Below the pieces are notes generated by a model. The model was given only the letters and a program-made list of their open reading frames with translations. It ran no database searches and had not been told where the DNA came from. Positions 1 to 36,594 of a DNA stretch of 36,594 nucleotides are shown piece by piece. A program made the translations under genes and the position numbers. The stretch's first letter is position 1. The number at the start of each line of letters is the position of its first letter. Source of the DNA: Deltaproteobacteria bacterium (GTDB lineage: Bacteria; Myxococcota_A; Polyangia; JAAYKL01). The DNA lies in assembly GCA_016935665.1 (NCBI GenBank), contig JAFGQN010000059.1, positions 1-36,594 on the forward strand, given 5' to 3'.

Positions 1-2
1 CG

Positions 3-515
3 TCCACGCAGCACCATTTTGAAGCGGTTAAATGGCTCGAAAAAGTGGTCAAACTGCTGGATGTGGTACAACCCGCTCCAAAGACCCATTCAGAGGCCTG
101 GTTCAGTCCGGGCACTGATTGTGCCGATGCAATTCTTGGGGCCATTGCTTCTGCAAGGCACACCATCCAGGTATGTGTGTTCACGATTTCCGACGACCGC
201 ATCAGTCACGCCCTGCTGGACGCCCACCACCGCAACGTCCGCGTGCGAGTCATTACCGATGATGAAAAGGCACTGGATATGGGCAGTGACGTTCACTGGC
301 TGCAAAAAAAGGGCATTCCGGTCAAGTATGACAACGACCCGGGCCACATGCATCACAAGTTCGCCGTATTCGATGGTCAGGTGGTCATCCACGGTTCCTT
401 CAACTGGACCCGTAGTGCGTCCACCCAAAACTGGGAAGACATCTCGGTCCAGGAGGATGCAACGCTTGTGACCGCCTTCGCCCAACACTTTGAATATCTC
501 TGGCATACGTTCTGA
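3..515 (+). CDS. Phospholipase D-like (single HKD) protein, 5' end cut by the window
   Basis: The frame is open from the first bases of the window, so the true start lies upstream; an internal GTG at 45 is probably not the start. The visible part is about 170 residues. A PLD-type motif with H, K four residues before D, and a following G-S-x-N-W-T segment (HHKFAVFDG, then HGSFNWT) sits near residues 105-125 counted from the GTG. The preceding Rossmann-like half (VCVFTISDD, VRVRVITDD) is typical of the small one-HKD PLD6/Nuc-like branch, which works as a dimer on phosphodiester bonds of nucleic acids or phospholipids. The substrate cannot be told from sequence. The gene ends cleanly with TGA and nothing recognisable follows it. 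Confidence 0.8.
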   Translation, partial: STQHHFEAVKWLEKVVKLLDVVQPAPKTHSEAWFSPGTDCADAILGAIASARHTIQVCVFTISDDRISHALLDAHHRNVRVRVITDDEKALDMGSDVHWLQKKGIPVKYDNDPGHMHHKFAVFDGQVVIHGSFNWTRSASTQNWEDISVQEDATLVTAFAQHFEYLWHTF

Positions 516-1322
516 ATATCGATACTCAATGTACGATACTGCCGCCTTATTCCTTAACAATGGAGCAGGGTGGGCCCGCATTATGGTACCCCGTCCATTT
601 GTCGGCGGTACGCTGACGATATGCAGTTCGTTTGTGAAAACAGAGATGACGCAAACAAACCGTTTAAGGTGTTATCCAGTTGCAAAAGCGATTCTGTTTT
701 GAACCAACTGCCCGGTGTGAGACGAGATGACATGATAGCGAGGTGCATTATGTATGGGTAGCCAAACCGCATCAGGAATTGTCGCGAAAAATGCGCGGTC
801 ATTTGTCATATTTCCGTATAACGCTTGACTTCTTTCGGCTATCTGATTGTTTTACGCTGTCTATGACTTGATTCGGAAAATTAAATATTGCAGTCTCGAG
901 CACAACAAATAAGGGATATAGTGATGACCAAAGACGAGTTGGTTATCGTCTCCTCTTCTTAAGGAGATGTGGAAATTGTCAAAATGTCGCGATACCCATT
1001 GCACTGCATTTGGCGGTACTCAAATGGAACGATAATGGAATTGAATACCCGAAAAAAAATATTGGCAGTGATCATTTAAAAACGAGTAAATATGCACCAT
1101 GCCTCAATGTATTGCGAAAATTGATACGTGCAAAGACACGATGCAGTGATCGCGTGTCGCCATTACCGATAGCGATGTAACCGTGGATTTGGAAGGCTTT
1201 ACGAAGTGCAACCCGACACAATAAGTGGGCGATTGTGCGCCTATGACTATTCGAAGGCTGGTGATGTATAGAACGGAAAAGAGCAATTATCCAGCCTGAC
1301 GCTACTGTGGAATTTGTAACTA
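516..1322. other. Gene-poor intergenic stretch, nothing recognised
   Basis: About 800 bases with frequent stops in all frames. A long minus-strand open frame (1072-1668) has no recognisable domain, no Shine-Dalgarno sequence and a composition unlike its neighbours, so I treat it as chance. I see no tRNA or clear terminator. Confidence 0.5.
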
Positions 1323-1680
1323 ATGACCCTGCTTCAAGGAAATAGATGCCTTTTGGATGCATTTCGGCGTGGAGAGGAATGGGCGCTTCGCGACGCTTAT
1401 CTTCATTGTGTTCAACATATTGAACGGTTTGTGGCGAACGGTTGGTATAACTCGGATACGCAGCGTCGATCTGGTGCAATACCGGCATGGTCCCCGCGCT
1501 TTTAAGCGTTACTCTGATCAAAAGCACGTCGGAAAGTATTGTGTACGAGGAGGTGGACAAATCCCTGACTGCTCCTGGTACACAGATTCCAATGTTCTGG
1601 CATCTCAATTTTCTGGTTCCAGCCTCTTTGTTTTTGCTGACCCGTGATGTAACATCAGGGACACCCACGTGTTGGTGGGA
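1323..1680 (+). pseudogene. Possible decayed N-terminal fragment of an RNA polymerase sigma factor
   Basis: An ORF at 1323-1505 begins with a stretch (LLDAFRRGEEWALRDAY, then HIERFVANGW) that resembles the start of region 2 of ECF-like sigma factors of myxobacteria, where LL-A-RRGER-AL--VY and V-RFVRRGF patterns are usual. The similarity ends abruptly. A DLVQ-like piece followed by RAF appears about 20 codons later in another frame (near 1470-1505), as would be left after a frameshift or deletion. No DNA-binding region 4 follows. This is pattern recognition only; chance similarity is possible. Confidence 0.3.
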
Positions 1681-1703
1681 ATCTTAAAAACTCGAGGAGA
1701 AAA

Positions 1704-3098
1704 ATGAGAATTCGTTTTATTTGGTTTCTGGCATTAATATTGTCGGCACTCTTGGCAAGCTGCGGAAAATCGGGTGATGGGAATGCCGACAGCAGCGATA
1801 GCGATTCTGATACAGACACGGATGCAGATGGTGATACGGATACTGATACCGATACCGATGCTGATACCGATACCGATGCTGATGCTGATACCGATACCGA
1901 TACCGATGCTGATACCGATGCCGATACTGACACCGATGCTGATACCGATGCCGATACTGACACCGATGCCGATACTGACACCGATACCGATACCGATACA
2001 GACACGGATTCCGATGCGGATTCTGACACCGATACCGATACGGATACAGATTCCGATTCAGATTCAGATACGGACAGCGATTTTAATGTGCCGTTTATTC
2101 TTGGGGCAGACATTTCCAGCACCCAGGAGACAGGAGATACGTTCCGGGATACGGACGGTCAGACTAAAAGTATTTTTGAATTGCTGAAGAACCACGGGTT
2201 CAATTTCATACGCATCAAAGCATTTGTGGACCCCAGTGCCCCATATGGATACGCGTCTACCACCAACGGGTGTGCAGGCCTGTCTGAACCCTTTGGGGAC
2301 AAGGCCCATGTGATTGAGTACGGTAAAAAAATCAAGGATGCGAACATGGGTTTTTTGCTCGATTTTCACTACAGCGACACATGGGCAGATCCAGGCAAAC
2401 AGATTATTCCACATCCCTGGCGAGGCGTCTCATCCATTGATGAACTGGCCGACCTTGTATACGCCTATACCGCTGATGTCATTTCATCCGCCATCGCTGC
2501 GGGCGCTCGCCCGGATATGGTACAGGTCGGCAACGAAATTACCCCTGGTATGCTGGCCAATGTGCCCAACAGCTCCACCGACTGCTGGGGTAACGGTGTC
2601 AACGCCGCGCCAATTGGCGGAAGCGCTTCCAATTGGGACAATCTGGCCAAACTGCTGAAAGCGGGCATCAAAGCCGTAAGAGAAGAGGACCCCGGTATTT
2701 TGGTGGTGCTTCACATTGAAAACACTGACAGTCTGAACGGCGTAAAGGGGTGGGTAAACAATGCCCAATCCAGAGGTGTTGAGTTCGACATTCTCGGATT
2801 GTCCTGTTACGCTGCGTTCCAGGGACAGCCCTCGGTATGGCAAAATACATTCAGCAATCTGGCTACCACCTATCCGGATCTAAAATTTATTATTGCCGAG
2901 TACAATCCCTTTCGCACTGAGGCCAACATGATGATGAAAAACCTTAAGGGGGGACGCGGCCTTGGCACCTTCTTCTGGGAACCCACCCGCAGTGGTTCAT
3001 GGGGCGATGCCATGTTTACCTGGCAGGGCGGTGTCCAGATGGCCAACAGCGATGATTTTAAAGAATACGACGATATGCTGCCCAATCTTGGACTATAG
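1704..3098 (+). CDS. Secreted GH53 arabinogalactan endo-beta-1,4-galactanase lipoprotein with Asp/Thr repeat stalk
   Basis: The protein has 464 residues. Residues 1-19 are a lipoprotein signal peptide with lipobox LASC (lipidated Cys20). Residues 29-126 are almost only Asp alternating with Thr, Ser or Ala, a flexible acidic stalk. Residues 127-464 match glycoside hydrolase family 53, a TIM barrel cutting beta-1,4-galactan: GADIS near the start, LLDFHYSDTWADPGKQ, the acid/base Glu278 in VGNEIT, and the probable nucleophile Glu399 in IIAEYNP. Family members usually have ETAYP at the last site, so EYNP is a variant. The start is set by GAGGAG four to five bases before ATG. The enzyme is probably tethered to the outer membrane, with the stalk holding the barrel off the surface. 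A TetR gene converges from the other side, so it is likely a single-gene unit. Confidence 0.88.
   Translation: MRIRFIWFLALILSALLASCGKSGDGNADSSDSDSDTDTDADGDTDTDTDTDADTDTDADADTDTDTDADTDADTDTDADTDADTDTDADTDTDTDTDTDTDSDADSDTDTDTDTDSDSDSDTDSDFNVPFILGADISSTQETGDTFRDTDGQTKSIFELLKNHGFNFIRIKAFVDPSAPYGYASTTNGCAGLSEPFGDKAHVIEYGKKIKDANMGFLLDFHYSDTWADPGKQIIPHPWRGVSSIDELADLVYAYTADVISSAIAAGARPDMVQVGNEITPGMLANVPNSSTDCWGNGVNAAPIGGSASNWDNLAKLLKAGIKAVREEDPGILVVLHIENTDSLNGVKGWVNNAQSRGVEFDILGLSCYAAFQGQPSVWQNTFSNLATTYPDLKFIIAEYNPFRTEANMMMKNLKGGRGLGTFFWEPTRSGSWGDAMFTWQGGVQMANSDDFKEYDDMLPNLGL
1783..2081 (+). repeat. GAY-ACN hexamer-type coding repeat (Asp-Thr/Asp-Ala stalk)
   Basis: About 100 codons of GAT/GAC alternate with Thr, Ala or Ser codons. 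Inside it, a 30-base unit occurs twice in a row near 1908-1967 and again in part just after. Synonymous third positions vary elsewhere, so the array mixes older diverged units with recent unit duplication. It lies within the GH53 lipoprotein gene. Confidence 0.85.
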
Positions 3099-3198
3099 CC
3101 GTCCAGAAATCCTTTTTCATTCACCTGTTTACAGCGGCAGGCGCCTGTGCCTGTGGCAGAGGATTCAAAAATCCCGGATTCGCATTCACCTTTGGGGC

Positions 3199-3810
3199 TT
3201 AACGGTCATTTAGGGCGCTGTAACGCTCCAGAAACATTTTAATCATTTCTTTTTTTAGCGGTATGACATCCATTTTGGGAAACGGGCCCGAAAAAATGAC
3301 AGGCCAGAAAAACGCACCGCCAATCATGGACCAGAATACTGTCGAAACCAGTCTGGGGTTTTCCACCTTCATGCGTCCGTCATCGGTGGCAGCCTGCAAC
3401 CAGACGGCGAGTGTATCGTTATCTTCGGCCTGCTGTATCGTTTTTTGTACCAGTTCCGGATGGCTGGAGAAAATACCTGCCGTCACTTTAATCATTCCCA
3501 ACCAGTCGTCCTTCTGTGTAAACGCGATTTTTGCATCGGCAAATTTTTCCAGCTGTGACGTCAGAGATTTGCTGGAATCATAAGTAATTTGTTTGAGTTC
3601 CATTGCCTCATCAATGACTCGTTCCAATACAGCCTGAAACAGTTCTTCTTTACTGGAAAAGTGGTTATACACGGTCCGTTTGGACGCATTGGCCATTTCC
3701 GCGATACGATCCATGCTGGCACGCTCATATCCGTCTTCGATAAACACCGTCGCCGCCGCATCGAGTATTTGGGTACGCTTTTTTGTAGTATCTCTTCGTT
3801 TTTCAACCAT
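3199..3810 (-). CDS. TetR/AcrR family transcriptional repressor
   Basis: The protein has 203 residues. Residues 12-58 form the TetR helix-turn-helix: ILDAAATVFIEDGYERASM, then RIAEMANASKRTVYNHF. The C-terminal ligand domain (about 85-200) has a pattern seen in AefR-like members (W-S-M-I-G-G-A-F-F). It probably binds a small hydrophobic effector as a dimer. It is divergent from the DUF362 gene, and three related inverted repeats lie between the two starts. One sits inside the apparent spacer of its own promoter and one overlaps the -10 of the neighbour, so it likely represses both itself and the DUF362/hydrolase pair. The mRNA leader is very short. The effector cannot be guessed. Confidence 0.93.
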   Translation of the reverse strand: MVEKRRDTTKKRTQILDAAATVFIEDGYERASMDRIAEMANASKRTVYNHFSSKEELFQAVLERVIDEAMELKQITYDSSKSLTSQLEKFADAKIAFTQKDDWLGMIKVTAGIFSSHPELVQKTIQQAEDNDTLAVWLQAATDDGRMKVENPRLVSTVFWSMIGGAFFWPVIFSGPFPKMDVIPLKKEMIKMFLERYSALNDR

Positions 3811-3821
3811 CTCTGTCTTTT

Positions 3822-3850
3822 AAAGTAAACTACACAGTGTACTTTTGCAA
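3822..3850 (-). promoter_or_regulatory. tetR promoter with operator O1
   Basis: On the minus strand there is a -35 TTGCAA (3845-3850), a 17-base spacer and a -10 TACTTT (3822-3827). The inverted repeat 3826-3846, with halves TAAACTACAC and GTGTACTTTT around one base, fills the spacer. It matches the perfect site O2 closely, which supports autorepression. Confidence 0.6.
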
Positions 3851-3896
3851 TATTACGAGGAAACATTTTTTTCGGTACGGCAGATCGATAGTTTTA

Positions 3897-3917
3897 TAAA
3901 CTACACCGTGTAGTTTA
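3897..3917. promoter_or_regulatory. Perfect 21-bp palindromic operator O2
   Basis: Two 10-base arms, TAAACTACAC and GTGTAGTTTA, are exact inverted repeats around a central C. It lies midway between tetR and the DUF362 gene, just upstream of the -35 of the latter. The size and symmetry suit a TetR-family dimer. Confidence 0.75.
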
Positions 3918-3925
3918 CTTTTGGG

Positions 3926-3967
3926 TTGACATTGGAGAACTTGAAATTACACTGGGTAGTGTACTTT
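3926..3967 (+). promoter_or_regulatory. Promoter of the DUF362/hydrolase pair with operator O3
   Basis: A consensus -35 TTGACA (3926-3931) is followed after 16 bases by TACACT (3948-3953). A third, looser copy of the operator halves (AAATTACAC at 3944-3952 and GTGTACTTT at 3959-3967) overlaps the -10, as expected for repression by blocking RNA polymerase. Its half-sites are spaced more widely than in O1 and O2. Confidence 0.55.
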
Positions 3968-4004
3968 GTTGAGCCTGAAACGATGGCGAAAAGGATAATA
4001 TGGA

Positions 4005-5102
4005 ATGACGTCAACTGTATATTTTACTCCCGTGTCGGAGCGAACGTCCGTTTCGGCGGTGCAGCAGATTTCAAAAGCGCTTTTGGATACGTTGGTCAGT
4101 GCTGAGCAAATTGAACTTCGGCAAAAAATTCCCTTAAAGGTGCACTTTGGCGAACCCAAAAATGTAACGTTCATCCGCCCCGACAACTATCAGGGGATCA
4201 TAGACTATCTGGCGGAGCGGGGAGTGGAATCCTGCTTCATGGAAACATCGGTGCTGTATGGGGGGCAGCGGTATAAAAAAGAACTGCACGCACAAACGGC
4301 AAAGAAACACGGATTTACTCAGCTGCCCATTGTGTTTGCCGACGGAGAGCATGGTGAAGCGTTTGCGGATGTGGCCATCAATCAGAAACATTTTAAAACA
4401 TTCAAAGTGGGTCAGGCGTTTCTCGATTATGATCAGATGATTGTGCTGTCCCATTTTAAAGGGCACATGCTGGCGGGATTTGGTGGCGCCATAAAACAGC
4501 TGTCCATGGGATACGCAGCAAAGGGCGGCAAACTGGCTATGCATATGGGGGAGAAGCCCCATATTAAAAATCGCAGGTGCACTCAGTGCAAAAAGTGTTT
4601 GTCCTGCTGCAATGTGGATGCTCTTAGAATTGGCGAAGGAAAGAGTGGCAGGTCCTGGATTGAAAAGGAAAAATGTGTGGGCTGCGGCGCCTGCGTTGCC
4701 ATTTGTCCCAGCAAGGCGGTATCGTTGTTTACTTTAAAAAGTGTGGCCAGGTTTTTGGGCATTGGGAATCCCTTTGTTGAAAAACTGGTGGAAGGTGCGT
4801 ACGCCGCAAGGAAACATCAGCATAATATTTACATTACTTTCGCCATGAGCATTTCTGCGGGATGTGACTGCGAAGCAAGGAAAATGAAACCGGTGATGGC
4901 GGATATGGGAGTATTCGCTGCCACTGATCCGGTGGCAATAGATAAAGCCTGCTTTGATATGGCCGAGGCGTTGGGTAAGAAGTTCAGGCGCGCAAAGAAA
5001 ACGTTCTCTTATGCCGAAGAAATCGGACTTGGCAGCTGCGATTACCAATTGAAACGCATAGATGCACCTTCTTTTTCGGATGCTGTGGATGCGGGAATGT
5101 GA
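4005..5102 (+). CDS. DUF362 domain protein with two 4Fe-4S clusters
   Basis: The protein has 365 residues. The DUF362 fold occupies both ends (LKVHFGEPKN near residue 45, SHFKGHMLAGFGGAIKQL in the middle, ATDPVAIDKACFD near the end). A bacterial-type ferredoxin insert carries two cysteine sets, the first starting at Cys192 (CTQCKKCLSCC) and the second at Cys224 (CVGCGACVAIC followed by P), enough for two 4Fe-4S clusters. There is no signal peptide, so it acts in the cytoplasm, probably in electron transfer or iron-sulfur-dependent chemistry; the reaction of this family is not settled. AAGGA lies nine bases before ATG. Its stop overlaps the start of the next gene, so the two form an operon under TetR control. 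Confidence 0.85.
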   Translation: MTSTVYFTPVSERTSVSAVQQISKALLDTLVSAEQIELRQKIPLKVHFGEPKNVTFIRPDNYQGIIDYLAERGVESCFMETSVLYGGQRYKKELHAQTAKKHGFTQLPIVFADGEHGEAFADVAINQKHFKTFKVGQAFLDYDQMIVLSHFKGHMLAGFGGAIKQLSMGYAAKGGKLAMHMGEKPHIKNRRCTQCKKCLSCCNVDALRIGEGKSGRSWIEKEKCVGCGACVAICPSKAVSLFTLKSVARFLGIGNPFVEKLVEGAYAARKHQHNIYITFAMSISAGCDCEARKMKPVMADMGVFAATDPVAIDKACFDMAEALGKKFRRAKKTFSYAEEIGLGSCDYQLKRIDAPSFSDAVDAGM

Positions 5103-6298
5103 TGATAACCATGATGAAACCGCGGTTCGTCATGAGGCGAAGCAAATGGGCGTGGCTGTTGGCGCTGTTTGTGTTTTGTCTGGCATTATTACTTGGAATC
5201 GCGATTTCCTGCAACACAATGGGCAGACTGCCCAAAGGAGATGATGAACATATGTTGGCGGCATCCCCAAATTACAAAAACGGACGATTTTTCAATCGAT
5301 TGGCAGCCCGGGAGGTATCTGGATTCAAAGCCATGAAGGAATGGATGAAGGGGGCCGACCACACCGAACCGAACACAGAGGTGTCCACCGTGCAGCGCCG
5401 GCGGGCGGATTTCGATGTGTTTCCCCAAAGCGGTCTGCGTATCACGTGGTTGGGGCATTCGTCGTCACTGGTTGAAATCGATGGCACGCGACTGCTGTTG
5501 GATCCGATATGGTCCAAACGCAGCTCTCCGGTTTCCTGGAGTGGTCCCAAACGATTTTATGGGGCGCCGTTGCCTTTGAATGAGCTGCCAGCCATTGACG
5601 CGGTGCTCATCTCACACGATCATTACGACCATCTTGACAAAAAAACAGTTCAGGCGCTGGCAATTCGTCGTGTGCGTTTCGTGGTCCCGCTGGGGGTGGA
5701 TGCGCGTCTGAAGGGCTTTGGCGTGGATTCCGCCTCCATCGACGTTCTGGATTGGTGGCAACGTACAAAGATAAACAATATTTATGTGACTGCCACGCCG
5801 GCGCGACATTTTTCCGGACGGTCTCTGGCCGATCGGGACAAAACCCTTTGGGCCGGGTATGCATGCACTGGTGACACCCACCGGGTGTACTACACCGGGG
5901 ATACCGGGATGTTTCCTGGATTCGCCGAAGTCGGAGATCGCCTTGGGCCGTTCGATGCCACACTGGTGGAAATCGGCGCATATCATCAGTTATGGGCAGA
6001 CCTTCATCTGGGGCCGGAGCAGGCCGTGCAGGCGGTGAATAATGCAAAGGGAGGACTGCTTATTCCGGTGCACTGGGCCACGTTTAAACTGGCCATGCAC
6101 AGCTGGGTGGAACCGGCTGAACGATTGATGATTGCGGCGACAGATGCCGGCGTACCATACGTTCTACCCTGGCCCGGCGAGTTTGTGGAACCCGCATCGC
6201 CGCCTCCTGTAACGCGCTGGTGGCCCAGCCTGCCATGGCAGACCGCCCAGCAGCATCCAATTGTTTCTTCGGGAATGAAACAAAAAACAATAAGGTGA
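5102..6298 (+). CDS. Exported metallo-beta-lactamase-fold hydrolase (RomA/NAPE-PLD-like)
   Basis: The protein has 398 residues from ATG 5102, which overlaps the upstream TGA by one base; a GTG at 5099 and ATGs at 5111 and 5114 are alternatives. The N-terminus has Arg/Lys followed by a hydrophobic stretch (LLALFVFCLALLLGIAISC), either a signal anchor or a weak lipobox. The catalytic domain starts with ITWLGHSSSLVEIDG and has the metal motif SHDHYDH (His172 onward), a distal Asp in YYTGDTG and a late His in PVHWATF. This order matches the branch of the fold that includes NAPE-phospholipase D and RomA. It probably hydrolyses a phosphodiester or lipid-like substrate at the membrane. Being co-transcribed with the DUF362 gene suggests response to the same TetR effector. 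Confidence 0.85.
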   Translation: MITMMKPRFVMRRSKWAWLLALFVFCLALLLGIAISCNTMGRLPKGDDEHMLAASPNYKNGRFFNRLAAREVSGFKAMKEWMKGADHTEPNTEVSTVQRRRADFDVFPQSGLRITWLGHSSSLVEIDGTRLLLDPIWSKRSSPVSWSGPKRFYGAPLPLNELPAIDAVLISHDHYDHLDKKTVQALAIRRVRFVVPLGVDARLKGFGVDSASIDVLDWWQRTKINNIYVTATPARHFSGRSLADRDKTLWAGYACTGDTHRVYYTGDTGMFPGFAEVGDRLGPFDATLVEIGAYHQLWADLHLGPEQAVQAVNNAKGGLLIPVHWATFKLAMHSWVEPAERLMIAATDAGVPYVLPWPGEFVEPASPPPVTRWWPSLPWQTAQQHPIVSSGMKQKTIR

Positions 6299-6737
6299 CC
6301 CCTCATTGCAAGCTGATACTATGGACAATGCAATTGTTTCAAAAGCATTGTCCAAATCTGTTTCATCTGATGCTTCAATCTGGAAGATTCGCCTCCGCTG
6401 TGCCGTCCGAAATGACAACCAGGTAACTGTTGCCCTGTTGATTCTGGAAAACCGGAGCGTGCAGTGCCATGTCACGGGTTTCGTTTTCACATGATTGCCA
6501 GATAGAGTGGCGTGCCCCCGTTGGGTGAAACGTCTTTCATTTTAGCAGAAATAGCGCTACTTGAAAGGGGCGGTGTTACTTGATGTTAGGCTTTGTCTCA
6601 AAAGGTTCGTTTTCTTCAGATCGCCCCGAGGGCCTAAGCATAATTGAGATTGTGAATAATACGATACCAATTCGCTCCTGTCCATTTCGCGCGGGCACCA
6701 TAATTTGAGCCGATAATTGTTGTTTTTTTTCATTTTT
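6299..6737. other. Intergenic stretch between convergent genes, nothing recognised
   Basis: About 440 bases. A 62-codon plus-strand frame starting at 6306 has no ribosome binding site and no recognisable similarity. The right end is rich in T on the plus strand (6719-6738), but I see no convincing stem before it. Confidence 0.4.
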
Positions 6738-7232
6738 TTAATGGTCACGCATCCCCAGAAATTTCATGGATAGAGATAGCAGTAAAACAGTGACTGGCAG
6801 AACCAAAAGATGCCACGTTAACGTCTCCAGACTGACTAATACTTCTTCCAGTGTCGTCACTAAAATAATCACAATGACAACCTCTCCCAAAGTATGCTTT
6901 AGAAAACCAACGCTGGTAATGTTTGGCAGGCCAGGAATCTGCTTCTTGACGTCATCGCGTTTTCGAATAAACAGACAGTAAACGCCATATGCGAAAATCA
7001 GCAGGGCCAGTGCAATTAAAAAGGTGTCCAATGCGCGAATGACATATGTAATGGCAATATCTGAAGGCGAGAGGTGTGCGAGTTTGATATCCACAGCTTT
7101 GACGTGAGTGTAATATAAAAAGGCCCGAACGGTTTTGTCTGCGCCGACAACGAAAAGCAATGCTGAGCCTAAAAGTGAACACAGCACAGCCACAATACTG
7201 AGATAGCGCGAGCGCTCTAAAATATACCACAT
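6738..7232 (-). CDS. YqhA family (UPF0114) integral membrane protein
   Basis: The protein has 164 residues, the same length as E. coli YqhA. There are four hydrophobic segments: about 10-33 (YLSIVAVLCSLLGSALLFVV), 62-85 (LDTFLIALALLIFAYGVYCL), 113-135 (GEVVIVIILVTTLEEVLVSL) and the C-terminal end. The segment beginning LDTFLIALALLIFAYG is characteristic of the family. The function is unknown; it is an inner-membrane protein. ATG 7232 is chosen over an upstream ATG because AAAGGAG lies about ten bases before it and the extra N-terminal residues do not look like protein. It stands alone. Confidence 0.75.
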   Translation of the reverse strand: MWYILERSRYLSIVAVLCSLLGSALLFVVGADKTVRAFLYYTHVKAVDIKLAHLSPSDIAITYVIRALDTFLIALALLIFAYGVYCLFIRKRDDVKKQIPGLPNITSVGFLKHTLGEVVIVIILVTTLEEVLVSLETLTWHLLVLPVTVLLLSLSMKFLGMRDH

Positions 7233-7639
7233 AACGGATGAGTCTCCTTTCAATAACAATGATTTCATGCAATGGTTCACACCTCGTGTGTGCTTCAGCC
7301 ACTTTGATGTATGGATTCTACTCTGTTTTTCATTGGATGTAATGAACGCATGAATGAACATATACCACTTCGCTCACACGAAAAAAGCATGCATTCACAG
7401 AAACATCACAAATCGTGTCTGGTACCATATTTGCCGCCCAAATACGATTGGGTGGGCATTCGATAAAAAAAACGTATTTGTTTTTGCTTTCCAGTAAACA
7501 TATTGGCCGCTTTTTGTGTACAGATGAATTCACGAACGTGAAAACTGCGTCTTTTTTTTGAGTTTGAGATAATTGTTCCTATCTTGTGTTAATCTCGTGT
7601 GTAGTTCGTTGTCAGGCGCTGTATCGATTGACATTAGGA
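7233..7639. other. Intergenic region between divergent small membrane-protein genes
   Basis: Some 400 AT-rich bases that must hold the promoters of both flanking genes. A hairpin with an eight-pair stem, including one G-T pair (7434-7441 with 7448-7455), lies here without a T tract, so it is not an obvious terminator. I recognise no gene. Confidence 0.4.
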
Positions 7640-7663
7640 ATGAATTCATGGAAACGACGTTGC

Positions 7664-8062
7664 ATGGCAGACACAAAACGAAACCGAATAACGCGGCTAA
7701 TTCTGATGGGGATTGTAATTTCCATTGGGCTACTGTCTCGCACGCCAATTACGCCTGATTTTATTTATCCGTATCTGGGGGATAGTCTGTACGCGCTGCT
7801 CATTTTTCTGATTGTTGGCTTTCTCTTTCCCAAAAAGTCGTGGAAATGGGTGGGCGCGATGGCGCTGGGATTTTGCTTTGCCATCGAAATCAGCCAGTTT
7901 TATCACGCCCCGTGGATTGACAGTATCCGGCAAACACGTCTGGGAGGACTGGTCCTGGGCTTTACATTTATCTGGTCCGATCTGTTTGCCTACACCGCCG
8001 GTGTGCTCATTGGTATTTTGCTGGAACGACGGTTTTTTTCCGGAGCGAGTCGCCGCGCATAA
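7664..8062 (+). CDS. DUF2809-type small membrane protein
   Basis: The protein has about 132 residues with four hydrophobic segments. The first is IVISIGLLSRTP, and later ones include LYALLIFLIVGFLFP and GALVIGILLER-like ends. The pattern SQFYHAPWIDSIRQTRLGG is typical of the DUF2809 (VanZ-like) family; its function is unknown. The start is uncertain: ATG 7664 gives the usual family length but has no clear ribosome binding site. An in-frame ATG at 7640 has AGGA almost touching it. Confidence 0.68.
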   Translation: MADTKRNRITRLILMGIVISIGLLSRTPITPDFIYPYLGDSLYALLIFLIVGFLFPKKSWKWVGAMALGFCFAIEISQFYHAPWIDSIRQTRLGGLVLGFTFIWSDLFAYTAGVLIGILLERRFFSGASRRA

Positions 8063-8141
8063 CATTGGCGTCATGACGTTCGGGCAGGTGTTTTGAATTT
8101 CCCCTGCGGTGTGGACGACTGGAAGCCTCTTAAAAGGGGCA

Positions 8142-8159
8142 AATAATTTTTCAATTATT
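8142..8159. terminator. Weak AT-rich hairpin between convergent genes
   Basis: A seven-base stem AATAATT/AATTATT with a TTTC loop lies between the DUF2809 gene and the oppositely oriented histidine kinase. It lacks a proper T tract on either strand, so terminator function is only a guess. Confidence 0.3.
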
Positions 8160-8176
8160 GAACGATGAAAGATGAT

Positions 8177-10525
8177 TCATCCCGTAGCAGCAGATGAGGA
8201 ACCTCTGGCGGTTCGGCTATCGAGTACGGTGCGGATTCTGCTGCACAGATCCCTGGCTGTAAATGGTTTGGAGATAAACGGATGGGGCGAAGCGCTGACG
8301 CCGTGGGTATCAGTGAGTTCCTCATTGTGGCCAGACATGAAAATGACAGATGGGGAGCCAAATCGTGCGGTAATCTGTTTCACCATTTCAACGCCGCTCA
8401 TGCCCGGCATGACCACGTCGGAGAGCAGAAGGTCGATTCGCTCCTGCAGATGTTCGAATAGCACCAGGGCTTTTTTGGCATTTGCGGCCTGAAACACGCG
8501 GTAGCCAGCCGACTCCAGCTGCTTTTTAACCAGGTGCCGCACCTGTGCTTCATCCTCCACAAGCAAAATGGTTTCGTGGCCGTGCAGTGCGCTGCTTCTC
8601 TTCTGATTCTGTTCTTCGGTGCGCCCCGAAACGGTGCTTCTGGGAACATGAATGCAAAACGTGGTGCCGTCATTGACTCTGGATGAGACATCAATGAAAC
8701 CGTTGTTCTGCTGAACTATTCCGTACACCGTGGCCAAACCCAGACCGGTGCCTTTACCCTGTTCTTTTGATGTATAGAATGGTTCGAAAATATTTTTCAG
8801 GTTCTCAGTGGGAATACCCGTGCCCGTGTCTTTCACGGTAATAACCACGTATTCGCCGGGCCGTCGTCCCGCATCCTTTTGGCCGTCCGCATCGGATATG
8901 TTTTTAGTTTCAGTGTGAATGTGAATGGTGCCCCCTTTGGGCATGGCGTCCCGGGCATTGACCAGCAGATTGGCGACAATCTGATCGAGCTGGATGAGAT
9001 CCATGGTGACGTTACATGGGGCATCGCTATTGGAGATATGGATTTGAATATCTTCGCCTATCATTCTGGACAGCATTTTACAGGAAGTACTGATGCGTTC
9101 CGCCACATCGATAACCTGGGGATCGACAATCTGTTTTCGGCTGAATGCCAGCAGTTGCCTCGTCAGGTCCACAGCCCGGTTGCCCGCCTCCCGGATTTGG
9201 GAGGCATCCCGCCGGATGTCGTCGGTGGCGTTCGCATTTTCCTCAATGGTTTCCGCGTAGCCGTTTATCACAAAAAGCAGATTGCTGAAATCATGGGCCA
9301 CCCCGCCGGCCAGTCGGCCAATGGCCTCCATTTTCTGCGCCTGATGCAATTGCGATTCCAGCTGACGCCTGGATGTTTCGACTTTCTGGCGCTCGCTCAT
9401 CTCCTGTTCAAGCTGTTTCGTGCGTTCTGCCACCAGTTCTTCGAGCCTTTCCCGGTGTCGCGTGATTTCCTGGGCTGTTTTTTTTTGCTCCGTAATATCT
9501 TTGGCAATGAGCAGAAATCCGCGCAAATCTTTGTTCTCGTCGTACAGTATGGCGCCGGACAGCGAGATGGGAATCACCCGGCCTGTGGCGGTAACATATT
9601 CGGTTTCGACGTCCCTGCTTTGAAACGTATCTGCTTTTTTGGGGTCGAGTTCGCGTATCCATTCCGGGATGAGGGCATCTTTTGAAAACAGCTCAAGTAC
9701 AGATTTTCCAGACAGCGCGGATTGCGCATATCCCAGCATGCGAATGGTGGCTTTGTTCACCGTAATAATGGTGGAATCCAGTCCCACCAGCAGTAATGAA
9801 TCCCCCATTGTGGCGATGATGCTTTCAGCGGCCCTTGACACTGAAAGCTGAAACAGCTCATATTTCCAGAGGGCATACGCAATAATGGTATTTGAAAAAA
9901 TGAACATTATTACATCCAATGCGGGGATGGGCCATTTGTAGTGAGCCGTTAAAATGCCAACAACCATATTAACCGCTGGCGCCACGCTGGCAATGAGGAG
10001 AAAACGGCTCTGTTTCTTTTTACGAGGTTCGGATGCCGTGTGATAGGAAATGGTGTACAGAATGGCACACGCGACGGTCACCAGAAACATCCATATAAAC
10101 AGGAGTGTGCTCATTATGCCATCCTGTACCGTGTACTCCCATCCCCATGGTTGCTCCCTGGGAGGGCCGGTGACAGCGTGAAAAAAGATGTCCGAGAATA
10201 TAAAAACAGCGCTGGGCGCATATAGCGCCACGAGAAGCCATTTGCGTCTGAGCCAATTTCCAGGGCGAGTGAATGCCAGAGTCAGATGCAGCCAGGCGGA
10301 CACATGAACTGACCACAGCACATCAAAGCGCCACCACACTGCGGCGGCTTCAAAGCTGTCCGCCTGACGATAACCGAACTCCATCAGCGACGTGTACGCC
10401 ACGGACATTGTTACCAGCAAAAAAAGTCGACTCAGAATATTCCCGGTATCTCTGAAAAACAGAAATGCAGCCAGGAATACGGCAAAAACAAAAGACAGCA
10501 GCGATATGAGTGCGAAAACAGTCAT
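8177..10525 (-). CDS. Hybrid sensor histidine kinase with 7TM input, PAS and C-terminal receiver
   Basis: The protein has 782 residues from ATG 10525, chosen because GAGGAGG lies just upstream; the longer frame adds 29 residues before the first membrane helix. Residues 1-215 hold seven hydrophobic segments of the histidine-kinase N-terminal 7TM type. Residues about 230-345 are a PAS domain (GDSLLLVGLDSTIITVNKA). A coiled coil follows, then the H-box with phospho-accepting His411 in GGVAHDFSNLL. The ATPase domain has NLLVNARDAMPKGG, DTGTGIP and GKGTGLGLATVYG. The receiver domain carries Asp703 in LLLSDVVMPGMSGVEM. The kinase probably senses a membrane or lipophilic signal. No output regulator lies next to it, so it is an orphan hybrid kinase. 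Confidence 0.93.
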   Translation of the reverse strand: MTVFALISLLSFVFAVFLAAFLFFRDTGNILSRLFLLVTMSVAYTSLMEFGYRQADSFEAAAVWWRFDVLWSVHVSAWLHLTLAFTRPGNWLRRKWLLVALYAPSAVFIFSDIFFHAVTGPPREQPWGWEYTVQDGIMSTLLFIWMFLVTVACAILYTISYHTASEPRKKKQSRFLLIASVAPAVNMVVGILTAHYKWPIPALDVIMFIFSNTIIAYALWKYELFQLSVSRAAESIIATMGDSLLLVGLDSTIITVNKATIRMLGYAQSALSGKSVLELFSKDALIPEWIRELDPKKADTFQSRDVETEYVTATGRVIPISLSGAILYDENKDLRGFLLIAKDITEQKKTAQEITRHRERLEELVAERTKQLEQEMSERQKVETSRRQLESQLHQAQKMEAIGRLAGGVAHDFSNLLFVINGYAETIEENANATDDIRRDASQIREAGNRAVDLTRQLLAFSRKQIVDPQVIDVAERISTSCKMLSRMIGEDIQIHISNSDAPCNVTMDLIQLDQIVANLLVNARDAMPKGGTIHIHTETKNISDADGQKDAGRRPGEYVVITVKDTGTGIPTENLKNIFEPFYTSKEQGKGTGLGLATVYGIVQQNNGFIDVSSRVNDGTTFCIHVPRSTVSGRTEEQNQKRSSALHGHETILLVEDEAQVRHLVKKQLESAGYRVFQAANAKKALVLFEHLQERIDLLLSDVVMPGMSGVEMVKQITARFGSPSVIFMSGHNEELTDTHGVSASPHPFISKPFTARDLCSRIRTVLDSRTARGSSSAATG

Positions 10526-10645
10526 AGCCTCCTCATCCTCAGAACGAACGCAATTGCTGCAGCAGATGTATCGATCCCCCCAGCGAGACCTTGCGCGCCC
10601 GTTTTCCATCAAATGGAGTAGTTGTAACGTTTTGGTGAAAAACTT

Positions 10646-10840
10646 GCATCACAAATCACAGTAATTGTGTATCGGTGACTCAAACGGTGAGGTGCAGGCC
10701 GGCGACCATGTTGCTCTGGTGGGCTGTGTGGTCGTACGTTTCGCATGTGATGGCGACAGGTTCGGCGATGAGGGAGATGTCATCCGTTATCTGAGCTACT
10801 CCTTTGGGTGTAGAATTTTGGAGCACAACAAAATCTTCCC
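10646..10840 (-). pseudogene. C-terminal remnant of an MTH938-like gene (duplicate of 17409-17756)
   Basis: The minus strand ends with DISLIAEPVAITCETYDH, then MVAGLHLTV, which lines up residue for residue with the end of the intact gene at 17409 (NITLIAEPTAIACKTYNT, then IVAGLHLTC). Nucleotide similarity continues past the stop codon into the 3' flank, where CACAAAT-ACAG-AATTGT occurs at both sites. Towards the 5' end the match fades around 10830, and the glycine-rich core (VIGCGAHG in the intact copy) is missing. The remaining open frame overlaps the start of the CotH gene. It is best read as the decayed end of a duplicated segment. Confidence 0.75.
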
Positions 10841-10903
10841 TCCATGAATTTTTGACAATCACCACACATTTGTGACAATGTTTATCGCGGTCACACAATT
10901 GAC

Positions 10904-12613
10904 ATGAAAGAAAGTGCATTCATGAGTTATATTTTCAATACCATCCGTTTCAGCCTGATATTATTCACTCTTGCATCTGTTTTCGCATGTGGCGAAAAAG
11001 ATTCAAAACCCTCGCAGGCTGGAAATAATGTGGAAACCGACTCGCCGGTAGATTCAGATACTCATTCATTGGACAGCAGCCCCCCGACTCCCACTGATTC
11101 TTTTGGGCTGGTCTTTTCGCCCCCCAGTGGCACGTTCACGGGGACGAGAGAAGTCACCATTTCGCCGCGGGCTGGTATTGATGGCGTGATTCGATACACC
11201 GTCAACGGCGCAGCCCCAAACGAAAACTCTCCGGTATATGAAACCCCAATCGTATTGTCGGCCTCTTCAAAAGTTCAAGCCGCCATTTTTCAAAACGGCG
11301 AGACGATTGCCGAGGGCAGCGGCTTTTACGTGGCGACAACAGGAAACATTCGAAGTGATATTCCCATCGTTGTCCTTGACAATATGGGCAAAGGGAAACC
11401 AGGCAGTGACGACATGCCAACAATGTTTTTGGCGTTCGACACCGTAAACGGCATCGCTGACATCTCCGTACCTGCGCATGTGGGATCTCACGCAGCGTTT
11501 CATTTGCGTGGCCAATCCACCAGGATGTTTCCTAAAAGCCCATATCGCGTAGAACTGAGAGACCAAAGGGAAGAAGATATGGATTGGCCCGTGCTCGGGT
11601 TGCCGTCGGAATCGGATTGGGTCATGCGTGGACCGTATGTGGATAAATCTCTGATTCGAGACGCATTTCATTACGATTTGGGCAGAGATATTGGGATGGC
11701 ATCTCCCAGGTATCGGTTTTGTGAATTATATACGAATCTGGATGGCGGCGTTTTGGATGAAAGCGATTATCAGGGCGTGTACATGATCGTGGAAAATATC
11801 AAGAACTCAAAAAATCGACTGAATTTGAAACAGTTGCATCCAACGGATACAGATGCAGATGTAATTACCGGTGGCTATATCTTTAAATTTGAGTGGGATG
11901 CATCAGAGCCACCAGTGCTCAATTGTCCAGGACAGGAATACTGCTGGACCGAGATGGAGATTGTGGACCCTAAAGATATTACACCGCAGCAGGCGACCTT
12001 GCTTGCATATAAACTGTATGAATTCAGTTATGCCCTTCATACGTCGTCGCTGGAAACACCGGACGGTGGCTATGGTCAATATATCGATGTAATTTCGTTT
12101 GCAGATCAAATTATTATGAACGAGATAGGCAGAGAAGCGGATTCCTATCTCCGCAGCGCCTGGTTTTATATGGATAGAAATGGCCCTATCGTCGCCGGTC
12201 CGCTTTGGGATTACAACCTGTCGCTCGGAACGGGATTTGATTTCAACGGGATAGAAAATCTGGATACTGCGGGTTGGATGTACGAGGAAAATAACAAGCG
12301 GGATGCACCATCCAATGATTGGTTTTATACCCTGATGCAGGATCCGGAATTTAAAGCTGTTCTTGCAGAACGCTGGCGGGTGCTTCGACAGGGGCAGCTA
12401 TCGAACGACGCCCTGTCCGCCAGAATTACTCAACTGGCCGCACCGCTTAAAAATGCCGCGTACCACAATTTCCAGAAGTGGGACAATCTTCAGACACCGA
12501 CGGTTTTCATGGTCTTCGTGTCGCCAGTCAGTCAAACGTGGGAGGAGCAAATCGAAATTCTCCGCAATTGGCTTCTCACACGCGTTGCGTGGATTGATAC
12601 CCAATGGCTGTAG
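10904..12613 (+). CDS. CotH-kinase-like lipoprotein with chitobiase C-terminal-type domain
   Basis: The protein has 569 residues; an ATG at 10922 is an alternative start and neither has a good ribosome binding site. A signal peptide ends in VFAC, a weak lipobox. A Ser/Asp/Pro linker follows. Residues about 70-135 form an immunoglobulin-like CHB_HEX_C module (FSPPSGTFTG, then IRYTVNG). The CotH domain follows at about 185-510: FHLRGQSTRMFPKSPYRVEL, RGPYVDKSLIRDAF, RLNLKQL, GGYIFKFEWD, IIMNEIGREADSY and GPLWDYNLSLG, where the last Asp corresponds to the metal-binding Asp of this atypical kinase fold. Family members phosphorylate surface proteins (CotH in spores) or serve as secreted scaffolds. 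Here it would sit on the outer membrane. No partner is next to it. Confidence 0.88.
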   Translation: MKESAFMSYIFNTIRFSLILFTLASVFACGEKDSKPSQAGNNVETDSPVDSDTHSLDSSPPTPTDSFGLVFSPPSGTFTGTREVTISPRAGIDGVIRYTVNGAAPNENSPVYETPIVLSASSKVQAAIFQNGETIAEGSGFYVATTGNIRSDIPIVVLDNMGKGKPGSDDMPTMFLAFDTVNGIADISVPAHVGSHAAFHLRGQSTRMFPKSPYRVELRDQREEDMDWPVLGLPSESDWVMRGPYVDKSLIRDAFHYDLGRDIGMASPRYRFCELYTNLDGGVLDESDYQGVYMIVENIKNSKNRLNLKQLHPTDTDADVITGGYIFKFEWDASEPPVLNCPGQEYCWTEMEIVDPKDITPQQATLLAYKLYEFSYALHTSSLETPDGGYGQYIDVISFADQIIMNEIGREADSYLRSAWFYMDRNGPIVAGPLWDYNLSLGTGFDFNGIENLDTAGWMYEENNKRDAPSNDWFYTLMQDPEFKAVLAERWRVLRQGQLSNDALSARITQLAAPLKNAAYHNFQKWDNLQTPTVFMVFVSPVSQTWEEQIEILRNWLLTRVAWIDTQWL

Positions 12614-12641
12614 TTGGACGGCTTAACCGCCTGCTTAAAAA

Positions 12642-13088
12642 CTAGAATTCCAAAACAATGCGGGCCGTTGCCGGGTTGAAGTCTTTGCGATAGCAATAGC
12701 TGATGGCCCCCGGAGCTGAAAATACGCCGCGCACTGTATTGGATAACTCGATGGGGGGACTCATCCCTTTTTTAACAGCCATATCCTGCCAGTATTTTTG
12801 TTCGGCTGCTAAATTTATTCCCAATGCCTTGCTTATAAACTCCTGGCGCAATGATGTTCCCGTTTTGGCATGAATGGGTTTTACGCGGTTTCCCATAAAT
12901 GTGGTCATTTCTTTTTTAAATATTCGCCGAACCTCGGTTGCGGACAATTCGGTTCCTGCGAATTTGTGATTTACGATGACCACCAAATCGTCGGGACTTT
13001 CAGCCTGGACGGGCATGGCACTGGAGAATGAAAAACTGCACATAAGCCAATAAATACCTGATATAAATTTTGATTTGAATAGTTTCAT
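12642..13088 (-). CDS. Secreted one-lobe phosphate-binding-protein-like protein, copy 3
   Basis: The protein has 148 residues with a signal peptide ending near VQA. The mature part resembles one lobe of the PstS-like substrate-binding fold (PBP_like family): DDLVVIVNHKF, EVRRIFKKEM, VKPIHAKTG, LRQEFISKALG, AEQKYWQDM and NTVRGVFSAPGAISYCYR. ATG 13088 is preferred to 13094 because AAGGAG is then seven bases away. The mature part is clearly alike in copies 1 and 2, but this copy is separated from copy 2 by 164 bases and could have its own promoter. It presumably binds an oxyanion or a related small ligand in the periplasm. No ABC permease or ATPase is nearby, so transport is unproven. Confidence 0.8.
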   Translation of the reverse strand: MKLFKSKFISGIYWLMCSFSFSSAMPVQAESPDDLVVIVNHKFAGTELSATEVRRIFKKEMTTFMGNRVKPIHAKTGTSLRQEFISKALGINLAAEQKYWQDMAVKKGMSPPIELSNTVRGVFSAPGAISYCYRKDFNPATARIVLEF

Positions 13089-13191
13089 ACGCATTCTCCT
13101 TATGAATGATTATAACAGCGCAGCTCACCAATAGACAACAGGTGAAAAGATAAAATTCTATTGTGTATTCAGGATGTTATATCGGTTTATT

Positions 13192-13209
13192 TTGACCCGG
13201 GCGGGTCAA
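13192..13209. repeat. Seven-base inverted repeat between copies 2 and 3
   Basis: TTGACCC and GGGTCAA flank a four-base loop. It lies 43 bases after the copy 2 stop on the minus strand. There is no T tract, so it may stabilise the mRNA end or act as a binding site rather than terminate. Confidence 0.4.
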
Positions 13210-13252
13210 CTGAACATCAGGTACACGAATGTTGAACCGTATGAGACACGTA

Positions 13253-13696
13253 TCACAGGGACAATACGATCTTGGAAGTCGTTGGATTGAAATCCTTTCT
13301 GAAGCAGTAGCTGATTGCGCCAGGTGTGGAAAATACACCGCGCACTGTGTTGGTGAGTTCACTTGGTGGGTTCATTCCCTTTTTCACCATCATTTCCTGC
13401 CAATATTTTTTTTCTGCAGAGGGGTTCATTCCCAGCACTTTATTCACAAACTGTTGTCGCAATGCGTTACCGTCCCTGGCATGTATGGGTTTTACTCTGG
13501 TGCCGTGGAAGTTGGTAATTTCCTTTTTGAATATTCGTTTTACCTCTGTTAGCGACAAATTGTCGGCACTAAACCGTTTATTGGCGATTACCACCAGATC
13601 ATCGGTGCTTTCTGCCTGAGCCGGAACCAGGCTGAACAGCAATAAAAACGCGGTAAACATTACAACGATTTTCTTTGATTTCAGCAGCTTTAGCAT
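13253..13696 (-). CDS. Secreted one-lobe phosphate-binding-protein-like protein, copy 2
   Basis: The protein has 147 residues. ATG 13696 is chosen because AAGGGA lies seven bases upstream; a longer frame reaching 13741 would add a charged stretch ahead of the signal peptide. The signal peptide ends near AQA. The mature chain keeps every block of copies 1 and 3: DDLVVIANKRF, EVKRIFKKEITNF, VKPIHARDG, AEKKYWQEMMVKKGM and TVRGVFSTPGAISYCFR. The small differences between copies (Lys/Arg, Asn/Ala) are conservative, so all three probably keep their fold. It sits 76 bases downstream of copy 1. Confidence 0.82.
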   Translation of the reverse strand: MLKLLKSKKIVVMFTAFLLLFSLVPAQAESTDDLVVIANKRFSADNLSLTEVKRIFKKEITNFHGTRVKPIHARDGNALRQQFVNKVLGMNPSAEKKYWQEMMVKKGMNPPSELTNTVRGVFSTPGAISYCFRKDFNPTTSKIVLSL

Positions 13697-13772
13697 CTCA
13701 TATCCCTTTCGACGCTCATTTTGTGGACGTCTCCAATACATGTTATCGGCGCAACTCGAAGTTTATAAAGTC

Positions 13773-14219
13773 TTACAGCTCTAAAACGATTTTTGCGGTA
13801 ATCGGGCTGAAATCCCTTCGGAAACAGTAGCTCATCGCTCCTGGGGCAGAAAAAACACCACGCACTGTATTGGAAAGTTCGCTGGGCGGGCGCATCCCTT
13901 TTTTTACCATCATGTCCTGCCAGTACTTTTGCTCAGCAGACACATTCATGCCCAGTACTTTGCTTACAAATATATCTCGAAGAGGCGACCCCATTTTGGC
14001 ATGAATAGGTTTTACGCTGGTTCCCTTGTAAGTAGTCATCTCCTTTCTGAAAATTCGTTTGACCTCCGTGATGGTTAAGCTGGAATACTCAAATTTTTTG
14101 TTCACAATAATCAATAAATCGTTGGGACTCTCTGCCATCACCGGAGACTGGCTAAACAACAACACGCATGAAGCCAAAAGCAAGCCACCAATTGTTTTTC
14201 GATAGAAATCAGTATCCAT
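13773..14219 (-). CDS. Secreted one-lobe phosphate-binding-protein-like protein, copy 1
   Basis: The protein has 148 residues with a signal peptide ending near VMA. It shows the same block order as copies 2 and 3: NDLLIIVNKKF, EVKRIFRKEMTTY, VKPIHAKMG, VSKVLGM, AEQKYWQDMMVKKGM and NTVRGVFSAPGAMSYCF. AAAGGAG sits six bases before ATG. It begins 30 bases after the porin-like gene and is therefore almost certainly in its operon. Comparable short binding-protein genes next to porins are known from other Gram-negative bacteria, where the usual label is phosphate ABC transporter substrate-binding protein. The actual ligand is unknown. Confidence 0.84.
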   Translation of the reverse strand: MDTDFYRKTIGGLLLASCVLLFSQSPVMAESPNDLLIIVNKKFEYSSLTITEVKRIFRKEMTTYKGTSVKPIHAKMGSPLRDIFVSKVLGMNVSAEQKYWQDMMVKKGMRPPSELSNTVRGVFSAPGAMSYCFRRDFSPITAKIVLEL

Positions 14220-14249
14220 TGAAAACTCCTTTCCCAGCGCAATCGGCGG

Positions 14250-15824
14250 TTAAAAAGAAACAGCGACCTGGCTTTTTACAAACCACGTTTTTTCGTCGAC
14301 ACCTTCGCCGAGTGAATCCACACGGTACGCATTCGCCTTCAATGTGACATAGGGCGATGGCTTGATGTTTATTCCAAAGCGATAAATGCCAAACTTGCTG
14401 GTGTCGTTTGCGTCTGATAAATCCAGATAGTCCACGCCAACAAACGGGGTAATGGTCAGTGTATCGAACACTTTCTCCAAAGGCAGTTGGTACGCCAACA
14501 TACCGTAAGCGCTGTTCGTGATGAAGTCGGCAGCCCATATTGTTGTTCCGTAGGAAACTGTTTCCGGGCGAACCAGATATTCCGACTTGCGGGCGCCGGC
14601 CTCCCCAAACAGGGTCAGACCTTTCCAATTCAGTTTTAAGTCCACGGTGCCGATATATTCTTTATGCTTGTCGGTAATCACATCGTTTGAACGCTGGGCA
14701 AGGTCGTAATTCACATCATCCAGCACCTGGGTTCCGGTTTCGTCTATGCGATATTCTGTGATCATTTCGGTCTCAATGTCCGTGTATTTTCCGTAATATC
14801 CATAGCCGCCAAGAGAAATCAGCCAATCTTCGCCCGCCACTTGAATTTTGGTTCTAAGGCCAATCGCTTTATTATGGTCGGTATCAAAGAAATTTTCCGT
14901 TGGACCGCGACCATTTGAAAGGGTGACCGCATATTCCAGTTTCAGCAAATCCGTTGGAAAAATGGAACCAAATACCATCAGACCCGTCTGTGCCGTGGGC
15001 ACCACGTCCCAGCTGATAAGAAACGGCAACGCCACTGTCAATACCACCGGCGACCCATGATCTTCGTTCCAGATACCAAACGGCGTCAGATAGCGGCCCG
15101 CACGAATGCCAAACCAGTCTCGCGGCTTCCAGTCCAGATGTGCCCGTTCAATATTCACACCGCCCAACCGCGTGCCCCCTTCAAACTGATACTTGGCATA
15201 TGTATCGGTTCGCTCAAACCCTTTGTTGGGATCGGGATCGCCGGTGCGTGCTGTTTCCACTCCGTCGACGCGTGTCACCTGGCTCTTATTGGTGATGTTG
15301 CCATTGGGAGAATACGAGAAGCGCGTTTCCACCAGCGCCGACAGGGTTTCTGTCATCTGACTCTTCAAATAGAGATTTACGCCGGTTTGATAAAAAGAAT
15401 TGTACTTGGGTTGGTAATAATACGTGATGGCATCGTCGTATTTGGCAAATGATGCGGTATGACTCAAATCCAGAAAACCGCTGATTGTAAATTTTTCGTC
15501 TGCCGCGGCAGCGTTGGCCTCCATGACCTGCATCGATAAATCATCCCGGTCCTCCTTCGCCATTTGCTGCTGCTGTGAAAGCGTTTTGATTTGTTCCTCC
15601 TGCGCTTCAACTTTTGCCTGCAGTGCCTCGAGTCTCTCGGCGACAGTTGCGTTGGCTGCTGTGGCAGTGCCCGCATCTGTTTTGGCAGACATGGCGGTGT
15701 TATTGCCTTTGGCATTTGAGTCCGTCACGTTCGTTTTTTCGGCCTCCTGTGCAACAGCGTTCACCGCAAAAAACACAATCGTTAACATTGAAAATAGTAT
15801 GGTTTTTAATTCAATTGTTTTCAT
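14250..15824 (-). CDS. Outer-membrane porin-like beta-barrel with N-terminal coiled coil
   Basis: The protein has 524 residues. The signal peptide is cut after AVA (about residue 25). A Thr/Ala/Asn-rich linker leads to a heptad region at about 62-105 (ERLEALQAKVEAQEEQIKTL), a likely trimeric coiled coil as in porins that contact the peptidoglycan. From about 115 the chain shows alternating beta-strand pattern with aromatic ends (FTISGFLDLSH, AHLDWKPRDWFGIRAGRYL, TPFVGVDYLDL) and finishes with a C-terminal Phe (QVAVSF), the signature recognised by the BAM complex. It resembles OprO/OprP or phosphate-type porins in size and context, but the selectivity cannot be read from sequence. It begins 12 bases after the 12-Cys gene. 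Confidence 0.85.
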   Translation of the reverse strand: MKTIELKTILFSMLTIVFFAVNAVAQEAEKTNVTDSNAKGNNTAMSAKTDAGTATAANATVAERLEALQAKVEAQEEQIKTLSQQQQMAKEDRDDLSMQVMEANAAAADEKFTISGFLDLSHTASFAKYDDAITYYYQPKYNSFYQTGVNLYLKSQMTETLSALVETRFSYSPNGNITNKSQVTRVDGVETARTGDPDPNKGFERTDTYAKYQFEGGTRLGGVNIERAHLDWKPRDWFGIRAGRYLTPFGIWNEDHGSPVVLTVALPFLISWDVVPTAQTGLMVFGSIFPTDLLKLEYAVTLSNGRGPTENFFDTDHNKAIGLRTKIQVAGEDWLISLGGYGYYGKYTDIETEMITEYRIDETGTQVLDDVNYDLAQRSNDVITDKHKEYIGTVDLKLNWKGLTLFGEAGARKSEYLVRPETVSYGTTIWAADFITNSAYGMLAYQLPLEKVFDTLTITPFVGVDYLDLSDANDTSKFGIYRFGINIKPSPYVTLKANAYRVDSLGEGVDEKTWFVKSQVAVSF

Positions 15825-15836
15825 GTTGTCTTTCCC

Positions 15837-17138
15837 CTACTCGCAAGTACAGCCAGCTGTTTCTACGCCAAAATCGCCTGTTATGTATGCATCGAGCCAG
15901 CAGAGCGGCGATGGCCATCCCATGGCGGCGACGGCACTGCAATCACAACATTGTTGTCCGGCTGGACAACCCCCAACGGTGCAGTTTGATTGAACACAGT
16001 TTCCATCAACTGCAGTATCAATAGTATTGGGCAAACAGGTCGTCATGGTCCCGTTGCCGGTACAATCCGTATCCGTTGTGCATTCCTTCAGTGGAATCGG
16101 ACACGTGCATCCCGCGCCCTCCATTGCCGCCACCATCAACTCCTCGGTGCAAAGTGGCGATGGCCACCCATATTCCGGGTGCGAACTGCAGTCGCAACAC
16201 TGAAAGCCCGTCTCGCATCCGCCCGCTGTGCACTCGTCCTGTACACATATGCCAGGCTGAGCAGTGTCCAGAGCGTTGGGGAGACAATAATCTCTGGGCG
16301 CTTTGGTGGCGCAATCCGCCGATGTCGCGCAGCTGAATGCCGAACCCGAATCGGTATCGGAATCGGTTGCGGTGTCCGTGCCACCTCCGGTATTGGGGCT
16401 GCAGACGCAACCCGTCATATAATCAACAAACGCGTCCTCTGTACACAGTGGCGATGGCCAGCCAAACTGGGGTTGCGAAGTACAGTCACAGCACTGAGTC
16501 CCGGTGGGACAGTTGTCGGCAGTACAATCGTCCTGTACACACGTCCCAGGCAGGGACGGGTCCATCCCATTGGGTAAACAATAGTCAATATTGCCATTGC
16601 TGGCACAATCCGCATGTCCGTTGGCCGTGTTGCATTGCAGCCCAACAACGCCCCCGCTGGTATCTGGGGGATCGGTATCCGTACTGCCTCCCGTTACGTT
16701 GCTGCAGTTGCATCCGTAGTCTTCAAAAGTGCCGGCATATTCCGCGACACCGCAAATCGGTATTGGCCACAGTGCGGCGAAAGTCGGTGATTTGCTGCAG
16801 TCGCAGCATGCAAAGTCCGCCGATTGACAGCTGCCTGTTGTGCAGTTCGGTTTAGTGCACACACCTGAAACGTAGTCAGGTCCAAGCATGCAAAAATCCA
16901 ACTCTCCGTTTCCTGCACAGGTTTCGCCGGCACCTGGATTGCAATACAGGTTTAAAATACCCGCACCTGTATCCACTCCTTCCGCCTTTGTTACCCTGTC
17001 ATCGAAGGGCGTTCGGCCTCTGCAGCCGCCGTATTGGCTGTCGTATACCTGACCTTTGTCGCATCGATCTTTGTCACTAATGCTACAACTGAAAAATAAA
17101 AGTGAGAGTATCGGTATCACAATTTTCTGCTGAACCAT
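15837..17138 (-). CDS. Lipoprotein with four tandem 12-cysteine modules, first gene of porin operon
   Basis: The protein has 433 residues with lipobox FFSC (Cys18). After a short linker come four repeats, starting near residues 65, 170, 270 and 350. Each has 12 cysteines with nearly fixed spacing: C-x(5-8)-C-x8-C-x(10-12)-C-x4-C-x4-C-x(5-6)-CC-x-C-x(12-14)-C-x(11-16)-C-x-C. Repeats 2 to 4 share the words CLPN, CVQ, QCCDC and GWPSPLC. Thr/Asp/Gly linkers separate repeats 1-2 and 2-3. I do not recognise the module as a named domain. The even cysteine number suggests six disulfides per module in an exported, outer-surface protein. AGGAGG is eight bases before ATG. With the barrel and binding proteins downstream, it may be the outermost, ligand- or polymer-contacting part of the same system. 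Confidence 0.8.
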   Translation of the reverse strand: MVQQKIVIPILSLLFFSCSISDKDRCDKGQVYDSQYGGCRGRTPFDDRVTKAEGVDTGAGILNLYCNPGAGETCAGNGELDFCMLGPDYVSGVCTKPNCTTGSCQSADFACCDCSKSPTFAALWPIPICGVAEYAGTFEDYGCNCSNVTGGSTDTDPPDTSGGVVGLQCNTANGHADCASNGNIDYCLPNGMDPSLPGTCVQDDCTADNCPTGTQCCDCTSQPQFGWPSPLCTEDAFVDYMTGCVCSPNTGGGTDTATDSDTDSGSAFSCATSADCATKAPRDYCLPNALDTAQPGICVQDECTAGGCETGFQCCDCSSHPEYGWPSPLCTEELMVAAMEGAGCTCPIPLKECTTDTDCTGNGTMTTCLPNTIDTAVDGNCVQSNCTVGGCPAGQQCCDCSAVAAMGWPSPLCWLDAYITGDFGVETAGCTCE

Positions 17139-17344
17139 TTGTTGTTCCTCCTGACGGGGGGGAAGTCCTCACCTATTTGTCCCCCGGTTTGATTACTTAC
17201 TTGCGACCATCAGCGTGTCTGAATTTATGTATTTTAATCATTAAATCAGATCTGCTCACCTGACTGATTTTTGAAACTAGTAGATAATACTGACTCGGAA
17301 ATTGCATGACGCAAGTCGAAGGTCAGGGCTTTCTGCGCATATTT
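17139..17344 (-). promoter_or_regulatory. Leader and promoter region of the 12-Cys/porin operon
   Basis: This holds the 5' untranslated region on the minus strand. A G5/C5 inverted repeat (GGGGG near 17157-17161 with CCCCC near 17179-17183) lies 10-45 bases before the start codon, next to the AGGAGG site, and could affect translation. TAAAAT near 17233 is a possible -10, but I find no convincing -35. Confidence 0.3.
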
Positions 17345-17374
17345 TGAAAAAAGTGCCCCAATTGGCGGCACTTT
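17345..17374 (-). terminator. Rho-independent terminator of the MTH938-like gene
   Basis: On the minus strand an eight-base stem AAAGTGCC/GGCACTTT (17350-17357 and 17367-17374) with a nine-base loop runs into TTTTTTC. It starts 34 bases after the stop codon of the MTH938-like gene. The duplicate near 10.7 kb lacks this hairpin. Confidence 0.75.
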
Positions 17375-17408
17375 ACAGCACAAATTACAGCAATTGTATG
17401 TCTGTGAC

Positions 17409-17756
17409 TCAACAGGTGAGGTGCAGGCCGGCGACGATGTTGCCCTGGTGAGCCATGGTGTTGTACGTTTTGCACGCAATGGCGGTAGGCTCGGCGATGA
17501 GAGTGATGTTCTTTGTACGGCACCAGTCGATGGTTTTCTGTGGTACTTTGAGCATGCCGTGGGCGCCGCAGCCAATTACAAGTACACGGGTTCCCTCTGG
17601 CAAGTGGAGGGCAATATCGTCGGGGACCAGAGAATGGCCTTGTTCCCGCTGCCAGTTGGAGACAACGTTGTTGCCGCAAATAATGAGGTCTGTTGTGTGG
17701 CGCTGACCATTAATGGTAACGCTTCCAAACGAGTAGTCTTGCAGTGTGTAATGCAC
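17409..17756 (-). CDS. MTH938-like domain protein (NDUFAF3/DUF498 family)
   Basis: The protein has 115 residues from GTG 17756; an in-frame TTG at 17792 would add 12 residues of poor quality. The whole chain is one MTH938-like domain: LQDYSFGSVTINGQ at the start, LIICGNNVVSNWQREQGH, the glycine core RVLVIGCGAHGMLKVPQKT, then LIAEPTAIACKTYN and VAGLHLTC at the end. These match the family's VIGTG-xxG-xLxVP and AALHLTC signatures. The human relative NDUFAF3 assists complex I assembly; the bacterial role is not established. A strong terminator follows. A truncated duplicate lies at 10646-10840, so this is the intact partner. Confidence 0.82.
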   Translation of the reverse strand: MHYTLQDYSFGSVTINGQRHTTDLIICGNNVVSNWQREQGHSLVPDDIALHLPEGTRVLVIGCGAHGMLKVPQKTIDWCRTKNITLIAEPTAIACKTYNTMAHQGNIVAGLHLTC

Positions 17757-17881
17757 AAAACAAGCGCTACCACAGATTTTTCCTGATGGCAATGGAATCC
17801 GCCTGGCGGGTGGATTGCATTTGGCATGCGGTGGCCGTGTGCAGCTGTGTCATGGTGTGGCGGCATTTTTCAGTCAAAAGG

Positions 17882-18400
17882 TCAGTTCCAGTTCGCTGGA
17901 AAGCCGAAACTGCATTCCATGTCACTGTTGCAGTACCAAATGCCTTTTTGGGTTATACCTTCAGGCGGTACGCCCAGTCCGTTGCAGTCTTCGTTATCGG
18001 TGCATTCTCTGTCAAAATCCGATTCAAAATACCATGTACATAAACCGTCAAGACACCCGCAACTGCCGAAAAGGGGTTCGCGTCCGCTGGTCATCAGGAG
18101 CTGATTGCAAAACGCGTCGTCATTTATTTCAATTGGCTCGGCGGCGCAGGTGGATTCGACACACCCGGTGACAATGCAGTCGGTATCATTTTGGCAGCGA
18201 TTTTCGATGCCGGCTCCCTCGTAAATGTCGTAGTGAGGGTCGTCTTCGTTCATATACACTTCTCGCGGATGTTCAAATGCGTCTGACGCGTCGTCGCGGT
18301 CGTCCGCTGCAGCAATTCGCTCCGATTCGCTTGAGGCGCTTTTGTAACATCCCGCAATCAGCAGCACAGAAATACATACAATGATTCGAATTAAAAACAT
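17882..18400 (-). CDS. Eight-cysteine-cluster lipoprotein
   Basis: The protein has 172 residues from ATG 18400; a TTG start at 18436 would lengthen the signal peptide. Lipobox IAGC follows a hydrophobic stretch. After an acidic linker the fold is cysteine-rich: CQNDTDCIVTGCVESTC, FCNQLL, GSCGCLDGLCTWYF, CTDNEDC and WYCNSDMEC. The first part matches the pattern of the eight-cysteine-cluster domain found in many deltaproteobacterial lipoproteins; the second part may be another small disulfide unit. It is exposed in the envelope. The function is unknown. No Shine-Dalgarno sequence is visible, so the start is uncertain. Confidence 0.72.
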   Translation of the reverse strand: MFLIRIIVCISVLLIAGCYKSASSESERIAAADDRDDASDAFEHPREVYMNEDDPHYDIYEGAGIENRCQNDTDCIVTGCVESTCAAEPIEINDDAFCNQLLMTSGREPLFGSCGCLDGLCTWYFESDFDRECTDNEDCNGLGVPPEGITQKGIWYCNSDMECSFGFPANWN

Positions 18401-18565
18401 TTTAAAAACTGTAAAACAGCCACCAGATAATAGCAACGATTAGCGGTTTTTGGGTTTCAAATAAATGTGAACAATAGAAAGTGGCCGATACCAACTTGAG
18501 AGACCCTGGTTCGAATCCACTCAATTTGTACATGCATTGGAATAACGGTTATTGCCGAAAATCAA

Positions 18566-18776
18566 TTATTTCGAATCGTGTGCCACCATCTCCATGAGAT
18601 TCCACGCATCGCCAACTGGAATGGTTTCGATGCCGTGGGCGTCAATGGCGGGAATATCGAAGGGGTTGGCCAAAAAGAACCGGCTTCATTTCCAATTGCT
18701 GCAACGCACAGGCCATGGCGATGAACGGATTAATATCGCCAGTCGACCCCAACGCGGAGAGTAAAACAGTTTTCAT
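18566..18776 (-). pseudogene. Frameshifted, truncated glycosyltransferase (GT28/UGT-like N-terminus)
   Basis: ATG 18776 has AGGTG six bases upstream and opens with MKTVLLSALGSTGDINPFIA, the nucleotide-sugar transferase start seen in MGT/UGT-type GT1 and GT28 enzymes. After VLF the frame breaks at a run of five A on the plus strand (18672-18676). In the next frame the homology resumes as ANPFDIPAIDAHGIETIPVG and then stops at 18566 after about 70 codons in total. A full enzyme would have about 400 residues, so the C-terminal sugar-nucleotide domain is lost even if the frameshift is a sequencing slip. It lies 119 bases after the methyltransferase and may once have been its operon partner. Confidence 0.7.
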
Positions 18777-18895
18777 ATGTGACACCTGTCTGCAATGGTT
18801 GTAAAAGATGCGAAATGGACATTGAACAAACGGATTTGTTCCAGGGAAACATGAAGTATGTCTGATGTCCCCTGGGCGTTTATGGCGCCTGATTG

Positions 18896-19594
18896 TTACA
18901 GTTTTCGCGTGGCGCACCAGGCGTGGACGAGTCCTGCCTGAAAAAACTGAAAAGGGGAATCAAAGCCACTGGACTCGATGATTGATGCGACTGTCGAAGG
19001 CGGCAACAGTAAAATACGGTCGTCGTAGGCGCGATGCATCTGTTCAAGTTTTTCCACGGAATAGTCATCCCCGGACATCAGGATACACCATTGCTTTATA
19101 AGAGCGTCTTTCTCTCGCTGGTTCGGTCCTGCTGCCACATCCGCACTTGCCAGGATGCCGCCGGGCTTGAGTCTTTTGGCAATAGCGTGAAAAAACGACC
19201 GTCGCGCGTCGGTTTCAAGTATAAACTGCGATACCAGAAAACAGGTGGCGCCGTCATAGGTGGTGCCCATATTCAACGTATCCAGGAATCCCTCGTGAAA
19301 ATCACAGCGGTCTGCGAAACCGTTATTCTCTGCCCGCGCACGGCAGGCGTTCATCATGGCCGGTGACGGTTCGACCGCGGTAAATCGCCAGTGTTGAAAC
19401 TTTTTGGCCAGGTGCGCCATCTCCTGGCCGGTGCCCGCGCCCACGCACAAAATCCGAGCGTCTTCGGGAAGGAAAAAAAACACGGCCTCCAGCATGAAAT
19501 ACAAGCCATTGTAAACAGGGGCAATCTTCGCTGCCAGGGTATCGTACCCGGGAGCCATCTGTTCAAAAACGTCGACAATTTCGTTTGGTTGCAT
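18896..19594 (-). CDS. Class I SAM-dependent methyltransferase
   Basis: The protein has 232 residues. ATG 19594 is chosen because AAGGA lies seven bases upstream and homology begins there (DVFEQMAPGYD), although the frame stays open far upstream through unrelated sequence. Motif I is ILCVGAGTGQEMAHLA, motif II the acidic loop FTAVEPSPAMM, and later FLVSQFILETD and LKPGGILASADV follow the usual order. The substrate is not evident; a small molecule or lipid is likely, given the adjoining glycosyltransferase stump. Automated callers would fuse it with the alpha-2-macroglobulin remnant upstream into a protein of about 390 residues, which I consider an artefact. Confidence 0.82.
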   Translation of the reverse strand: MQPNEIVDVFEQMAPGYDTLAAKIAPVYNGLYFMLEAVFFFLPEDARILCVGAGTGQEMAHLAKKFQHWRFTAVEPSPAMMNACRARAENNGFADRCDFHEGFLDTLNMGTTYDGATCFLVSQFILETDARRSFFHAIAKRLKPGGILASADVAAGPNQREKDALIKQWCILMSGDDYSVEKLEQMHRAYDDRILLLPPSTVASIIESSGFDSPFQFFQAGLVHAWCATRKL

Positions 19595-19744
19595 TGTGTA
19601 ATCCTTATCAAAGCCAATTTTATTCCGGAAAAATACACTGGTGTTTCCCAAAAGTCGAATTTGTAAAGGATGTCTTCGGTCGGTTCTACCTATTTCACAA
19701 TCACCGCGTCTGCTCCGGTGCGACCGAACGTTTCGGGGGCATAC

Positions 19745-20175
19745 ATCGGTGCTCTCCCATCTGCCATTGGTGCGCTCTGCCAGCACGCCGCGCATTAATC
19801 TGCCAACAAGCGGGTGTTTGGGATTCACATTGCGCAGCGCATTGAGCCAGATGGCGTCCACTCGGTTATGCGACGGAAAAAGAAATGACGTGTTCCATGT
19901 ATGCGCCTGTTTGAGATGCGCCCGCGACGCGGTGAGGGTCATATTGTTTTTTGCGGTGCCAGGCAATCGATTGAATAATTGTGGCTGCCCGTTTACACAT
20001 TCAATCAGCAATCCCATTGCCTCCAGGGACAATTCTCCTTTTGGGGTGCGGCGTATCAATTCCGCCGCTCTTTTTTCCCGATTGACGCCAAAACGATGCA
20101 GGACATTCGTGGCGTAGGCAATAATATCGTTGCGTGCCGGTTTGGGATAGTCGTCTCCTGGAGCGGCGACCGGTT
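19745..20175 (-). pseudogene. Remnant of a bacterial alpha-2-macroglobulin C-terminal region
   Basis: About 140 codons on the minus strand read DYPKPARNDIIAYATNVLHR, then GELSLEAMGLLIE, SFLFPSHNRVDAIWLNALRN, HPLVGRLMRGVLAERTNGRW and EST. This is the helical segment that in large bacterial alpha-2-macroglobulins leads to an NGRW-xx-TQE motif. Here it breaks after EST, with no start, no bait region and no thioester motif. Upstream the frame is stopped by TAG inside the palindromic element. Downstream it reads in frame towards the methyltransferase through roughly 50 codons of unrelated sequence. It is a fragment, not a gene. Confidence 0.65.
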
Positions 20176-20330
20176 TGAATCCCTGCTGCTATCGCAGCAA
20201 TTCGGCATCTTTGCGCTTTCGTCCTCAGTCCCTCGGTCGATGTAGCTATGGCGACACCTCGGCCGGGCCTTGCGGGCGCGCAGCAAAGCTGCTCGTATTC
20301 CCGCGATTTCGCCAGCGGAATCAAACCGAT
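20164..20330. repeat. Imperfect palindromic element, about 165 bp, with 20-base terminal inverted repeats
   Basis: The ends CGGTTTGAATCC (20171-20182) and GGAATCAAACCG (20317-20328) are inverted repeats with one mismatch, and similarity extends outward to about 20 bases. The two C/T differences become G-U pairs only in a minus-strand transcript, so 18 of 20 positions can pair there. The interior is GC-rich and has further stems: TGCTGC/GCAGCA around GATA near 20183-20198, and GCAGC/GCTGC around AAA near 20280-20292. It abuts the stop codon of the sensor gene and the alpha-2-macroglobulin remnant. It may be a small mobile palindrome or a structured RNA. No other copy is in the window. Confidence 0.55.
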
Positions 20331-20337
20331 CACCGGT

Positions 20338-21249
20338 CTAGTGTTTTTCGCGATTACTCTCCAGCCGCCTGTTCACCTCATCCGCAATATCCGGATAGAA
20401 ATCCTTTAAACATTTGGGGCAAATGCCATGGGAAAAGCTGGCATCCGAATGTTCATGCAAATACTCCTCCATTGCCTTCCAGACCCCTTCGTCATCGCGA
20501 ATTTTGCGGCAGTTTGAGCATACGGGAATAATTCCTCGAAGTGTCTTGATTTCCGCAAGGGCTTTTTCCAGCCTGTTGCTCTCTGTCTGTAATGCCGTGT
20601 GCACAGCAGTGACCCGGCGAGTCGCCAGCAGGGCTATAAGGACAGAAAAAAGAATTGCAAAAGAAGAAATCACAATGATCAACACCTGAAAGTGACGTTG
20701 ATGACGCAATGTCTGCGCACGCAAATCAGCTGCGTTTTGCCTTGTATACGCAGTGAGCGCCATCATTTTATTTTCCAGTTTTGCCACATGTTCTGCGCTC
20801 CGATTTTGTGTCATATAAATGGCCTGTGCGGTGTGGCCGGCTTCTTTCAGTCGCACCACTTTGTCGCGAATGGGCTTCCATGCCTTTAGCAGAGCACGCG
20901 TTTTTCGTTCAAGGGCTTTGCCCTCCTTGCCAAGAATATTGGAGCGAACAAGGTCGAGTTGCGTGTACACCCGTTTTTCATTTTCAGTCACCCGCACCAA
21001 CGCCTCATGACGCGATTCAGGCGCGTCGGAGAGTACTACTTCCTTCATTCCCCTGTGCATCTTGGTCACCTGCACTGCCGAGCGCAAAGCGGCGTTGGAA
21101 ACGACAAGGGGATGCTGATAAATGGTTTCAGTGAGCGTACCAAGGACAAACAGGCTGTACAGAGTCAATGCGCCGGTGAGTGCAAACAGGCCAATAATCA
21201 ACCCAAAGCTCAGTAACAAACGACGTCTGTCGGACAAAGCGATTCGCAT
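20338..21249 (-). CDS. Membrane sensor protein with four-helix-bundle domain and C-terminal zinc-ribbon-like tail, no kinase
   Basis: The protein has 303 residues. A first membrane helix at about 10-36 and a second near 188-210 bracket a helical periplasmic domain of the MCP four-helix-bundle type. After the second helix comes a short coiled coil, then LRGIIPVCSNCRKIRDDEG, then HSDASFSHGICPKCLKDFYP. This C-terminal block usually follows PAS domains or ends sensor kinases and carries two CxxC pairs. There is no HAMP, kinase, GGDEF or methyl-accepting domain, so the signal must pass to a partner protein. GGAGG lies seven bases before ATG. The stop codon is within ten bases of the palindromic element, and the chain may have been truncated there. 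Confidence 0.75.
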   Translation of the reverse strand: MRIALSDRRRLLLSFGLIIGLFALTGALTLYSLFVLGTLTETIYQHPLVVSNAALRSAVQVTKMHRGMKEVVLSDAPESRHEALVRVTENEKRVYTQLDLVRSNILGKEGKALERKTRALLKAWKPIRDKVVRLKEAGHTAQAIYMTQNRSAEHVAKLENKMMALTAYTRQNAADLRAQTLRHQRHFQVLIIVISSFAILFSVLIALLATRRVTAVHTALQTESNRLEKALAEIKTLRGIIPVCSNCRKIRDDEGVWKAMEEYLHEHSDASFSHGICPKCLKDFYPDIADEVNRRLESNREKH

Positions 21250-21718
21250 TCAACCACCTCCGGCGACTTTCGCGCTGTCGTCTCTTTCGCAATGTAACGG
21301 AATGGCGAATAGTGTTCCACTTATCCTGTGCAGGTCAAGCGAATAATATCGGTATGGCGCCAACTGAACGCCACTTCGCCTGGAGTTTCCTGGTGATACA
21401 GCCGCGCAGTCACGAGGCTCCCAAACCTGTTGCCGGATTTTGATACCATCAGAGACCGATTTTTAAGGCTATCATCAGAAAGCAAATCCGTCCGTTGGAA
21501 CCAGAGTTGCATTGGATTTTGAATCGTGAAAATCAGTATAGTCCGTTAAGCGTTAAAGACCGTTCCTGTTGCGCTATTTTCGTTTAAAAAAAAGTAGAAC
21601 TGTTTTATGACTATTCCATCAATATGTAAAAATTGGATTTCCGTTTGTAGCATAAACAACGTGTGCCTTAATTTCAAAAAGTGAATATGTACTGCAGTTT
21701 ATGAGGGGAATTTGCTGC
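21250..21718. other. Intergenic region between divergent genes, nothing recognised
   Basis: A 63-codon minus-strand frame (21321-21512) has a protein-like end (EVAFSWRHTDIIRL) but no ribosome binding site, so it may be a gene scrap. The rest is AT-rich and presumably holds promoters for both neighbours. Confidence 0.35.
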
Positions 21719-22285
21719 ATGAAACAGTTGAACATCGATGAGACAACAGGGTTTGTCGCAATTGGTTCAGTTATTGTTAGTGGGGGGCTGTTGATTATAC
21801 ACGCATTTATCGACATGAAATTATATGTTGAGTATTTGTATTCGCTGGCAGTGTGGCATGTTGCAATCGCCGTTCCGCTGCTGTTTCTTTCGTATATTAC
21901 AGGAATGGTTACCGTAAAGCTATGTGCATGGGGTGCTGATATCCGTCGCGGTGAAAATGCGGAGTCATACGCTTTAAGAGTCGTGACACTGAGCAAGGTG
22001 AATTGTGAATTCATATCCAATGAGTACAGCAGGCTCAGTCGCCAACTTGAATTCTTTCAGGGAAGCTGTTTTGCGATAGGAATTCTGGTGTTGGGGATTG
22101 CCACTAAAGTTTGTCGTTGCGAACCTGATATTGGTGGAAGACTCGAGTGGGGACGAACGATTTTTATCATCGCAGATGCTTTTCTGATTGGATTGATTCT
22201 GCTTTTATGGGCACTGGCACAAAGAGTATATGCAAAGATGGTTTCTTTGAATCGAAGGATTCAGAATCCTGATGTAGAGATATAA
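21719..22285 (+). CDS. Four-helix membrane protein of unknown function
   Basis: The protein has 188 residues from ATG 21719, with GAGGGG ten bases upstream; ATG 21701 would add six residues. There are two hydrophobic segments near the N-terminus (FVAIGSVIVSGGLLIIHAFI and VAIAVPLLFLSYITGMV). A cytoplasmic stretch of about 45 residues follows (VKLCAWGADIRRGENAESYA, later NEYSRLSRQLEFFQ). Two more segments come next (CFAIGILVLGIATKV and IFIIADAFLIGLILLLWALA), then a short basic tail. The 2+2 layout with a central helical linker recalls small sensor or pore proteins, but I recognise no family. Its AT-rich codon use differs slightly from the operons around it. Confidence 0.65.
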   Translation: MKQLNIDETTGFVAIGSVIVSGGLLIIHAFIDMKLYVEYLYSLAVWHVAIAVPLLFLSYITGMVTVKLCAWGADIRRGENAESYALRVVTLSKVNCEFISNEYSRLSRQLEFFQGSCFAIGILVLGIATKVCRCEPDIGGRLEWGRTIFIIADAFLIGLILLLWALAQRVYAKMVSLNRRIQNPDVEI

Positions 22286-22736
22286 TACAGTAGCCTTTGT
22301 TTTCGCATTTGTCGGAAAGTGGGGTGCCGTCTTTGAATTTTGTTTCGCCTGCCAAACCGGCAACGGCGCCACCCCCATCCTAAAAGAGGTTACCAGGGAC
22401 ATAATTTTGGGCACGCTCGTCGGAACGAAAACCATGCTGGATTGGGCGAATCGTCGAAATGGTCAAATTGGAAAAGTAATGAATCACCATAAAAAAGGTA
22501 TCACTTATCCTGTGGCGGATTCCGTTTCCGGGGGCGACGTCATCTTCGGTCCAAACATCATCTTTTGATTTTTTACGCACATGCTCTGCCTCGGCAGCGC
22601 GCAACGGCTGCAGGATATGCGTTTTGACAGATTAATAGCCTTTGATATTTGTCGTATAATCGTGGGAACGATGAAAACGGTTTACTTTGTTCGTTCTCTG
22701 TTTAATGATTGATTCAATTGACGCGAATGGATATTG
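22286..22736. other. Intergenic stretch, possible minus-strand coding scraps
   Basis: Two overlapping minus-strand frames (22380-22604 and 22205-22435) could be one frame split by a shift near 22380, but the peptide is not recognised and no start signal is present. I see no RNA gene or terminator. Confidence 0.35.
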
Positions 22737-25124
22737 ATGATGACGCATCGCATTTCCAACCAAATAGTATTATCAACTCGAGTATTATGGATCCTGATGA
22801 TGTTCTCTCCTTGTGTCGTATTGGCTGGTCTGCCAACAGATTATAAAAATCACTCAAACCATCGAACGCAACAGGTCTTTTACGATGACACGATTGTCAT
22901 TAACACGCTGCAGGGCGAAGGAGACATGTCTCGCGCCTGTAAAATGCGTATCTGGCAAACGTATAATGACATTGAAAAGAAGGGCACCTTTGCTGTTTTC
23001 CGTATGGCCAGGAATACACTCAATCAATGTGAATCCGCTATTTCAACTCAATCCGCATGTGCCTTCGCAGGCTACCTCGTGGAAACTATGCTCCGCCGGA
23101 ACCATCCTGATATCCAGGTTGAATTCGCTCCACCTCTAGTTCGCAGATACAGCCGTTGCCTCCCCGATGCAACTCAGTTGATTCGACTCGGAACAAAATT
23201 TAAAAGCATGGGCATCTTCGATAGAGCAGCAGAGCTGTTCGTGCTTTTTGCAAAACGATTCCCCACTCACAAGGACGTCATTCTGGTTTTGCAGCAGGCG
23301 TTTGAGTTGTATATTCAGTTGGGGGACATTCGTAACGCTGTCGCCGTTTTCGATGTGCAAAAGACCCTGCTCGGGATGTCGTCGCCATCGGTTGCATCAG
23401 GCGCCATTGCTCTCGCTCGTTTGTCATTCACTACCGGAAACTACGCATTGGCACAAACATATCTGAATTTCTTTTTCCAGACTTATTCTGAAGCATTTCC
23501 ATGGCTAACGGTGGAGGCACGCACATTGATGGGGAATATCCTCATGCTTGATTCTCCGGAAAAGCAGTCGCAGGCCATCATGAATTTCAAGGCAGCAATT
23601 CAGATATACGATCGGTACACAGACACTCTTCTGGAAACCCGATATCCCAGAATTACAGGTGCGACCATTGCATCGGCAGAAGCGCATTTTCAGTTATTTG
23701 ATATCCAGCGAAAAAAAATGCATTCGCTATTCCTCCCCAAAGATACTGTGAAACAACTGAAACCTGCAATTGCATCATCCCTGAAGACGGCAATGCAATC
23801 TCTGGGACAAAACAGTTTTGCTCTGCATTGGGAACTGCAAAGCGCAACGGAGCGCTCCCCAACGAACAGAGATACTCTTTTTCCCGTCCCCGCTCATTTA
23901 AGCAGTATCTACAGGGGGGCCAGACAACATTCATCCCCATCATTGAATCCCTTCCAGAGATGGCTTCTCACTAAGTATGTGGCATGGGCTGAGCGGATGC
24001 GCGATGTGTATCCGTTGCTCATTGAGACAGCTCGCCGGAGCATAAAGACCTACGCTCCGAATGTTTATATCAAAACACTGAATGCACTGGCCAAACTGCA
24101 TATGGGATTGGCGATGGATTATTTTCGCATAGCCGGAACGGCGCGTTCTGAGTTTCCTGAATTTGCTGATGCGCTTCATACCGCATTTGAAATGCATTTG
24201 ACCAGAGCCTATGACATGTCCGGCAGTTGCTTCGCGGTTGGCCAGAAAACTCATTGGTTTAGTGATGACCTTCGCGAGTGTAATGATAATTTTAACGAGG
24301 TTTTCAAGGAAAGGTCAGCCGCTCTCTCAGAGATGTTCGCATTTCGGTTTCCGGAGCAGGATGAAACAGACACAATGATTATGAGCGATTCGTTCATATC
24401 CAGGTTGAAACAGCGCAACCGCAGGAATGGCGCCTCAATGAACCGGAAAGCTTTTTCACCCGTGTCGATTCCATTTACACCGATACATCACTCGCATTCA
24501 ACTGCACAAAAACTGGGAGTGCTGCTTCAATTCACGCGTCCTGTCGGGCCAGATGCCATCACAGACGATTTTGTCCGGGGTGGCGGCCTTGAAGTGTATT
24601 ATCTCCATCAACTTCCACTTTCTCATCGCAGAGTGTTTATCGGTGGATATCTGCGGCTCTGGGGTTGTGATACATACAGTAATTCCCCAAAGCTTCCCCC
24701 CGGGACGGGCATAAACACTTCGGCAGAACCTATCGAACTTGGCGCCAACGCTGTGTATCCCCAGGTTGGAGTGACAATTCTACCGTGGCAATATCGCTGG
24801 AAGTGGCTTACGTTCAGTATGGGGTGGCACGTTGGATATGGCTTCCTGAAAACGATGCGACAACACAACGCCACAGGCGAGGAAGAGGTCCCGTCTGAGT
24901 ATATACGTTACAGCAACGGGCTACTGTTGGAACAGTTTGTTGATATTGGCCGAGAAACAAAACGAAGTTCTTTCAAGGGCGGATTTCACTTGCGTTTGGG
25001 ACTGAATGCAACCCGATTCTGGAGTTTTCGCAAACCGAATCCGAATGTCCCCCTGGCCAACACCGGAAATTACGAATGGTCATTTTGGCCATCGATTCAA
25101 ATAGGCATATTCCTGGGGGACTGA
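22737..25124 (+). CDS. Secreted TPR-repeat protein with probable C-terminal beta-barrel
   Basis: The protein has 795 residues from ATG 22737 (ATG 22740 also possible); the signal peptide ends near VVLAG. Residues about 150-330 contain degenerate TPR units (FDRAAELFVLFAKRFP, LARLSFTTGNYALAQTYLNF, AEAHFQLFDIQ). A second helical part follows to about 560. The last 200 residues alternate in beta pattern with aromatics (LGVLLQFTRPVG, RVFIGGYLRLWG, KWLTFSMGWHVGYGF, FHLRLGLNATRFW) and end in IQIGIFLGD, compatible with an outer-membrane barrel, though no terminal aromatic is present. It may be a TPR-barrel secretion or assembly factor of the kind seen in Myxococcota; no partner gene adjoins it. It looks monocistronic. 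Confidence 0.72.
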   Translation: MMTHRISNQIVLSTRVLWILMMFSPCVVLAGLPTDYKNHSNHRTQQVFYDDTIVINTLQGEGDMSRACKMRIWQTYNDIEKKGTFAVFRMARNTLNQCESAISTQSACAFAGYLVETMLRRNHPDIQVEFAPPLVRRYSRCLPDATQLIRLGTKFKSMGIFDRAAELFVLFAKRFPTHKDVILVLQQAFELYIQLGDIRNAVAVFDVQKTLLGMSSPSVASGAIALARLSFTTGNYALAQTYLNFFFQTYSEAFPWLTVEARTLMGNILMLDSPEKQSQAIMNFKAAIQIYDRYTDTLLETRYPRITGATIASAEAHFQLFDIQRKKMHSLFLPKDTVKQLKPAIASSLKTAMQSLGQNSFALHWELQSATERSPTNRDTLFPVPAHLSSIYRGARQHSSPSLNPFQRWLLTKYVAWAERMRDVYPLLIETARRSIKTYAPNVYIKTLNALAKLHMGLAMDYFRIAGTARSEFPEFADALHTAFEMHLTRAYDMSGSCFAVGQKTHWFSDDLRECNDNFNEVFKERSAALSEMFAFRFPEQDETDTMIMSDSFISRLKQRNRRNGASMNRKAFSPVSIPFTPIHHSHSTAQKLGVLLQFTRPVGPDAITDDFVRGGGLEVYYLHQLPLSHRRVFIGGYLRLWGCDTYSNSPKLPPGTGINTSAEPIELGANAVYPQVGVTILPWQYRWKWLTFSMGWHVGYGFLKTMRQHNATGEEEVPSEYIRYSNGLLLEQFVDIGRETKRSSFKGGFHLRLGLNATRFWSFRKPNPNVPLANTGNYEWSFWPSIQIGIFLGD

Positions 25125-25316
25125 TTCTTCCGCCGATATGATTTGGAGCGCAAGGGGGCAGACTCTCCGGGGCTGTTGCCCAAAAGCAGCGCTCGAGTGA
25201 TTCCTAATAGAGAAAAAGATTGTTTTGCTCAGCTGTAACTCCCGTAATGTCGTGCCCCACACAGCCTCTCTGCTTCAAAAATCGCCGTTTTTGAAAAAAT
25301 CAGCAGGAGGAAAAAC

Positions 25317-25823
25317 CTGGGGACGGAGGCCAGACTAAAGGCGCTTATTCCCAAAGGGTATAAGCTGCAAAAATATCTCGATAAGTTCATGTCGTACGCC
25401 TATCGCAAAGACAAAGCGTATTCAAAGAAAATGGACGAACTGCGCCGGGGGCACGGACGCCGGGACATGACCATGGACCTCAAATCATATTCCATTATCG
25501 GCAGAGACAATCCAGAGCCATTAACGAGCATGCCGGCATTTGATTACAGCAAGATTGCAGAAGCCATGGCCACGCACGACGCCATCATGGACGCACAGGC
25601 CAAAGCCGGTGTGGATCCCCAAACGGTTGAGGAATCCAAAGACATCATGAACCGGGCGTACACGTACTTCAAAATCGCCGCCGACGAAATAAAGGAAGCC
25701 GGCCGCTTTTTATTTGAAGGTACAGACCGCTACAACAATTACGTTAGCGAATACCGCCAAAAGATCTCCAAAAAAGCCCGCACCATCGCACCATTAAACG
25801 ATGATGCCGCAGAGGCAGTGTAA
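25317..25823 (+). CDS. Small helical protein of unknown function with apparent CTG start
   Basis: The protein has 168 residues if translation starts at CTG 25317. AGGAGG at 25305-25310 is placed exactly six bases before it, and the peptide from there (ARLKALIPKGYKLQKYLDKF) looks fully coding. The first ATG is 72 bases later at 25389. No ATG, GTG or TTG lies in frame between the upstream stop at 25245 and 25389. The product is highly charged and helical, with no signal peptide, no membrane segment and a late helical stretch (ESKDIMNRAYTYFKIAADEI). I recognise no domain. It could also be the tail of a larger decayed gene, but the well-placed ribosome binding site argues for a gene. Confidence 0.6.
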   Translation: MGTEARLKALIPKGYKLQKYLDKFMSYAYRKDKAYSKKMDELRRGHGRRDMTMDLKSYSIIGRDNPEPLTSMPAFDYSKIAEAMATHDAIMDAQAKAGVDPQTVEESKDIMNRAYTYFKIAADEIKEAGRFLFEGTDRYNNYVSEYRQKISKKARTIAPLNDDAAEAV

Positions 25824-25891
25824 CTGCCTGTATTCCTTCAGTACACCGCGCTTTGACAAATGGTGGGTAACCAAACAAGGCAGCCTGGCCG

Positions 25892-26338
25892 CTCAAATTG
25901 AACGCAAATCGATAATTTAAAGCCTCTATTTGCCCAAAACCGGCAGGTAAACGCTGAAAACCGGCAGTTAATTTATCTCAATCCATATGCTTCTTGAAAA
26001 AAACAGGCAAATCGGCGCCTCAAAAAGGCAGCCTGGCAGCGTAAACGGAATGCACATCAATAATTTGAAACCATCTATTTGCCAAAAACAGGCAGGCAAA
26101 CGCCAAAATTCGGCAACTAACCTCTCTCGACCCATATGCTTCTCGAAAAAGCCAGGCAAATCGGCGCCTCAAAATGGCAGCCTGGCAGGGTAAACGGAAT
26201 GCACATCAATAATTTGAAACCATCTATTTGCCAAAAACAGGCAGGCAAACGCCCAAAACCGGCAGCTATCTGGTCGCACCCCATATGCGTATTAAAAAAA
26301 ACAGGCAAATGGTCGCCTCAAAATGGCAGCCCACATCT
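25892..26338 (+). repeat. Three tandem copies of a 149-bp repeat
   Basis: Units start near 25892, 26041 and 26190, with a constant 149-base period. Units 2 and 3 are nearly identical over their first 75 bases (from GTAAACGGAATGCACATC on), while unit 1 has diverged. Each unit has an AGGCAAA box, short inverted elements (CAGGC/GCCTG around GGCGCC) and CGGCA boxes. 149 is not divisible by three and stops occur in every frame, so the array is non-coding. Just upstream, GGCAGCCTGG occurs once more as a partial unit. Confidence 0.85.
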
Positions 26339-26544
26339 TCCAACATGCGTATATAAACTGGATTTATCAGTGAGGTCCCTTCCTTTGGCCTGCCCTGGAA
26401 AACTCAAAAAAAACAAAATTATAGGCAAATAATTGCTTTATTTGAGCTGTTACAAAGGAAAAATGCCGAGGATGCGTTACTGTGAATGCATGGATAACAA
26501 CGACAAAAAAGCGACGCAGGAAAAAGCATAAAGGGGAGAACATT

Positions 26545-27081
26545 ATGGAACGAAATATCGCAATCGTTTTACTGGCAGCGGTCCTGTTGGTACTTGGCAG
26601 CAGTGCACAGGCGAAAGACCGCCCAAAAATGCTTACTGTTGGCGCCACTGCGCCCAATGTGAGTGGGGTCGATGAGCAGGGGAAAACACATACACTTTCG
26701 GAAACAAAAGGGGCGTTCACCCTGGTTTATTTCTATCCCAAAGACAATACCCCCGGCTGCACAAAAGAGGCCAGTGCATTTCGAGATGCGTGGAAGAAGT
26801 ATGCGGCTGCCGGTGTGAAAATTTTTGCCGTTTCAGACGATTCGGTTAAATCCCATAAAAAATTCGCCGACAAACACGCGCTTCCGTTTCCACTTATTGC
26901 GGATGAAAATCGCACGTGGGGCAACGCGTTCGGAGTGAAATCTTTTTTGGGAATGTATCAGCGGGTGAGTTTCCTCATCGACAAAAAAGGAAAGATTGTC
27001 AAGGTGTACGACGATGTCGATCCGGGCCTTCACGCTAACGAGGTGCTCAAAGATGTGAAGGCAATGGACACATCGAAATAG
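26545..27081 (+). CDS. Exported peroxiredoxin (BCP/PrxQ type, 1-Cys)
   Basis: The protein has 178 residues. The signal peptide is cut near AQA (about residue 23). The thioredoxin fold has PNVSGVDEQGKTHTL, YFYPKDNTPGCTKEAS with peroxidatic Cys72, VSDDSVKSHKKF and FLIDKKGKIVKVY. Most PrxQ proteins have a resolving cysteine five residues after the peroxidatic one; here that position is Ser77, so it must work as a 1-Cys enzyme resolved by another thiol. It reduces peroxides, here in the periplasm. GGGGAG lies before ATG 26545. The next gene is a converging OsmC-like protein and then a LysR regulator, so this is a small redox-defence cluster. Confidence 0.88.
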   Translation: MERNIAIVLLAAVLLVLGSSAQAKDRPKMLTVGATAPNVSGVDEQGKTHTLSETKGAFTLVYFYPKDNTPGCTKEASAFRDAWKKYAAAGVKIFAVSDDSVKSHKKFADKHALPFPLIADENRTWGNAFGVKSFLGMYQRVSFLIDKKGKIVKVYDDVDPGLHANEVLKDVKAMDTSK

Positions 27082-27082
27082 T

Positions 27083-27168
27083 AGTGATGGGGACGAAGCC
27101 TGTATCACTATCGCGGCGGTAGAGCTGAAATGAGATACTGCATACCGAATCTGCAGTGCTGCGTCCCC
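27083..27168. repeat. Overlapping alternative inverted repeats between convergent genes
   Basis: AGTGAT (27083-27088) can pair with ATCACT (27104-27109). The inner GGGGACGAAGC (27089-27099) can instead pair with GCTGCGTCCCC (27158-27168), 10 of 11 matching. There is no T tract on either strand. It may act as a bidirectional 3' end. Confidence 0.4.
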
Positions 27169-27236
27169 GAATCTTCTGGATGAAGGCGCAGAGTAGGCCT
27201 TATCCCGTCATGCTTTCCTGTGTTGGTTGCAATGAA

Positions 27237-27839
27237 TCAGCGACCTGCCTTTGGCATTTTTGCCAATTCAATTTTTAACCCGGTGGGATGTTCCAGGTTA
27301 TCGCACATGGGACACTTTGACTGAATCTCCTCAATGAAGGCTTCTTTTTCTTTGCCGGACATGTCGCTGTCCAGATGGACGCGAATGGTGAGTCCTTTGT
27401 ATCCGGCGCGTTTGGAGGTGGGAAGTCCCAGGGCTTTGGCGAAATCCAGCCGGCCTTCCACGGTGGCCGTGATATGGCGGATGGAAAGCTGTTTTTGCAT
27501 GGCCAGCAGGCGTCCGGTGGATACCACGCAGCTGCCCAGCGCGAACGCCAGCATTTCCGGTGGGGTAGGGGCGGTATCGTCGGCGCCAAATGCTTTGGGT
27601 TGATCCACGCGAATGGTGTGCTGTCGAACCTGGCCTTCAACGATGCGGTTTTTGATTTCGCGCACAGAGACTTTTACATTGTATGATGTGTCTGTTGTCT
27701 GTTTATCTGAGGATGGTGTCTTGTTTTCATTTGGCTGAGCCGGTGTGTTCCATGCGATTTTTGAGAATATTGTTCCGGCGACAATTGCCAGTACAGCAAC
27801 AGAAATGTGGAACGTTTTTCGTTTTGTAAAATTGCGCAT
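27237..27839 (-). CDS. Membrane-anchored OsmC family protein
   Basis: The protein has 200 residues from ATG 27839, with AGAGGG five bases upstream (ATG 27842 is adjacent). Residues about 10-30 are a single hydrophobic anchor, which is unusual for OsmC-like proteins, and a Thr/Asn/Lys linker follows. The OsmC domain has GADDTAPTPPEMLAFALGSC with the first redox cysteine and KCPMCDNLEHP with the second. These two cysteines are the active pair of OsmC and Ohr peroxidases and of YhfA-like members. It likely removes organic hydroperoxides on the outer face of the inner membrane. It diverges from a LysR gene across 150 bases and probably belongs to its regulon. Confidence 0.85.
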   Translation of the reverse strand: MRNFTKRKTFHISVAVLAIVAGTIFSKIAWNTPAQPNENKTPSSDKQTTDTSYNVKVSVREIKNRIVEGQVRQHTIRVDQPKAFGADDTAPTPPEMLAFALGSCVVSTGRLLAMQKQLSIRHITATVEGRLDFAKALGLPTSKRAGYKGLTIRVHLDSDMSGKEKEAFIEEIQSKCPMCDNLEHPTGLKIELAKMPKAGR

Positions 27840-27876
27840 CATGCCCTCTTTTCGTTTTGCGCATTGTCACCCTATT

Positions 27877-27886
27877 GTTGTACAAC
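27877..27886. promoter_or_regulatory. Perfect palindrome in the osmC-like/lysR intergenic region
   Basis: GTTGTACAAC is a perfect 10-base palindrome 37 bases upstream of the OsmC-like start and 110 bases upstream of lysR. A LysR-type regulator divergent from its target commonly binds such a site. The symmetry is observed; the binding is inferred. Confidence 0.4.
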
Positions 27887-27995
27887 GCGACTGTTTGCAC
27901 ACCTTTGTGCTGCACTCTAACTGTCAGATGGCGCGCGATGCGTCCAACGATACTTTTCGATTGACCCTATCGGGAAAATTGATGGATATAGCTCC

Positions 27996-28892
27996 ATGGA
28001 ATTCAAACTGTTGAAGACATTTGAGACAGTTGCATCTTTGATGAGTTTTGGGCGGGCAGCGGAGGTGCTGCATGTTACACAGTCCACCGTTTCCGCCCAG
28101 ATTCAGCAGCTGGAAGACGATTTGGGAACGCCTGTGTTTGAGCGGCTGGGACGTCGCATTCTGCTGACGCCGGCCGGCGAAAAGCTGCTGCTGCATACAA
28201 GGCGAATGCTGGAATATGAAAAGAGCGTGTACAGCGTTGTCAGAGGGGATACGGCAGTTGCCGGGACGATTTCCATTCGCATCCCCCAGAGTACAGCGTT
28301 TTTGTATCTGCCCGAAATTCTCTTTCGATTTTGCCGTTTGTATCCCAACGTGGGATTTGATATTTCCAATTGCGGTTACTTCAACCTGACCGACGAACTG
28401 CGGGACGGGCGAATTGATGTGGCGTTTCTGCTGTGCGATAACGTTGATTTAGCGGAAGTGTCGTCTCAAAAACTGTGCAGCGAAACCCTGGTCTACCTCA
28501 CACATCGCAAGTCGCCGCTGGCACAAAAAAAAGCGCTCACGATTGTTGATTTGCATGGCCAGACGCTGTTGCTTCCCAAGCATGACTGTGGCTATCGCAT
28601 GTCACTTGAACAGACACTGCGTGAGGCAGCGGTGGATGTTGCAGCCATTATTGAAATGAACAGTCTGTCCGCCATCCTTCAGTGTCTGGCAACAGGGCTG
28701 GGCGTGGCCCTGCTGCCCCAAAAGATTGCGCAGTCCACTTTGGGGTCCAACAGGCTCATTGCCCTTGACTGGTGTCACCCCCTGGAAACCGGACTCCATT
28801 TAATCTGCCACAAAAGACGCGTACTTTCGGGCGCGCCGGCAGCGTTTGTCGATACGGTTGAGTCATATTTTAAAGACATGCCCGCACAGTGA
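27996..28892 (+). CDS. LysR family transcriptional regulator
   Basis: The protein has 298 residues, the usual family length. Residues 4-62 are the winged helix-turn-helix (LLKTFETVASLMSFGRAAEV, VTQSTVSAQIQQLE, LFER-like VFERLGRRILLTPAGE). The effector domain (about 90-295) has the two-lobe periplasmic-binding-protein pattern, with HDCGYRMSLEQ and GLGVALLP. The Cys in HDCGYR is common in a LysR branch and is not the OxyR pair, so redox sensing by disulfide is not indicated. It is divergent from the OsmC-like gene and downstream of the peroxiredoxin, so it likely controls the thiol peroxidase functions. The start ATG 27996 has only a weak ribosome binding site. Confidence 0.93.
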   Translation: MEFKLLKTFETVASLMSFGRAAEVLHVTQSTVSAQIQQLEDDLGTPVFERLGRRILLTPAGEKLLLHTRRMLEYEKSVYSVVRGDTAVAGTISIRIPQSTAFLYLPEILFRFCRLYPNVGFDISNCGYFNLTDELRDGRIDVAFLLCDNVDLAEVSSQKLCSETLVYLTHRKSPLAQKKALTIVDLHGQTLLLPKHDCGYRMSLEQTLREAAVDVAAIIEMNSLSAILQCLATGLGVALLPQKIAQSTLGSNRLIALDWCHPLETGLHLICHKRRVLSGAPAAFVDTVESYFKDMPAQ

Positions 28893-29131
28893 CGATAATT
28901 GGGGGTGCCTCCCGGGAGAGGCCGTTCATCTTTGACCGACGAGGCTTTGCTGAAGGACAATGTGCCGTGGGGAAAATCCATCATGCGGCGTTTGGAAATG
29001 CGATTCGACAAAGTCACCGTGACGCGGATTCGGATGGATTGTCAATGCGGATACGGGAAACAGCAAGGTCCTTTTGTCTGCCCGTCGATTTAAAGGAACT
29101 GTGGTGGATGGCCAGGTATGAGGCAAACGGG

Positions 29132-29617
29132 TTACAGATCCCAGCTGCAATTCCATTGATTGTCACAGTTGCAGCGGCAGGTGACTGCGTCAAAGTCGGA
29201 CGTCCAGTCGCAGCAAAGTGCTGTGTTGTTGCAGGTTTCGGGCAAGTCTTCATATGCGGCGGCGCAACCGTCGGTAGTGGTTTCGATGGGCATGCATTCG
29301 TACACCTCGTCGTTTGGAGTGTTGGGCTTATAGCTCAGTTGCCGCATGTGGCAGGCGAGTCCTTCGCAACAGTTCTCAATAACTTTGCCCTCATCGGACA
29401 CGTCGCATTTCTGGCATTCGGTTTTGCAGGTGGGGTGGGTATCGCTGGACGGGTCGGAATCCTGCACGGTATCATCCGAAGACTGTTCACTGTCCGTCTC
29501 ATTGTCACTTTGTGTGTCTGCCGGGGGTGTTGAATCGTTGTCATCGCAGCTGGAAAGAATGATTGAAAGAAAAACACAAAACAAACCCTGTCGCATTCTA
29601 ATCTGAATAATATTCAT
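29132..29617 (-). CDS. Cysteine-rich lipoprotein of unknown function
   Basis: The protein has 161 residues from ATG 29617, with GGAG seven bases before it. Lipobox LSSC is followed by an acidic Asp/Ser/Thr linker of about 40 residues, then a domain with 16 cysteines (CKTECQKC, ENCCEGLAC, ETCNNTALCC, CRCNCDNQWNC). The CCEGLAC and ALCCDW patterns resemble small secreted disulfide knots, but I cannot name the family. It differs in spacing from the 12-Cys module at 15.8-17.1 kb. It is an envelope protein. It lies downstream of hppA, separated by over 150 bases, so it probably has its own promoter. Confidence 0.7.
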   Translation of the reverse strand: MNIIQIRMRQGLFCVFLSIILSSCDDNDSTPPADTQSDNETDSEQSSDDTVQDSDPSSDTHPTCKTECQKCDVSDEGKVIENCCEGLACHMRQLSYKPNTPNDEVYECMPIETTTDGCAAAYEDLPETCNNTALCCDWTSDFDAVTCRCNCDNQWNCSWDL

Positions 29618-29773
29618 AATTAAGCTCCATATCCGGTTGGCGAAAATCCTGTTGGAACACAATTCTAACAAAAGTGTAATGCGAACACAATGACACAGAA
29701 TAGAATGCTGCAATCAGCTGACGACGTTAATGTTGGGGCGTTAAATGGAAGGGATTGATAATCCTGAAACAGA

Positions 29774-31915
29774 TTATTTAAAGAGGAGGTCGCCCCATTT
29801 GGCGAATACGGGAGCCAGAACCAGAGATACAACGCTCATCAGCTTAACGAGAATGTTGAGCGCGGGACCTGCGGTATCTTTGAAGGGGTCACCTACGGTG
29901 TCACCGGTAACGGCCGCTGCGTGAGCTTCGGAACCTTTACCGCCATTGGCGCCGCCTTCAATGTGTTTTTTGGCGTTGTCCCATGCACCACCGGCATTGG
30001 ACTGGAAAAGGGCCATCAGAACACCGGAAACGGTAACGCCGGCGAGAACGCCGCCCAGACCGCGGATGCTGATGAAACCAACCAGAACGGGAACGAGTAC
30101 GGCGATGAGGCCGGGAACGATCATTTCTTTAATGGCGGCTGCGGTGGAAATGTCAACGCATTTGGCGTATTCGGCTTTGGCTTTGCCTTCCATCAGACCG
30201 GGGATTTCTTTAAATTGACGACGTACTTCGGCAATCATTGCCTGAGCAGCGCGGCCTACGGCGTCCATGGCGAAGGAGCTGAACAGGAAGGGCAGCATGC
30301 CGCCGATGAACAGACCGGCCATAACGATGGGGTCGGCGATGTCGAGCATGGTGTTGATGCCCAGATTTCCTTTTGTGGAGATGCTGTCAATCTGCGTTCT
30401 GAAAGCAGCGAAGAGTGCCAGCGCAGTCAGGGCTGCGGAACCGATGGCGAAGCCTTTACCAATAGCGGCAGTGGTGTTGCCCACAGCGTCGAGTTTGTCG
30501 GTGCGGCCGCGAACTTCTTTGGGCAGCTCGCTCATTTCGGCGATACCACCGGCGTTGTCGGCGATGGGCCCGTATGCGTCAACGGCCAGCTGAATACCGG
30601 TGGTGGAGAGCATACCGAGAGCGGCGATGGCGATGCCGTACAGACCGGCAAGGCTGAATGCACCAACGATGGCGATGGCGATTACAATCAGGGGCCAGGT
30701 GGTGGAAGACATGCCCACTGCCAGACCTTTAATGATATTGGTGGCAGCACCGGTCATGGATGCTTCTGCAATCTGGTTGGTGGGTTTTTTGTCTTCGCCG
30801 GTGTAGTACTCGGTGATGAGACCGATGGCGGTACCGGCTGCGAGACCGATAACTGCGGCAGTGGCGATGCCCCACCAGGTGAAAACGTCGTCGCCAACTG
30901 TCCAGGATGCGGGCAGCATAACGTTGGCCAGTACGTAAGTTGCAATGGCGGTGAGAATGGCGGTTCCAAAGGTACCGATGTTCAATGCGGTTTGAGGGTT
31001 GCCACCTTCTTTGGTTTTAACGAAAAAAGTACCAATAATGGAAAGCACGATACCCACGGCAGCAACTACCAGCGGGAAGAAAATTGCGTTGTACTGAGAG
31101 CCCTCAGCAACGTCTGCGGCGACAAATGCGCCAATCCAGGATGCGCCCAGAACCATGGCGCCGATGATGGAGCCGACATAGGATTCGAAGAGGTCAGCGC
31201 CCATACCGGCCACGTCGCCCACGTTGTCGCCCACGTTGTCCGCAATGGTGGCGGGGTTGCGGGGATCGTCTTCGGGAATACCGGCTTCCACTTTACCAAC
31301 GAGGTCGGCGCCAACGTCGGCGGCTTTGGTGTAGATACCGCCACCCACACGTGCAAACAGCGCGATGGAACTGGCGCCCAGTGAGAATCCGGTAACGGTG
31401 TTCAGCACCAGCATGGTGTTGTCAATGGTGTCGAATGTCCACATGTTGGTGAAGATGAGCAACAAAAGACCCAGTCCCAATGTGGCCAGCCCCACAACGC
31501 TCATACCCATCACTGCACCGCCGCCAAAGGCAACGGCCAGGGCTTTGTTGAGGCTGTCACGGGCAGCTGCGGTGGTGCGAATGTTTGCCGCAGTGGCAAC
31601 GCGCATACCAAAAAATCCCGCCAGACCGGAGCAGATGGCGCCCACAACAAATGACAGTCCCACCAGCGGGCTGGAGTTATCCATGCTGCCGTTGGCAACT
31701 GCCAACAGGATGGCGACGATAACTACAAAGATGGCAAGCACCTTGTATTCGCGTCCCAAAAAGGCCATCGCGCCTTCGCGAATGTGTGCCCCGATTTCTT
31801 TCATTTTGTCTGTTCCGGCATCAGCCTTGTTGATCATACCCGTTTTAATAAACGCATATGCCAGTGCTAATACCCCTGCAATTGGTGCTATAAGTAGCAG
31901 TGTGCTCAGGTTCAT
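29774..31915 (-). CDS. hppA: Membrane-bound, K+-dependent ion-pumping pyrophosphatase
   Basis: The protein has 713 residues and about 16 membrane helices. The pyrophosphate/Mg site [19 protein letters not shown] and the second acidic cluster ([16 protein letters not shown]) are intact. It couples PPi hydrolysis to ion export across the inner membrane. In the motif [10 protein letters not shown], Ala stands where K+-independent enzymes have Lys, which places it in the K+-dependent class. Whether it pumps H+ or Na+ cannot be settled here; the Glu of [10 protein letters not shown] is compatible with either. Its ATG overlaps the pth stop by four bases (ATGA), so it is translated with the prs-rplY-pth unit, whose first enzyme and many biosynthetic steps feed the PPi pool. 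Confidence 0.95.
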
Positions 31916-32502
31916 TGGTTGTCTCCTTGACGTTGATTAAACTGATTCATTGCCTTAACGATTCCAAATTCAGCAATGCACTCAATTGCCTTGCAGGACC
32001 GGTCGATAATTGCGCTTAAGTCAATTTGTTCGTCCGGAGTAAAACGTTTGAGTACAAAATCTGAAACATCTCCGTGTATGGGTCGGCCTACGCCAATCCG
32101 GATGCGGTGGAAGTCGGTTGTGCCCAACTCTTTTTTCAATGAATTAAGACCGTTGTGCCCACCGGTACCGCCGCCGGATTTCAAGCGGACCATACCATAG
32201 TCGAGGTCAATATCATCATGAATAATAATTAATTGATTGATAGATAATTTGAAGAAATTCATCGCGGGTTGAACACTTCTGCCACTCAGGTTCATGAACG
32301 TTTGCGGTTTGAGCAATACGGCCTGTGAACCGGCAATTTTAACTTTGCAGAATTCGCCATTGAATTTCTCCTGCCATCTGGTGAGAAAGGAACCGAATCG
32401 GGACTGGAGCTCGTTTGCCACCGCAAAACCAATATTATGGCGTGTACCGTCGTATTTGGGCCCTGGGTTTCCAAGACCGACAATCAGAAATGGGCTTTCC
32501 AT
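31912..32502 (-). CDS. pth: Peptidyl-tRNA hydrolase
   Basis: The protein has 196 residues, the usual length. It frees tRNA from stalled peptidyl-tRNA in the cytoplasm. Family marks are all present: [20 protein letters not shown] with the catalytic His, [10 protein letters not shown], the Asp of [24 protein letters not shown] and [15 protein letters not shown] lies four bases before ATG. It follows rplY after 109 bases and overlaps hppA by four bases. The order prs-rplY-pth is widely conserved in deltaproteobacteria. Confidence 0.97.
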
Positions 32503-32611
32503 GGAATCACCTGTACTAATGAAAGAATGTAAAGAAGCTCAAAACGTGCGTCAGTTCAAAACCTTGACTGTAGAATGGCAAAATTCCCGTCATGCCGGAT
32601 TGGCAGCGCGG

Positions 32612-33235
32612 TTATTTTTTCTTCTTTTTACCGGCAGCGGGTTCCTCAGGAGCGACTTCTTCGATCACAATTGGGGAGATGGTTAAAACAGCTTCCTGAG
32701 GTGGCATAGCTACAGTCAGGCCTTCAGCCAGCGGCAGCTCGCTCACATGGTAAGTGATGCCGCCTTCCAGGGCGGAAACGTCAACCGAAATTTTGGCAGG
32801 GATGTCTTTGGGCAAACAGATAACAGGCAGCGTGCGATGTACCATGCGCAGGATACCACCCAGCTGCTCGCCTTTGGAACGGCCCACTTTTACCACCGGA
32901 ACATCCACGCGGATGGGGGCGCTTTCAGAAATGGACAAAAAGTCCACATGCAATAACTCGCGGGTTACTGGATCATAGTGGTGATCTTTAACGATAACCA
33001 GCGCATCTTCTTTTTTCTCACTGTTGACATCTGAAATAACGACGTCCAGCGGTGTGTTGACGCGCAGGGGACCGGCCAGGGCCTTGATGAGCGCTTCGGG
33101 GTCCACTGAAATTTTTCTTGTATCGGTGTCTTTCCCATAGACCACTGCGGGAACACGACCGGCTTTGCGCATACGACGTGCGGCGCTTTTTCCTTTGCTT
33201 TCTCTTGCCAGTGCTTCGAGTTTAATGAATTCCAT
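32612..33235 (-). CDS. rplY: 50S ribosomal protein bL25, long (TL5/Ctc) form
   Basis: The protein has 207 residues. The N-terminal 5S-rRNA-binding domain (residues 1-95, with SAARRMRKAGRVPAVVYGK and ALVIVKDHHYDPVTRELLHV) is followed by the TL5 beta domain (about 96-190, with VGRSKGEQLGGILRMVHRTL and VDVSALEGGITYHV) and a Lys-rich tail. It binds 5S rRNA in the central protuberance. The long form is typical for this lineage, in contrast to the short E. coli L25. AGGTGA is five bases before ATG. It follows prs by 49 bases. Confidence 0.96.
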   Translation of the reverse strand: MEFIKLEALARESKGKSAARRMRKAGRVPAVVYGKDTDTRKISVDPEALIKALAGPLRVNTPLDVVISDVNSEKKEDALVIVKDHHYDPVTRELLHVDFLSISESAPIRVDVPVVKVGRSKGEQLGGILRMVHRTLPVICLPKDIPAKISVDVSALEGGITYHVSELPLAEGLTVAMPPQEAVLTISPIVIEEVAPEEPAAGKKKKK

Positions 33236-33284
33236 TTTTTCACCTGTCTTTCTTATATGTTTATTTATTGTTATTCAAATGAGG

Positions 33285-34244
33285 TTAATCTTTGTAGTTT
33301 TCCTGAAAGAGGGAGCTGAGGGATTCGCCGAGGTGAATCCGGCGCAGCGCTTCTCCCAGCAGTTCGCCGCAGGAAACCACTTCGATTCTGGCGCGTTTCT
33401 GTTTTTCCTCAGATAGCGGAATCGTGTCAGTGATGATTAATTTGTCGAGAACGGAATTTTCCAGCCGATCAATGGCTGGACCGGACAGTACACCGTGGGT
33501 AATCGCGGCCATTACACGTTTGGCGCCTGCATCCTTGATAGCCTTGGCGCCACTGCAAAGGGTTCCGGCGGTATCAATCATGTCGTCCACGATAATACAA
33601 TTGGCGTCTTTGACGTCACCGATGATATGCATGATAGCCACTTCGTTCGCCTGAGGTCGACGCTTATCGATAATCGCAAGATTGGCATTCAGATTTTTGG
33701 CAAAACTTCTGGCCCGACGCACCCCCCCTGCGTCCGGAGAAACCACCACCACGTTCTGGTTAACCTGATGACGGATGTGATTGCACAGCACTTCCAGACC
33801 GTAAAGATTGTCAAACGGAATGTCGAAAAATCCCTGTATCTGACCGGCATGCAAATCCAGAGATACGATGCGATCCACGCCTGCGGCGGTGAGCAGGTTG
33901 GCCACCAGTTTGGCGGTAATCGGTGTTCTGGGAGACACTTTGCGGTCCTGTCTGGAGTATCCATAGTATGGGGTGACTGCGGTGACAGAGGCGGCTGATG
34001 CGCGATTGAGCGCATCGATAATGACGAGCAATTCCATTAAATTGTCATTGGCGGGTGGACATGTGGGCTGCACCACGAACACGTGAACCCCACGGACACT
34101 TTCTTCTATTTGTGCAAAAATTTCACCATCGGAAAATCGTTTCACAGTTGCGGCACAGAGTGGAATGCCCGAAGCGTCGCTTATTTTCTGCGCCAGGGGC
34201 ATGTTTGCGGTGCCTGCAACGAGCAGTGTCTGTTGCATATCCAT
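33285..34244 (-). CDS. prs: Ribose-phosphate pyrophosphokinase
   Basis: The protein has 319 residues from ATG 34244, with AAGGAG ten bases upstream; a longer frame would run back through the tRNA and is rejected. It makes PRPP from ribose 5-phosphate and ATP for nucleotide, His and Trp synthesis. Visible marks are KRFSDGEIFAQIEESVRG, PYYGYSRQDRK, VVVVSPDAGGVRRARSFA and the PRPP loop VDDMIDTAGTL. It is the first protein gene of prs-rplY-pth-hppA. A T9 terminator-like signal ends 35 bases before its start, so its expression depends either on read-through from the tRNA promoter or on a short promoter in that gap. Confidence 0.97.
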   Translation of the reverse strand: MDMQQTLLVAGTANMPLAQKISDASGIPLCAATVKRFSDGEIFAQIEESVRGVHVFVVQPTCPPANDNLMELLVIIDALNRASAASVTAVTPYYGYSRQDRKVSPRTPITAKLVANLLTAAGVDRIVSLDLHAGQIQGFFDIPFDNLYGLEVLCNHIRHQVNQNVVVVSPDAGGVRRARSFAKNLNANLAIIDKRRPQANEVAIMHIIGDVKDANCIIVDDMIDTAGTLCSGAKAIKDAGAKRVMAAITHGVLSGPAIDRLENSVLDKLIITDTIPLSEEKQKRARIEVVSCGELLGEALRRIHLGESLSSLFQENYKD

Positions 34245-34278
34245 AATGTAAAATCTCCTTGGGGTGACGCGGGAAGGC

Positions 34279-34393
34279 AAAAAAAAAGCCCTCGCCGGTT
34301 GCTGGGACGGCAGGACTCGAACCTGCAATGACAGGTACCAAAAACCTGGGGCCTACCAATTGGCCTACGTCCCAATGTTGTCCAGGCGAGGAC
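34279..34393 (-). terminator. Terminator-like signal whose two stem arms flank tRNA-Gln
   Basis: On the minus strand GUCCUCGCC (from 34393 to 34385), upstream of the tRNA, is complementary to GGCGAGGGC (from 34296 to 34288), downstream of it: nine pairs with one G-U, plus two G-C pairs after a bulge. The downstream arm runs directly into nine U (34287 to 34279). The stem therefore encloses the whole tRNA as its loop. If the helix forms during transcription it would end the transcript before prs; once the tRNA is cut out it cannot form. Confidence 0.6.
34302..34374 (-). tRNA. tRNA-Gln (anticodon UUG)
   Basis: The 73-base cloverleaf has acceptor stem TGGGACG/CGTCCCA, D arm GGCC/GGCC, anticodon stem CAGGT/ACCTG with loop TTTTGGT (anticodon TTG), T stem GCAGG/CCTGC with loop TTCGAGT, and discriminator G. 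CCA is not encoded. It reads CAA (and CAG by wobble). It stands just upstream of prs, as in many deltaproteobacteria. Confidence 0.95.
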
Positions 34394-34551
34394 CGTAAAG
34401 GGCTGGTATAAGTTCCGGGCCCGCCTTCCTCTATCGAGGCCTTCGGTTCGCGCCGGTATCACCTTGGAAAAGGCGTCTATCACTGTGACTTTGATGTGTC
34501 AAACGAAAACAGATAAGGACGTGTTTTTTTTTGCAGATGCTGCAAACGGAT

Positions 34552-36342
34552 TTACTTCGAATCAGCTGGCGATTTGCTGGCATCCCCAGTCCCATCGGTG
34601 GTGATTTCATTTTCATCCCCAACCGTTTCAGTGTCGTCTGCGTCAGAATCCGGCATCACTCTTTTGGGAATGGGAAGGGGGTTTCCGTCGCATGACCCCG
34701 CCGGAATGTTGGCCTGATTCTGCTCCGTGTCGAGTGCGATAGGTTGTTTGCAATCGGGATTGCCGCTGTTTTTCTCACAGAACATATCCTTGATTTGTCG
34801 TGGCGAACGCGCGCGCATATCATAGCGGTTGTTCAGCAGCCACCCCGGAGACCCGGTAATGCCCAGCGAGGACGCTTTTTCGTAGGATTCGCTCAGCAGT
34901 TCTTTTCCTTCTTCGCCCTCCGAACATTTTTGGATGATCGCGGAATTGATCCCGTTTCGGGCACATTCCTCCCATGCGGATTCATCTTCGCGACCGTTGT
35001 TTTTCTGAAACGCCTGATTGCGGCAGATGACATAATCCATGAATCGGTAGTTTTTGGCGTAGTATTTCTGCGCACAGATTTGTCGTTTATTCTCTGCCAC
35101 TTCTCGCGGACCGTGCAAAGCGGTGAGCTTGTCATCCTCGATTTTACCGATGAATTGCAGATGAAACTCGATTTCGGAACGGTCTTTTTTGAAATGCTCC
35201 AAAACGGGCATCATGGCGTTCACCGTCCGTACACCGTAATGGCAATGACTCATGACAAATAAATCGAGACGGTTTTTCAGTTCGTCCCGACATACTTTTT
35301 TGGCATTGCAGCTTTCATCCGCGCAGTCCACCTTCCCGTTGCCGGTATTGTCTACTTCGTCGTCGCAGATCTCTGCTCCAGGATCCCACGGGGGTTTACC
35401 TGTATCGCCAAGGGGATAGACATATTCGCCTGTGGTTTCCTTCTTTACCAGGTGGCGCTTCAGCCGGTTGAACCCGTTTTCCACCTTTTCGATGGCCGAG
35501 CCAAAAATAGCCACTGGCAGGTAGGGTTGACCGGAGCTTTCAAATACGATTTTGCCTTCCGGTTCACTATAATCCAGCGTTTTGATTTCAGCACCTTCAA
35601 ACGTGCTGCGAACAAATGCCATAAAACGCCTTGGGTTGCAGGAACGCCCCACACATCGCTTGTCCGTGACAACTGTGACCGGGACTTTGACAGGCTCTGG
35701 TATATTTTTGCAGTAGTCCGGTTTTACGCCGGTAAACTGTTCGCATATGGCTCTGCGAAAGGACGCTTCAGTGCGTCCGCCAGTGTAAGGTTCGCCTGCA
35801 AGGAAGATGGTGGGAGACCCCTTCGCCCCCTTTTCCTGAGAATACTTGAACGAATCCACCAGTAGCGTCTTGCCTTCGTCACCTTCGAGGCAGCTTTTAA
35901 CGGCGTTTGCCGGGACTTTGGCTTTTTGGGCGCAGTTTTCCCAACCCGCAGGGATTTTGCTCCAGTCTTTCACCTGGCATTTCAGGAATGAAATCCATTG
36001 GGCATTGGTGGCGTGTTTTTTGGCGCACAGTTGAATAGTGTTGCCGGTTATTTCCGATTCGCCGTGAATGGATTTCCACTCCCCTTTTTCCTCGCGGGCA
36101 ATGTAATGTAAATTCAGATCAATATTATCGCCCATTTTTTCCAGAATGGGAAAGAGGGTGGTCAGCACCTTGGCCGACCATGTGCATTTGGACATGATGT
36201 GCATGTCGAGTCTGACTTTTTCTATGACGGTATTCTGAGGTTTTTCGTGCTTTGTGCTTTTACTGGCTTTATCGCCACACGCCCCGTACAGAAACAGCAT
36301 CAATGCGAGCACGACAAATGGAAATGGCGTTCCTGGTTTCAT
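34552..36342 (-). CDS. Lipoprotein with three thioredoxin-fold (GILT/DsbA-like) segments
   Basis: The protein has 596 residues. The signal peptide ends in YGAC (Cys22), a weak lipobox. Segment 1 (about 45-225) starts at HIMSKCTWSA with Cys53 and has a cis-Pro region GSPTIFLAGEPY. Segment 2 (about 228-320) has CVGRSC and LPVAIFG. A Cys-Asp-rich metal-binding-like linker follows (EICDDEVDNTGNGKVDCADE). Segment 3 (about 360-540) starts at FVMSHCHYGV with Cys367 and has GSPGWLLNN. Segments 1 and 3 resemble GILT-like domains (QICAQKY, RQICAQ-type blocks) but keep only the first Cys of the usual CxxC/CPYG pair. It is likely an envelope thiol chaperone or binding protein. A Thr/Asp tail ends it. AGGAGA is eight bases before ATG. 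Confidence 0.78.
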   Translation of the reverse strand: MKPGTPFPFVVLALMLFLYGACGDKASKSTKHEKPQNTVIEKVRLDMHIMSKCTWSAKVLTTLFPILEKMGDNIDLNLHYIAREEKGEWKSIHGESEITGNTIQLCAKKHATNAQWISFLKCQVKDWSKIPAGWENCAQKAKVPANAVKSCLEGDEGKTLLVDSFKYSQEKGAKGSPTIFLAGEPYTGGRTEASFRRAICEQFTGVKPDYCKNIPEPVKVPVTVVTDKRCVGRSCNPRRFMAFVRSTFEGAEIKTLDYSEPEGKIVFESSGQPYLPVAIFGSAIEKVENGFNRLKRHLVKKETTGEYVYPLGDTGKPPWDPGAEICDDEVDNTGNGKVDCADESCNAKKVCRDELKNRLDLFVMSHCHYGVRTVNAMMPVLEHFKKDRSEIEFHLQFIGKIEDDKLTALHGPREVAENKRQICAQKYYAKNYRFMDYVICRNQAFQKNNGREDESAWEECARNGINSAIIQKCSEGEEGKELLSESYEKASSLGITGSPGWLLNNRYDMRARSPRQIKDMFCEKNSGNPDCKQPIALDTEQNQANIPAGSCDGNPLPIPKRVMPDSDADDTETVGDENEITTDGTGDASKSPADSK

Positions 36343-36555
36343 GTTGATATCTCCTGAGATAATACTTATTGCCTTTGATTAAGTACGGATATGTTATTAT
36401 GAAAAATCCGGTATGAGCAATTCCCGGAAAAACATCTGTCTGAAACCGCCAGTTGGCTGATGAACTTAAATCGTAAAACTGAAGGAATGTCAAGTAGTGG
36501 GTAACGGGGGATAGGGCAATCGCAAAGTCGTCGCTGCAGCAAAATAATGTAGGGC

Positions 36556-36572
36556 CCGGGGTTTATCCCCGG
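36556..36572. repeat. GC-rich hairpin near the window end
   Basis: CCGGGG and CCCCGG pair across a five-base TTTAT loop. There is no T tract beside it, so it may be a small dispersed palindrome rather than a terminator. The adjoining sequence runs out of the window. Confidence 0.4.
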
Positions 36573-36594
36573 CCGAAAACTGGTTGCGGCGGCA

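Follow-up and report, generated by a model that had tools for sequence, protein, structure and literature searches.

We report an envelope module of three components, namely a cysteine-rich lipoprotein, an outer-membrane porin and a single-lobe relative of the phosphate-binding protein PstS, which is conserved across Myxococcota, expanded, and whose partners co-vary. One copy lies in the window, that is, the whole 36,594-nt stretch of DNA from a Deltaproteobacteria bacterium analysed here, and consists of five intact, co-directional genes, all on the minus strand:

15837..17138, minus strand: LIP (P0005), a 433-aa secreted lipoprotein with the lipobox ...FFSC18 and four tandem 12-Cys modules
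14250..15824, minus strand: POR (P0004), a 524-aa outer-membrane porin with a signal peptide, a predicted helix and a 16-strand barrel
13773..14219, minus strand: PBP-C, a 148-aa exported single-lobe PstS-like protein
13253..13696, minus strand: PBP-B, the second lobe paralogue
13109..13138, minus strand: promoter-like site TTGTCT-18-TATAAT with an extended -10 TG, upstream of PBP-A; a consensus match only
12642..13088, minus strand: PBP-A, the third lobe paralogue, 3' of a 164-base gap holding the promoter-like site

The order LIP, barrel, lobe C, lobe B, lobe A, with gaps of 12, 30, 76 and 164 bases, is that given in a preliminary description of this DNA; the gap lengths depend on the chosen starts, most of which stand behind a purine-rich stretch resembling a ribosome-binding site. 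A promoter of its own for the last gene, also suggested there, is compatible with the site in the 164-base gap, but promoter-like sites are no more frequent in the window than in shuffled sequence. No ABC permease or ATPase adjoins the cluster, as the same description had stated, and neither PstCAB genes in the cluster nor a receptor gene within the operon were found. The nearest signalling gene encodes a HisKA_7TM hybrid kinase, 2 kb off and behind an opposite-strand CotH gene.

Homologues were collected by two routes, whole-genome searches and a barrel-profile scan covering 84,980 species genomes, and come from uncultured Myxococcota including Polyangiaceae and Kofleriaceae. Conserved neighbours in relatives had been named beforehand as a test of the cluster, which had been read as one unit with a joint envelope function, and this reading gained support: dozens of further loci and genomes show the same families side by side, and the arrangement is therefore not due to chance. 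In the species-genome scan, 81 barrel genes are complete, of which 62 have a lobe within 700 bases on their own strand, 58 have a lipoprotein within 1300 bases and 47 have both. Gene order varies between loci (LIP-PBP-POR in L124, L131 and L132; POR-PBP-LIP in L113, L118 and L175), so that the association of the three components has outlived rearrangement. Sequence distances of the partners are correlated over 46 modules (POR-PBP 0.77, POR-LIP 0.65, PBP-LIP 0.50) as well as over nine copies in the single genome PL23a_bin.40 (0.55, 0.73 and 0.50, respectively); these distances are plain identities, uncorrected for species relatedness, an objection that the single-genome set meets in part. None of 2000 permutations reached the POR-PBP and POR-LIP values for all modules or the POR-LIP value for the single genome.

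The expansion is concentrated in the bacterial family of the window, where the barrel is present in 12 of 14 genomes and the module reaches up to ~19 copies per genome; one of these genomes gave 19 matches to the lobe and 21 to the barrel, two of the latter being pieces of a single gene. Among the 179 genomes from the rest of the class, only 19 carry the barrel, with one or two copies each, as counted with a single barrel protein as query. Neither this paralogous expansion nor the signalling link of the porin-lobe pair treated below appeared in the preliminary description. In the barrel tree, the family is split from the rest (support 99/98), copies of one genome diverge strongly, and the window barrel groups with barrels from four further genomes, one from each (support 100/98). 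Each of these four loci has one lobe, and the lipoprotein, detected in three of them, is of single-module length. The three window lobes share 59-61% pairwise identity, with saturated dS, and at most 55% identity with the lobes of the four grouped loci. Because the orthologues are single-lobe and single-module while the window lobes are closest to each other, the four Cys modules and three lobes seem to have been amplified in the lineage of the window itself, around a single barrel.

The 51 cysteines of LIP are distributed as 3 + 4 x 12, with three at the N-terminus (the lipobox Cys18, Cys26 and Cys39) and, in agreement with the repeat structure proposed earlier, exactly 12 in each of the four modules, which are separated by Asp/Thr-rich linkers. 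In relatives, the homologues beside the barrel begin with DRC...C and usually have a single Cys module. The protein had been called unfamiliar, and a Pfam search with it indeed returned no family match, while a profile of its relatives compared with the PDB revealed no relative of the Cys module. Weak single Pfam matches of the module to Dickkopf_N and EB were not accepted as membership. A haem conduit was ruled out for the cluster, as no CxxCH occurs in the printed LIP, barrel and lobe sequences; MtrCAB, which shares the general layout of surface lipoprotein, barrel and periplasmic partner, differs in being haem-carrying.

The AlphaFold2 model of the barrel (pLDDT 85.7, pTM 0.77) has 16 strands, as counted on the DSSP string, and no plug domain, and is preceded by a coiled-coil-like helix of 52 residues (56-107). 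Its best structural matches are OprO/OprP (Z 28.0, 27.9 and 27.8; 311 residues aligned at Z 28.0), more than three Z units ahead of other porins, PorB being the next family with Z 24.4; the search barely covered the first 100 residues of the protein, helix included. The porin-like barrel of the preliminary description is borne out by this model. At the sequence level, a Pfam search with P0004 alone gave no credible match, PF07396 (Porin_O_P) included, although Porin_O_P is matched by 5 of 77 barrel homologues (best 6.7e-6). Barrel sequence profiles compared with the PDB did not reach OprP, and comparison of the barrel profile with the genome's own Pst porin gave only 3.4% probability. In contrast to OprO/OprP, the window barrel is net acidic (-13 for the barrel region of P0004; family median -11), carries the long N-terminal helix and is co-encoded with a lipoprotein and a lobe. 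The OprO/OprP pore is marked by an arginine ladder and a lysine cluster; for P0004, charge was assessed over the barrel region as a whole.

In the model of PBP-C (AlphaFold2, alignment of 67 homologues, pLDDT 94.9), which comprises a single lobe of the type II binding-protein fold, the segment 33-148 coincides with PstS lobe II (4lat, Z 13.8, rmsd 1.6 Å over 99 residues), and the second PstS lobe is absent, so the earlier recognition of one-lobe binding-protein paralogues holds. PBP-B aligns with positions 91-184 of the 267 of the PBP_like_2 profile with an E-value of 8.9e-6, just under the cut-off. The conserved core of the lobe comprises Trp100, Pro112 and Tyr131. Besides the fold, the lobes share with PstS (PF12849/TIGR02136) a Gly-Ser turn and, after it, an Arg that hardly varies and starts a helix; they differ from it in being single, in falling below the family cut-offs, in their ligand residues (see below) and in having no PstCAB alongside.

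The neighbourhood of the pair was also examined in Pseudomonadota. A search of plasmid records with a Myxococcota lobe gave no match and one with a window lobe five matches with weak E-values, the lobes of which, used as queries in turn, retrieved 20-21 records. Among 16 annotated Pseudomonadota plasmid loci, from about eight genera and including several close relatives and some near-duplicates, 15 have a gene annotated as porin, or an unnamed one of similar size, no more than 33 bases from the lobe, mostly at 9-13 bases, and in 11 a chemoreceptor or EAL-domain gene either adjoins the porin-lobe pair (or the lobe) or is separated from it by one gene. Most of the porin-sized unnamed plasmid proteins were without a match in a Pfam scan. 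By hhalign, a Pseudoalteromonas lobe is homologous to the window-type lobe (98.5%, E 1.6e-15), and a Pseudomonadota porin was aligned with the Myxococcota barrel at 85.6% (E 5.6e-6). As judged from these profile comparisons, the porin-lobe pair is an old one, common to Myxococcota and Pseudomonadota. The Pseudomonadota loci, in which porin, “phosphate ABC transporter substrate-binding protein” and chemoreceptor occur together, thus share with the window a homologous lobe, a related porin and close spacing; they differ in that the lipoprotein is not annotated there, copies are few, and the receptor adjoins the pair, which it does not in the window.

Within Myxococcota, five copies (L148, L149, L179, L091 and L093) lie directly before HAMP or Hpt kinases and one (L136) directly before YfiR and a CHASE8 kinase, while chemoreceptors adjoin copies L124 and L134. 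A kinase or regulator follows closely downstream in 4 of the 30 runs from the outgroup and in 1 of the 43 from the window's family, with no excess over the local frequency of such genes. What supports the signalling link is therefore the set of Pseudomonadota loci, together with part of the others. In Pseudomonas aeruginosa, PstS loaded with Pi binds the chemoreceptor CtpL (PMC4926252), which may serve as a precedent for a binding protein reporting to a receptor.

We propose, giving the idea about an even chance, that the three components form a capture module of outer membrane and periplasm, with a half-binding protein that reports to partners in the inner membrane or hands on to them. The lipoprotein would gather or gate a ligand at the outer membrane, and the porin, probably trimeric, would admit it, with its N-terminal helix extending into the periplasm. 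Rather than clamping phosphate, the one-lobe protein would bind the ligand or the porin weakly and, through contacts between proteins, serve in the periplasm as reporter or shuttle to partners in the inner membrane. In Pseudomonadota and some Polyangia, such partners would be encoded by the adjacent genes for chemoreceptors, c-di-GMP enzymes or histidine kinases; for the window's family, most of them would lie unlinked, the module having radiated into many variants that presumably differ in specificity. In the window copy, multiplication of the Cys module to four and of the lobe to three would have taken place around one barrel. The physical complex, the surface position of the lipoprotein, the ligand and the signalling role are all inferred here. 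More tentatively, and in our view with the balance tilted against it, the module could be a trans-envelope receptor/uptake device of Myxococcota, in which the Cys-module lipoprotein, an OprO-fold trimeric porin and the half binding protein work as one complex, with some twenty specificities per genome and the half-protein as an exchangeable signal carrier, not a ligand clamp.

Massive paralogous expansion with co-varying partners would also fit a repertoire of porins serving only the transport of many solutes, each with a surface lipoprotein and a periplasmic acceptor and no part in signalling, and most copies in the window's family indeed have no signalling gene alongside. Such a system would be SusCD-like in role but not in descent: the general layout of surface lipoprotein and barrel is shared, whereas SusC is a TonB-dependent 22-strand barrel and the window barrel has 16 strands and no plug. 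We consider it unlikely, as catabolic or permease genes do not recur beside module copies and the signalling link in Pseudomonadota would need another reason.

The preliminary description had suggested uptake or capture of a ligand, perhaps an oxyanion such as phosphate. Put in its most explicit form, an OprO/P-like pore and PstS-like lobes would concentrate phosphate or another oxyanion in the periplasm for a Pst transporter encoded elsewhere. Phosphate proteins are the nearest folds of both porin and lobe, the genome contains Pst genes and a few barrel homologues match Porin_O_P; to this extent the suggestion stands. The classical pocket does not. Its lobe II ligands in PstS (R135, S139, G140 and T141 in E. 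coli numbering) can be located in the lobe family, since HMMER aligns INRAAGSGSR of S. pneumoniae PstS over the family's INAxxGSxLR: R135 is replaced by Ala (81%), S139 is Ser (67%), G140 is variable and T141 is replaced by Leu (86%), so that Ser alone is kept. Immediately behind the T141 position stands an almost constant Arg (97%). The other lobe, moreover, is missing. A normal, complete phosphate locus also exists in the genome: contig C135 encodes a Porin_O_P porin, a full PstS that retains RADGSGTT, PstC, PstA, PstB and PhoU, the PstB and PhoU genes being named from sequence and position. With R135 and T141 replaced, an acidic barrel and a full Pst locus elsewhere, a classical phosphate mechanism is unlikely for the window module; another anion might possibly be bound at the Gly-Ser-Arg helix end of the lobes. 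A comparable case by description is ExtI of Geobacter sulfurreducens, a former-deltaproteobacterial porin of the OprO/P family and weak Porin_O_P relative that shows no response to phosphate (PMC5877670); it differs from the window barrel in sitting in a cluster with cytochrome and rhodanese genes, tied to selenite/tellurite reduction (PMC5877670). Taken together, we regard oxyanion scavenging as decidedly unlikely.

The predicted helix ahead of the barrel, together with the presence of OmpM1, an outer-membrane attachment porin, among the Foldseek matches, brings to mind a structural module, in which helix and lobe would attach the outer membrane or aid porin assembly and the lipoprotein would form a surface coat. 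A Pfam search of the module proteins found no peptidoglycan-binding domain, however, and the many diverged copies per genome, along with the conserved lobe core, suggest ligand- or partner-specific roles, which makes this very improbable. The expansion and the strong divergence of copies within one genome could also reflect pressure from phages or predators, which would have diversified the copies as receptors or decoys and left the lobe behind as a relict partner, but partners co-vary as units, the lobe has kept its fold and core, and the pair is old and shared with Pseudomonadota, so we give this hardly any credence.

A description of the module, or of the function of the porin-lobe pair, was not found in the literature searched, subscription journals being largely outside its scope. 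The pair thus appears to be known already as annotation, and the lipoprotein-containing, amplified form to be new. Judging by the family treated here, the small porin-paired lobes annotated as “phosphate ABC transporter substrate-binding protein” in several Proteobacteria are half binding proteins that lack most phosphate ligands, and this name is probably misleading. In Myxococcota, the additional lipoprotein and the expansion point to a repertoire of specificities. If the capture-and-report reading is true, it would show how a porin takes part in sensing and would correct this widespread annotation. A further hint of the signalling link is provided by another protein of the same genome, a fusion of a Peripla_BP_6 domain with three Cys modules.

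The copy of the module (a Cys-module lipoprotein, an OprO/OprP-fold porin and one-lobe PstS-like proteins) at 12642-17138 on the minus strand shares the window with the following genes:

8177-10612, minus strand as for the module and 2 kb past it: hybrid histidine kinase that combines a HisKA_7TM sensor with PAS and receiver domains
10904-12613, convergent to the module: secreted protein of the CotH kinase family that also carries a chitobiase C-terminal-like domain
17882-18436, upstream of the module: second Cys-rich secreted protein
34552-36342: 596-aa protein matching GILT-type and DSBA-type thiol reductases

The second Cys-rich protein is probably a lipoprotein and gave no Pfam match.

Cys modules also occur elsewhere in the same genome, namely in a 294-aa lipoprotein (locus L189:4971-5855, contig C198) carrying two modules of the cysteine type seen in the window lipoprotein, with neither barrel nor lobe found nearby, and in a 798-aa lipoprotein-like protein (L190:5113-7509, contig C233), where three modules follow a Peripla_BP_6/ANF receptor domain. 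Genes for a Porin_O_P porin, PstS, PstC, PstA, PstB and PhoU form a single row, a canonical phosphate locus, on another contig of this genome (L191, C135:1-12000, from 9618 to 3859).

Among the other loci, MO_167.B37 (L059/L111) harbors a direct tandem of three complete lipoprotein-porin-lobe modules, and the copy in L107:2270-9072 is directly followed by genes for an adaptor of the HlyD type and an RND pump of the AcrB type. On two Alteromonas plasmids (L198, L206), a lobe gene and a porin-sized gene adjoin type IV CRISPR csf3/csf2 genes.
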